A DNA stretch of 35,956 bases from Dehalococcoidia bacterium (GTDB taxonomy: Bacteria > Chloroflexota > Dehalococcoidia > GIF9 > AB-539-J10): assembly GCA_030602785.1 (NCBI GenBank), contig JAUVZB010000024.1:1-35956 (forward strand). The letters run 5' to 3'. The notes beneath the pieces are model-generated. The model made no database searches, had not been told where the DNA came from, and saw only the letters and a program-made list of their open reading frames with translations. A program made the position numbers and the translations under genes. Of the stretch, positions 1 through 35,956 are shown one piece after another; positions within the stretch are counted from its first letter, which is position 1; each line of letters starts with the position of its first letter.

Positions 1-1
1 G

Positions 2-190
2 GATTTCGTGTTCTACGCTGCAGCCATCGGGGGCGAGGAAGTCCACGCTGTGATTTGCGTCAGGGACATGCCCCCCACCAAGACCGAAGACAAGATAGCT
101 GCCAATATAGCGCAGACCCGAGAACTGGCCAGCTGGCTCAAAGACCAGCTAACGCGCCCGACGGCAGAGTTGCTGAAGGAGCTTTTATAG
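2..190 (+). CDS. Hypothetical protein, 5' end outside window
   Basis: The frame is open to the first bases of the window, so the true start is probably upstream; the first start codon inside is GTG at 8. The C-terminal half is charged and helical, with few hydrophobic stretches. The stop at 188-190 lies 7 nt before the next gene's start, so the two are probably co-transcribed. I recognise no family. Confidence 0.55.
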   Translation, partial: DFVFYAAAIGGEEVHAVICVRDMPPTKTEDKIAANIAQTRELASWLKDQLTRPTAELLKELL

Positions 191-197
191 GGGGGAG

Positions 198-494
198 ATG
201 TTTAACCCACCAATTCTGGGCCTCCTCCGGCTCCTCTCCGCCCACCCGGGCGGGGTTAGCCGGCGTACGGCCGTACTTGAGCTCGGCGGCGCCGCCCCCG
301 AGGGGGTGGAGCGTGCCCTGGCCCGGCTTCTGGAGCTGGGGGTGGTGGAGGCCAGGGGCGACCTGGTGCTGCCCCTGCCCCCACTCCTGCCCCTGGCCGT
401 GAAGATGGACCGTCTGGCCAGCCGCATCAGCCGGCAGGGGAGGGAGCGGGACCAGAACATGGACCTGATCCGGCTCATTATCCGGGGCAGGTAA
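198..494 (+). CDS. Small winged-helix-like protein
   Basis: 98 aa, started at ATG 198 after a G-rich Shine-Dalgarno sequence at 190-196 that overlaps the previous stop. Residues 1-55 have the helix-turn-helix-wing pattern of MarR/ArsR-type domains: a helix, a GGVSRR turn, a helix ending LGGAAPEGVERALARLLELG, then a VVEARGDLVLP wing. The C-terminal 30 residues form a basic amphipathic helix suited to dimerisation. A DNA-binding regulator is plausible; its target is unknown. Confidence 0.6.
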   Translation: MFNPPILGLLRLLSAHPGGVSRRTAVLELGGAAPEGVERALARLLELGVVEARGDLVLPLPPLLPLAVKMDRLASRISRQGRERDQNMDLIRLIIRGR

Positions 495-519
495 GAAACG
501 AGGACAAGGAGAAGTAGCC

Positions 520-777
520 ATGCCTAAAGAGCGCCAAACCCCCGGGCTCAGCTGCGCCCTGTGCGGGGACCGGCACAAGGACGCCGGCAGCGCCCTGGTG
601 CACAAGCTGGTGGCCCATGGGCCCCTGGTCGGGGCCTCGTCCAGGAAGAGAAAGCGGGTGAGGGCCCTGCTGCCCAAGTTCGGCAACCGCCTGGAGAGGG
701 CAGGGTTCGGGGAGGTAGAGGCCCACATCATCATCCGGCTCCTGGCCGAGGAGCTGCGCAACGCAGGGCTGGCATAG
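520..777 (+). CDS. C2H2 zinc-finger-like small basic protein
   Basis: 85 aa with an AAGGAG site 8-10 nt before ATG 520. Residues 12-33 carry C-x2-C-x12-H-x4-H, the spacing of a classical C2H2 zinc finger, followed by a very basic SSRKRKRVRALLPKFG stretch. This suggests nucleic-acid binding. The second half is helical (VEAHIIIRLLAEELRNAG). The specific role is unknown. Confidence 0.6.
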   Translation: MPKERQTPGLSCALCGDRHKDAGSALVHKLVAHGPLVGASSRKRKRVRALLPKFGNRLERAGFGEVEAHIIIRLLAEELRNAGLA

Positions 778-792
778 CCCAGGAAGGAGCAT

Positions 793-1044
793 ATGGAAAC
801 CCCGATAGTCACAGCAGCCGAGAAGGGCCACGTAAAGCTCCAGTACTACGACTGGGAGATTGGAGACAGGAAAGGCCGGCAGTGGGGTATTTGTGTCCCC
901 GAGGGCGAGCCCTTCCCCAACATGGGCTTTGCCGCGCTGCTTTGCCCACACCCTCCGCAGTTCAGCGGCCACTACTTCTCGGAGGGCGCTTTGGGGCACG
1001 GTAATTTCTGCACCCTATGCGGGGAGTTCCTGCAGGCGGGCTGA
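793..1044 (+). CDS. Hypothetical Cys/His-rich protein
   Basis: 83 aa. The start ATG 793 follows AGGAAGGAG. The protein has LCPHPP near residue 50 and a C-terminal CTLCG, a plausible but incomplete zinc site. The rest is mixed beta with several Trp/Tyr residues (QYYDWEIG, RQWGICVP). It sits 15 nt after the zinc-finger gene and 14 nt before the next gene. No family recognised. Confidence 0.55.
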   Translation: METPIVTAAEKGHVKLQYYDWEIGDRKGRQWGICVPEGEPFPNMGFAALLCPHPPQFSGHYFSEGALGHGNFCTLCGEFLQAG

Positions 1045-1058
1045 GGAGCTGAAAAGAG

Positions 1059-1304
1059 ATGGGAAGCGAATTGCGGTCGCCCAATGACATGCTCGCTGCC
1101 GCCAGGGAGCATATGCTCGACGGCAGGAAGCCCCAGGGCTACTCGGACTGGGAGCTGGTGATGAACTTCCTGGCCTTCAACGTCCACCCCGAGGCGGCGT
1201 TGCCGGCCTGTAAGGTCATGGCACTCATTTACAAGATGCCCCTGAGCGGACAGGACATTGAGAAGATAGTGGCCTTCCAGGTGGCCAGGCAAGAAAGGGG
1301 GTGA
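1059..1304 (+). CDS. Hypothetical helical protein
   Basis: 81 aa from ATG 1059 with a GAGGAG site about 10 nt upstream. Predicted almost wholly helical (LAAAREHMLDG, WELVMNFLAFNV, DIEKIVAFQVARQ). The stop lies a few bases before the next gene's Shine-Dalgarno site. No family recognised. Confidence 0.55.
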   Translation: MGSELRSPNDMLAAAREHMLDGRKPQGYSDWELVMNFLAFNVHPEAALPACKVMALIYKMPLSGQDIEKIVAFQVARQERG

Positions 1305-1310
1305 AGGTTC

Positions 1311-1496
1311 GTGGTTCATGTGGTCATAGGCGTACAGAAGGGGGTAGTGTGCGATGTTCAGGCCTTCCACGACGAGCCCAAAGCTGAGAAGTGCAAGGCC
1401 CAGCTGGAAAAGGAATATGAAATAGAGAAGGGTGAGCAGGGGGAGAATCTCAATCCCGACAATGATGTCCTCTCTTACTACCTGCCCGTGTTCTAA
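1311..1496 (+). CDS. Small hypothetical protein
   Basis: 61 aa with a GTG start at 1311 behind AAAGGGGGTGAAGG. It begins with a beta strand (VHVVIGVQKGVVCDV) and then a charged helix (EPKAEKCKAQLEKEYEIE). The strand-then-helix layout with a conserved-looking FHDEPKAE segment recalls small phage proteins with an invariant D/E-P-x-A motif, but I cannot assign a function. Confidence 0.5.
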   Translation: MVHVVIGVQKGVVCDVQAFHDEPKAEKCKAQLEKEYEIEKGEQGENLNPDNDVLSYYLPVF

Positions 1497-1514
1497 AGAA
1501 AGGGGGTGATAGGG

Positions 1515-2036
1515 ATGGAGCACCTGGAATGTGATAGATGCGGCCGTTGGTACTCCGACCAAGAAAACGTCGACTGGGCTAAGCAGCAGACGGATACCTG
1601 GAAGGAGTTGTGTCGGCGGGACGGGGTAGAACCCCGCGGGCTGGTCGCCTGCCCCGTAATCCCCTGCGAGGGCGAGATGATCCTGATATCCGGGCGCCGA
1701 CGTCGGCCAAACACGCCGAAAGAGGCACTGGAACGCTACCCGCGGCTGGTGGGCCACCTTATCTGTGCCTCACTGGGCTACTTCACGCCTGAGACGGCCG
1801 CCAATGCAGTCCTGAACTACATTCGGGGGGAGCCCAACTGGTGCGAGTGGTACACCCACATGGCCCGGGGCTGGGATACCGACAAGCTCCTGCAGGTGGG
1901 GCGACACGCCCTGGAGGACGCCGTCAGGGGCAGGCACCACCACCAGGGATACATGGCCCACTACCCACAGGCCCAGGCCCTGGTGGAGCATGTGCTGAAG
2001 GGTGGAGCAGGTCCGGCCTTCGCCTCCTGGTTCTAA
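1515..2036 (+). CDS. Zinc-ribbon protein of unknown function
   Basis: 173 aa. GTG 1506 is possible, but it lies inside the Shine-Dalgarno motif AAAGGGGGTGAT, so ATG 1515 is the better start and matches the spacing of neighbouring genes. Residues 6-9 give CDRC, and a second Cys group (ACPVIPCEG, near 50) could complete a zinc site. The second half is helical with HMARGW and a HHH run. No known catalytic motif. Confidence 0.6.
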   Translation: MEHLECDRCGRWYSDQENVDWAKQQTDTWKELCRRDGVEPRGLVACPVIPCEGEMILISGRRRRPNTPKEALERYPRLVGHLICASLGYFTPETAANAVLNYIRGEPNWCEWYTHMARGWDTDKLLQVGRHALEDAVRGRHHHQGYMAHYPQAQALVEHVLKGGAGPAFASWF

Positions 2037-2038
2037 AC

Positions 2039-2073
2039 GGATAGTCTTGCCCGGAAAGGGGGTGATTGAGATG
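2039..2073 (+). repeat. Leader repeat, copy 1
   Basis: About 35 nt (GGATAGTCTTGCCCGG followed by the Shine-Dalgarno block and ATG) is repeated almost exactly at 2668-2702. It spans the start of the 2071 gene, so untranslated leader and ribosome site were duplicated together. Confidence 0.7.
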
Positions 2074-2388
2074 AGGGACCACATAAGCATCGCCTCGGCT
2101 CCTGCTCTTGAGGACAGCGTCCAGGTGAACGCCCAGGGCGACTACCACGACGCCATGAAGGCAGAGTGCCGGAGGTTCCTGGAGCTGATCCGCAAGAAGC
2201 TGGGTCCGGAGCCACCGGGGGCCATGCTCGCCGTAAAGAGCAACCCCCACGACTTCGGCACCTACTACGAGGTGGCCTGCCACTTCGATGATCAGGACGA
2301 AGAGGCCCGTGAGTACGCCTTCAGGTGCGAGGCGGAGGCGCCCACTACGTGGGGTGACGACAAGCCCGTCGCCGAGGTGCCGGCATAA
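2071..2388 (+). CDS. Hypothetical protein with conserved leader
   Basis: 105 aa. ATG 2071 is chosen because it follows the recurring AAAGGGGGTGATTGAG leader; upstream in-frame starts would put coding sequence through that site. It has a helix (YHDAMKAECRRFLELIRKKLG) then strands (AMLAVKSNPHDFGTYYEVACHF). The composition fits a small alpha/beta phage or plasmid protein. Function unknown. Confidence 0.6.
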   Translation: MRDHISIASAPALEDSVQVNAQGDYHDAMKAECRRFLELIRKKLGPEPPGAMLAVKSNPHDFGTYYEVACHFDDQDEEAREYAFRCEAEAPTTWGDDKPVAEVPA

Positions 2389-2405
2389 CAAAGGGGGTGA
2401 TTGAG

Positions 2406-2639
2406 ATGGACGAGGAATGCGAGTTTTGTGGCTACCGCCGCCCCTATACCCTCGCAGACGCGAGCGAGGGGAAGGAGAGCTACACCGTTTGCCTGAACTG
2501 CCTGTTCAGCCTGGTGGCGTGCTCCTTGTCGCCTGAGCAGTTTCTGAGAGCAAAGACCAGGGGTGGAGATACGAACCGTTTCTATCTCCACGATGACTTC
2601 TACGACAGTAGTGGCCACGCTCTTCAACCCAAAGTGTAG
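2406..2639 (+). CDS. Zinc-ribbon protein
   Basis: 77 aa from ATG 2406, directly after AAAGGGGGTGATTGAG. CEFCG (residues 5-9) and CLNC about 25 residues later form a two-knuckle zinc ribbon. The tail contains FYLHDDFYDSSGH. It is one of many single zinc-ribbon proteins here and may bind DNA or RNA. Function not assignable. Confidence 0.6.
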   Translation: MDEECEFCGYRRPYTLADASEGKESYTVCLNCLFSLVACSLSPEQFLRAKTRGGDTNRFYLHDDFYDSSGHALQPKV

Positions 2640-2667
2640 ACGTCCGGCCGTGGGCAGGCCGGGCAAG

Positions 2668-2702
2668 GGATAGTCTCGCCCTGAAAGGGGGTGATTGAGA
2701 TG
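2668..2702 (+). repeat. Leader repeat, copy 2
   Basis: Second copy of the 35-nt leader, with three base differences from 2039-2073. It drives the 2700 gene. A shorter copy, only the Shine-Dalgarno to ATG part, lies at 2391-2408. Confidence 0.7.
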
Positions 2703-3020
2703 GCCGTGGAATTGGCCAAAAAGCTGCACCCCAGTGGCTTCACCGAGATGTCGGCGCAGATGGCCGCCATCGTGGCCTATATCCTGGAAGAGGACTGGAC
2801 GGATCCGGGACTCGCTGAGCTGCACGTCACCAGCGACGGCTTTGTGCTGGGCAGGCAGGCTGGGGACGTGGGCTGCAATGCATGGATAGGCTCGGTCCAG
2901 GACCTGGATCGAAATGTATCCAACCTGCTGCATGTCGCCGACCTGACGCCGGAGGAGCGCCAGAAATGGGAAGAGCTCTACCGGGCCAGGGTAACCGACT
3001 GGAGAAATGGGGGGGGATAA
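2700..3020 (+). CDS. Hypothetical protein
   Basis: 106 aa from ATG 2700 at the end of leader repeat copy 2. The N-terminus is helical (MAAIVAYILEEDW), followed by short strands with a VGCNAWIG turn, then a C-terminal helix LTPEERQKWEELYRARV. The stop is 1 nt before the next ATG. No family recognised. Confidence 0.6.
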   Translation: MAVELAKKLHPSGFTEMSAQMAAIVAYILEEDWTDPGLAELHVTSDGFVLGRQAGDVGCNAWIGSVQDLDRNVSNLLHVADLTPEERQKWEELYRARVTDWRNGGG

Positions 3021-3021
3021 G

Positions 3022-3234
3022 ATGGCTGAACATCTGGTTGAACGGCTGGAGCACCCCTCCGGCCTGAGTGTGGAGCTGTGGCGCCGTGATGACATGCCCA
3101 GCTCCTTGCTTTACAAGCGGCTGCTGTGGGGCGAAGTGACCTCCGAGGCGTTCATCCTTGAGCATCAGGCCAACAGGGAGGAACTGGTGGCCCAGCTCCT
3201 GGAGGAGGGGTACGTCAGGCAGGAGCCATCATGA
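3022..3234 (+). CDS. Small hypothetical protein
   Basis: 70 aa. ATG 3022 is preceded by a G8 run that serves as Shine-Dalgarno sequence; the in-frame start at 3007 would overlap that site. It ends in an ATGA overlap with the next gene, which implies translational coupling. Its helix REELVAQLLEEGYVRQE resembles the end of a wing-helix fold, but this is weak. Confidence 0.55.
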   Translation: MAEHLVERLEHPSGLSVELWRRDDMPSSLLYKRLLWGEVTSEAFILEHQANREELVAQLLEEGYVRQEPS

Positions 3235-3812
3235 CAGAGCAGAAGAAGATGTGGGACCTGCCCGGGCCGGAGCCGGCGCGACATGGACGTGGACAACGTC
3301 CACGACGTGGTAAAGCTGGCCCAGCTACGGATTCCAGCGACACGGGCGGCGACAATGTCCGGGTGGACCCCATACAGGAGATGGTGTGCGCCCTCGTTGA
3401 CCCCCTCATCGTCTTTCCCGCGAGGGGGTGGGAAGAGACTCTCCCGGAGCCCCTTAAGAAGAGGCTGCCCATGGACCGCCTGGTCCACAACATGGAGTGC
3501 AGCCAGGGTAGAGCCCGGTGGAACGAGGCCTGCGACCTGGAAGCCCTGCTGTACATGTATCCCCGGACTATGGAAGCGCCTCTTTCTGAGCAATGGGTCC
3601 GCATCTATCTCTACCTGGGGACGAGGGTCATGGGGGAGAAGTTCCCCGACCACGTAAGGCAGGATACCCTCAGCGATTACGACATGGAGGCGCTCCGGGG
3701 CCTGAAGGAGTGGATCCAAAAGAAGAAGCTCCAGGCCCGCAGGGACAGACGGAGGGGAGAGAAGGTGGACAAGGTGGTGCCTGTCGCGGTGGACCAACCC
3801 AAGATGTTCTAA
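3231..3812 (+). CDS. Hypothetical basic protein, possible compensated frameshift
   Basis: 193 aa, starting at the ATGA overlap with the upstream gene. The C-terminal two thirds look like an ordinary helical protein with a strongly basic tail (KEWIQKKKLQARRDRRR). Between about 3279 and 3340 this frame has A/T-rich third positions. Frame +1 over the same stretch has high GC3 and reads DMDVDNVHDVVKLAQLR. This suggests two opposite indels, so residues about 17-37 may be out of frame with the ancestral protein. No function recognised. Confidence 0.55.
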   Translation: MTEQKKMWDLPGPEPARHGRGQRPRRGKAGPATDSSDTGGDNVRVDPIQEMVCALVDPLIVFPARGWEETLPEPLKKRLPMDRLVHNMECSQGRARWNEACDLEALLYMYPRTMEAPLSEQWVRIYLYLGTRVMGEKFPDHVRQDTLSDYDMEALRGLKEWIQKKKLQARRDRRRGEKVDKVVPVAVDQPKMF

Positions 3813-3825
3813 GGAGGCGTCCCAA

Positions 3826-4014
3826 ATGGACGAGAGGAAAACCGAGTTCTTGGAGTGGCTCCTGCGGGCCCGGTTCAAGGACTTCCCCTTCGTCACGTAT
3901 CGGGGGGGCGGAATGAAGGTGGTGGTAAACCTACAAATTCCAATGGACGAAATCGAAGACTATTTCGGCGTGAACCAGGTCGTAATAAGAGGCCAGACCT
4001 GGCGGAAAAGCTGA
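3826..4014 (+). CDS. Small hypothetical protein
   Basis: 62 aa from ATG 3826, with TAAGGAGGC overlapping the previous stop region. It has an N-terminal helix (TEFLEWLLRARF) followed by strands (GGMKVVVNLQIP) and a helix (MDEIEDYFGVN). This compact alpha-beta-alpha protein could be a nucleic-acid-binding adaptor. No homology recognised. Confidence 0.6.
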   Translation: MDERKTEFLEWLLRARFKDFPFVTYRGGGMKVVVNLQIPMDEIEDYFGVNQVVIRGQTWRKS

Positions 4015-4067
4015 ATAGGCCCGGCCTGGAGGGACCGCCAGGTACTGTCCTTCGAAGTACAAGTTTC

Positions 4068-4121
4068 GAGGGGCAAGAAGGGAAGCGGGCGGCTGGCCAC
4101 CGCATTCAGGCCGGGCCATAG
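4068..4121 (+). pseudogene. Remnant of duplicated zinc-knuckle gene
   Basis: The bases just before the 4119 stop encode GKRAAGHRIQAGP, matching DKRAASRRLQTGP at the end of the gene at 4169-4375. The similarity runs on into the non-coding repeat after both stops. The front of the copy is missing, so this is the 3' stub of a tandem duplicate. Confidence 0.6.
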
Positions 4122-4150
4122 GTCTATTTTTCCACATCGGATAAAACCGC
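4121..4150 (+). repeat. Intergenic repeat unit 1
   Basis: GGTCTA then TTTTTCC-acatc-GGATAAAA, an imperfect inverted repeat. Related units occur at 4370-4396 and 4698-4727, so the genes at 4169 and 4419 are each bracketed by it. Confidence 0.6.
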
Positions 4151-4168
4151 AGGGGAAGAGAAGAGCTG

Positions 4169-4375
4169 ATGGGTAAAGAGAAGATGACGGAAATCGGTCT
4201 GGAGCGTCAATGTACCAAGTGCCATGACTGGTGGCCGGCCACCAGGGAATTCTTCTACGCCACGGGTAGGGCCGACCACCCCAAACTCCATTCTTGGTGT
4301 AAGGCGTGCTATGAGGAGGGCCGAAAGGACAAGCGGGCGGCTAGCCGCCGCCTTCAGACCGGGCCCCAAGACTAA
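4169..4375 (+). CDS. Zinc-knuckle protein, endonuclease VII N-domain-like
   Basis: 68 aa from ATG 4169 behind GGGGAAGAGAAG. It has CTKC at 15-18, then WWPATREFFY and HSWCKACYEEGR. This CxxC...FF...WCKxC layout is widespread as the N-terminal zinc-binding part of phage recombination-endonuclease-VII/HNH proteins and as free-standing small proteins. No catalytic HNH follows, so the nuclease part is absent. It has a decayed 3' duplicate just upstream. Confidence 0.65.
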   Translation: MGKEKMTEIGLERQCTKCHDWWPATREFFYATGRADHPKLHSWCKACYEEGRKDKRAASRRLQTGPQD

Positions 4376-4396
4376 TTTTCCGCATCGGAAACAATC
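4370..4396 (+). repeat. Intergenic repeat unit 2
   Basis: TTTTCC-gcatc-GGAAAC directly after the stop of the 4169 gene and before the Shine-Dalgarno site of the next gene. It is homologous to units at 4121 and 4698. Confidence 0.6.
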
Positions 4397-4418
4397 GCCC
4401 AGGAAGGAGGGTGACGAG

Positions 4419-4682
4419 ATGGCCGTTGAATTGACGGGAAGGGACTTGCTTCAAGGTATGCGGAATGTGACCATCCTGCGCGAGATACGGGAGCGACACC
4501 AGCACGCCAAGATTCAGGTAGCGGGCGAATCCGTAGCGGTGGACATGCAAACCGCCAATGTGCTAATCACGGTCTACGACGCCCTCGGCCTGGAGGCCCA
4601 GGCGAAGTTTGCAGGCTTGCTCCACCATAGCCCGGGTACCTTCCATGGGCTCGTGGACTTCTCGTGGAAGCATGTAAAGTAA
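4419..4682 (+). CDS. Hypothetical protein, phage/plasmid type
   Basis: 87 aa. ATG 4419 follows AGGAAGGAGGGTGACGAG; the longer in-frame reading upstream lacks a ribosome site. A strand pair (AKIQVAGESVAVDMQTANVL) is followed by a helix (TVYDALGLEAQAKFAGLL). Similar small proteins are common in phage and plasmid accessory regions, but I know no function. Confidence 0.6.
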   Translation: MAVELTGRDLLQGMRNVTILREIRERHQHAKIQVAGESVAVDMQTANVLITVYDALGLEAQAKFAGLLHHSPGTFHGLVDFSWKHVK

Positions 4683-4697
4683 GCTGGCTGCTAAAGT

Positions 4698-4727
4698 AGG
4701 TCTATTTTCCCAGGTCGGAAAAAAGCG
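4698..4727 (+). repeat. Intergenic repeat unit 3
   Basis: The best-formed copy: TTTTCC-caggtc-GGAAAA at 4705-4722, a perfect 6-bp inverted repeat. It lies between the 4419 gene and the terminator-like hairpin at 4736. Confidence 0.6.
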
Positions 4728-4735
4728 GACAGGCG

Positions 4736-4800
4736 CCCCCGGCGTTTGGTCTGGCCACGTAAGGGGTGGACTCCCTCAGGCCGGCGCCGGGGGTCTTTTT
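4736..4800 (+). terminator. Branched terminator or attenuator
   Basis: CCCCCGGCG at 4736-4744 pairs with CGCCGGGGG at 4785-4793, and TCTTTTT follows at 4794-4800. The 40-nt loop can form an inner GGCC...GGCC helix. This makes an intrinsic terminator with a branched top. It lies mid-operon, so it may attenuate rather than end transcription. Confidence 0.65.
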
Positions 4801-4819
4801 ACAGAAAGGGGGTGACGAG

Positions 4820-5074
4820 ATGGACCTCTACTGCAAGCGTTGCGGGGAGCCCTATGATTACTACCATATTCAGCACGAGATAACGGCCACCGAGCGGCGG
4901 CGTTACTGGGACGGCGAGGGCTGCCCGTCCTGCTACGGCAAGACCGTGGACAAGACGCCCTTCCGGGCCCATGTCGCCGGTGCCCTGCAGGACCTCTTCG
5001 GGGATGATGTGGACGGTCTGGCCGCCGAGATGGAGGACGCCGAACAGATGATGGGTAGTAGTTTCTGGGAGTAA
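4820..5074 (+). CDS. Phage-type zinc-ribbon protein
   Basis: 84 aa from ATG 4820 after GAAAGGGGGTGACGAG. CKRCGEPYDYYHI at 5-17 and CPSCYG at about 36-41 form a zinc ribbon. The C-terminal half is acidic and helical (FGDDVDGLAAEMEDAEQ). This two-part architecture recurs in phage and mobile-element proteins of unknown role. Confidence 0.65.
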   Translation: MDLYCKRCGEPYDYYHIQHEITATERRRYWDGEGCPSCYGKTVDKTPFRAHVAGALQDLFGDDVDGLAAEMEDAEQMMGSSFWE

Positions 5075-5075
5075 C

Positions 5076-5291
5076 ATGATCCCACTGCTAAAGGTGGGTC
5101 TACTCGGGTGGGAATTCGCCGCCGCGCTGGGCCGCTGGCATGTAATGTTCTCCATCAACACCGGCGGACGCAACGGGTGGCCCTCCAGGGTGCAGCAGCT
5201 CTACATGCTGGTAATCCATCTGAACCACTGGCCCCGCTGGAGTGCCGACCCGGTGGATTTCAATACAGAAGACGTCAACTGCAGTGGCTAA
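5076..5291 (+). CDS. Small hypothetical protein
   Basis: 71 aa, ATG 5076 one base after the preceding stop, with GGGAG 5-9 nt upstream. It is rich in Trp and hydrophobic residues (LGWEFAAALGRWHVMF, YMLVIHLNHWPRW) but has no clear transmembrane span. Function unknown. Confidence 0.5.
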   Translation: MIPLLKVGLLGWEFAAALGRWHVMFSINTGGRNGWPSRVQQLYMLVIHLNHWPRWSADPVDFNTEDVNCSG

Positions 5292-5299
5292 ATTACCAC

Positions 5300-5315
5300 T
5301 TAAGTTGTCACTTAA
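5300..5315. promoter_or_regulatory. Inverted repeat before small-gene group
   Basis: TTAAGT-TGTC-ACTTAA is a perfect 6-bp inverted repeat about 20 nt before the start at 5336. The adjoining TTAAACGACAGAAAGG recurs before the ubiquitin-like gene (about 5768), so the leader was duplicated or shares a regulator. Confidence 0.45.
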
Positions 5316-5335
5316 ACGACAGAAAGGAGGTGAAG

Positions 5336-5569
5336 ATGCCAGAGGCGAAGCTACTCTACTTCCGTTCCGGAGCGGGGATGGAGCAGGGCGAGTATGTGGT
5401 CCTGAGTGAGGCGGGCATGCTCGACGAGGACTTTGCCGAGCCGGGCTACACACTCGTCTCGGCCCTCCCCCTGGTGGTGCTGGGTAGCATGGACGATTGG
5501 CCGGTAGAACTGCCGACCAACGAGACATTACGCATAAGCCGGCGTAGAGGTCCCCCATTAAGGAGGTGA
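5336..5569 (+). CDS. Hypothetical protein
   Basis: 77 aa from ATG 5336 after AGAAAGGAGGTGAAG, a near-ideal ribosome site; the longer reading from 5108 has none. It is mainly beta with a basic C-terminus (RISRRRGPPLRR). It starts the gene run that leads into the PRTRC cassette. No family recognised. Confidence 0.55.
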   Translation: MPEAKLLYFRSGAGMEQGEYVVLSEAGMLDEDFAEPGYTLVSALPLVVLGSMDDWPVELPTNETLRISRRRGPPLRR

Positions 5570-5573
5570 CCAG

Positions 5574-5771
5574 ATGGCAAGGCTAAAAATAGAGGTCCTT
5601 CATTGGGAACGACCCGAGCGTGCTGAAGCTGCCATCCGTGAGGCGCTTGAGCAAGTGGGGTTTGTCACTGGGGAACCGTATACCGGTAAAGTCGATGCTG
5701 CGTTGCCGATCCTAATTCGCACGAAACTTCAGGCGCTAATCACAGGGGAAGTCTGGGTAAGATACATTTAA
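5574..5771 (+). CDS. Small hypothetical protein
   Basis: 65 aa from ATG 5574 after TTAAGGAGGTGACC. Helix (RPERAEAAIREALEQVG) and strands (VLHWE, EVWVRYI). Its codons are less GC-biased than its neighbours' (many GCT, CGT, ATT). It lies 23 nt before the ubiquitin-like gene and is probably co-translated with it. Function unknown. Confidence 0.55.
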   Translation: MARLKIEVLHWERPERAEAAIREALEQVGFVTGEPYTGKVDAALPILIRTKLQALITGEVWVRYI

Positions 5772-5794
5772 ACGACAGAAAGGGGGTATAGACA

Positions 5795-5980
5795 ATGGCG
5801 AGATTCTTCGTCTACGACGGCAGGGAGCACCCGGATCCGGACCCATCCCTCTCCGTGGAGGAGGTGAAGGCGACCTTCGCCTCCTTCTTCCCTGAGGTGG
5901 CCACCGCCGAAGTGCGCACCACCCAGCGGGGGGAGGACACTGTCTACGAGTTCGTGCGCCGGGTTGGAACAAAAGGGTAA
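5795..5980 (+). CDS. PRTRC protein C, ubiquitin-like modifier
   Basis: 61 aa from ATG 5795 after GAAAGGGGGTATA. The pattern RFFVYDG-x-H-PDPDPSLS-x-EEV, a helix to FPEVATAEV, then YEFVRRVGTKG is the PRTRC protein C family as I know it, which is classed with prokaryotic ubiquitin-like proteins. Strands at about 2-8 and 36-42, a helix at 20-32 and a final strand at 50-56 suit a beta-grasp fold. It ends in GTKG with no extension, so a C-terminal Gly is already exposed for adenylation by the E1-like protein at 9736. Family call strong; modifier function is inference. Confidence 0.85.
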   Translation: MARFFVYDGREHPDPDPSLSVEEVKATFASFFPEVATAEVRTTQRGEDTVYEFVRRVGTKG

Positions 5981-5991
5981 GGGGGATAGAG

Positions 5992-6279
5992 ATGGACGCC
6001 AAACCCTATGTGCACAAGATACTAAAGCCTGACGGGACCATGGTGGATTGCTCGCCGGCGGGGGAGTACTTCACCCTGGAGGAGCTCCAGGCTGCTATGG
6101 ATGGCGGCTGGGTTGAGAACATTAATCTCGCCGGGGGCTTCGTCATGATCATCGATGAGGAGGGCAAGCTCAAGGAGCTGCCCCCCAACAACTTAGCGAC
6201 CGAGCTCGTTGGGGCCCCGGGAGTTTCCATCGTGGGCAACGCTCTGGTCTGCCTGGACAAGGGCGAAGAGCTTGGGTAA
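5992..6279 (+). CDS. DUF3846-like protein
   Basis: 95 aa from ATG 5992 after AAGGGGGATAGAG. The series EYFTLEELQAAMDGGWVENI, MIIDEEGKLKELPPNN-x-AT and IVGNALV matches the DUF3846 domain found in many phages and plasmids. The domain's role is unknown. It overlaps the next start in TAATG. Sitting between the ubiquitin-like gene and the rest of the cassette makes it a candidate accessory or target. Confidence 0.75.
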   Translation: MDAKPYVHKILKPDGTMVDCSPAGEYFTLEELQAAMDGGWVENINLAGGFVMIIDEEGKLKELPPNNLATELVGAPGVSIVGNALVCLDKGEELG

Positions 6280-6503
6280 TGGACGCTGCTGAGGTCGCCC
6301 GCATCCTGGGCCAGGCCCCCGAGAAGCATCTGGTCCTGGTGGAGCTGGCCTGGCGGTGTGTGGGGCCCGACGGCCGCTTCGACCTTGACCTGGCCCTCCC
6401 CATGGCCGCCGACATCGAGGCGGCCATCCAGGAGGCCAGGGCCTACATTACAGAAACGCAGAATCTGATATGGGCGCTGGAGAAGCTGGCGAAGGGCCGC
6501 TGA
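6279..6503 (+). CDS. Small helical protein
   Basis: 74 aa starting at the TAATG overlap with the DUF3846 gene. It is almost entirely helical (AAEVARILGQAP, DIEAAIQEARAYITETQNLIWALEKLAKG). It overlaps the next gene by 34 nt. Location implies co-expression with the cassette. No family recognised. Confidence 0.55.
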   Translation: MDAAEVARILGQAPEKHLVLVELAWRCVGPDGRFDLDLALPMAADIEAAIQEARAYITETQNLIWALEKLAKGR

Positions 6504-7333
6504 ACCGCCTGGCCGACGCCCTCCGCGGCGCCCGGCCCCGCAGCCTCTCCAGCCTGACCATGCAGGTGGAGGACGTCGAGACCTACCAGGAGTTTCTGCG
6601 CCTGGTTGACGAGTACCTGCCCGACCAGAGGCAGGAGATCCTCCAGGCGGGTAGCCCCGATAACATGGTGATGGCGTTCGCCCATCGCTTCTCGGAGCCC
6701 TACTTCCCCCTGGCGGAGCAAATGTTCTCGGGGGGTAACGAGTCCCTGAGCGACCTGATGCGCTGCATCCCCCTCGATGTGCACGGGTACGACTATGACG
6801 ATTACCACTGCCTGTGCGATGAGAGGCCCTCCGCGCTCCTGTCCTCCCTCCTGGTGGACTTCGAGGAGGAGCTGGGGATAGGGGAGGAGGGGGTAAGAGT
6901 CACCATACTGGAGGCGGCGGCGCAGCACGTCTCTCAGGAGCTCCTGGGCCGTATCCCCGGGAAGGGGTACTCCCTGGAATACCTGGAGCAGGTGCTGCCC
7001 GGCAGCAAGTATGAGGGGTTGCTGGACCGCGCCCGTCACATCTGCCACACGACCAACAACGACTTCCTGGACGTCACCGGGGAGGAGTATTGGAGTAATC
7101 CGCCGGATTGGGACCGGGAGCATGTGGATAACCTCACCCAGGAATGGCGCAAGGCGGTCGAGATGCAAGACCGGATGGTGACCTTCTTCAGCTGGCTGGA
7201 GGAGGACCTGAAGGGCAATTTCGCCCGCCTGCTGAGGTTCCTGGGGGCAATCGAGGCTGCGCCGGTGCCGCCGGAGCAGATGCGGCTGCCGCTGGAAGGA
7301 GATGATGCCGAAGAAGAAGACGACGACAACTGA
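6470..7333 (+). CDS. Acidic protein at PRTRC protein F position
   Basis: 287 aa from ATG 6470, overlapping the previous gene by 34 nt; the next Met is 31 residues in and has no better ribosome site. Mostly helical, with a middle segment CIPLDVHGYDYDDYHCLCDERP and CHTTNNDFLDVTGEEYW, and a very acidic tail. In proteobacterial cassettes the gene beside protein B is protein F; this protein has similar size and position, but I cannot confirm homology by eye. It overlaps the E2-like gene by 32 nt. Confidence 0.55.
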   Translation: MGAGEAGEGPLNRLADALRGARPRSLSSLTMQVEDVETYQEFLRLVDEYLPDQRQEILQAGSPDNMVMAFAHRFSEPYFPLAEQMFSGGNESLSDLMRCIPLDVHGYDYDDYHCLCDERPSALLSSLLVDFEEELGIGEEGVRVTILEAAAQHVSQELLGRIPGKGYSLEYLEQVLPGSKYEGLLDRARHICHTTNNDFLDVTGEEYWSNPPDWDREHVDNLTQEWRKAVEMQDRMVTFFSWLEEDLKGNFARLLRFLGAIEAAPVPPEQMRLPLEGDDAEEEDDDN

Positions 7334-8003
7334 GCCCGGTTTCCGGTGGGCCCTGCCGGAAGGGCTGGATGTGCCCCCTGACAAGCTGATCCTCCGGCTG
7401 GACATCTTCCAGGAGACTATCGTGCTGCACCAGTTCGGGGAGAACGGCACCACAGTTCGGGTGGTCTCCGCCCTGGAGGTGGCCAGGGCCTTCACCAAGG
7501 ACATTCGCCTCCACAGCGGGGCCCTCCCCGAGGGAGCCCTGTGGTGGAGCATGGGCCCGGAAGGGGAGGAGGTGGCGCTGTGGCGGAGTCCCCGGGTGTG
7601 GCAGGCGGCCCTGGTGGTGGAAGCTTTCAAGCCCCCCCAGCGCTTCAACCTGCCCATGCCCGGGCTGGTCTTCGTATGCTCGGCGGGGAAGCCGCCCCGG
7701 GTCTTCGCTGCCAAGAGGCGGCCGGCTGGTCTCAACTATCCCCTCTACCATGCTCCCCTGTTGAACCTTTTCATCAATGGCGGGAGCTGCACCGGCACCC
7801 ATCAGTACGGGCAGGATGTGGGCCAGCACCCCGAGGAGTTCTTCACGGCCTTCTTCAGCGACGCGGGACACACCTCGGGCAGGTCCAAGAAGTACCCCGA
7901 CGGCCTGCTGACCCTATGGGCGGAGCTGGACGGGAAGAAGAGCTACCCCATCCGGGACATGGTTTTACTGGGAACAGTGGAGCAGGTGATGGGGGAGATA
8001 TAA
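7302..8003 (+). CDS. PRTRC protein B, E2-like
   Basis: 233 aa; ATG 7302 and 7305 are adjacent and GGAAGGA favours 7305. The stretch MPGLVFVCSAGKPPRVFAAK, RPAGLNYPLYHAPL, then NGGSC (Cys163) and HPEEFFTAFFSDAGHT follows the PRTRC protein B family, grouped with prokaryotic E2-like proteins. Cys163 after the LYHAPL strand is the expected thioester cysteine. Its proposed role is to take the modifier from the E1-like enzyme. It overlaps its upstream neighbour, so the two are translationally coupled. Family call firm; E2 chemistry is from family knowledge. Confidence 0.82.
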   Translation: MMPKKKTTTTEPGFRWALPEGLDVPPDKLILRLDIFQETIVLHQFGENGTTVRVVSALEVARAFTKDIRLHSGALPEGALWWSMGPEGEEVALWRSPRVWQAALVVEAFKPPQRFNLPMPGLVFVCSAGKPPRVFAAKRRPAGLNYPLYHAPLLNLFINGGSCTGTHQYGQDVGQHPEEFFTAFFSDAGHTSGRSKKYPDGLLTLWAELDGKKSYPIRDMVLLGTVEQVMGEI

Positions 8004-8013
8004 AGGAGGACGT

Positions 8014-8298
8014 ATGGCCTTAGCAATGGGCCGCACAGTCATGACGAGGGGCGTGAGTGACCTGGCGGAGCAAGACACCACAGGCAAATTCCGGGCGGGT
8101 CTGGTCGACCTGCTGCGCCGCCACTCCAACGGGGATTGGGGGGATCTCTCCCCCGATGACCGGAAGGCCAACGAGGAGGCCCTGAAGACTGGAGCCAGGG
8201 TCTTCTCCGTTTACAACCTGCAGAGCGGCGTCAAGCTCTGGGTCATCACCGAGGCCGACCGGAGCTCCACCACCATACTCCTCCCCGACGAGTACTGA
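8014..8298 (+). CDS. Conserved mobile-element protein
   Basis: 94 aa from ATG 8014 after TAAAGGAGGAC. The features RRHSNGDWGDLSPDDRKANEEAL, GARVFSVY and KLWVITEADRSSTTILLPDEY belong to a small family seen widely on plasmids and integrative elements, with no known function. The near-invariant ITEADRS-TT-LLP end suggests a conserved binding surface. Confidence 0.75.
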   Translation: MALAMGRTVMTRGVSDLAEQDTTGKFRAGLVDLLRRHSNGDWGDLSPDDRKANEEALKTGARVFSVYNLQSGVKLWVITEADRSSTTILLPDEY

Positions 8299-8318
8299 CA
8301 TGAAAGGAGGTAACCGAG

Positions 8319-8552
8319 ATGCCTAAGTGCACGAAGTGCGACCGTGAGGTGGTTCTCCTGGTCAACCGGGTCGCCGAGGTCCACTTCTACGACCTCACGT
8401 TGGACGGTGACTGCCCCTCATACGAAGAGACGAGCTTTGAAACCTTCGGGCAGGGAGACTTCCGTTGCCCGCAGTGCCAGGAGCTTCTGTTCTCGGACTT
8501 GAACGCAGCCCTGGCCTTTTTGAAGGAGGTGCCCGATGCCACAAAACCCTAA
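8319..8552 (+). CDS. Two-knuckle zinc-ribbon protein
   Basis: 77 aa from ATG 8319 after AAAGGAGGTAACCGAG. CTKC at 4-7 and CPQC at about 51-54 form a ribbon separated by an acidic segment. It overlaps the next gene by 17 nt. Inserted within the PRTRC gene run. Function unknown. Confidence 0.6.
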   Translation: MPKCTKCDREVVLLVNRVAEVHFYDLTLDGDCPSYEETSFETFGQGDFRCPQCQELLFSDLNAALAFLKEVPDATKP

Positions 8553-8787
8553 GGATGTAGGCTGCCCCCAGTGCAACGCGGCGCCAGGGTGTCCCTGCCG
8601 CTACCCCTCGGGCAGGCTTTTCCATGGGTTTCATAGGGCCCGCTACTCGGCTGCTGATGAGCCCCACCCTCTTTTACGCGTCACCTGCCCCACCTGCGGG
8701 GTCGAGATAGGGCGCAAATGCGTCAAGCCGGGCACACGCCAGGAAATCTCCGGCATCCACACGCTCCGTCTGGGACGGAGGGGATAG
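8536..8787 (+). CDS. Tandem CPxC zinc-finger protein
   Basis: 83 aa. ATG 8536 follows AAGGAGGTGCCCG inside the upstream gene's end. Two diverged copies of one zinc unit are visible: CPQCNAAPGCPCR-YPSGRLFHGFHRARY and CPTCGVEIGRKCVKPGTRQEISGIHTLR. This CP-x-C...G-x-PC...H-x2-R type is common in actinobacterial and phage DNA-associated proteins. Its stop abuts the GTG start of the JAMM gene. Confidence 0.7.
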   Translation: MPQNPKDVGCPQCNAAPGCPCRYPSGRLFHGFHRARYSAADEPHPLLRVTCPTCGVEIGRKCVKPGTRQEISGIHTLRLGRRG

Positions 8788-9396
8788 GTGGCCACCGGCC
8801 TGGTCGGATACATCGTCCTCACCCGCGGGGGGGATATCGGTACCCGGGGCAGCGTCTACACCTACATCATGGCTGGCAACGGCCTGTGGCTGGAGGCGGA
8901 GAACCCCCTCCTGGAGGCCCGCATCCAGCTATCGTCCCTCATGGTGAGGGGGCTGCACCCCTTGCTTCCCCGGCTGGAGCTCCGCCACGGGCGCATACCC
9001 GCCCACCTGCTTTCCCTGGCGATGGATGCCTTCTCAGCCCGGTCCGAGCTGGAGGGCTACGCCGCTATCGCCTGGGATGGGGAGAAATACGAGCTGGTGT
9101 GGCCGGCGCAGGAGAGGACCGCGACCTCTGTGGTCTATGACAAGGTGCCCAACACCGTGGTGGGCCTCCACTCCCACGGCCGCATGGGGGCGTTCTTCAG
9201 CGCCACCGACGACGGGGACGACCTGGGCTTCCTGCTGGAGGTGGTGGTGGGGAAGCTGGACCGGCTGGTGCCGGCGGCCGGGGTCCGCCTCTGCATCTAC
9301 GGCTACCATGCCCCGGTGGAGCTCCGGGAGGTGCTCGCTGGGCTGGCGCCCTGGATCGAGGAGGCGAAAGCGCCTGGCGGTGACTGGCGGTTTTGA
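8788..9396 (+). CDS. PRTRC protein A, JAMM/JAB metallopeptidase
   Basis: 202 aa, GTG 8788 immediately after the previous stop, with GGAGGGG upstream. GLHSHGRMGAFFSATDDGDD contains the complete JAMM zinc site H128-x-H130-x7-S138-x2-D141 on a strand-loop-helix as in JAB proteases; the general-base Glu should lie upstream in the first half. JAB proteins next to E1-like proteins cleave ubiquitin-like modifiers from targets. As the modifier here already ends in Gly, deconjugation is the likelier job than maturation. The protein is cytoplasmic, with no signal or membrane span. Confidence 0.85.
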   Translation: MATGLVGYIVLTRGGDIGTRGSVYTYIMAGNGLWLEAENPLLEARIQLSSLMVRGLHPLLPRLELRHGRIPAHLLSLAMDAFSARSELEGYAAIAWDGEKYELVWPAQERTATSVVYDKVPNTVVGLHSHGRMGAFFSATDDGDDLGFLLEVVVGKLDRLVPAAGVRLCIYGYHAPVELREVLAGLAPWIEEAKAPGGDWRF

Positions 9397-9758
9397 GGTT
9401 CGCTCCGTACCCGAAACCCATAGCAAGGTCGCATACGCGGCGGCGCCTGATGCGGGCTGAGAAAACCCTTGAGACGCAGAAGGCGAAATACCCCATGTTC
9501 GCCGACCAGTGGAAGACGGAGACGGCAGAGGAGCGACTCAACCGGGTAGATGAAAGCGTCCGTCTTTCTGTGCAGCACATGAGGAGCCACCAGGCGGCGC
9601 TGTGGCGCCAGGCCCGGCGCGCTCTGTTTGCTCTGCCTGAGCCGCAGCGCAGGGTGCTGACTGATGAATGGAATGGCAACAGGTGGCTGCCGGGCTCGCC
9701 GGAGTACCTGCTGGATTTCCTAAGGGGGAAGGGGATTGGATTACCGCCTGAGCAATAA
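9393..9758 (+). CDS. Hypothetical basic helical protein
   Basis: 121 aa using a TTG start at 9393 that overlaps the JAMM stop (TTGA); ATG 9450 is an alternative without a clear ribosome site. Basic N-terminus (RSHTRRRLMRAEKTLETQKAKYP), a helical middle with TAEERLNRVDESV, and a C-terminal LTDEWNGNRWLPGSPEYLLDFL. Similar small proteins occur next to replication genes in mobile elements. It overlaps the E1-like gene by 23 nt. Confidence 0.6.
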   Translation: MRFAPYPKPIARSHTRRRLMRAEKTLETQKAKYPMFADQWKTETAEERLNRVDESVRLSVQHMRSHQAALWRQARRALFALPEPQRRVLTDEWNGNRWLPGSPEYLLDFLRGKGIGLPPEQ

Positions 9759-10527
9759 GTTCGGCAGCTACCACAACGGCATTGCACTAATCGGTGTAGG
9801 CGGCACCGGGAGCTTCGCCGCCGAAGGGATGGCTCGGCTGCTGGCTGGCCACCCCGATATCCGCCTGATCCTCATAGACGGGGACCGGGTGGAGGAGCGC
9901 AACCTGGGCCGGCAGAACTTCTACCCTGAGGACCTGGGCCGCTTCAAGTCCCAGGCCCTGGCGGAACGCCTGGCCAGAAAACACAGACGCCCTATAGCAT
10001 ACTCCATCCTCCCCCTCCTGCCAGGTGGAGTTGGGCACAGGGCTGTGGACGAGTGCTCCCTGTTGGTGGGCTGCGTGGACAACGCCGCCGCCCGCTCCAC
10101 CATCGCCGGCCTGGTGTCCTACTCCCAGTGGTGGGTGGACGCCGGCAACGGAGAGGAGTTCGGCCAGGTGCTGGTGGGCAATTCCACCGTGAAAACGCTC
10201 CGCACGGGCTGGTCCTTCCACCCGGAGGAGGGGGTAGTCAACGCCCTGCCCCTGCCCACCCAGGTGCGCCCGGAGCTGCTGGTCACTCCCGCACGGCCCC
10301 AGCAGGACTGCGCCGAGGCGGTGGCGGTGGGGGAGCAGGGGCCCACCATAAACCAGTTCATGGCCGCCATGGTGGTGGAGGCAGTGCGCCGGCTCCTGGA
10401 GGGGAGGCTGACCTGGTGGCAGCTTTTCCTGCAGCTGGAGTCGACAGGCCTCTACACGATGAGCCCGACACCAGAGGCGGTATCGAGGCTAACGGGGATA
10501 CCCGTAAATAAGCTGGAAAGGAGGTGA
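9736..10527 (+). CDS. PRTRC ThiF-family E1-like enzyme
   Basis: 263 aa with a TTG start at 9736 behind AAGGGGA. GVGGTGS at 20-26 is the ATP-binding loop. LIDGDRVEERNLGRQNF at 47-62 holds the Asp50, Asn56, Arg59 and Gln60 expected in E1/ThiF enzymes, with Lys71 in DLGRFKS. VGCVDN at 112-116 contains the conserved Asp. Cys192 in QQDCAEA lies where PRTRC ThiF proteins have a conserved Cys and is the candidate thioester residue. It should adenylate the C-terminal Gly of the 5795 product. All nucleotide-site residues appear intact. Confidence 0.88.
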   Translation: MDYRLSNKFGSYHNGIALIGVGGTGSFAAEGMARLLAGHPDIRLILIDGDRVEERNLGRQNFYPEDLGRFKSQALAERLARKHRRPIAYSILPLLPGGVGHRAVDECSLLVGCVDNAAARSTIAGLVSYSQWWVDAGNGEEFGQVLVGNSTVKTLRTGWSFHPEEGVVNALPLPTQVRPELLVTPARPQQDCAEAVAVGEQGPTINQFMAAMVVEAVRRLLEGRLTWWQLFLQLESTGLYTMSPTPEAVSRLTGIPVNKLERR

Positions 10528-10532
10528 TTACC

Positions 10533-11000
10533 ATGGAAGAGGAGAAAGGCCCTAACCCGGTAGAAGGGGACAAAGGCCCCAACCCGGTGGAAGGGGACAA
10601 AGGCGCCAACCCGGTGGAAGGGGAGGAAGAGGCGGAGGCGGAGGCGGAGGTGGAGGCGGAGGCGGAGGAGACAGCCGCCGAGGCCCCCACCGCCGAGTCC
10701 CCCCAGACCACCCCGGAGTTGAAGGTGGTGCTCCAGATATGGGGGACCCGTGCCATCGTCGGCATCCAGGGGACAAACACCGATCCGGTGGTGGAGACCC
10801 TGGAGACGGCCTCCCTGGAGGAACTGCTGGCGGCCGTGCCGGGGGTGCTGGCCCGGGCCAGGGAGCGGTGGGCCACCAGCCCCCGCAACCCCAAGTATGT
10901 GGGGCCGCCAGCGCCACCGCCGGCGACACCAGCACCAGGCAAGCCGGCGGGCCGGGCATCGAGACCCCCCGCGGCACCGACCCCACGGATGTTCGAGTGA
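10533..11000 (+). CDS. Acidic-repeat protein at the end of the PRTRC cassette
   Basis: 155 aa. ATG 10533 follows AAAGGAGGTGATTACC; the upstream in-frame GTG lies inside that site. Residues 5-31 are three GPNPVEGDK-type repeats, then an EAEAEVEAEAEE run, then a small globular part (LKVVLQIWGTRAIVGIQG...VVETLETASLEELLAAVPGVLARARERW) and a Pro/Ala-rich tail. PRTRC protein E would be expected nearby, but homology is not evident. It overlaps no gene, yet the ribosome site sits in the E1 gene's end. Confidence 0.6.
   Translation: MEEEKGPNPVEGDKGPNPVEGDKGANPVEGEEEAEAEAEVEAEAEETAAEAPTAESPQTTPELKVVLQIWGTRAIVGIQGTNTDPVVETLETASLEELLAAVPGVLARARERWATSPRNPKYVGPPAPPPATPAPGKPAGRASRPPAAPTPRMFE
10545..10624 (+). 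repeat. Three 27-bp coding repeats
   Basis: Units at 10545-10571, 10572-10598 and 10599-10624 differ at only a few bases. They encode the nonapeptide KGPNPVEGD three times. Near identity at synonymous sites points to recent slippage. Confidence 0.8.
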
Positions 11001-11008
11001 GTCCTAAA

Positions 11009-11031
11009 CGGCCCCGAGGTCGACGGGGCCG
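11009..11031. other. Perfect hairpin before clamp gene
   Basis: CGGCCCCG (11009-11016) pairs with CGGGGCCG (11024-11031) over a 7-nt loop. No T-run follows, so it is not a typical terminator. It may stabilise mRNA or pause transcription between cassette and clamp gene. Confidence 0.5.
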
Positions 11032-11036
11032 AAGGA

Positions 11037-11081
11037 AAAGCTACAGATTCTTGGAGAAAAAAGCTACAGATTCTTGGAGAA
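11037..11081 (+). repeat. 23-bp tandem repeat in clamp leader
   Basis: AAAGCTACAGATTCTTGGAG occurs at 11037 and again at 11060, a 23-bp period. Each copy carries GGAGAAA, so the potential ribosome site before the clamp start is duplicated. Confidence 0.75.
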
Positions 11082-11091
11082 AGGGGTAACT

Positions 11092-12276
11092 ATGCCTAAG
11101 AAAGAGAAGAAGGAGCCGGGGAGCGGCACACCCCCGGAAGCCCAGGCTCAGGTCCTTGAGGTCGGCGTAGCTGCGCTCAGGGAGGCCCTGGACCTGGTGA
11201 TCCCCGCGGTGCCCCGGAAGGCCCCACTGGCGGTCGTCAACCACGTGCGATTGGGTGACGGCCAGATAGTCGCTACCGACCTGGATGTGGCAGTTGCCGT
11301 AGCCCTGCCACAGGTCGAGGGAGCGATGCTGCTGCCCCCCCACGCGGCGTTGGAGTTCCTGGGCTACGCCCCGGGGCACCTGTCCGCCCACATAACGTAC
11401 GAGAACGGCACGGTCACCATCGCCGTGGATCGCATGCAGAGCAACTTCAAGGTGCCGGCCCTCGACGATTTCCCACCCGTCCCTTTCAGCAAGCCGGACG
11501 AGCTGGAGCACCAGGGGGTGCTGGAGGGTGATGCCCTGGTTCGGGCCATGACCGCAGTACTGCCCGCCGCCGCTACCGAAAGCGAAAGGCCGGTGCTCAC
11601 CGGCCTGTGTCTCACCATGGGGGACAAAGTCCAGGTGGTGGCCGCCGACGGCTACATCCTATCCTGGGAGGGGGTGCCGGGACGGCTGCCGGGGGAGGGG
11701 AACCTCTTACTGCCCGCCCGGGCGGTGCGGCTCCTGGCACACCTGTGGAAGAGGGCAGCCTCGCCCGATTTATCGGCTGCCTCGAACCCGGCACAGGTGG
11801 CCCTGGCAAAGAGGCTCATCCGGTTGGAGTGGGAAAAAGAGAAGCTGCAGATGCGGTTCGGCCGGGTGGCCCTGCTATGCAAGCTCACCCAGGGGAACTT
11901 CCCCGATTTCAACCAGCTCATCCCCACCGAGCATGCGGCCAGTGTCACCGCTGACGCCGGCGACATGCTCCGCGCCCTGCAGCAGGTCAAGGGCAAGGCC
12001 AAGGACGGCGCGGGCATCGTCCGTTTCAAGTGGGAGGGAGACAGTCTTCAGATTTCCGCCCAGGCTGTGGATATCGGCGACACCATGGTGCCAGTGCGGG
12101 TCCAGAGCAACGGTCCGGGGAAGACGGCCATGAACATCACCTACCTCCTGACGTACTTCAAGGGCAAGGAGGGCAGCGTCACCATGACCCTCCCGGAACC
12201 CGAGGGTGCGCCGATAACCTTCGCTCACCGGGGCACGCCCCATACCGTGCTGATGCCCATGACCGTGCAATGGTAA
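11092..12276 (+). CDS. dnaN: DNA polymerase III beta sliding clamp homologue
   Basis: 394 aa from ATG 11092 after GGAGAAAGGGGTAAC; the normal family length is about 370 and the extra is a Lys/Glu/Pro-rich N-terminus. It shows the three-domain clamp pattern: AVVNHVRLGDGQIVATDLDVAVAV in domain 1, VLTGLCLTMGDKVQVVAADGYILS in domain 2, and domain 3 with NFPDFNQLIP, KTAMNITYLLTYFKG and the closing VLMPMTVQW. A clamp encoded on a mobile element would tether DNA polymerase to the element or alter host clamp traffic. It follows the PRTRC cassette with a short structured leader. Confidence 0.9.
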   Translation: MPKKEKKEPGSGTPPEAQAQVLEVGVAALREALDLVIPAVPRKAPLAVVNHVRLGDGQIVATDLDVAVAVALPQVEGAMLLPPHAALEFLGYAPGHLSAHITYENGTVTIAVDRMQSNFKVPALDDFPPVPFSKPDELEHQGVLEGDALVRAMTAVLPAAATESERPVLTGLCLTMGDKVQVVAADGYILSWEGVPGRLPGEGNLLLPARAVRLLAHLWKRAASPDLSAASNPAQVALAKRLIRLEWEKEKLQMRFGRVALLCKLTQGNFPDFNQLIPTEHAASVTADAGDMLRALQQVKGKAKDGAGIVRFKWEGDSLQISAQAVDIGDTMVPVRVQSNGPGKTAMNITYLLTYFKGKEGSVTMTLPEPEGAPITFAHRGTPHTVLMPMTVQW

Positions 12277-12339
12277 TAAGCGGAGCAACGGCCCAGGCCC
12301 CCTTGATACAATAGTCGTAGCTCTTTCAGGAGTGGATCA

Positions 12340-12852
12340 GTGGATGAAGTAGAACCTGCCTTCCTGGTCACTGACGACAGGTGGGTGAGGGAGCCCGGCG
12401 GGCGGAGGGATCCCACCGACGAGGAGATCATCGAGGAAGTTTCCCAGGGCGGCAATTACCGTGTGGTAGTCATTACTTCGCGGGAGATGCTGCGTCAGCT
12501 CGAAGAGGGTGAGCCGGAGAAATACAGGCAGCTCCATGTCTCCGTCGAAAAACGTGCCGGCGTCCCCCTTACTTTTGAACAATTCCTCGAGTACGCCACC
12601 AAGGCCGATGACAGAATGGAGGAGTTCACCCAGCTCGTCCAGGGCATGACCCCGAAGCAGGCCGCCGTAGTGCGAAAGGTTCGCGTTGAGCGCCATATGA
12701 CCTGGAGGGCGGTGGCCAGGACGTTCCACAAGCTCGGGTGGCGAAACCTCCGCGGCTGGGACCCGCCCTCGAACCAGATCATGGGGATGGCGCTGTGTGA
12801 GAAGGCCGCCCAGTTTTTTCAGGAGTCTTACAGGGAGCCACCCTGGAACTAA
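12340..12852 (+). CDS. Helix-turn-helix protein
   Basis: 170 aa, GTG 12340 after CAGGAG. Residues 1-60 form an acidic N-terminus, a helix and a strand (YRVVVITSREML). From about 105, MTPKQAAVVRKVRVERHMTWRAVARTFHKLG has the layout of a sigma-region-4-like or Trp-repressor-like HTH, with the turn at RHMTWRAVA. It could regulate the left arm or act in replication with the clamp. It lies 63 nt after the clamp gene. Confidence 0.6.
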   Translation: MDEVEPAFLVTDDRWVREPGGRRDPTDEEIIEEVSQGGNYRVVVITSREMLRQLEEGEPEKYRQLHVSVEKRAGVPLTFEQFLEYATKADDRMEEFTQLVQGMTPKQAAVVRKVRVERHMTWRAVARTFHKLGWRNLRGWDPPSNQIMGMALCEKAAQFFQESYREPPWN

Positions 12853-12875
12853 ATACCCCAGAAAGGAGGTGAGCC

Positions 12876-13175
12876 GTGGCAAAAGCTAAAGAATTCCCGT
12901 GCGAAGTGTGTGGAGCCCCTGAGGAGTGGAAGAGCGGCCATCCTCGCCGGGTCAAGGCAGGCGACCATCATCTGTGCGCAGAGCACCGCGATGCCTGGTT
13001 CGGCTGGGGCCGCGAGAGAGACTTGCTACTTAAGAAGCTGGGGTACGAAGACCTTCCAGAGAAGTCACCGGAGAAGGGCGCCATATGGGACAATGTCTTT
13101 AGTGCCTTTGTTTCTGAGGCCAAGGGAGAAATGGGCCCCTGCCCCTACTGCGGGCAGGTGATGGAAAGGGGGTGA
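12876..13175 (+). CDS. Zinc-binding protein
   Basis: 99 aa, GTG 12876 after AGAAAGGAGGTGAGCC. CEVCG at 9-13, HHLCAEH at about 32-38 and a C-terminal CPYCG supply enough ligands for one or two zinc sites. The middle is helical (RERDLLLKKLGYEDL). It is the last gene of the plus-strand arm. Confidence 0.6.
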   Translation: MAKAKEFPCEVCGAPEEWKSGHPRRVKAGDHHLCAEHRDAWFGWGRERDLLLKKLGYEDLPEKSPEKGAIWDNVFSAFVSEAKGEMGPCPYCGQVMERG

Positions 13176-13184
13176 TAGTCGTGA

Positions 13185-13204
13185 TAAACCGGATGACCGG
13201 TTTA
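13185..13204. other. Hairpin after last plus-strand gene
   Basis: TAAACCGG-ATGA-CCGGTTTA is a perfect 8-bp inverted repeat 10 nt after the 13175 stop. No T-run follows. It may protect the mRNA 3' end or act as a protein site. Confidence 0.5.
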
Positions 13205-13263
13205 CCGTTTGGGCAACACCGGGGGGCAGGGAGCCGGTAAAGAGAACGAGCCCGCACTGAAAG

Positions 13264-13299
13264 GGGGGGCAGGCCCGCGGGGGTTTGCCCCCCTTTTTT
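13264..13299 (+). terminator. Intrinsic terminator between convergent arms
   Basis: GGGGGGCA (13264-13271) pairs with TGCCCCCC (13286-13293), followed by six T at 13294-13299. It ends plus-strand transcription 13 nt before the 3' end of the first minus-strand gene. In the minus direction the hairpin lacks a good T-tract. Confidence 0.85.
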
Positions 13300-13312
13300 G
13301 CCCCCCAGGCGG

Positions 13313-14167
13313 CTACCCGGGCAGGACACTTATTGCTTCAGCCTCCTGTCGAAGCATAGCGCCTACACGTGAGATGCCGCTGGAGAAGCCCGGTTGTCTG
13401 AAGGTGGGCTCCGCTATGGCCAGGAGGTCCCCGGCCAGGAGAAACCAGCGATAGTCGGCCAGCAGGATAACCTTGGCCATGATCCTGGCGCCGGCAGGTG
13501 CCGGCTCCGCCAGGAACCGCTCCCTCACCCATTGAGCATAGAGGCCGAACATCCCCTGCAGGTCTTGGAAGAACAGGGGGATGGTGGCCACCGTCTCCGG
13601 CAAGTATTGGGTCAGCAGGCGCAGGAGGTCCTCCATGGAGTCCACATCGCCCCTGTAGATGGCGTAGAGGAACCGGTCCGGGGCGGAGAGGCCAGCGGGG
13701 TCGATCTCTACCTTTGGCAGCGTATAGCTGAGCCCGGGGAGCTTGAGCGGCTCCCCGACTTCCTCGGCATCTTGCCTCAGCAGCTGGGTGAACCTTTGCC
13801 AGCCTTCCCAGAAGCCCTCACTGACCACCTGAAGAGGCCGTAGGTCTCGCTCGATCTGCTCGTTCCAGGCAGCGGAGTAGATGTCTCCCACATAGTGGAA
13901 GCGCCCGAAGGGTCCAAACGCCCCCAGGAAGGAGATAACATCGTTCTGGATGGTTAGCCCTACCCCAGCACCAATGACGGATGCATAGGTCAGGTATTCT
14001 CCGGAGACGGCCCGGTACAGGGAGAACAGATCCCACGAATAGAGCCGCCCGGTGAATGCCGTTTGAATAGCGGCGAGATTTGGTCTGACTACTTCAGGGA
14101 AGAAGGTGGCCATGGCGCTTTTAAGGTCGTAGCCCGCGGAGCCGTCCCATATCCCGGCGAACGCCAT
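13313..14167 (-). CDS. Hypothetical protein, last gene of right arm
   Basis: 284 aa from ATG 14167, overlapping the upstream gene by 47 nt; ATG 14113 would avoid this but lacks a ribosome site. It is aromatic-rich and mostly helical, with a glycine/hydrophobic patch (YASVIGAGVGLTIQNDVISFLGAFGPFG) but no definite membrane span. A KVILLADYRWFLLAGDLLAIAEP segment near the end suggests an alpha-helical core. I recognise no family. Confidence 0.6.
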   Translation of the reverse strand: MAFAGIWDGSAGYDLKSAMATFFPEVVRPNLAAIQTAFTGRLYSWDLFSLYRAVSGEYLTYASVIGAGVGLTIQNDVISFLGAFGPFGRFHYVGDIYSAAWNEQIERDLRPLQVVSEGFWEGWQRFTQLLRQDAEEVGEPLKLPGLSYTLPKVEIDPAGLSAPDRFLYAIYRGDVDSMEDLLRLLTQYLPETVATIPLFFQDLQGMFGLYAQWVRERFLAEPAPAGARIMAKVILLADYRWFLLAGDLLAIAEPTFRQPGFSSGISRVGAMLRQEAEAISVLPG

Positions 14168-14363
14168 CAGCGAACCCCACAGGGTCAGGGGTTAGTCCGG
14201 GGGTGGGTGGCTCCACCAGGCGGATGGCGCTGCCCACGGAGTCTTTGGCTGCCTCCAGGTCATGCGCCACAGCGGTCAGCCCGAGCTGGACGGCCTCGCC
14301 CACCAGGGACATGAGCAGGCCGCTGACGCGCTGCAGGTGCTCGGCTATCTGTTCTTCGGTCAT
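14121..14363 (-). CDS. Small helical protein
   Basis: 80 aa. ATG 14363 is chosen because AGGGGAGGAAG precedes it and it overlaps the upstream stop as TAATG. Predicted helices: MTEEQIAEHLQRVSGLLMSLVGEAVQLG and VAHDLEAAKDSVGSAIRLV, then a Pro-rich link. Between a membrane-anchored helical protein and an unknown, it could be a partner of either. Confidence 0.6.
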   Translation of the reverse strand: MTEEQIAEHLQRVSGLLMSLVGEAVQLGLTAVAHDLEAAKDSVGSAIRLVEPPTPGLTPDPVGFADGVRRDMGRLRGLRP

Positions 14364-14656
14364 TACGGCTTCCTCCCCTCTAACCGCACAAAGGTTCTCG
14401 CCCACTCAGCCCATAGCTGCTCCTCGCGGACATGGTGTTCAGAGGTTTCCTTGGCGGCATCCCTGACCTCGCGGAGCAAGTCCTCCAGGGCAGAGCCCTC
14501 GCCCGGGTTATGGCCCGGGTTATGGCCTGGGTTAGAGTTCCGGTTCCGGTTTCGGTCGCGGCGGGGCAGGTAGAAGAGAAAGGTGGCCACCAGAGTCCCG
14601 ATGACGCTGACCAAGGTGACGATGATTTGAAGAAGTGCTCGGCTAAGTTCGTCCAC
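14363..14656 (-). CDS. Single-span membrane protein with repeat linker
   Basis: 97 aa, GTG 14656 after GAGGGAAG. Residues 8-30 (LLQIIVTLVSVIGTLVATFLFYL) form one transmembrane helix. A basic RRDRNRNRN linker and an NPGH repeat follow, then a charged coiled-coil-like helix (LEDLLREVRDAAKETSEHH). Topology is probably N-out, C-in by the positive-inside rule. The organisation resembles small phage or plasmid membrane proteins; no function known. Confidence 0.65.
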   Translation of the reverse strand: MDELSRALLQIIVTLVSVIGTLVATFLFYLPRRDRNRNRNSNPGHNPGHNPGEGSALEDLLREVRDAAKETSEHHVREEQLWAEWARTFVRLEGRKP

Positions 14657-14679
14657 CCGCTTCCCTCAGGGGTAGGGTA

Positions 14680-14889
14680 TCACCTCGGGGAGCCGATGTC
14701 ACCCCCCCGGCGGCCGATGTTCCTCCCCATTGCCTGGCACTCTTCCACGGCGGCCCGGTCCGACCTGCCGATGGTGATTACAAGGAATTTCCCCCTGCTC
14801 ATGAAGGCCTCCAGCTGCTGGCGGCTCCGGAACCGCCTCACCCCGCCCTCGGGCAGGATGGCCACCGCCCGCAGTCGCCCCCCCGTCAT
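14680..14889 (-). CDS. Small basic protein
   Basis: 69 aa, starting at an ATGA overlap with the upstream gene. Basic and strand-rich (LRAVAILPEGGVRRFRSRQQLEAFMSRGKFLVITIGRSD). The strand-helix-strand order recalls a small nucleotide- or RNA-binding fold, but evidence is thin. Confidence 0.5.
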   Translation of the reverse strand: MTGGRLRAVAILPEGGVRRFRSRQQLEAFMSRGKFLVITIGRSDRAAVEECQAMGRNIGRRGGDIGSPR

Positions 14890-15173
14890 ATCAGCCCGGC
14901 AGCCCTGAGCAGCTTGTCCACAGTCTCGACATCCTTTGCTTTTGCGACCTCCTCCCTTATCTCCGGTGGGATGCTCGGGTCCTGCGACAGTTGCCTCATT
15001 TGCAGGCTCCAGACTACACTCTGCAGCTTTATCATCGACGCCATTTGGCCCAGCATCCGATAAAGTTGGCTCGTTTCCTGAGCCACCACCTGGTCATAGC
15101 AGGTCTCCCTGTCGGGCATCCATTTGGCACATGTGCTGCCCTGGCACTCGCCATTGATAACCGGGCAAAACAT
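14886..15173 (-). CDS. Cys-rich N-terminus helical protein
   Basis: 95 aa. ATG 15182 lies directly against AAAGGGGG with no spacing, so ATG 15173 is the better start. CPVINGECQGSTCAKW and a fourth Cys soon after resemble the four-Cys headers of phage proteins that bind metal. The rest is a long helical segment (QLYRMLGQMASMIKLQSVVWSL). Confidence 0.6.
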   Translation of the reverse strand: MFCPVINGECQGSTCAKWMPDRETCYDQVVAQETSQLYRMLGQMASMIKLQSVVWSLQMRQLSQDPSIPPEIREEVAKAKDVETVDKLLRAAGLI

Positions 15174-15219
15174 CAAGGGCATCCCCCTTTATGGTTGGCG
15201 CTCACGAAACCAAAATTAC

Positions 15220-15735
15220 TTAAGGGTTCCTATCTGGCAGTTTAGGGTTCCCCCACATCAACGAAGGGGGGTTTGCTCTGACACGTTGCGGTCTCGGCCC
15301 TGTCAAGGGTTTCCCCACATCAATTGTGAGCCGGCCGCCGAGGTGGTCATACTCGTGCAGGGCCGTCCTGGCCCCGGGGCCGGAAAAACGGAGCTTCACC
15401 GCCTGGCGGTGCTGGTCCTCGCCCCTGATCACCACCATCATGGCCCGGGTCACCACGTAGAACTGGTCCGGGAGCGAGAGACACCCTTCCTCAAAGGTCT
15501 GGTGCCCCTTCGCCTTGAGGATGACGGGGTTGACCAGACAGATAGGGGGCTGCTCATTCATCGCCATGACGAAGACCCGGAGATGGGGCCCGATCTGGTT
15601 GGCTGACAGGCCCTGGGCCCCGTGCTCCTGCAGCTCCCGGAAGAGGTCGCGCACCAGGTTGTCGATGGGAGTCTCAGCCAGCACCCAGGCGCAGGGCTGC
15701 CGGAGTAAGGCCAGGTCAGTGATGATGGGCAGCAC
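15220..15735 (-). CDS. def: Peptide deformylase
   Basis: 171 aa from GTG 15735, which has GGAGAAAC 4-10 nt upstream; GTG 15765 would overlap the neighbour by 50 nt. All three deformylase motifs are present: GAQGLSANQIG (39-49), EGCLS (83-87, metal ligand Cys85) and HEYDH (127-131, two His ligands and the catalytic Glu). It removes formyl from nascent proteins. Deformylases on phages and plasmids are known. Downstream AT-rich sequence and overlap with the membrane gene place it in the same operon. Confidence 0.9.
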   Translation of the reverse strand: MLPIITDLALLRQPCAWVLAETPIDNLVRDLFRELQEHGAQGLSANQIGPHLRVFVMAMNEQPPICLVNPVILKAKGHQTFEEGCLSLPDQFYVVTRAMMVVIRGEDQHRQAVKLRFSGPGARTALHEYDHLGGRLTIDVGKPLTGPRPQRVRANPPSLMWGNPKLPDRNP

Positions 15736-16093
15736 GTTTCTCCAGAAACGTGTCCCGGTGGCCACCGGCCATCACGCATTCTGTCTCATGCTCAAAGAGG
15801 CCCCGCCCATCGTCCCGGTGGTGGCGCAGGTCCTCACACATTATATCCCAGCCAGTCCAGACCTGGCCCAGGACAATGAACCCCACCAGCGCCAGGAACC
15901 ACTCCCCGCCCAGAAAGCCCGGGAGGACGAACAATGCCCTGACCAGCACACAGGCAAGCCCCTGGACCCAGGTATGACGCAGGCCCGATGGCAGGTGCGT
16001 AGCACCGCGGCGGCCCTCCAGGCGGAGGACCATGGCCAGGCCCAGGGCAGCCAGCCAGGGCCAGGCCGCCGCCAGATCTACCTCCCCTGTCAC
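15716..16093 (-). CDS. Small two-span membrane protein
   Basis: 125 aa, GTG 16093 after GGGGAGA. Hydrophobic stretches at about 6-22 (LAAAWPWLAALGLAMVL) and 42-78 (VQGLACVLVRALFVLPGFLGG and FLALVGFIVLGQVW) suggest two or three spans. The soluble end is His-rich (HHRDD, HHH terminus). It may bind a metal. No family recognised. Confidence 0.6.
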   Translation of the reverse strand: MTGEVDLAAAWPWLAALGLAMVLRLEGRRGATHLPSGLRHTWVQGLACVLVRALFVLPGFLGGEWFLALVGFIVLGQVWTGWDIMCEDLRHHRDDGRGLFEHETECVMAGGHRDTFLEKRAAHHH

Positions 16094-16311
16094 AATCTCC
16101 CCTCGTAGAGGCCCAGGGACTCGTCGGCCACCTCCTTGACGCTCTTCCCCGACCGCTGGGCCAGGGCCTCTATCTGCTCCATGTGGGTAATGGCTTGGCT
16201 CATTACTTCCTTCAGGGGGATCCCCTGGCTCTGCACCAGCCTACCAAGAGTGGCCACCAGGCGCCGCCCTTCAGGGGTGGCCAGCAACTGGGCAACCTCC
16301 AGCCCCAGCAT
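16090..16311 (-). CDS. Small helical protein
   Basis: 73 aa. ATG 16311 overlaps the upstream stop as TGATG, so translation is coupled; the longer reading runs through the HiPIP-like gene. Helical throughout (VAQLLATPEGRRLVATLGRLVQ, IPLKEVMSQAITHMEQIEALAQ). Function unknown. Confidence 0.6.
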   Translation of the reverse strand: MLGLEVAQLLATPEGRRLVATLGRLVQSQGIPLKEVMSQAITHMEQIEALAQRSGKSVKEVADESLGLYEGRL

Positions 16312-16667
16312 CACAGCGCCACCGCCCTGGCCATCCAGGAGAAAGGGACATCCTCCTTGGTTGGGGCCCACAAAATGCACCACGCATACGGTGCAATCTG
16401 GCCCTCCACGGCCTCGCAGGTCGCAACCACCGCGCTCTCCTTCTGGAAGAAATCGCAAGTGCTGCAGTCGTAAAAGTATGCCCCGGGCAGGAACGGGGAA
16501 AAGGGAGCGTAGCCAGTCTCAAACTTGGTGAACTGCGCTCCTCGTTCCTGGAGCAGGTCCCGCAGCTCCTGGCGGAGCTGGACAACCGTCTCGGGGAAAA
16601 TCAGGCCCAGCCCGATGCGCAGCGGCGTCAGTGCCGCCGCCAGGGGTAAACCTTGCCGTTGTACCAT
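16311..16667 (-). CDS. HiPIP-like iron-sulfur protein
   Basis: 118 aa from ATG 16667 after GAAGGAGGTTCTC. The C-terminal half contains C68-x2-C71-x12-C84-x12-C97-x2-W, in DCSTC, ATCEAVEG and AWCILWAP. This is close to the high-potential iron-sulfur pattern C-x2-C...C-x6-I-x3-[GA]-W-C-x2-W, with Ala replacing the usual Gly before Trp. Similar cysteine patches appear in phage proteins of unknown role. No Tat signal is visible, unlike periplasmic HiPIPs, so it would be cytoplasmic or virion-bound. Pattern is seen; a cluster is inferred. Confidence 0.65.
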   Translation of the reverse strand: MVQRQGLPLAAALTPLRIGLGLIFPETVVQLRQELRDLLQERGAQFTKFETGYAPFSPFLPGAYFYDCSTCDFFQKESAVVATCEAVEGQIAPYAWCILWAPTKEDVPFSWMARAVAL

Positions 16668-16678
16668 GAGAACCTCCT

Positions 16679-17368
16679 TCAGTCTTGGCCTGTCTGCACA
16701 TCCGCCGCAGCCAGGAAGCGGTCCAGTACTCCCCTCAGCTCGGGGCTGAAGTCAAAATGCCGGAAGAGTCTCCGGAAGAACACAAGGTCAGATCCCAGGA
16801 AGGCATTGGCCACCGGGTCCCGCGGCCCCCGCTTTAGCCGGCGCATCAGGAGAAGGGCCTGCCCGAAGGCGGGCAGCTCCTTCAAGTGTGCGCCCAGGCC
16901 CCACCGGGCGGTTAGCCGGATGGTCTTCCATGTCCAGGCAATATCATGCGCCAGGATCATCAGCCCCGGGTTGGGGGGCCATGCCGTGACGAAGGGGTAT
17001 GCGGAAACGCGGTCCTTCTGGAGCACGGGCCTCAGCCAGTTGGCAAACTCGATATGGGGACGCGTGAAGACCTCCTGTACCTCCTGGAGGAGGAGGCCCT
17101 CCCTGGGTGGAGCTGCCCACCCCACCACATCGGTGGTGAAACGGACGGCCCAGACGGCCACCGCCCACCAGAAGGCGTCAACAGCCGGCTGGTGAGGAGG
17201 GCAGGAGTTGTCGTCCGCCCATTCCCGGGCACAGTTCAGGCTCGCTCCGGCGATGCTCTGGTAGAGCTTGACCAGGGCGCCGTAGCCCTGTTGGCCTGCA
17301 GGGGAGGCCCGCATGTAGGCCACATTGGTGGCGGCGCATTTAAGCATGACCGCCCTGGCAGAAGTCAT
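16679..17368 (-). CDS. Hypothetical helical protein
   Basis: 229 aa. ATG 17368 has CAGGT 4 nt upstream and lies one base after the previous gene's stop (TAAAATG). It is Trp-rich, with hydrophobic helices (AFWWAVAVWAVRFTTDVVGWAA, NPGLMILAHDIAWTWKTIRL) that could be membrane-associated. The C-terminus is basic and helical (LRGVLDRFLAAADVQ). No family recognised. Confidence 0.6.
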   Translation of the reverse strand: MTSARAVMLKCAATNVAYMRASPAGQQGYGALVKLYQSIAGASLNCAREWADDNSCPPHQPAVDAFWWAVAVWAVRFTTDVVGWAAPPREGLLLQEVQEVFTRPHIEFANWLRPVLQKDRVSAYPFVTAWPPNPGLMILAHDIAWTWKTIRLTARWGLGAHLKELPAFGQALLLMRRLKRGPRDPVANAFLGSDLVFFRRLFRHFDFSPELRGVLDRFLAAADVQTGQD

Positions 17369-17369
17369 T

Positions 17370-17705
17370 TTACCTGCCCCGCACCGGATTCCCCATTCCA
17401 TCCCAGCCCTTCACCTGTAGCTCCTCCACCAGCCGGTTGATCTCGGCCTCCAGCTCCTCAGTCAGGTAGCGCAGGAAGACTTTGCCCTCTACACCCAGGA
17501 CCTCGGTAAGAATCCGGCTGAAGGCGTTGAGCTCCACCCGGGCCAGCACCCTACCGTTCTCAATATCAGTCAGAAACTTTAACCGACGCGAGGGGTCCTC
17601 GCTCACATGGTCCTGGAGCCGCATGAGTGTGAGGCGACCCAACCTGTCGTACATTTCGCGGCACCTGGTGGCCTCCTCCGCCCCAGCCGCCTTCTCAGTG
17701 CTCAT
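17370..17705 (-). CDS. Helical, possibly coiled-coil protein
   Basis: 111 aa from ATG 17705, with GGAGGT and a TAAAATG junction with the upstream gene, the same arrangement as at its own 3' end. Charged heptad-like helices dominate (EEATRCREMYDRLGRLTLMRLQDHV, YLTEELEAEINRLVEELQV). It lies between the UbiA-like and the 229-aa proteins. Function unknown. Confidence 0.6.
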   Translation of the reverse strand: MSTEKAAGAEEATRCREMYDRLGRLTLMRLQDHVSEDPSRRLKFLTDIENGRVLARVELNAFSRILTEVLGVEGKVFLRYLTEELEAEINRLVEELQVKGWDGMGNPVRGR

Positions 17706-17706
17706 T

Positions 17707-18477
17707 TTAGACCTCCAGACGCCAAAGTAATAGTATCCCTGCCATCGCCGGCATGGCAAGGGACATTAGCATGAGGGTCTGGTCAACAGGCTTCAGGAGC
17801 CAGGGGATCGCCCCGCCCGGCGGATCCTGGGCGAACCCCCCCCACTCCGAGATCCAGACTGTGGCATTCCGCACTTTTCGTCTCAGGTACCGGGCCCGGG
17901 TGCTGAGCACCCGCTGCGCCCAGGAGGTCAGGAAACAGTAGGCGCCGCCGATGACCAGTATGAGGGGGGATCCGCCCCCCATGGCCAGGTAGCCCACCAC
18001 GAAGGGGAAGACCCCCCAGAAGAGGGCGAACTGGGCGTCGCCGTGCATACCCAGCCATTCCAAGTTGTAGCAGGTGACGATACATATACCCGCTACTATC
18101 AGCAAGAACATCCACTCGGGAACATTGCCCCAGTAGAGGTTGGCCAACCCCACCATACCTGCCAGGAAGAGGCTTAATGCGCCCACCACCACCAGGTGCC
18201 ACCGGGGCAGGCGCAGCGCCAGGGGGTCACCCATGAGCAAGTCTAAACAATGGGCGGCCACTCCCATGCCGAGGAAGAAGGCCAGCAGGGCCCACCCCAG
18301 CACATCCCAGCGCAGGGCCGGGGCCAGGGCGGCGCCGAAGACCACATAGCTCAGGTGCCATACGGTGTAGGGAAGATGAATGGTGTTCACCCACCTGGCC
18401 AGGTAGTTATTGGATGGGATGATGTACCAGGCGGTGGCTGCTCTGCCGGCGCCCAGCCCTGCCTTTTCTTCAGACAT
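17707..18477 (-). CDS. UbiA-like polytopic membrane protein
   Basis: 256 aa with seven or eight hydrophobic helices. PYTVWHLSYVVFGAALAP, GVAAHCLDLLMGDPL and YNLEWLGMHGDAQFALFWGVFPFVVGYLAMGG follow the helix order of UbiA prenyltransferases, but the Asp-rich motifs are degenerate (HCLDLLMGD in place of NDxxDxxxD). Intact enzymes of this superfamily prenylate aromatic acids such as 4-hydroxybenzoate. Its start overlaps the UbiC-like gene by 8 nt, so the pair is co-translated, which supports the call. It could also be an unrelated helical membrane protein. Confidence 0.6.
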   Translation of the reverse strand: MSEEKAGLGAGRAATAWYIIPSNNYLARWVNTIHLPYTVWHLSYVVFGAALAPALRWDVLGWALLAFFLGMGVAAHCLDLLMGDPLALRLPRWHLVVVGALSLFLAGMVGLANLYWGNVPEWMFLLIVAGICIVTCYNLEWLGMHGDAQFALFWGVFPFVVGYLAMGGGSPLILVIGGAYCFLTSWAQRVLSTRARYLRRKVRNATVWISEWGGFAQDPPGGAIPWLLKPVDQTLMLMSLAMPAMAGILLLWRLEV

Positions 18478-18940
18478 ACATCTCCCTGGCGAAGTACTCG
18501 CGGATACTGATGGAGACCCCGGGACCCTGCAGTTGGTAGATCCGCCAGAAAATCCCCTTATCCCCCTGCCCGCAGTCCAACAGGGCCGCCTGGCAGTTGA
18601 GCCCGTGCTTGGTGAGCAGCTGGCCGATGCCCATCTTGCCTTCGAGGATGTCCTGGAGGAAGGCCTGCACCATGGCCGTGCAGCGTATGTGGCTGGTCGC
18701 CGTGGCCACCACCCTGTCCCCGGCCACCAGCTCCACCTCCCGCGTCACCTCCCCATAGGGTGAGGGTGTGACCCCCACGTCTTTGGAGGCCTCCTGGCTG
18801 ACGAGCCGCACCGTCACCTCCTCGCCGAAGAGCAGGGAGAGGGCGCCCTGCAGGGTCCCGAAGACGGCCATGAGGGGCCGGAGCTTTGGGGGAAAATCTC
18901 TGGTCTTCTCCAGGAGCTGGGGTATGTCCAAGGGTTCCAT
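18470..18940 (-). CDS. Chorismate-lyase-like (UbiC-fold) protein
   Basis: 156 aa from ATG 18940 after GGGAGGTGACTG, in a TGATG overlap. The pattern YGEVTREVELVAGDRVVATAT, LQDILEGKMGIGQLL, FWRIYQLQGP and ISIREYF aligns by eye with E. coli UbiC from its WLREILLC segment to its TELFLP end. Arg67 and Glu148 match the catalytic Arg and Glu. Chorismate lyase converts chorismate to 4-hydroxybenzoate and pyruvate. Next to a UbiA-like membrane protein it suggests quinone-precursor chemistry. The UTRA ligand-binding fold is related, but no DNA-binding domain is present. Confidence 0.65.
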   Translation of the reverse strand: MEPLDIPQLLEKTRDFPPKLRPLMAVFGTLQGALSLLFGEEVTVRLVSQEASKDVGVTPSPYGEVTREVELVAGDRVVATATSHIRCTAMVQAFLQDILEGKMGIGQLLTKHGLNCQAALLDCGQGDKGIFWRIYQLQGPGVSISIREYFAREMYV

Positions 18941-19323
18941 CAGTCACCTCCCGCAATATGCCTTTCAGTATAACCCTGCCGGGGCGCCTGGTGTACAACG
19001 CCGCCGGGGACCGTAGTACACCCTTCTGGGCACTCGTGAAAGTGAAAATGCCCCAGCTCGTTGACCGCCAGCTCGAAGAAATCCACCCCGAGGCGGGCGA
19101 AGGCCAGGCGCACATCCGCCTCCCAAATCGACCGCAGCACTGTCTGGCGGCGGTCGGAGCACCAGGGGCGAACCGAGATGTGCCAGCCGGGGGCAAGGGC
19201 ATGCCTGGTAACGATGATGTGATAGCGCCGGGCGATACAGAACCTGTCCATAGGAAAGCCCGTCATCTCGTCCGTCCCCTCGAACTTCCAGTGCGGCATC
19301 TTGAACCCGTGATGCGGTGTCAC
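18940..19323 (-). CDS. DUF7694-like phage protein
   Basis: 127 aa, GTG 19323 after GAGGGAG, overlapping the Pol X stop (GTGA). GWHISVRPWCSDRRQTVLRSIWEADVRLAF resembles the W-H-[IV]-S-V...R...W-E core of a small phage domain family I recall as DUF7694. The HFHFHECPEGCTT segment could bind metal. No function is known. Confidence 0.5.
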   Translation of the reverse strand: MTPHHGFKMPHWKFEGTDEMTGFPMDRFCIARRYHIIVTRHALAPGWHISVRPWCSDRRQTVLRSIWEADVRLAFARLGVDFFELAVNELGHFHFHECPEGCTTVPGGVVHQAPRQGYTERHIAGGD

Positions 19324-19787
19324 AGCCGCTCCCTCATGGATGGCTCAATGTAGGGCAGCCCCAGGGCCCCGAAGATCTCCTCCTCGGACCGCCAGGCCAC
19401 CCGCTGGTCATCCTTGAGGATCCCCCGGCCGTCTGCAGCGAAATGCAGCAATTTGGCCTTCGCCCTCATAGCCAGGTCGCGGTTAAATGCTGCGCTGCCG
19501 GTGCGCACCAGTAGCAGCATGGGGAAGGTCTCCTCATTGGCCAGGTAGAGGTCCACGGAGGCCCCCATATACTGGAAACGCTGGAGCTTCGGCCCCCCGA
19601 TGCGGCACCCCAGCTCGTGGAGCTTGACCGCCAGTTGCCCCTGGTTGGCCGGGATGAGGACCAGGTCGATGTCTTTGACCAGGGGCCGCTCCCGGCGGAT
19701 GCTGCCGGCCATGGTCATCTTCTTGCAGCAGGGCTCCAGCTCCTTCACCAGCGCCGTCGCTATCGCCCTGGCTCGCTCAAGCTCCAT
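19320..19787 (-). CDS. Minimal Pol X-type nucleotidyltransferase
   Basis: 155 aa. ATG 19787 has GAGGAGG upstream; the longer reading lacks one. GSIRR at 28-32, D39-x-D41 and Asp79 in SVDLY are the three-carboxylate nucleotidyltransferase site. KLQRFQYMG and LLLVRTGSAAFNRDLAMRAK with EEEIFGALGLPYIEPSMRE are Pol X palm-thumb signatures. It lacks the 8-kDa and fingers domains, so it is a stand-alone catalytic module. It may add nucleotides to DNA ends or to another substrate. Confidence 0.82.
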   Translation of the reverse strand: MELERARAIATALVKELEPCCKKMTMAGSIRRERPLVKDIDLVLIPANQGQLAVKLHELGCRIGGPKLQRFQYMGASVDLYLANEETFPMLLLVRTGSAAFNRDLAMRAKAKLLHFAADGRGILKDDQRVAWRSEEEIFGALGLPYIEPSMRERL

Positions 19788-20133
19788 GCCCGGCCTCCTC
19801 GTCCCAGTACCCGGTAGACTTTCTGACACGGATGACCCCATGAGTAGGCCCACCAGAGTCCTCAAGCTTCCTGACTATCGGTAGGACAACCATTGACCCA
19901 TTTCGCAAGATGGCGACAGCCCGGCCCTCTTTTCTCGCCAGCTCCCCCGCAGCGAGAAGGTCTTTCACATATTCATCGTCCATAATCCGTATCACAAGGT
20001 CATGGCCCATCTGGTCTAACCACTCCTGGGATGGGATTATGTAGATGCCGGTGGGGGTTCGACTTATTTCCCCCTTCCTGTACATTTCTCTAAGCAGGGC
20101 CTCCTCACCGGACCCGGCCTCCTCAGGTTTCAC
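19777..20133 (-). CDS. Hypothetical protein, partly duplicated
   Basis: 118 aa, GTG 20133 after GAAG; ATG at codon 17 is an alternative. RTPTGIYIIPSQEWLDQMG and EGRAVAILRNGSMVVLPIVRKL are the clearest parts and suggest a small alpha/beta protein. Its first 16 codons, with the end of the gene upstream, recur as a fragment at 20377-20425. Overlaps the Pol X gene by 11 nt. Confidence 0.6.
   Translation of the reverse strand: MKPEEAGSGEEALLREMYRKGEISRTPTGIYIIPSQEWLDQMGHDLVIRIMDDEYVKDLLAAGELARKEGRAVAILRNGSMVVLPIVRKLEDSGGPTHGVIRVRKSTGYWDEEAGHGA
20081..20129 (-). repeat. Duplication junction, intact copy
   Basis: This stretch encodes the N-terminus of the 118-aa protein (KPEEAGSGEEALLREMYRK). It matches 20377-20425 at most positions, marking the downstream edge of a tandem duplication that copied the 79/80-aa gene. 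Confidence 0.65.
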
Positions 20134-20362
20134 GGACGGCTTCGCTAACCGGCAGGCCCTTAACCGGCGGGGGCTTCATCAGGTCCTCCAGATGCACCTG
20201 AAAGCACTCCGCTCGGCCAGTGAAGGGCAAGGGGCCCTCGAGGGTCACCAGCTCACCACGCCGCACGTGGAGGAAGTCAGCCGTCTCCTGGTGGTCGCAG
20301 ACCTCCCACACGTCCCACACCGTCCCGTTTACGGTCTCCCTGGTGGACAAAAACCGCTTCAT
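20123..20362 (-). CDS. Small protein, tandem paralogue A
   Basis: 79 aa from ATG 20362 after AGAGGAGGTGACCGG. MKRFLSTRETVNGTVWDVWEVCDHQETADFLHVRR is about 80% identical over its first 35 residues to the neighbour at 20419. The middle diverges and the ends converge again on the PVSE motif. A beta-rich small domain. Function unknown. Confidence 0.65.
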   Translation of the reverse strand: MKRFLSTRETVNGTVWDVWEVCDHQETADFLHVRRGELVTLEGPLPFTGRAECFQVHLEDLMKPPPVKGLPVSEAVRET

Positions 20363-20376
20363 CCGGTCACCTCCTC

Positions 20377-20425
20377 TACATTTCTCTAAGCCGGGCCACC
20401 TCACCGGGCCCGGCCCCCTCAAGTT
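20377..20425 (-). pseudogene. Fragment of duplicated 118-aa gene
   Basis: Between paralogues A and B, the minus strand reads a copy of the N-terminal coding part of the gene at 19777-20133 (EGAGPGEVARLREM then stop). Its Shine-Dalgarno portion now serves paralogue A. Confidence 0.6.
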
Positions 20426-20661
20426 CCAGCTGCGGGCTCTTCGCTGACCGGCAGCCTCTGCAACAGGTCCCCCAGAACCTCCTGAAAGCACTCCGGCCTG
20501 AAAAGGTCTATCTTGACAGCGAAGGGTTGGGGGCCGCTGCGGCTCCCCCTCTGCAACCGCCGCACGTGGAGGAAATCCCCCGTCTCCTGGTTGTCGCACA
20601 CCTCCCACACCTCCCACACCGGGCCGTTGATGGTCGCCCTGGTGGATATGAACCGCTTCAT
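20419..20661 (-). CDS. Small protein, tandem paralogue B
   Basis: 80 aa from ATG 20661 after AGGAGGTGGCCGG, in an ATGA overlap. MKRFISTRATINGPVWEVWEVCDNQETGDFLHVRR identifies it as the duplicate of 20123-20362. The central loop is more basic here (LQRGSRSGPQP). Function unknown. Confidence 0.65.
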   Translation of the reverse strand: MKRFISTRATINGPVWEVWEVCDNQETGDFLHVRRLQRGSRSGPQPFAVKIDLFRPECFQEVLGDLLQRLPVSEEPAAGT

Positions 20662-20903
20662 CCGGCCACCTCCTCCTGGTATTCTGTCATGACTGCCGGT
20701 ACCGGCACGTCTGTCAGTGCTAAGTCCACCGCTTGCAGAAAAGAGCAGGGCTGGATGGTGTAGGCCAGGCCAACCTCATCTATTTGTGCCGGGTCGCCCA
20801 GCCTCGCGTTCAGGGGGCAGCCCCCGCAGTCGGGGTCGAAGAGGAGCCCGTCGCCCAACTCCGTGCAGCGTTCATACAGGGCGAACACCTCGCTCATCTT
20901 CAT
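20658..20903 (-). CDS. Cys-containing small protein
   Basis: 81 aa from ATG 20903 after GAGGAGGAGATGCC, which lies inside the C-terminal codons of the upstream gene. DCGGCPL and a single Cys in IQPCSF, with C in ERCTEL, could form a metal site. No family recognised. Confidence 0.55.
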   Translation of the reverse strand: MKMSEVFALYERCTELGDGLLFDPDCGGCPLNARLGDPAQIDEVGLAYTIQPCSFLQAVDLALTDVPVPAVMTEYQEEVAG

Positions 20904-21205
20904 GGCATCTCCTCCTCTGGCGGGTAGAGCTCTGCCTCCGCCTCCATCCTTATATGGATGCCGCGAAGCATCATGTCCTGTTCCACTGGTACCTGGTAGG
21001 CATGTAGTTGTTCATCATCAAGAGGGAAAACCAGATAGTATTCCCCGGCAGATACATCTATCCCTGGAAGTAGAGAGGCCTTAATCTCACCAGGGGTCAC
21101 CTCCACACTACAAGGCCCTTCATAGATGGTCTCCCCAGGCTCATACTGGTGTTTATCGTTGTTCCATCCCACCTTACAAAGACTGAATTTACAACCACGG
21201 TTCAA
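20900..21205 (-). CDS. Hypothetical beta-rich protein
   Basis: 101 aa with a TTG start at 21205 overlapping the upstream stop (TTGA), after GAGGAGGAGATACC; the longer ORF is out of context. It contains the beta strands KFSLCKVGWNN, SVEVTPGEIKAS and EYYLVFPL, and ends in MEAEAELYPPEEEMP. That tail is nearly identical to the tail of the upstream protein. The EEE codons are also the ribosome site for the next gene. Confidence 0.6.
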   Translation of the reverse strand: MNRGCKFSLCKVGWNNDKHQYEPGETIYEGPCSVEVTPGEIKASLLPGIDVSAGEYYLVFPLDDEQLHAYQVPVEQDMMLRGIHIRMEAEAELYPPEEEMP

Positions 21206-21408
21206 GGTATCTCCTCCTCGGGCGGATAGAGCTCTGCCTCCGCCTCCATCTCCTGGTTGTGGGAGCAGTTGGCCTCCTCGCAGCTGTGGGGGTGGTGGCA
21301 CTCAAGCATGTGCCCAACGGAGCAGAACATGCATCCCATGATGCTGTGGGCCCCCAGCGGGCAGTCGCCCCTCTCCACCCTGGCCACGCCCGTCGGATGC
21401 TCAACCAC
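21202..21408 (-). CDS. Cys/His-rich zinc protein
   Basis: 68 aa, GTG 21408 after AGAGGA. GCMFC, LECHHPHSCEEANCSHNQ and several other Cys/His residues suit one or two zinc sites. A CPLGAH-x5-CMFC...ECHxPxxCEEANCSHxQ layout is familiar from mobile-element proteins of unknown role. Its C-terminal 15 residues are duplicated in the next gene. Confidence 0.65.
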   Translation of the reverse strand: MVEHPTGVARVERGDCPLGAHSIMGCMFCSVGHMLECHHPHSCEEANCSHNQEMEAEAELYPPEEEIP

Positions 21409-21634
21409 GGGAGTCCTCTGGCTCCGGCACCAAGGCCTTGCGGTTGCCGTAGGAGCACCACCGGTTGTTCCCCAGCTCGTCTCTCAGGCGCAGAGCGGGC
21501 CAGCCACCGGTCCTAACCTCGTGCGCCTCGACTGTGACCCGCCGTTTTCCCCCAGTGGCCCACTGCAGCCCCCGGCTCCCCACGGGCCACTCCGCCAGCC
21601 AGATGGCAATCTGTTTCCTATGATATTCGTCCAC
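21401..21634 (-). CDS. Hypothetical protein
   Basis: 77 aa, GTG 21634 after GAGAGGAGGGG. It starts with a helix (EYHRKQIAIWLAEWP), then strands (RRVTVEAHEV, GWPALRLRDEL). Overlaps the next gene by 8 nt. No family recognised. Confidence 0.55.
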   Translation of the reverse strand: MDEYHRKQIAIWLAEWPVGSRGLQWATGGKRRVTVEAHEVRTGGWPALRLRDELGNNRWCSYGNRKALVPEPEDSRG

Positions 21635-21650
21635 GGTTTCCCCTCCTCTC

Positions 21651-21839
21651 TCAGCCGGCCACCACGGCCCCCGCCAGCTCCCGCCGCACTATGTTGCCTT
21701 CGGTGTCTATCCACCAGCAACCGTCCAGGGCCTCCACCACGTCCCAGCCCTGTGGCGGGAGGTAGGCCCCTTCCCGGTACAGCAATCCAATCCGACGCGC
21801 CATGGGCAAAGCCTTCTGGCCGTTATGCATGTAAAACAC
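21651..21839 (-). CDS. HNG-domain small protein, paralogue 1
   Basis: 62 aa using GTG 21839; ATG 21830 is equally possible. HNGQKALPMARRIGLLYREGAYLPPQGWDVV matches HNGRMAWAMPCGVGLRYLHGDYIRPPGWEV in the gene at 27060, so the element carries two members of this family 5.5 kb apart. A short W-rich segment follows (GCWWIDTEG). Function unknown. Confidence 0.6.
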   Translation of the reverse strand: MFYMHNGQKALPMARRIGLLYREGAYLPPQGWDVVEALDGCWWIDTEGNIVRRELAGAVVAG

Positions 21840-21861
21840 ACCCCGGCTCTTGACCCTGGCC

Positions 21862-22080
21862 TTACGAGGTGTCCTTACCACCTGGCTCGCCGCTTTCGGG
21901 GAGCGTGAAATCCACGGGCCAGCCAAGCGATGCCGCTAACCTTCCCACAGCTCTCATGGCATCTATCTGCGGAACCGGCTGGCCCGCGCTCAACTGCAGC
22001 GCCACCCCGTCCTGGAAGTGAAAAGAGACGGCGACCAAGGGGTTATCCCTGGGTGGCCACTCCGAAACCGGCTGACTCAT
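21862..22080 (-). CDS. Small hypothetical protein
   Basis: 72 aa from ATG 22080, two bases after the AAA+ stop, with GGAGGGC upstream. Strand VAVSFHFQDGVALQL and helix IDAMRAVGRLAASLGW. Its tight position implies co-expression with the AAA+ gene. No family recognised. Confidence 0.55.
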   Translation of the reverse strand: MSQPVSEWPPRDNPLVAVSFHFQDGVALQLSAGQPVPQIDAMRAVGRLAASLGWPVDFTLPESGEPGGKDTS

Positions 22081-22081
22081 C

Positions 22082-23050
22082 TTACATGCCCTCCATACGC
22101 GGCGTGGGGACTACGGCCTCCCGGGCGGAGGTCTGGCCATTCCCGCCGTAGCGGAGCATCAGGTTGACCACCCTCATGACCTCCGCGATAGTCGGCGCCG
22201 TGATGAGTTTCCACACGGCCCGGGCCTTGCGCACATCGCCCAGCTGATTGTCGTACACCCACTGGCCGATGGTGCCGGCGAGCTCCTCAGGGCACCCTTC
22301 CACTGTCAGAAAGCCGTGGCATACGGTGATGAACTCGTCTCGGGTGTAATGCGGGAACACCGCGTGCAGGGCGAAGCGGCTCAAGAACTCCTGAGGCATT
22401 TTGCGGGAGCCGTTGCAGGCGGCCAGCACGGTGGTGTTCAGCTGGACCCCCCGGGTCTTCCTCGACTTAGTTTCCAGGACCTCGCCCTTCTCCATGAGGC
22501 CCAACAAGATGGCATACACATCGTTGCGCATTTTATCGGCTTCATCCAAAAGGAGCACCGAGGGCTGGCGCTCGAACAAGGCGTCGGAGAGGCCGGCGGC
22601 CGAGGTCTGGGAGCCGAAGGCGATGTAGGCATCAGGTACGGCCGCCCGGACCGCCTCGAGCATCACGCTCTTGGCACACGCGGGCGGCCCCTCCAGCATG
22701 AAATGGGTGCGGGACCGGGCTGCCACCGCGTGGGCGATGGCCTCCTTGAGGTCAGGATACCCCACCACCAGCTGCATGGCCTCCAAGACAGAGTCGGCCG
22801 GGACAGGCGACTTCGCCAACTCCATTACGTCCACGGCGACCAGGCCCTGGCCCGTCTCGGTCAGCCGGTACGTGGTGATCCTACCATCCCTGATTACAAT
22901 CTCCACCATGCCACCTTCGAGCAGCCGCTTGATGTCAGCGGCGGTGGCCCCCACGGAGTAGTGCGTCCAGCCAACAATACGGGCCCTATGATTGCGGCTG
23001 TCGGTCTCTCTCCCGCCAGCCCGGCGGAGGATATCCATGTCATTCAGCAC
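22082..23050 (-). CDS. RuvB/MoxR-like AAA+ ATPase with wing-helix N-terminus
   Basis: 322 aa, GTG 23050 after GGGGAAGAAG; ATG four codons later is possible. Residues 1-70 look like a winged-helix (ADIKRLLEGGMVEIVIRDGRITTYRLTETG). The AAA+ core has Walker A GPPACAKS at 121-128 (Ala for the usual Gly at two places, Lys127 and Ser128 kept), Walker B LLLDEAD at 166-172, sensor Asn213 in AACNGS and an Arg finger candidate at 225. Likely a motor acting on DNA or protein complexes in replication. It follows the helicase loader. Confidence 0.8.
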   Translation of the reverse strand: MLNDMDILRRAGGRETDSRNHRARIVGWTHYSVGATAADIKRLLEGGMVEIVIRDGRITTYRLTETGQGLVAVDVMELAKSPVPADSVLEAMQLVVGYPDLKEAIAHAVAARSRTHFMLEGPPACAKSVMLEAVRAAVPDAYIAFGSQTSAAGLSDALFERQPSVLLLDEADKMRNDVYAILLGLMEKGEVLETKSRKTRGVQLNTTVLAACNGSRKMPQEFLSRFALHAVFPHYTRDEFITVCHGFLTVEGCPEELAGTIGQWVYDNQLGDVRKARAVWKLITAPTIAEVMRVVNLMLRYGGNGQTSAREAVVPTPRMEGM

Positions 23051-23090
23051 ACTTCTTCCCCACGCCCAGCAATATGTCTGTAAATATGGC

Positions 23091-23987
23091 TCATGTGAAT
23101 CGGGTCTCCCGGAAGCTCTTACCCTTGAGGGTGTGGCACTGGCCGCCCTGGGTCATCTCATACAGGCGGTCGGCGGTGGCCGGGCCCAGCAGGTCCTCCA
23201 GCCGCTCGCCGGGGACGTTAGTGCACAGCATCACCGGCAGGTCCTCCTGGTACCGCTGGTCAATGAGGTGGAAATAGACCCGCCTGGTGTGCTCGGACGG
23301 GGTTTCCTTGCCCACATCGTCCAGGATGAGCAGGGGCACCCCGCGCAGGCTGCGGTAGACCCTCTCTTCGGTGTCGAGCCCGGACACCCCCCTGTCATAG
23401 GTGGCCCTTATCCGAACCAGGAGCCCGGGGCCGGTCTCATATCGCACCGGGCAGCTGGCCCGGCCAGGGTCGCCGTCCCATCGCTGGAATATCCGGTGGG
23501 CTACGGCGTTGGCCAGGTGGCTCTTCCCCAGCCCGTTGGTCTCGGAGAACAGCCACAGGGAGGGGTAGCCGTGGGCGTCCTCCAGGGAGAAATCGTCGGC
23601 GTACTTCTGGCATTCGCGGACCACCCCGGTGAGCCCGCTGCGGCCCTGCCAGCTCTCGAAGGTGCTCTCCCAGAACTTGCGGGGCATGCTCTCCACCCAC
23701 TGCTCCCGCACCCGGGCCTGGGCCACCAGGAGCGCCCGCCCCGCCTCCTCAGCCTCCTCTGCCACCCGCTGGGCCTCCTCCGCCCTCAGCCGCTCGATAC
23801 ACTCCGGGCACTGCTTAGGCCCTATGACCCGGGGCCCCGAGCGGAGCGCGTAGACGGTGACGGCCGCCTCAAACTCCCGGCCGCACTCCTTGCAGGGCCT
23901 GTTTTCAGTCGTCTCCTGCGATTCTCTTCCAGGGTAGTCGAGGAGCTTGCGAATCGGCTGCCAGCCGCCGCCGCGGGACTCTACCAT
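23091..23987 (-). CDS. DnaC/DnaI-like helicase loader
   Basis: 298 aa. ATG 23987 follows AAGGAGGCCCCCC; the longer reading lacks one. A four-Cys zinc module (C32, C35, C60, C63) precedes a coiled-coil linker (RLRAEEAQRVAEEAEEAG) and an AAA+ core with Walker A NGLGKS ending at 156 and Walker B LLILDD near 219-224. This order matches DnaI/DnaC-type loaders and phage homologues. It would load replicative helicase at the origin marked by the replisome organiser, whose gene overlaps it by 83 nt. Confidence 0.85.
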   Translation of the reverse strand: MVESRGGGWQPIRKLLDYPGRESQETTENRPCKECGREFEAAVTVYALRSGPRVIGPKQCPECIERLRAEEAQRVAEEAEEAGRALLVAQARVREQWVESMPRKFWESTFESWQGRSGLTGVVRECQKYADDFSLEDAHGYPSLWLFSETNGLGKSHLANAVAHRIFQRWDGDPGRASCPVRYETGPGLLVRIRATYDRGVSGLDTEERVYRSLRGVPLLILDDVGKETPSEHTRRVYFHLIDQRYQEDLPVMLCTNVPGERLEDLLGPATADRLYEMTQGGQCHTLKGKSFRETRFT

Positions 23988-24600
23988 GGGGGGCCTCCTT
24001 CGTCTCCTTGCCTTTACCATGCCCAGCGTGCGGGCGCTGGGCAGGCGGAGCCTGCACTTTGGGGGGGTCGGGGGGATACTCTTCTTTTATATTATGTTGT
24101 GTTATGTTATGTTGTCGTCTACCTAAAGCTTTACCTAAAGCGATACCTAAAGAGGGAGGCCCGGTGACCTCCTCGGCGAGTTGATCCAGAGGGGTGTCTC
24201 CGACCTTATTGGTCACCCCCGGCCAGTTGATGGTGATCACCCGGTTCTTTCCCCGGAAGCGAAGCCGGTCGTCCCAGGTCCCGGCAGGCATGAACTCGCT
24301 GGGGTACGCCCACTGCATTGTCGCCTGGTCTTCCCACCACTGCGCTATCTGGACGACCGGCTCGGGGCCGTCGTCGTAGATGATGGCCAGGCCCACCCGC
24401 TGCATTTCGGCCAGCAGCCCCGCGATGCGCTCGGCGGGGATCTCGTGGACGTTAGGGCACACCGTCCACTTAACCCTTTCGGCGTCAGCGGAAAGGCGGC
24501 CCTGGTCGTCGGCGTTGGCCTCCAGCAGGGGGTAGAGTACCTTGCCAAGCAATGAGAGGGCGGCGTACTGCCGCGACCGGCTGAGGCCGCTGGAGATCAT
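23905..24600 (-). CDS. DnaD-type replisome organiser with embedded origin
   Basis: 231 aa. ATG 24600 follows AAAGGCAGG; the longer ORF has none. Residues 10-95 (LLGKVLYPLLEANADDQGRL...WTVCPN...ERIAGLLAEMQRVGLAIIY...VVQIAQWWEDQA) are the winged-helix N-domain of phage replisome organisers. Residues 150-161 are encoded by three 12-bp iterons and 164-175 by an AT-rich tract (HNITQHNIKEE). The basic, Pro-rich tail is likely flexible. It overlaps the helicase loader and would bind the iterons inside its own gene. Confidence 0.82.
   Translation of the reverse strand: MISSGLSRSRQYAALSLLGKVLYPLLEANADDQGRLSADAERVKWTVCPNVHEIPAERIAGLLAEMQRVGLAIIYDDGPEPVVQIAQWWEDQATMQWAYPSEFMPAGTWDDRLRFRGKNRVITINWPGVTNKVGDTPLDQLAEEVTGPPSLGIALGKALGRRQHNITQHNIKEEYPPDPPKVQAPPAQRPHAGHGKGKETKEAPHGRVPRRRLAADSQAPRLPWKRIAGDD
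24079..24152. other. Candidate replication origin: iterons and AT-rich tract
   Basis: ACCTAAAG occurs at 24121, 24133 and 24145, an exact 12-bp period. Directly beside it lies 24079-24115, about 80% A+T in a GC-rich element, with repeated TTATGTTG/TTATGTTA words. Iterons next to an unwinding tract inside an initiator gene is the arrangement of many phage and plasmid origins. Confidence 0.7.
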
Positions 24601-24634
24601 CCTGCCTTTACCCAGGGGTGGCACGGCGCTGGTT

Positions 24635-24669
24635 AAAAACGAAGGGGGTACCGTGATGACGGTACCCCC
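24635..24669 (-). terminator. Attenuator-like terminator in rep leader
   Basis: On the minus strand, GGGGGTACCGT (from 24669) pairs with ACGGTACCCCC over a 4-nt loop, followed by TTCGTTTTT ending at 24635. It is an 11-bp perfect hairpin plus T-tract, 35 nt before the replisome organiser start and downstream of the minus-strand promoter at 24793-24823. Confidence 0.75.
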
Positions 24670-24672
24670 AAC

Positions 24673-24701
24673 TTGACAGATTCTGTTCGGTGGTCTATCG
24701 T
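24673..24701 (+). promoter_or_regulatory. Promoter for small antisense transcript
   Basis: TTGACA (24673-24678), 17-bp spacer, TATCGT (24696-24701). The -35 is perfect and the -10 keeps T1, A2 and T6. No plus-strand protein gene follows, only a short terminator-ended interval. Confidence 0.65.
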
Positions 24702-24707
24702 GGCTAT

Positions 24708-24776
24708 ACGGTTCACAGTTGCTCCTGTGGCCTGTGGGCACCCACCCTTCCAGGCGGGGGTGGGTGCTTCCTTTTC
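24708..24776 (+). ncRNA. Predicted antisense RNA to rep leader
   Basis: From the expected start about 24708, a 5' hairpin (CACAG-6 nt-CTGTG, 24714-24729) is followed by a terminator: GCACCCACCC (24738-24747) with GGGTGGGTGC (24758-24767), then TTCCTTTT. The roughly 70-nt RNA would be complementary to the first part of the minus-strand rep leader. Predicted from sequence only. Confidence 0.6.
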
Positions 24777-24792
24777 GGGGCGAACGGTTCCC

Positions 24793-24823
24793 ATCATAGC
24801 TTACCCTGATGGCGGGCTGTCAA
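24793..24823 (-). promoter_or_regulatory. Promoter for replication operon
   Basis: Minus strand: TTGACA (complement of 24818-24823), 19-bp spacer, TATGAT (complement of 24793-24798). Five of six -10 bases are consensus. A transcript starting near 24786 would cross the antisense RNA region and the attenuator before reaching the gene at 24600. The -35 overlaps the end of the upstream gene. Confidence 0.6.
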
Positions 24824-25119
24824 GGGGTTTTCAGCCGATGCCCGGCTATGAAGACCGGCAGCGAAGGGCGGTCATCCCACAGCACCCAGTAGCCGAAGTT
24901 GATCCCGGGTGGCGCACCATGCTTTCGGGCCTCTTCCTCACTGAACCCCACCGGACCCAGGGAGCCGACGACCACCCCGGGGTCCCCGTCCACGTGGGCA
25001 TCCCCGGATTTCGAGTTAACCTTCACGACTGCAGTGCCGTTGGGGATGCCTCCTCGGGGGCCGGCGTCTACGCAGCTGAAGGTGACAGCCCCGAACAAGC
25101 CTTGCCCTTGTGGGGTCAT
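24820..25119 (-). CDS. Hypothetical protein
   Basis: 99 aa from ATG 25119, in an ATGA overlap, with AAGGAGC upstream. GLFGAVTFSCVDAGPRGGIPNGTAVVKV and FSEEEARKHGAPPGINFGYWVLWDDRP recall a small mobile-element family. It looks beta-rich. Its stop lies inside the -35 of the replication promoter. Function unknown. Confidence 0.6.
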   Translation of the reverse strand: MTPQGQGLFGAVTFSCVDAGPRGGIPNGTAVVKVNSKSGDAHVDGDPGVVVGSLGPVGFSEEEARKHGAPPGINFGYWVLWDDRPSLPVFIAGHRLKTP

Positions 25120-25475
25120 CTCAGGTATGCTCCTTGGGTCATCCGGGCGATGGCTTCGAACATCCCCAACTCCCGATAGGTATAGTGTGGCGGGGGCGCC
25201 GGTACCGGTACCGGAGCCTTCAGCCGCTTGAAAAGCTCAGGGAAGTTCACCTCCACGAAGTCATACCAGTCGGCCATGGCGACGCCAAACTGGCAGTCTA
25301 CGCAGATAACACTGGGCAGGTCGATCAACTGGAGCTCATACTGGTCTGTCAATCGCCTCCAGCGGGGCGTTCCCCAAGGCAGGGGCCTCCAACACCCCTC
25401 GCAGTCATCTTCCAACTTGCCCACCCGGATGTAGACCCAGCGAAAACCAAAGTACTCCCTTACCTCCGTGGCCAA
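25116..25475 (-). CDS. Zinc-binding protein with Pro-rich linker
   Basis: 119 aa, TTG 25475 after GAGGGGAG. DCEGC at about 24-28 and CVDC about 30 residues later form a zinc site. A LKAPVPVPAPPP linker joins a short C-terminal helix (ELGMFEAIARMTQG). Possibly a small adaptor. No family recognised. Confidence 0.6.
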   Translation of the reverse strand: MATEVREYFGFRWVYIRVGKLEDDCEGCWRPLPWGTPRWRRLTDQYELQLIDLPSVICVDCQFGVAMADWYDFVEVNFPELFKRLKAPVPVPAPPPHYTYRELGMFEAIARMTQGAYLR

Positions 25476-25479
25476 CCGC

Positions 25480-25677
25480 TCAGCTCCCCTCCGGCATCAG
25501 GTAGACCAGCACGGTTGCCATGGCGACGAGCAGCGGGCACCATTTGTCCGCCTTGCCGGGTGGCTTATCTGCGTGTTGGAATGTGTCTGCCATCCATTTG
25601 CAGTCCCCTCCTGGGATGGGACATTTAGAGCAGTCCATCCTTATAGCTTCAAAACGTGCTACCAGGTCAGGTTCCAT
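25480..25677 (-). CDS. Cys-rich small protein with hydrophobic C-terminus
   Basis: 65 aa. ATG 25677 follows AAGGGGGACAGGTG; the start at 25710 has no such site. CSKCPIPGGDCKW near residue 17 and a later WC could bind metal. The C-terminus (CPLLVAMATVLVYLMPEG) may be a membrane anchor. Overlaps the upstream gene by 11 nt. Confidence 0.6.
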   Translation of the reverse strand: MEPDLVARFEAIRMDCSKCPIPGGDCKWMADTFQHADKPPGKADKWCPLLVAMATVLVYLMPEGS

Positions 25678-25942
25678 CACCTGTCCCCCTTGGCAGTCGC
25701 ATGCCGGCATCTAACCCGTCCATGAACAGGCACAGGTAAACGCCCAGCTGCCCCATGTCATCCCGGTCTTCCGGGTCAGAGTGCGCTACCTCGCGCCGGA
25801 TATATTCTTCGGCCCACGCCCGAGCTGCGACCCTCAGCGGGCTTTCGGCCGCCATATTAGGGTCGTAGTCGTCCAGCATGGCGTCAATGTAGCGGGCGTC
25901 AACGAGTTTATCCACCCAATGGGTCTTAGACAGCTTTGGCAC
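25667..25942 (-). CDS. MG-Q-L-YVC family protein, paralogue 1
   Basis: 91 aa, GTG 25942 after GGAGGCTACCA. DKLVDARYIDAMLDDYDP, AARAWAEEYIRREV and DMGQLGVYLCLFMDGLDAG match the same segments of the protein at 26271. The two share the helical pattern W-x-DK...MLDD...AA..YA.EEI...MG-x-L-x-x-Y-x-C. Function unknown. Confidence 0.6.
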   Translation of the reverse strand: MPKLSKTHWVDKLVDARYIDAMLDDYDPNMAAESPLRVAARAWAEEYIRREVAHSDPEDRDDMGQLGVYLCLFMDGLDAGMRLPRGTGDGT

Positions 25943-26240
25943 TGGTAGCCTCCTCCCGCTCCTTCATCCGCCGCTCAACGCGCGCTTTCCGATATTTCTC
26001 CCGCGTCCAATACGACTTGAGGCCCCGGCGCTTCCACATAACATGAGCCAGAACAGCTGGGGTCATAGTTACCGTGTCGTTCTTTCCCTTGTCTGTATCT
26101 ACCTCTGTGAGCATCACGCCTATCTCACCATCGTTGTAAAGGATGGTCTTCACCACTGTAAAGCAGTTGGGGTTCCCTTCGGTGATGACCTCCGAGTGGA
26201 CGCGGGCAGTGCCTTCCATTTTCGACCGCTTTACAGTCAA
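25926..26240 (-). CDS. Hypothetical basic protein
   Basis: 104 aa, TTG 26240 after AAAAGGGGGG. Beta-rich first half (HSEVITEGNPNCFTVVKTILYNDGEIGVMLTEV), then a basic helical tail (SYWTREKYRKARVERRMKEREE). Codons are more AT-rich than those of its neighbours. Overlaps the next gene by 17 nt. Confidence 0.55.
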   Translation of the reverse strand: MTVKRSKMEGTARVHSEVITEGNPNCFTVVKTILYNDGEIGVMLTEVDTDKGKNDTVTMTPAVLAHVMWKRRGLKSYWTREKYRKARVERRMKEREEATSAKAV

Positions 26241-26270
26241 GTTAGCCCCCCTTTTCTATCCTCTGGCAGG

Positions 26271-26519
26271 CTAAGTTGTTCTTTCATCTTTGCGCCCCTG
26301 TTCGTAGCCTTCTAACCAGAAGCCGCATACATAGAGCTGAAGGGTGCCCATTGTAGACCAGCTTTCCTCCGCAAAGGTTTCCTTTTCCTCTTTGATTTCC
26401 TCAAGGGCATACTGCTTGGCAGCCTCTCTGACCGCTGGGTCCCACTCGTTACTATGGTCATCCAGCATCTTGTCCACCAGGCTTTCCGTGATGATCTTGT
26501 CCGACCAACGTTCGGGCAT
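26271..26519 (-). CDS. MG-Q-L-YVC family protein, paralogue 2
   Basis: 82 aa from ATG 26519 after GGAAGGAG. WSDKIITESLVDKMLDDHS, REAAKQYALEEIKEE and TMGTLQLYVCGFWLEGYEQG are the conserved parts shared with 25667-25942. Acidic and helical. Function unknown. Confidence 0.6.
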   Translation of the reverse strand: MPERWSDKIITESLVDKMLDDHSNEWDPAVREAAKQYALEEIKEEKETFAEESWSTMGTLQLYVCGFWLEGYEQGRKDERTT

Positions 26520-26535
26520 GCGAGACTCCTTCCAG

Positions 26536-26973
26536 TCAGTCGGTGGTGGCTTCTATGGCCACCACCTGCTCCTTCAGCTCCCGGTACCGGGAGCAGTCCT
26601 GGTGCCTTTTGCCCCCGCAGAACTCCTTGGCCAGTGCCTTGTCATCCAGATTCGGAGAAAAGGGCCTGTCGCAACGGAAGGTGATGAAGGGACAGCGTTG
26701 TACCAGACACTCAGAGCATTCCCACGGCCAAGTAGCCCCCCGGGTCCGCAGGAAGCCGATGAAATGCCGTTTCAGCTCATTGGCGTCCGAGGAGAGGCCC
26801 ACGTAGTAGCTCAGGTGGGCAAGCTCCTTTCCCTGCGCCAGGCCCAACCCCAGCGAGGCCGGCAGGGTCAGGCAAGAGTCCCCGACGAACACCGTGGCGC
26901 CGCAGGTGCAGGTGTAGCAGAACGACCCCCGTCCGTCCCAGGGGATGTCCCGGCCGCAGCCCAGGCAGGTCAT
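26536..26973 (-). CDS. Multi-zinc-ribbon protein
   Basis: 145 aa from ATG 26973 after GAGGCGGCG. CLGC at 3-6 and CTC pair (YTCTCGATVF) make one ribbon; WECSECLVQRC and FCGGKRHQDC make a second cluster. A central segment (AQGKELAHLSYYVGLSSDANELKRHFIGFLR) is helical. This ribbon-helix-ribbon layout recurs in mobile-element proteins. Possibly nucleic-acid binding. Confidence 0.65.
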   Translation of the reverse strand: MTCLGCGRDIPWDGRGSFCYTCTCGATVFVGDSCLTLPASLGLGLAQGKELAHLSYYVGLSSDANELKRHFIGFLRTRGATWPWECSECLVQRCPFITFRCDRPFSPNLDDKALAKEFCGGKRHQDCSRYRELKEQVVAIEATTD

Positions 26974-27059
26974 CGCCGCCTCACCTACGCCAGCCACGAT
27001 ATAGACACCAGCAGAGTGCTGCTATGTAAAGATACCCAAAGAGTCCAAAAGGAGGAATA
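26974..27059. other. Intergenic gap with no gene
   Basis: This 86-nt gap is the longest in this part of the operon. It contains a short inverted repeat (AGCAGAGTGCTGCT) and AT-richer sequence. A minus-strand promoter is possible but I see no good -35/-10 pair. Confidence 0.4.
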
Positions 27060-27311
27060 TCAACCATGCTTCGCCTTCCCCCGGTGGATGTTCTGGCGCC
27101 GGATGTAACCGTCATGGCCTCGTTCCCAGGGGCGGTTCAGCACCAGGGAGACCTCCCAACCCGGGGGGCGAATGTAGTCACCATGGAGATACCTGAGCCC
27201 GACGCCACAGGGCATCGCCCAGGCCATGCGGCCGTTGTGGAAGAATCCGTGTCCCCAAATGAGGCTTCCCCTCGTCCTGGTGCGCCGCTTGCCGGTCCCT
27301 TTACCGGGCAC
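27060..27311 (-). CDS. HNG-domain small protein, paralogue 2
   Basis: 83 aa using GTG 27311, 7 nt after GGAGGC at the end of the upstream gene; the longer reading has a low-quality Arg-rich front. FFHNGRMAWAMPCGVGLRYLHGDYIRPPGWEV is the conserved part shared with 21651. The basic N-terminus (KGTGKRRTRTRG) and the tail (GYIRRQNIHRGKAKHG) suit nucleic-acid contact. Function unknown. Confidence 0.6.
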   Translation of the reverse strand: MPGKGTGKRRTRTRGSLIWGHGFFHNGRMAWAMPCGVGLRYLHGDYIRPPGWEVSLVLNRPWERGHDGYIRRQNIHRGKAKHG

Positions 27312-27696
27312 CTTTCGCCTCCGACTCCGCTTTTGCCTTACTGTACCACCCCGGGAAGTCTGCCCCAGCTTTCTTCTGTCTTTCGCCCTCGGCGGGGCAG
27401 TCCACGACTGGTAGGCTTTCCTGCCATTCCTCAAGCCCCTTTGTGTGCCACCTACCCCAGATATACCACGGCAGCATCCACCATAGGTTTCTCCCGGCAC
27501 CCTTCAGCTTGTCCCAGAGCACCTCATGCCAAGCCACGAAATAGGCCGCCTCCCTCTCATTGGAATCGCAGTGGCCGAAGTAGGGACACATCTCGGCGGC
27601 CAGGCAGAAGCTGGAAACAGCGGGACGCCCGCAGGGGTATGACCCACTCTCCCCCTCGCCGAAGCAGTAGCCCTCAATTACGATATGTCGCCACAT
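27301..27696 (-). CDS. Cys-rich protein
   Basis: 131 aa from ATG 27696 after AAAGGAAG. HIVIEGYCFGEGESGSYPCGRP, SSFCLAAEMCPYFGHCDS give five Cys in 30 residues, a likely metal site. The middle is Trp-rich (NLWWMLPWYIWGRWH), followed by a charged tail. The Cys-rich half looks like a conserved domain, but I cannot name it. Confidence 0.6.
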   Translation of the reverse strand: MWRHIVIEGYCFGEGESGSYPCGRPAVSSFCLAAEMCPYFGHCDSNEREAAYFVAWHEVLWDKLKGAGRNLWWMLPWYIWGRWHTKGLEEWQESLPVVDCPAEGERQKKAGADFPGWYSKAKAESEAKGAR

Positions 27697-27729
27697 CCTA
27701 CCGCTTCCTTTCGTTCACGGCCGGTCCCT

Positions 27730-27975
27730 TTACCCGGCAGGGGCCACCTCCTCCACCTCAATGGAAACTGCCCCGGCCGGTTTCACTGTCATAAGAAGCC
27801 GGCGCTCCTCCTCGGTGAGGGGGTGGTCACTGATGATGGGGACCGTCTGCAAAACAACCAACCTCTTACCGTCATGCCCCCAGTCCTCCAGGATTTTGCC
27901 CATAGCTTCGTTGACCTTCGCCAGATTCTCGGGCGTATGAGTCACCACCACGTTGTAATGAAACTCCTGGCTCAT
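27730..27975 (-). CDS. Small hypothetical protein
   Basis: 81 aa. ATG 27975 follows GGAGGTTTTCC, which lies in the last codons of the upstream gene. Strands (HYNVVVTHTP, KRLVVLQTVPII) alternate with helices (ENLAKVNEAMGKILEDW, TEEERRLLMT). This is compatible with a ferredoxin-like fold. The tail VEEVAPAG resembles the tail of the upstream protein. Confidence 0.6.
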   Translation of the reverse strand: MSQEFHYNVVVTHTPENLAKVNEAMGKILEDWGHDGKRLVVLQTVPIISDHPLTEEERRLLMTVKPAGAVSIEVEEVAPAG

Positions 27976-28241
27976 TGGAAAACCTCCTGCCCGGCAGGGA
28001 CCACCTCCTCCACCGTCAGCGGTGGAGCTCGTCTTCGGTTTCTGAGACAGGCAGCCCATCCTTTCATGAAAGCTACAATGAAGGGCATCTCGTGATGAGT
28101 CAGGAAATACACGGTTTGCTGCCCTGCCCGTTCAGGCCACATAGTCGCCGTCCACCAGGCCAAGGCATCCGCAAGACCGGGGTATTCGGCCAGAGCCGTA
28201 GCTTTCTGGGCTTCGATTTCTGCTATGGAATCTGACATCAT
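27972..28241 (-). CDS. Small helical protein
   Basis: 89 aa; ATG 28241 and 28238 are adjacent after AAAGGGGGCGAAG. Helical with LADALAWWTATMWPE and MPFIVAFMKGWAACLRN. It ends TVEEVVPAGQEVFQ, whose codons carry the next gene's ribosome site. Overlaps the J-domain stop. Confidence 0.55.
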   Translation of the reverse strand: MMSDSIAEIEAQKATALAEYPGLADALAWWTATMWPERAGQQTVYFLTHHEMPFIVAFMKGWAACLRNRRRAPPLTVEEVVPAGQEVFQ

Positions 28242-28771
28242 GGCTTCGCCCCCTTTACCTTAACGATGTGCTCATAAGCCTTCTGAAGGCGCTTGAACCG
28301 CTCCTCGTCGCCGCCCTTGTCGGGGTGGGCGAACATTGCCTTGGTCTGGTAGACCCGTTTCACCTCTTCAACGGAGGCGTCCGGCTCCACCCCCAGGACG
28401 GCGCAGGCCGTCTCGTAGCTCTCCTTGTCGGAGTCCTTGCCGGTGGTGACCAAGCCGCCCACGAACTGCACCCCCTGGGCCACGCCGGTGATCCCCCGCT
28501 CCCCCCAGATCTTCATGTTGTGGACCACCACGTAGCACACCCGGAGGTTCTGGGCCCTGGTGGGCTGCAGCCTGGAGCCTATCTCGGTCCAGGTCTTGCC
28601 CCGGAGGAAGCGCACCGTGTAGCCGGGGCCGCTGTCGTCAGGGAAGGGCTCCCAGTCCTCTATGACCCAATCGTTGAACAGGCGGCGCAAGTCGGCTAAG
28701 GTATCGGACACCGTCTTATCGGTATCTATTATGTTGACGACGGCGGCGCCGCCGGCCCGCTTCCTGGTCAT
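28238..28771 (-). CDS. J-domain protein
   Basis: 177 aa from ATG 28771 after AAAGGGGGCTAAG. Residues 119-172 (ACAVLGVEPDASVEEVKRVYQ...HPDKGGDEERFKRLQKAYEHI) are a C-terminal J domain with the HPD at 149-151, so it can stimulate an Hsp70. The N-terminal 110 residues are a separate alpha/beta part (WTEIGSRLQPTRAQNLRVCYVVVHNMKIWG) of unknown role, probably substrate recognition. In phages, J proteins recruit host DnaK to replication complexes. Confidence 0.8.
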   Translation of the reverse strand: MTRKRAGGAAVVNIIDTDKTVSDTLADLRRLFNDWVIEDWEPFPDDSGPGYTVRFLRGKTWTEIGSRLQPTRAQNLRVCYVVVHNMKIWGERGITGVAQGVQFVGGLVTTGKDSDKESYETACAVLGVEPDASVEEVKRVYQTKAMFAHPDKGGDEERFKRLQKAYEHIVKVKGAKP

Positions 28772-28784
28772 CTTAGCCCCCTTT

Positions 28785-28988
28785 CTACGTGTCCGGGCCT
28801 ACTTCATAGGACGTGGCTGAGAATCGGCAACATACGCCGTCGCGCAGTCTCACGATGAAAAGCCCTTGCTGTGGAACGGTCTTCACGGCATACCATCCAT
28901 TGTCTCCAGCAACCACGACGAGCTGGTCAAACTGATGGCCGGTGGCCCGAATGACCTCAGTGAGGAATCTGTCTTGCTCCGTGCTCAC
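28785..28988 (-). CDS. Small hypothetical protein
   Basis: 67 aa, GTG 28988 overlapping the upstream stop (GTGA), with AGGAGGGAGG before it. Strands QLVVVAGDNGWYAVKTV and GLFIVRLRDGVCCRF suggest a small beta fold. Function unknown. Confidence 0.55.
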   Translation of the reverse strand: MSTEQDRFLTEVIRATGHQFDQLVVVAGDNGWYAVKTVPQQGLFIVRLRDGVCCRFSATSYEVGPDT

Positions 28989-29248
28989 CCTCCCTCCTGG
29001 TGCACCGGCTCCAGCTGCCGCTCTTCCGAGACCCTTTTGACCCGGACGACAGGGTATTTTATGGTCATTCTGGTCCCGATCTTGGATGTGATATCCAGGA
29101 TGTCACCACGCCGGATTTTCTCGTTGTGAACAAGCACCCCGTTCCACAGCCAGGCCTGGAATGGCCGGCTATCGACCACAACACCGTCCCTGATGTCCCA
29201 TTCGAGGAAGTCCTGGCCGTGGTCTTTCAGATACACTGTGAGCAGCAT
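28985..29248 (-). CDS. Small beta-rich protein
   Basis: 87 aa from ATG 29248 after GGAGGAGGACCAAC. LLTVYLKDHG, IRDGVVVDSRP, WLWNGVLVHNEKIRRGDILDI and TIKYPVVRVKRV are beta strands typical of an SH3- or OB-like barrel. The last codons hold the ribosome site for the next gene. Function unknown. Confidence 0.55.
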   Translation of the reverse strand: MLLTVYLKDHGQDFLEWDIRDGVVVDSRPFQAWLWNGVLVHNEKIRRGDILDITSKIGTRMTIKYPVVRVKRVSEERQLEPVHQEGG

Positions 29249-29261
29249 GTTGGTCCTCCTC

Positions 29262-30350
29262 CTATCGCTTCGGCTCCGCCTTGAGTAGGTCGATGAAGGC
29301 CGAGGCCCCCGACATGGTGAGGTCCCCTATTTGCTCCCTCCCCGCCATCTGGCAGAGCTCCTCCAAGCCTATGCCCCGCTCTTTTGCGAGGCTGGTTATG
29401 TGCCGGACCTGGGCCTCGGAAGCCATGTGGACCTGCTGCCCGGGCGCCGACCCCTGGGCCTGGGGCTGGCCATGCCCCGCTGCTCCTTCTACCACCCGGT
29501 ACTCGGCGTCGATCACCTCCAGCGCCTCAGGGATCCCATCGGCTTCTTCCACCAGCGCCTGGCGGGAGGTCCTGAGCTGGCTGGACGCCTCCGGGTATGA
29601 CTCCCAGTACCATCGCTTCACCGCTCGCACCCGGGCCTGGTTGCCAGGGAGCTCGCCCGCCGGCGTGCCGTCCGCCTTGGCCTTCTCCTGTTGCTTGTGG
29701 GTCACCCATCCATAGGTGGTGAACTCCCGCCCAGGTTCCCAATCCTTGCGCCGCCCGGTGGCTGACCACATCCAGGCCTCGGGGTCACCGCACAGGTCCT
29801 CCTTCAGGCCCGGGTCGGTAACCCGCTCGGCGGTGGGCGGGCCATTCCAGGCCTCGGGGCACGCCCGGGCCGCCAGGGAGCCGTAGCCTTGCTCCGAGAT
29901 GAGGGGCACCACCACATACTGGTCGGTCTTGCTGTTTCTGAACGGGAGGGGGTAGACCTCTCCCAGCAGTGGGTCCAGCCCCATGCCCAGGCACTGCACG
30001 GCGAACAGGGTAACGGCGCCCTGGTTTACCTTCTCCAGCTGCGGGAACCTGGCCGTCAGGATGGGGGCCAACCTGTAAGGCTCCCGCACCGCCAGCGCCC
30101 CCCGCCGAGCCCATCCTCGTTTGTCTATCTCCTGGGCCATCGCCACGGGGAGGGCGGCGCCCCGGCGGTGGGCCTGGGTCAGGCTCTCCTTCTCCACCAG
30201 CCCGGTGTGCTCCTGGGACTGGGTGCACAAGAGCACATAGCCCTCCACCCCGTACTTCCCGCCCCAGGCGAGCGACAGTAGCCCATGGCATTCAGCGCAC
30301 ACACAGCGCTCGCTGAGCCCCTGGCCTTCTCTGTAGTCGACCGGGATCAT
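29262..30350 (-). CDS. RecT-family single-strand annealing protein
   Basis: 362 aa. ATG 30350 follows AAGGAGGCGATC; the longer ORF crosses two other genes. A CxxC pair (CVCAEC, then LLC) near the start is an unusual zinc-like addition. The RecT core is seen in AVQCLGMGLDPLLGEVYPLPF, YVVVPLISEQGYGSLAARA and ARVRAVKRWYWESYP. The end MASEAQVRHITSLAKERGIGLEEL is the tail common in phage RecT/Bet relatives. It anneals complementary single strands in phage recombination. A RecE-type nuclease is not visible here. Confidence 0.82.
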   Translation of the reverse strand: MIPVDYREGQGLSERCVCAECHGLLSLAWGGKYGVEGYVLLCTQSQEHTGLVEKESLTQAHRRGAALPVAMAQEIDKRGWARRGALAVREPYRLAPILTARFPQLEKVNQGAVTLFAVQCLGMGLDPLLGEVYPLPFRNSKTDQYVVVPLISEQGYGSLAARACPEAWNGPPTAERVTDPGLKEDLCGDPEAWMWSATGRRKDWEPGREFTTYGWVTHKQQEKAKADGTPAGELPGNQARVRAVKRWYWESYPEASSQLRTSRQALVEEADGIPEALEVIDAEYRVVEGAAGHGQPQAQGSAPGQQVHMASEAQVRHITSLAKERGIGLEELCQMAGREQIGDLTMSGASAFIDLLKAEPKR

Positions 30351-30508
30351 GATCGCCTCCTTGCGTTCGGGCGAATACCCCACCAAATCCAAACAGCACC
30401 AACAATTAGCGCTGCAGCGCCAGCAATATACCAACCTGGAAAACCACCAATCATGATGGAGCCCGCAATGACCAAAACGCTTCCCGCTATAGTCCACAAT
30501 TTATCCAC
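30347..30508 (-). CDS. Tiny two-span membrane protein
   Basis: 53 aa, GTG 30508 within the end of the upstream gene; stop overlaps the RecT ATG (ATGA). WTIAGSVLVIAGSIMIGGF and WYIAGAAALIVGAVWIWW are two transmembrane helices joined by a PG turn. The C-terminus is basic (RPNARRRS), suggesting cytoplasmic ends. A holin-like role is possible but untestable by eye. Confidence 0.55.
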   Translation of the reverse strand: MDKLWTIAGSVLVIAGSIMIGGFPGWYIAGAAALIVGAVWIWWGIRPNARRRS

Positions 30509-30680
30509 GAGCAAGCCTCTCTCGTCTGCGGGCCTCCGCCAGACAATTCTTGCAGGTGGTAGGCCCCTTCGTTTCAACCCAGCCGCGTTCAATACGGACC
30601 CGGCAAAGAGTCCATACACTCCCGATGGCCCTCCCCGTGTGAACCTTGGCCTTCGGGTATAACCCCGTCCAATGGCTCAT
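30501..30680 (-). CDS. Small CxxC protein
   Basis: 59 aa from ATG 30680 after AAGGGGCAGG, with an ATGA overlap to the upstream stop. It reads MSHWTGLYPKAKVHTG and WTLCRVRIERGW, then TTCKNCLAEARRRERLARG. The three Cys could form a zinc site. The start, stop and overlaps on both sides fit the operon better than the longer antisense-like reading here. Function unknown. Confidence 0.6.
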   Translation of the reverse strand: MSHWTGLYPKAKVHTGRAIGSVWTLCRVRIERGWVETKGPTTCKNCLAEARRRERLARG

Positions 30681-31111
30681 GGTGCCTGCCCCTTGAACTT
30701 CCGGTGCACCTCAAAGAAGGGACACCTCTTTTGAGCTTCAGCCACCCGCTTGTTGGGTCGGATAAGGCCATCGGAAGCGAACCATTGGTGCTTATCCGGC
30801 GGGGTGTCTGGTGGGGTGTCATGTGCTGGAGAATCAAAGCGGCCCTTGCTGCAAGTGAAGATATCCTTCTCAAGGAGGCAAAGGCGGCTATCCGTTCCTC
30901 GGTGGGTGTCCTTGATGACCAGGTCACAGTACCGGCACATCTTCGGGACGAGGCGCCGTGGCTCCTCGAGGTGAACTACGCAGGCGCTGCAGTAGTCCGG
31001 GGCGCAAGGGGTCTCCCAGCGGCAGGGACCGGCCAGCGTCCGGCAGGGCTCGGCCTCGGTGCACCCGCACACCCGGCACCGGCGGGGGGGGCTTCCTACA
31101 TCTCTGCTCAC
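30677..31111 (-). CDS. Multi-Cys zinc protein
   Basis: 144 aa, GTG 31111 overlapping the ParB stop (GTGA), after GAGGAAG. CRVCGCTEAEPC, GPCRW and PDYCSAC form the mobile-element CxxCGCT...C...C...CSAC zinc module; MCRYC and CPFF follow. A DTPPDTPPDK repeat separates the parts. Placed next to ParB. Probably nucleic-acid or protein binding. Confidence 0.65.
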   Translation of the reverse strand: MSRDVGSPPRRCRVCGCTEAEPCRTLAGPCRWETPCAPDYCSACVVHLEEPRRLVPKMCRYCDLVIKDTHRGTDSRLCLLEKDIFTCSKGRFDSPAHDTPPDTPPDKHQWFASDGLIRPNKRVAEAQKRCPFFEVHRKFKGQAP

Positions 31112-32970
31112 GGTTCTTCCTCTTGGCCTCCGTCGAGCATCGACAGCTCATTTGACCTCAGGCTGTGGATGAGCAGCAGGGCCGCTAACTCGGGCACTGA
31201 ATCCTTCGCGGCGCTGGCTATGCGCCCTGTCAGCCGCCTATTATCCCCCAGGGCGCTATAGTCGTGCCCCTTGGACAGTCCCAGCAGCTCCCGCACCCTG
31301 TGCAGGGTGTAGGGCTCGTATTTCTGCAGGCCCCTGTAGTCCTTAAACCTGAATTCCTGGCCGGCCACCAGGGCCAGGGACACCATCCGGGCCAGCCGCC
31401 GGTTGGACAGCAACATGAAGAGGTCCTTGGCCAGCTCCTGGGTGGCCGTTCTCTCATCCTCCCGGTGCCCCTCGAACTCGGCCTCCGCCGTGGCCCGGCC
31501 GGCAGCCAGTTTCTCTTCGTAATGCTTCCTGTTGAAGCAGAACAGCTTCGGCGAGCTGTCGTACTGCTGATAGCCGTAGGTGGCGCCGGTGGTGCACCTC
31601 TCCAGGCACTCCTCTATGTCGGGGAAGTACTGCGGCGGCCCTCCGTATTGGTTCCGGTCCAGCGCCTTAGAGAAGCCCGAGTGCTTGCCGAGGTTGACCG
31701 TCTTGTCCCGGGTACCCAGCACCTGCCTCATCTCCGGTGTCATGGCGGAAACCGCCACCGCTTTGGCCTTTTTCTGGCGTTTTGAGGGGCTCTGAGGCAC
31801 ATCCGCCACAGTCTCGGGTGTTTCTACAGAAACCTGTGAATCGCCCGCCGAAACCTGTGAACCGCCCGCCAGCTGCCTGGCCACCGCCATCTGCCTGGCC
31901 ACCGGGTCGGTGGCCAGGGCCTTCTCCCGCATCCGGTCCTGCACCGGGAGATCTGCAGGGGCCCGGGCCGGGCCGGATCCCCCGGCCGTTTCCCCCTTGG
32001 CCGTTTCCTCCTTGGCCGTTTCCCGCTTGGCCGCCTCGTGGCGCCGCCCCCACGCCTTCACATCGCAGGTCATGGCCAGGCTGCGATCTTTGGTCGTCCG
32101 TTCGCCGCCGCCCGAGAAGGTGCTGGCATCCCAGGGGATGGTGTGCACCATAGTGGGCAGATCCCGCTGGAAGGCCTCTACATCGAACAGGGGGTCGGTA
32201 CGGTGGCTGCTGCCGTAGTCGAAGTGGCTGGTATCCTTGCCACTCAGGCTGCCCACCCGGCGCCACTCCTGCACAGTGCTCTTCTGCACCCTGTCCCGTA
32301 TGAGGCGGCGGATGTTGGGCGCCCTCCAGTCGGGGCCGGCCCCCAGGCGGGTCTTCGCCACCTCCATCACCACCGACTTCATGATATCGGTGTGCATGTG
32401 ATCCTCGGCCGTCAGGCACAGGAACTCCCGGGCGGCGAAGGCGCTCATCTCCCCGGACTCCACGTGCTGCAGCACCACCGCGGGCAGCTTGAGCAGGCGC
32501 ATGGCGTTGGACAGGGTGGAGTGGTCCAGGCCCAGTGAGGTGGCCAGGTCGGTGACGGTGAGCTCGGGGATGGTGTCCAGGGCCTTCTTGTAGGCGCGGT
32601 AATTCTGCAGGGGGGTGAGGTCGGTGCGCTTGTTGTTTTCAGTGAGCGCGACGACCGCCATCTGGGCATCGGTGAGCTCCCTGAGTACCACGGCGATGGT
32701 TTGGGGCCACTGCCCCGCGTCGGCCAGCTGCCTCATGGCCAGCAGCCGTGTCATGCCGAAGGCCAGCTGGTATTTCCCCTGCTCGGCCCCCAGGCGGACG
32801 GTGAGGGTCTGCAGGAGTCCCACCTCCTGGAGGCTCTGCGCCATGTCCCGCACGTCCTCCGGGTTGCGGTCCAGGCGCGGATCCCAGGGGTTGGGTTGGA
32901 GTAGGTCCAGGGCCACCTCGAGTACGCTGCCCTGGGTGGACGCCGCTTGCATGGTATTTGCTCCTACCAT
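31108..32970 (-). CDS. PRTRC-type ParB-family protein
   Basis: 620 aa from ATG 32970 after GAGGAGGGATAACT. Residues 15-115 are the ParB/Srx domain (LDLLQPNPWDPR, MAQSLQEVGLLQTLTVR, KYQLAFGMTRLLAMRQLA, ALTENNKRTDLTPLQ). The nucleotide-contact GERR is replaced by GMTR. An HTH follows (TVTDLATSLGLDHSTLSNAMRLLKLP). The extended C-terminus has KETAKE-type repeats and a Cys cluster (C455, C459, C478), as in the long PRTRC ParB family. It likely binds a centromere and pairs with the cassette on the other strand. Confidence 0.8.
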   Translation of the reverse strand: MVGANTMQAASTQGSVLEVALDLLQPNPWDPRLDRNPEDVRDMAQSLQEVGLLQTLTVRLGAEQGKYQLAFGMTRLLAMRQLADAGQWPQTIAVVLRELTDAQMAVVALTENNKRTDLTPLQNYRAYKKALDTIPELTVTDLATSLGLDHSTLSNAMRLLKLPAVVLQHVESGEMSAFAAREFLCLTAEDHMHTDIMKSVVMEVAKTRLGAGPDWRAPNIRRLIRDRVQKSTVQEWRRVGSLSGKDTSHFDYGSSHRTDPLFDVEAFQRDLPTMVHTIPWDASTFSGGGERTTKDRSLAMTCDVKAWGRRHEAAKRETAKEETAKGETAGGSGPARAPADLPVQDRMREKALATDPVARQMAVARQLAGGSQVSAGDSQVSVETPETVADVPQSPSKRQKKAKAVAVSAMTPEMRQVLGTRDKTVNLGKHSGFSKALDRNQYGGPPQYFPDIEECLERCTTGATYGYQQYDSSPKLFCFNRKHYEEKLAAGRATAEAEFEGHREDERTATQELAKDLFMLLSNRRLARMVSLALVAGQEFRFKDYRGLQKYEPYTLHRVRELLGLSKGHDYSALGDNRRLTGRIASAAKDSVPELAALLLIHSLRSNELSMLDGGQEEEP

Positions 32971-32972
32971 AG

Positions 32973-33167
32973 TTATCCCTCCTCATTCTTTGGATACCTT
33001 TGTCTGTGCTCCGCAAAGACCCCCATGAAATGAGCCCGGAGCTCGTCCCTATCGAATGTCTCTAATGCTCGAAATACTGCCTCCAGCCTATGGGCCATCA
33101 TCTGCACCACCTCCCCGACGAGCAGCTCCGCAATCGGTCCGAACTCGGCTTCCAGGTCCTGGCTCAT
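32973..33167 (-). CDS. Small helical protein
   Basis: 64 aa from ATG 33167 after GGGAGAAGACGAAG, directly upstream of parB (2-nt gap). Helical throughout (AELLVGEVVQMMAHRLEAVFRALETF). It could be a ParB partner given its position, but no family is recognised. Confidence 0.6.
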   Translation of the reverse strand: MSQDLEAEFGPIAELLVGEVVQMMAHRLEAVFRALETFDRDELRAHFMGVFAEHRQRYPKNEEG

Positions 33168-33285
33168 CTTCGTCTTCTCCCTTCCTTGGGGGCGGGGGCC
33201 AAGACCCCAGCCCCATTTGATAGCGGGTTATTGCCAGCTCGATCTTGGCTGCCACAAACGCCAGGTCATATTCCGCCACGTTCAT
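33088..33285 (-). CDS. Small protein overlapping next gene
   Basis: 65 aa from ATG 33285 in an ATGA overlap with the upstream gene. MNVAEYDLAFVAAKIELAITRYQMG is a well-formed helix. The last 25 residues overlap the next gene by 80 nt and are of low complexity (EPGPGSRVRTDCGAARRGGG). The true protein may end earlier in ancestors, so a frameshift near the end is possible. Confidence 0.5.
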   Translation of the reverse strand: MNVAEYDLAFVAAKIELAITRYQMGLGSWPPPPRKGEDEDEPGPGSRVRTDCGAARRGGGADDGP

Positions 33286-33521
33286 TCGGGGATTATCCGC
33301 TTCAACCTGCGACCAAACCTGGGGGTCCGCAGATGCACCACATTAGGGGCCACAGTGGGGTTGTACACGGAGCAGTGCCCCTGGCGGTGGGCGAGCAGGA
33401 GCTGCCGCACCAGGACGCGTTTACCCTCCCAGGCCCCGGCGATGGTGAGGTCGCCGGTCTGTATGCTCACCAGGCCCACCTTCACCCCACAGGCACATTC
33501 GACTGTCAGCGCGCCTTGCAT
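33282..33521 (-). CDS. Hypothetical protein
   Basis: 79 aa. ATG 33521 follows GAAGGAGGCTAAG. Strands ALTVECACGVKVGLVSIQTGDLTIAG and a helix VLVRQLLLAHRQG, ending in a basic tail (RTPRFGRRLKRIIPE). Possible small zinc or nucleic-acid protein. Function unknown. Confidence 0.55.
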   Translation of the reverse strand: MQGALTVECACGVKVGLVSIQTGDLTIAGAWEGKRVLVRQLLLAHRQGHCSVYNPTVAPNVVHLRTPRFGRRLKRIIPE

Positions 33522-33522
33522 C

Positions 33523-33720
33523 TTAGCCTCCTTCAAGCCTCGCCAATTCCTTTAGCAGGAGCTTGAGAAACTCAACATATTCCTCGATTGCTTTTGGCTC
33601 CCAACGCCTTATTAGCGGAGGGTTGATTAGCAGCCCTCTATCTACCAAACATTCATATTGGCCAAAGAAAACCCTTCTCTCTGTCGCTCGTTTAATCGGG
33701 GTTAAGAACTGGCTTTTCAA
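33523..33720 (-). CDS. Small AT-rich hypothetical protein
   Basis: 65 aa, TTG 33720 after AAGGGGAGAAG. EYVEFLKLLLKELARLEGG is a C-terminal helix. It and the next gene upstream are clearly richer in A+T than the rest, suggesting a different origin. Function unknown. Confidence 0.5.
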   Translation of the reverse strand: MKSQFLTPIKRATERRVFFGQYECLVDRGLLINPPLIRRWEPKAIEEYVEFLKLLLKELARLEGG

Positions 33721-33935
33721 CTTCTCCCCTTCATTTCACCCAGCCACAGTGCTGCCCAGCCCATTGTTCTTCGTATCCACGAGCGGTTACACCTTGAGCA
33801 ATCCACATGATAATGGCTGAAATACTGCAAATTACCACCCCAATCCCAGTACGTTCTCATAAAGGGATACTCGGCCTGGGTGTGGTGTTTCCTATGGAGG
33901 AGCCAACAGAATAACCAACAGAATAACGTTCTCAT
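33717..33935 (-). CDS. Small protein with hydrophobic N-terminus and zinc motif
   Basis: 72 aa from ATG 33935 after GGAAG. The hydrophobic start (TLFCWLFCWLL) is encoded by a tandem CCAACAGAATAA repeat. HYHVDCSRCNRSW gives a H-x-H-x2-C-x2-C metal site. AT-rich like its neighbour. Start choice is uncertain: ATG 33866 would remove the hydrophobic part. Confidence 0.5.
   Translation of the reverse strand: MRTLFCWLFCWLLHRKHHTQAEYPFMRTYWDWGGNLQYFSHYHVDCSRCNRSWIRRTMGWAALWLGEMKGRS
33902..33925 (-). repeat. 12-bp tandem repeat
   Basis: CCAACAGAATAA occurs twice in tandem on the minus strand and encodes the repeated LFCW. A small slippage product. Confidence 0.6.
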
Positions 33936-34007
33936 GCCTCCACTTCCAAGGTTCTCATTTCGGAAGGCCCACCGGTTACTTCCCCTAAGCCTGGCCACCA
34001 CCGGCGA
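33936..34007. other. Short intergenic gap
   Basis: 72 nt with no convincing gene, between the int-distal gene and the AT-rich pair. I see no clear terminator or promoter here. Confidence 0.3.
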
Positions 34008-34208
34008 CTATCGGGTAGCACTTGGCGGGCCTTTCAGGACCCCCTCGGCCTCCTCCTCCTCCAGTGGTGTAATGGGCACGCCACATAGGGTGACCCGCGC
34101 CCGCATTAACTTCTCAAGCTCCTGTCTTCGGGGCTCCCCGCCGCTGAAGATGTGGATGGTGTTGGGCTCGACCTCCATGCCGCAGCGTCGGCACCGCGTA
34201 GCGTTCAT
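34008..34208 (-). CDS. Small zinc protein
   Basis: 66 aa from ATG 34208 in an ATGA overlap with the integrase stop, with GAAGAAG upstream. CRRCGMEVEPNTIHIF begins it, with a third Cys in RVTLCGVP. Charged helix PRRQELEKLMRAR. Translationally coupled to the recombinase, so possibly a recombination cofactor. No family recognised. Confidence 0.6.
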   Translation of the reverse strand: MNATRCRRCGMEVEPNTIHIFSGGEPRRQELEKLMRARVTLCGVPITPLEEEEAEGVLKGPPSATR

Positions 34209-35101
34209 GTCTTCTTCAGGACCTCCTCGGCCTCTTCCAACACATTCGGCGTCCACAGCAGCCCCTGGGCACCCTGCAGTGCCGCCCGCAGCGGCGAGTG
34301 CCGGTGGTGCGCCTCCACCACCTTGCGCATATCCAGGCTGACGTACCCCCGGGTGGTCCTGATGTCCGCGTGTCTCATTATTTCCTGCAGGGTGGCCATG
34401 TCCCCGCCATCCTCGATGTAGCCCTTGCCCAGGGAGTGCCTGAGAGCGTGGGGGCCCCGCTTCGGGCCGGGGATCCCCGCTCTCTCCATGGCCTGCCTGA
34501 CGATGCGGTACACGGCGTGCCTGGACATGCGCTGGCCGTTGCGGCCGGGGAAGAGGAAGGACTGCAATACCCTGCCGTCCTGGTTGGCCAGGAGGCGGAG
34601 CAAGTGGTATGTCTCAGGGCTGATGGGCACCCGGACCTGGCGGTTGCCCTTGCCGGTGACCCGGATGGTGTCCCTGGTCACATCCAGGACCTGCAGGGGG
34701 CCGAACTCAGCGGCCCGGATCCCCGCATCCAGGGCCAGGGCCAGTAGTGCCTTGTCCCGGAGCCGGGGCGCCGCCGCCAGCACCAGGGCCAGATCCTCGG
34801 TCTCCAGGGCCCTCATCTCGACCTCGGGGGGCCGGGGCCTCTCCACCCTCTCCATGGGGTTGGGGATGTTGAACTCCCAGCGACACCACCGGAAGAAGGC
34901 CTTCCACACCCGCCACCAGCTGGCCCTCACCCAGACGGATTTGGCCTTGGTCAGGGCCCAGCGCAGCGGCTCGGGGTCCTCGGGCAGCTCCGGGCACTCC
35001 CGCTCCAGGTGGCCCAGGATCTTGCCGTACATCTCCAGGGTCAGCGGGGAGAGCCCCAGCTTGGCCGCCAGGAAGCTGGCCCGTGCCTCGGCTGTGTTCA
35101 C
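34205..35101 (-). CDS. Tyrosine recombinase (XerC/D-like integrase)
   Basis: 298 aa, GTG 35101 overlapping the upstream stop (GTGA). Residues 1-85 are the SAM-like core-binding domain (SPLTLEMYGKILGHLERE, VRASWWRVWKAFFRWC). The catalytic domain has Arg129 (GIRAAE), Lys151 (TGKGNRQ), H218-x2-R221 (HALRHS), His244 (RHADI) and the Tyr253 nucleophile (TRGYVS). All six catalytic residues are intact. It may integrate the element or resolve multimers; coupling to an Xis-like gene favours integration. Confidence 0.9.
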   Translation of the reverse strand: MNTAEARASFLAAKLGLSPLTLEMYGKILGHLERECPELPEDPEPLRWALTKAKSVWVRASWWRVWKAFFRWCRWEFNIPNPMERVERPRPPEVEMRALETEDLALVLAAAPRLRDKALLALALDAGIRAAEFGPLQVLDVTRDTIRVTGKGNRQVRVPISPETYHLLRLLANQDGRVLQSFLFPGRNGQRMSRHAVYRIVRQAMERAGIPGPKRGPHALRHSLGKGYIEDGGDMATLQEIMRHADIRTTRGYVSLDMRKVVEAHHRHSPLRAALQGAQGLLWTPNVLEEAEEVLKKT

Positions 35102-35289
35102 GCCGCCTTACCGCCGCCCCTTTGCTCCCGGGCTTTCTTCTGGCGCTCAATGAATTGGGCCAGGGCTTCCTCTTCCACCCGCACCGACCCTACCAGCCTG
35201 ATAGCGGTGAGATGACCCCGGTCTATCCAGCGGTATACGGTCTGCGGATGAACGCTCAGCTGTTCGGCAACCTCATTTACTGTAAGCAT
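35098..35289 (-). CDS. Excisionase/MerR-type HTH protein
   Basis: 63 aa from ATG 35289. LTVNEVAEQLSVHPQTVYRWIDRGHLTAIRLVGSVRVEEEALAQFIE is the helix-turn-helix-wing of the excisionase/DNA-binding (helix_turn_helix_17-like) family. In these proteins it controls recombination direction or represses. The start codon itself lies inside an inverted repeat that flanks its promoter, so autoregulation is likely. Basic tail KKAREQRGGGKAA. Confidence 0.85.
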   Translation of the reverse strand: MLTVNEVAEQLSVHPQTVYRWIDRGHLTAIRLVGSVRVEEEALAQFIERQKKAREQRGGGKAA

Positions 35290-35316
35290 GATGCCTGATA
35301 CTTTAACATGCTTACA
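35281..35316. promoter_or_regulatory. Palindromic operator over xis promoter
   Basis: TGTAAGCATG (35281-35290) and CATGCTTACA (35307-35316) are perfect 10-bp inverted arms with a 16-bp spacer. One arm contains the gene's ATG and the spacer carries the -10. Half-site centres are 26 bp apart, suited to two HTH dimers or a looped dimer. Confidence 0.75.
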
Positions 35317-35330
35317 CACCGGCCTGTCAA
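35300..35330 (-). promoter_or_regulatory. Promoter for xis-int operon
   Basis: Minus strand: TTGACA (complement of 35325-35330), 19-bp spacer, TAAAGT (complement of 35300-35305). It has the same 19-bp spacing as the replication promoter at 24.8 kb. The short leader would leave little room for a ribosome site, so the transcript may be nearly leaderless. Confidence 0.6.
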
Positions 35331-35348
35331 GCCCCCCTGGCGGTAGAA

Positions 35349-35381
35349 GTGATAGAGGTGTATCGGCTGGTGATAGAGGTG
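35349..35381 (+). repeat. 12-bp repeat pair, 21-bp spacing
   Basis: GTGATAGAGGTG at 35349-35360 and 35370-35381. A 21-bp period puts both sites on the same DNA face. Confidence 0.7.
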
Positions 35382-35445
35382 GCCACCGGGGGTCAGTTTG
35401 CGTTTTTGCGCAGGTCGTGGCCGGGGGTGCTGGTGGCCAGGAGGG

Positions 35446-35505
35446 TGATCCAAAGTGGCCCAAAATGGTCCAAAGTGGGCCAGAGTGGTCCAAAGTGGGC
35501 CGGGG
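35446..35505 (+). repeat. Three 20-bp iterons
   Basis: Units start at 35446, 35466 and 35486 with the core TCCAAAGTGG. Units 2 and 3 share TGGTCCAAAGTGGGCC. They run straight into GGTGGCCGGGGC repeats to about 35540. Confidence 0.75.
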
Positions 35506-35603
35506 TGGTGGCCGGGGCGGTGGCCGGGGCGGTGGCCACCAGGTGGGCCAGCGGGGGGCTGGTGGCACCCCGCCCTTGTCATAGGAAACCCCCCTGGTTT
35601 GAG

Positions 35604-35695
35604 GCTGACGGCCCCTGGGAGGGCCGGGGACGACCCTCTGGTCATCCCGGGGGGGGATGCCCCTTAACCCTGAGGACCCCGGCGCGCCGGGGGGC
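35604..35695 (+). repeat. Long direct repeat, copy 1
   Basis: Starts GCTGACGGCCCCTGG and contains GATGCCCCTTAACCCTG. Copy 2 lies 238 bp away at 35842. Confidence 0.75.
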
Positions 35696-35712
35696 GGCGC
35701 CCCGGAGAATAT

Positions 35713-35737
35713 CGCCCATAACTTAATGTTATGGGCG
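35713..35737. repeat. 25-bp palindrome
   Basis: CGCCCATAAC-TTAAT-GTTATGGGCG is a perfect 10-bp inverted repeat in an otherwise G-rich region, lying between the two long direct repeats. No T-run follows on either strand, so it is a protein-binding site rather than a terminator. Confidence 0.75.
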
Positions 35738-35841
35738 GTTTCCCAGATAGGGGGCCGGGGGATCTGGGGGTGCTGGGCGGTGGTGGCCAGGGGCCCAGGG
35801 CGGCGGCCAGGGGGCTGACCTCCACCCCCCCCTGAAATCGC

Positions 35842-35934
35842 GCTGGCGGCCCCTGGAGCGGCCGGGGACGACCTGGTGGCCATCCCCGGGGGGATGCCCC
35901 TTAACCCTGGGGCGGCCCTGGCCCGCCGGGGGGT
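35842..35934 (+). repeat. Long direct repeat, copy 2
   Basis: Starts GCTGGCGGCCCCTGG and contains GATGCCCCTTAACCCTG. It is similar to 35604-35695 over about 92 bp with small indels. Confidence 0.75.
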
Positions 35935-35956
35935 GCTGGTGCCGGGGGGGGCGGGG

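Follow-up and report, generated by a model that had tools for sequence, protein, structure and literature searches.

We identified a complete set of ubiquitin-like conjugation genes, encoding a ubiquitin-like modifier (Ubl, protein C), an E2-like protein (B), a JAMM protease (A) and an E1-like enzyme (ThiF), on one strand between positions 5795 and 10527 of the window, which is the entire 35,956-bp contig of a 2.57-Mb draft genome. We consider it likely that the set is a divergent PRTRC-like conjugation and removal cassette, carried by a mobile element whose DNA-maintenance proteins would be its targets. The sequences give good support to reading the genes as a set for conjugation: the candidate catalytic residues are invariant or nearly so in about 110 relatives, in agreement with the PRTRC-related Ubl, E1, E2 and JAMM identities that a preliminary description had proposed. 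Loci for these comparisons came from searches of plasmids, viral contigs and relatives, and were thinned to 118 with ThiF proteins less than 80% identical. About 110 non-redundant relatives were compared, and residue counts span 72 to 118 loci depending on the protein.

ORF coordinates and translations place all four genes where they had been described, within about 4.7 kb. The Ubl gene (5795–5980, plus strand) encodes 61 amino acids and ends in GTKG followed by the stop codon. Downstream on the same strand are genes for a DUF3846 protein (5992–6279; PF12957, E = 2.4e-10), a small protein, o74 (6279–6503), a 287-residue F-position protein that is kept in relatives and has no known family (6470–7333), the 233-residue B (7302–8003), three small ORFs spanning 8014–8787 (8014–8298, 8319–8552 and 8536–8787), A (8788–9396) and, overlapping an ORF at 9393–9758, ThiF with a TTG start (9736–10527). 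The cassette in full runs to about position 12.3 kb of the window, with two more plus-strand genes beyond ThiF. The first encodes an acidic, proline-rich E-position protein that adjoins the cassette in Chloroflexota (10524–11000). The second encodes the element's own DnaN sliding clamp (11074–12276), which falls under the cut-off of TIGR00663 (6e-28) and exceeds those of Pfam DNA_pol3_beta_2 and DNA_pol3_beta_3.

Gene order is conserved as C-o74-F-B-A-ThiF in Chloroflexota relatives, with the F-position protein upstream of B in loci L002, L003 and L009–L012, and as C-..-B-A-ThiF in phages and plasmids. This order recurs across many unrelated loci, and the co-occurrence of the four genes is, from the loci compared, far beyond chance. 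Several genes are inserted in the window's version. DUF3846 stands between the Ubl gene and o74; in L002, L003 and L010–L012 the matches that lie between these two genes do not include it. A and B, which are close together in relatives, are separated here by the small ORFs, of which 8014–8298 has no family match in NCBIfam or Pfam. The ORF at 9393–9758 is a further insertion between A and ThiF.

The remainder of the window carries a ParB that is not adjacent to the cassette (31108–32970, minus strand; ParB_N 6e-12, parB_part 1.6e-27), a Xer-type tyrosine integrase (34205–35101, minus strand; Phage_integrase 6e-28), RecT, a DnaC-like helicase loader and an MCM-like AAA protein. With its integrase, ParB, RecT, helicase loader and DnaN, the 35,956-bp contig may be the mobile replicon of the preliminary description, but it shows no terminal overlap or redundancy of the kind that marks a circular contig. 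Distribution of the cassette is sporadic: a ThiF match occurs in none of six congeners and in 5 of 149 related genomes, one of which is the source of the window. Judging solely by the named ThiF relatives (SAR202 bin90, an uncultured Dehalococcoidia), the host is probably a Dehalococcoidia-like member of Chloroflexota.

PRTRC, for ParB-related, ThiF-related cassette, is the name used for such cassettes in annotated plasmids. The operon type was described by Iyer, Burroughs and Aravind in 2006 (PMC1779556, Table 1, row 6d); its members are a Ub-like protein with a terminal glycine, a JAB protein, an E1 enzyme, an E2-like protein carrying a conserved cysteine, and an alpha-helical protein. The NCBIfam profiles PRTRC_C (2.9e-14), PRTRC_B (1.6e-12), PRTRC_A (3.8e-18) and PRTRC_ThiF (2e-29) all match the window's proteins, as do Pfam Prok_Ub (8e-15), Prok-E2_D (7e-13) and ThiF (PF00899, 1e-13), these three over their gathering scores; the Prok-JAB match of A lies just under its own. 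C alone exceeds its NCBIfam cut-off (TIGR03738, 53.0 versus 45.95 bits). The equivalog cut-offs are missed by A (65.7 versus 101.8 bits), B (47.3 versus 131.45 bits) and ThiF (102.6 versus 144.75 bits), although PRTRC is still the best NCBIfam family for all three. The window's ParB reaches 47.8 of the 278.6 bits set for the PRTRC ParB model (8e-13). The cassette order, C-(F position)-B-A-ThiF, equals the PRTRC order when compared with plasmids. We found no NCBIfam match to the PRTRC E and F models for the genes in those positions, nor any match to PRTRC protein D (TIGR03739) among the window proteins scanned. Assigning the two genes to PRTRC E and F by hhalign gave E-values of about 0.3, so we treat them as positional counterparts only.

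Membership in PRTRC, as described earlier, therefore stands in part: the best-matching families of C, B, A and ThiF and their order support it, and the cut-offs of A, B, ThiF and ParB and the unmatched D, E and F models do not. Because of these sub-cut-off scores and the unlinked E and F positions we call the locus PRTRC-like only. On sequence criteria it is a divergent variant, with the PRTRC cassette (TIGR03734–TIGR03742) as its closest known relative. The likeness extends to plasmid and phage carriers. The window differs from PRTRC in having DnaN rather than ParB adjacent, with ParB elsewhere on the element, and in its inserted genes and an E-position gene placed after ThiF. The ThiF profile matches 416 plasmids in PLSDB, not all of which necessarily hold complete cassettes, and C-F-B-A-ThiF is also carried by Burkholderia phage BgVeeders33, an isolated tailed phage with capsid, portal and terminase genes.

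C is predicted to adopt a beta-grasp fold with a free C-terminal glycine, and the fold has moderate support from modelling. An AlphaFold2 model built from 57 sequences has a mean pLDDT of 89.8 and the beta-beta-alpha-beta-beta order of a beta-grasp fold, with low confidence at the GTKG end. Ubiquitin ranks first among its VIA matches (Z 5.6 over 56 residues, at 2.6 Å) and an unrelated fold (an RRM) second, and close runners-up include proteins G and L, MoaD and the Ubl of a Bil complex. Foldseek returned no match to the model at E ≤ 0.001, and a PDB sequence search with C was likewise without a match. The terminal residues are near-invariant in aligned loci: G58 in 112/114, K60 in 110/114 and G61 in 111/111.

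The candidate catalytic cysteine of B, Cys163, sits in the stretch NLFINGGSCTG and is present in all 113 relatives with an aligned position, as is Asn155; Pro120 is found in 111/111. Asn155 and Cys163 have the N-x7-C spacing of E2 enzymes. The eukaryotic E2 active site reads HPN-I-x3-G-x-I-C, which the consensus of B, P-N-V-x3-G-x-I-C, resembles with the same spacing from N to C. The Prok-E2_D match scores 49.1 bits against a threshold of 25. A model of B (mean pLDDT 90.4) weakly supports the E2 reading: VIA ranks 1–15 are all E2 or UEV proteins, aligned over residues 70 to about 224, with a low best Z of 4.9. Neither Foldseek (E ≤ 0.001) with the model nor a PDB sequence search with B gave a match.

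In ThiF, G20, G22, G23 and G25 of the GxGGxG motif, D48, R59, Q60, K71, D115 and C192 are each present in 118/118 relatives; the counts for the glycines and the N-x-x-R-Q stretch are biased, since these belonged to the search patterns, and C192, K71 and D115 lay outside them. The ThiF profile matches UBA5, ThiF, E1 enzymes, BubCD and Cap2 in the PDB. Cys113 was considered as a second catalytic cysteine and rejected, being alanine or serine in 19/118. These features also fit a sulfur carrier system, in which C would be ThiS/MoaD-like, ThiF would load sulfur through Cys192 and the JAMM protein would trim the carrier, with no protein tagged. ThiF matches ThiF/MoeB models, its C-terminal half has a single invariant cysteine, Cys192, comparable to Cys184 of E. 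coli ThiF, and bacterial Ubl/JAMM pairs that lack an E2 serve sulfur assimilation (PMC1779556). Against this, 113 of the 118 loci compared here pair the E1 with an E2-like protein that has an invariant N-x7-C. Among the neighbours of the cassettes, which upstream are ParB, DnaN or an E-like gene, no gene of sulfur metabolism is conspicuous. We regard a sulfur carrier as improbable, and conjugation as the better account of the set.

The JAMM motif of A, HSH-x7-S-x2-D, corresponds to His128, His130, Ser138 and Asp141, and Glu89 supplies the fifth JAMM residue. The histidines are conserved in 72/72 relatives, Ser138 and Asp141 each in 71/71, and Glu89 in 67/70. Comparison of the A profile with the PDB yielded BilC as its only, weak lead (E = 0.054). 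The weak HMM scores of A and B against the equivalog models, together with the missing match in congeners, might indicate inactive relics or a coincidental cluster. Against this, the frames are open, the catalytic residues are intact and near-invariant, and the order is conserved with relatives whose ThiF is about 40–62% identical. A relic or a chance cluster is accordingly very improbable.

In many relatives the Ubl frame continues past G-x-K-G into a C-terminal tail. Among loci with B, ThiF and a readable Ubl end, a tail is present in 46 of the 63 that bear a JAMM gene (41 tails are at least 40 residues long) and missing in the other 17. In JAMM-less loci with a G-x-K-G end, the Ubl stops exactly there in 33/33 cases and a tail occurs in 0/33. 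Fisher's test gives 1.7e-13, a value not corrected for kinship. The JAMM gene appears truly missing from these loci: the gap between B and ThiF is mostly 39–182 bp, and an HxH-S-D ORF lies near the cassette in only one of 45. On the ThiF tree the pattern is clustered, with too few independent pairs to give a pairwise test power. Tails changed about 15 times on this tree, JAMM-less lineages make up 29% of the branch length, and a crude branch-length estimate for no tail change in them is P ~0.006. Since tails occur only together with JAMM, the protease probably matures the Ubl by trimming its tail. JAMM is missing from a large clade, so the full conjugation and removal cycle would not be obligatory.

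The window's counterpart of this tail is o74. An HMM of the stand-alone protein matches the fused tails of L012, L022–L025 and L027 (5e-13 to 1e-21), and the fusion of Ubl and tail can be read directly in L012. By HMM and alignment, the Chloroflexota tail is homologous to the window's separate o74 gene. With its tail encoded apart, the window's Ubl would be born mature, and JAMM would be needed only for removal. The preliminary description was correct about the mature end of this particular C, and the window most likely represents a split form that has kept JAMM while dispensing with the maturation step. We also asked whether the Ubl tail of phage BgVeeders33 is an o74 homologue, and the alignment does not support this.

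Similar enzyme logic is found in defence systems. The Bil (BilA–D, bacterial ISG15-like) and Bub systems combine a Ubl, E2, JAMM and E1, and the leads from the window's JAMM and ThiF profiles include BilC and BubCD, respectively. They differ from the window, which has a separate E2 family (Prok-E2_D), a single small Ubl, linkage to ParB or DnaN, and plasmid and phage carriers. Type II CBASS shares the E1/E2 and JAMM logic of Cap2 and Cap3, and Cap2 is among the PDB matches of ThiF. In CBASS type II the E1 and E2 are fused, whereas in the window they are separate, and no CD-NTase is seen there. Those bacterial E1-E2-JAMM systems known to us that have been studied experimentally act in defence, and the sporadic distribution of the cassette would suit an anti-phage or anti-plasmid defence or competition module that tags the proteins of rivals. 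PADLOC, run on nine window proteins, returned only E1-core cross-hits of ThiF and none of the partner genes specific to Bil, Bub or CBASS. The cassette is, moreover, carried by a phage itself and by many plasmids, and is linked to ParB and DnaN rather than to CD-NTases or effectors. PADLOC thus gives no sign that it belongs to a known defence system, and we hold a defence role to be possible but doubtful.

Under the preferred reading, a cassette serving its own element, ThiF would adenylate the GTKG end of C and hand C to Cys163 of B, either in one step or with a thioester on Cys192 as intermediate. B would then conjugate C to an amine of a target, most likely a DNA-maintenance protein of the element, and JAMM would remove it again. 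In relatives JAMM would, in addition, trim the Ubl precursor after G-x-K-G.

The neighbours of the cassette suggest a candidate for this target. The sequence directly upstream of the Ubl gene is long enough for comparison in 97 non-redundant loci; the families most often encoded there are an E-like protein (52 loci), ParB (28) and DnaN (16), and the next most frequent family occurs six times. ParB and DnaN never occur there together, versus 4.6 co-occurrences expected if they were independent, a pattern that is partly clade-bound. DnaN encircles DNA, and ParB does so as a CTP-dependent clamp. Since both of these upstream neighbours encircle DNA, we suggest a DNA-encircling clamp as a candidate substrate, which lends positional support to the ParB and sliding clamp named as natural candidates in the preliminary description. 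The stronger proposal is that PRTRC-type cassettes conjugate the Ubl to the adjacent element-encoded clamp, with JAMM both maturing the Ubl and reversing the modification, and so control plasmid or phage replication or partition. We advance this tentatively and think it rather unlikely in so specific a form. Were it true, bacteria and phages would regulate DNA clamps by ubiquitin-like tags, a situation analogous, by analogy only, to the modification of the eukaryotic sliding clamp PCNA by ubiquitin and SUMO.

Hundreds of plasmids, and phages as well, carry cassettes of PRTRC type, and the titles and abstracts of the PRTRC literature disclosed no biochemical or mechanism study. The kind of operon has been known since 2006; relative to the part of the bacterial Ubl literature that we covered, the comparisons of tails with JAMM and of clamps as neighbours seem to be new. 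They make two questions directly testable, namely whether JAMM matures the Ubl and whether the neighbouring clamp is a substrate. In the window itself DnaN lies downstream of ThiF, an arrangement shared with L010.

A complete Ubl/E2/JAMM/E1 cassette is carried by BgVeeders33, an isolated tailed phage (OK665841, relative locus L117, 26515-30438; L021), where its genes are mostly annotated as hypothetical proteins and the Ubl has a 62-aa tail beyond GTKG. Ubl-tail loci are also present in Chloroflexota genomes. One such genome (G232) has two of them (L023 and L034), and in G114 (contig C51, L026) a TGA breaks the frame between the Ubl and the tail module. Among the cassettes on IMG/VR contigs, one large clade (relative loci L118-L151 and others; examples are L118, L125 and L137) has no JAMM gene, and its members often have DnaN upstream.

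The E-position protein, encoded directly after ThiF, contains three near-identical GPNPVEGDK repeats (window 10530-10620). Elsewhere, the element encodes a peptide deformylase on the reverse strand (15220-15765; PF01327, 2.9e-29), which also matches phage family phrog_2890. Two further reverse-strand genes encode a short PolX-like protein (19320-19865) with matches to the DNA polymerase beta palm and thumb, and a protein with a C-terminal DnaJ domain (28238-28771) that matches phage protein families of unknown function.

Follow-up and report, generated by a model that had tools for sequence, protein, structure and literature searches.

In plasmid pT181, which has an 87-nt countertranscript, the leader contains a pre-emptor that base-pairs with the terminator's 5′ arm as long as the antisense RNA is not bound (PMC5703833). 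RNAIII of pIP501 (136 nt) induces attenuation, and this plasmid has a 329-bp leader, an origin downstream of repR and a repressor, CopR (PMC4981023). The countertranscripts of repABC plasmids are 55-59 nt long (PMC10194956), and RNAI of pSK41 is approximately 83 nt long, has two stem-loops and acts on translation in a plasmid that is described as having no terminator and carries its ori within rep (PMC5703833). In lambda, the origin lies inside O, and the activity of pO, which faces pR, lowers pR transcription; the figure legend in that source names only tR1, tR2 and tO as terminators (PMC3985674). For PRTRC-like elements, no description of replication control was found in the literature searched. 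As the preliminary description of this DNA had supposed, the search found no antisense control for PRTRC elements; the antisense RNA treated in PMC10194956 belongs to repABC/repC modules.

The window analyzed here is an entire contig of 35,956 bases, part of a 2.57-Mb assembly, and no terminal repeat pointing to a circular contig was found in it. We focus on a 230-bp gap before the start codon of a putative replication initiator (Table 1), and we give about even chances, judging from its sequence, to its being a countertranscript control unit for replication in which the leader terminates by default.

Table 1. Features of the replication region and of the PRTRC-like block, in window coordinates
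Feature	Coordinates	Strand	Remarks
PRTRC-like B, A and ThiF genes, then beta-clamp-like gene	7302-12276	+	
DnaC-like helicase loader	23091-24020	-	phrog_50, E 9.5e-47
Putative replication initiator	23905-24600	-	231 aa, ATG 24600; phrog_1408 replication initiation protein, E 5e-4
Initiator leader	24601-24786	-	~186 nt; noncoding by codon periodicity
Leader ORF	24633-24716	-	27 codons, GTG 24716; candidate antiterminating ORF
Minus intrinsic terminator (attenuator position)	24634-24669	-	perfect 11-bp stem 24669-24644, loop 4, tail TTCGTTTTTA
Countertranscript promoter	24673-24701	+	TTGACA-N17-TATCGT; TTGACA 24673-24678, TATCGT 24696-24701
Predicted countertranscript	24708-24775	+	~68 nt, two stem-loops; inferred from promoter and terminator
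Plus intrinsic terminator	24738-24775	+	perfect 10-bp stem 24738-24767, tail TTCCTTTT; d 3.0
Leader (initiator) promoter	24793-24823	-	TTGACA-N19-TATGAT; TTGACA 24823-24818, TATGAT 24798-24793
ORF upstream of leader promoter	24820-25119	-	99 aa, no assigned function; TGA stop inside promoter -35

The initiator assignment is putative. Its PHROGs match is weak, and no RepC match and no Rep family match were found in Pfam and NCBIfam at the limits used; the assignment draws also on gene order and on an origin-like block within the gene. The "replisome organiser" of the preliminary description is a likely identification. An AlphaFold structure computed without an alignment had a mean pLDDT of 38 and was left unused. 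Within the initiator gene, starting at 24076, sits the 40-mer with the highest AT content in the window (22.5% GC), and three TACCTAAAG repeats in 12-bp steps (24120, 24132 and 24144) adjoin it. Because the 40-mer and the repeats resemble an iteron origin, positions 24076-24152 are probably an iteron/AT-rich replication origin.

The minus and plus promoters of the gap face each other, and the plus promoter, with 10 of 12 positions matched, was the top sigma-70 match of the whole window; the 19-nt spacer of the minus promoter is longer than optimal. Across both strands of the window, the only hairpins with d > 0 were the two gap terminators, that on the minus strand having the highest value (d = 12.8; d is a d'Aubenton-Carafa-type score). 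Both are one-way terminators, with opposite-strand values of -25.5 (minus terminator) and -47.3 (plus terminator). The preliminary description had reported a minus-strand promoter upstream of the initiator, a plus-strand unit of about 70 nt with its own promoter and terminator, and a perfect minus-strand terminator 35 nt before the gene. All were found where it had placed them, the unit measuring approximately 68 nt and the terminator lying approximately 34 nt ahead of the ATG. Its further claim that the small RNA is complementary to the beginning of the initiator leader is well supported as anatomy, the ends of all transcripts in the gap being predicted ones. Since no promoter-like site was found downstream of the minus terminator and ahead of ATG 24600, initiator mRNA must pass through this terminator.

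Chance is excluded for the promoters and stems of the gap. Two exact-TTGACA promoters occur in 24601-24830, whereas none of 5,000 dinucleotide shuffles had two and 0.16% had one. The gap likewise contains two of the four perfect stems of at least 10 bp in the whole window, and none of 2,000 dinucleotide shuffles contained two (one in 0.4%). The gap is noncoding, because GC content by codon position was flat in its open frames (59/59/56 and 53/60/60, vs. 67/48/72 in the initiator gene). Flat codon periodicity also ruled out a 54-codon ORF (24797-24633) as coding and an N-terminal extension of the initiator from GTG 24741. The predicted countertranscript folds at -35.4 kcal/mol; stem-loop 1 spans 24708-24735, with its loop at 24719-24724, and stem-loop 2 is the plus terminator. 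Rfam gave no matches at gathering score in the whole window, with the ctRNA family included, and only chance-level matches to rnk_pseudo, RNAI and snoR125 at E values up to 5.

This layout shares with pT181 RNAI/repC a short RNA antisense to the initiator leader and a terminator-like hairpin directly before the gene (PMC5703833), and with pIP501 RNAIII/repR the convergent sense and antisense promoters and the pre-gene terminator (PMC4981023), although no counterpart of CopR was found here. A short countertranscript between the preceding operon gene and the initiator is also present in repABC (p42d; PMC10194956), but the initiator here is not RepC by Pfam or NCBIfam and there is no Rfam ctRNA match. 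The size of the RNA, its two stem-loops and the probable origin within the initiator gene recall pSK41 (PMC5703833). As in lambda cII-oop-O-P, a short convergent RNA with its own promoter and terminator lies just upstream of an initiator gene in which an iteron origin (here a probable one) is embedded, and heads away from that origin; the loader gene comes next (PMC3985674). The locus differs from lambda in its extra leader promoter and extra pre-initiator terminator, in its proteins, which showed no sequence relationship in the tests made, and in the position of the RNA, which is inside the initiator leader and would end at 24775, before the end of the upstream ORF at 24820.

Relatives of the cassette were sought with its proteins and its DNA, and no close one was found. 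The initiator protein matched only its own genome among 100 related genomes and among 400 genomes of the phylum; among 52 genomes of the family it matched its own and one other by chance, the second match being rejected because its frame contained seven stops. Pattern scans for the initiator yielded 24 stretches but no relatives in genome contigs and no relative in viral contigs, and pattern scans for the loader and the MCM-like ATPase yielded no matches. Leader DNA matched, among 197 genomes of the class, its own genome and a 37-bp segment of one other, which was rejected because it sits in a coding frame. The loader protein had matches in 272 of 294 class genomes, nearly all of them weak and to general AAA proteins, the best outside its own genome being L004, L005 and L006 (40, 39 and 38%).

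Alignment of the loader with viral contigs gave 113 relatives, of which 80 were kept; with L004 and L006 they form a survey of 82 loci, from which L005 was omitted because its contig begins at the loader. Of these, 76 had an initiator-sized gene upstream of the DnaC-like loader, and at none of them did the 250 bp upstream contain a terminator with d ≥ 0 on one strand or the other, the gene being picked by length alone and the viral loci being non-independent; at other gene starts in the survey, an antisense terminator was found at 1 of 420. The nine best syntenic loci keep the order of an initiator-like gene followed by the loader. The best PHROGs match of this gene was to a replication-initiation or DnaD-like family in seven of them (E ≤ 1e-5), L079 having a weak match (7.5e-4) and L078 none. 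The gap before the initiator-like gene was at most 100 nt in eight of the nine, and the ninth (342 nt) had no stem of at least 8 bp. Because distant loci keep the gene order without the unit, the cassette seems either to have been acquired or to have arisen locally, or else to be rare. One viral contig with a related loader (L080, positions 829-971) has, before its initiator-like gene, an 8-bp hairpin, a T-run on the antisense strand and an antisense promoter matching 9 of 12 positions; as an oop-like unit it is a weak candidate, under the d threshold, and was not counted.

The preliminary description had assigned the region to pT181/pIP501-type control. In attenuation of the pT181, pIP501 and repABC type, the antisense RNA would keep a pre-emptor off the 5′ arm of the terminator, which then forms. 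Layout and RNA size are alike here, and nascent leader RNA is predicted to pair its start with the 5′ arm through a short GCCCC-GGGG. Terminator pairing was modeled for the free leader and for a leader in which the part covered by the antisense RNA was barred from pairing. Pairing was 0.983 when free and 0.984 when blocked, that is, without an antisense-dependent switch in these equilibrium models, which are blind to a purely kinetic effect, and it stayed at 0.978-0.984 when the transcript start was shifted from 24785 to 25119. The minus terminator is thus predicted to form without antisense help. In the positive controls, for which terminator arms and transcript starts were picked from sequence by the analyst, pairing rose from 0.001 to 0.79 in p42d repABC and from 0.52 to 0.99 in pT181. 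Stabilization of the pre-emptor kind was 8.75 kcal/mol in the leader vs. 10.1 (sd 2.6) in shuffles, 69% of which reached it, and in 38% of shuffles the loss upon antisense blocking was at least as large. The corresponding value for pT181 was 12.4 kcal/mol (shuffles, 3.7; sd 1.5), which 0 of 200 shuffles reached, so that pT181 passed clearly; p42d passed the equilibrium test, but the stabilization test is weak alone for it (20% of shuffles). The alternative anti-terminator pairing that the preliminary description had proposed to look for did not rise above shuffle background (65-73% of shuffles equaled it). In the models, therefore, the leader shows no detectable RNA switch of the kind that is present in repABC and clear in pT181. 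The countertranscript in the leader and the terminator before the gene stand as sequence features, but an antisense-driven shift of the leader into the terminator was not found in the models, and the pT181/pIP501 label is unearned because its defining pre-emptor switch was tested and not found; we consider attenuation of this type quite improbable. Translational control as in pSK41, with antisense binding masking the ribosome site of the initiator, is highly improbable despite the similar size and the two stem-loops of pSK41 RNAI: predicted openness of the start site (mean unpaired) was 0.329 free and 0.324 blocked, and this lack of change speaks against such an effect.

Rather than acting on the leader as antisense, the short RNA or its promoter might instead, as an oop-like unit, affect either the upstream gene or the balance of transcription and replication at the origin within the initiator gene. 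The lambda layout, with its origin inside the initiator, its loader next and its convergent short RNA leaving the origin, favors this; the predicted RNA, however, stops approximately 45 nt short of the upstream ORF and so is not complementary to the mRNA of that gene, which leaves the lambda cII-transcript target without a counterpart, barring read-on. Lambda is also not known to have a terminator directly before O at this place, and an oop-like role appears improbable. The gap could also hold no regulation at all, its promoters and terminators belonging to two small transcripts independent of each other, or insulating one gene block from another. The survey, with no unit at the 76 loci and the short or stemless gaps of the nine best syntenic ones, is what this would lead one to see; but the parts are beyond chance, the plus terminator would end nothing else, and the minus terminator would shut off the initiator to no purpose. 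The absence of regulation is unlikely in our assessment. Countertranscript control is itself favored by the paired promoters and one-way terminators, the noncoding gap, the obligatory read-through and the lambda-like layout, by the plus unit having no gene to serve, the nearest family-recognized plus-strand genes being the PRTRC-like block and clamp at 7-12 kb, and by the RNA having the size and place of known initiator countertranscripts (pT181, pSK41 and repABC). Against it count the failure of the searches to find a close relative, the 19-nt spacer of the minus promoter, the 0 of 76 loader loci with an antisense terminator and the models in which antisense blocking alters neither terminator nor start-site pairing.

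Under countertranscript control with default termination, leader RNA would start near 24786 and by default stop at the minus terminator, so that little initiator mRNA would be made. The 68-nt plus RNA, made constitutively, would pair with leader nucleotides ~11-79, and this pairing, with convergent transcription, would cut read-through further as copy number rises. Since no RNA pre-emptor was detectable, an alternative RNA fold is probably not what relieves termination; the likeliest means would be a leaky terminator, which is the simpler alternative, or translation of the leader ORF by a ribosome that runs across the terminator. The leader ORF has a Shine-Dalgarno sequence, AGGAG (24726-24722), five bases before GTG 24716, and its TAA lies inside the terminator U-tract. 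Three of the five Shine-Dalgarno bases fall in the loop of antisense stem-loop 1. Its anti-Shine-Dalgarno binding energy, -6.6 kcal/mol, is roughly on a par with that of neighboring genes (-7.2, -5.5, -2.4 and -11.7) and of the initiator (-6.5). Translation into the U-tract would hold the terminator open; the antisense RNA would stop the ribosome at its Shine-Dalgarno, and the terminator would close, leaving the initiator unmade. We judge this sequence of events distinctly unlikely. The ORF as antiterminator is suggestive only: a comparable leader ORF occurred in 259 of 3000 shuffles (8.6%), and the idea was formed post hoc, once the sequence had been inspected. CopA blocks translation of a leader peptide, and pyrBI has a coupled attenuator; by analogy, antitermination by the leader ORF would unite both in one replication switch. 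A type I toxin-antitoxin system was dropped because the 27-codon peptide was, by eye, non-hydrophobic.

In the cassette, a loader and an initiator that seems to contain its origin, as in lambda, are combined with a countertranscript and an attenuator of plasmid type, without the RNA pre-emptor on which known attenuators rely. If the leader ORF were an antiterminator, an antisense RNA would set copy number by a different route. The leader is small and cloneable and is therefore amenable to laboratory testing.

Elsewhere on the contig, the PRTRC-like A, B, ThiF and ParB proteins matched their families with E values of 4e-18, 2e-12, 2e-29 and 8e-13, respectively, all under the curated cut-offs. 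The PRTRC label in the preliminary description holds in the form "PRTRC-like". ThiF genes of this kind were found in 17 of 294 class genomes, none above the family cut-off; near them (12 of the 20 places outside its own genome), the initiator, loader and MCM-like gene gave no match at E 1e-4, within a view limited by contig ends. The MCM-like ATPase gene lies on the minus strand, as do the putative initiator and the DnaC-like loader. Three GGCCGTTTCC repeats in 15-bp steps (31984-32023) are located within the ParB-like gene. The contig also encodes a RecT-like protein and a tyrosine recombinase. Three TCCAAAGTGG copies in 20-bp steps (35449-35497) occur in the recombination-gene region, and a perfect 10-bp inverted repeat, CGCCCATAAC / GTTATGGGCG (35713-35737), close to the contig's recombinase end, is possibly a recombination or operator site.
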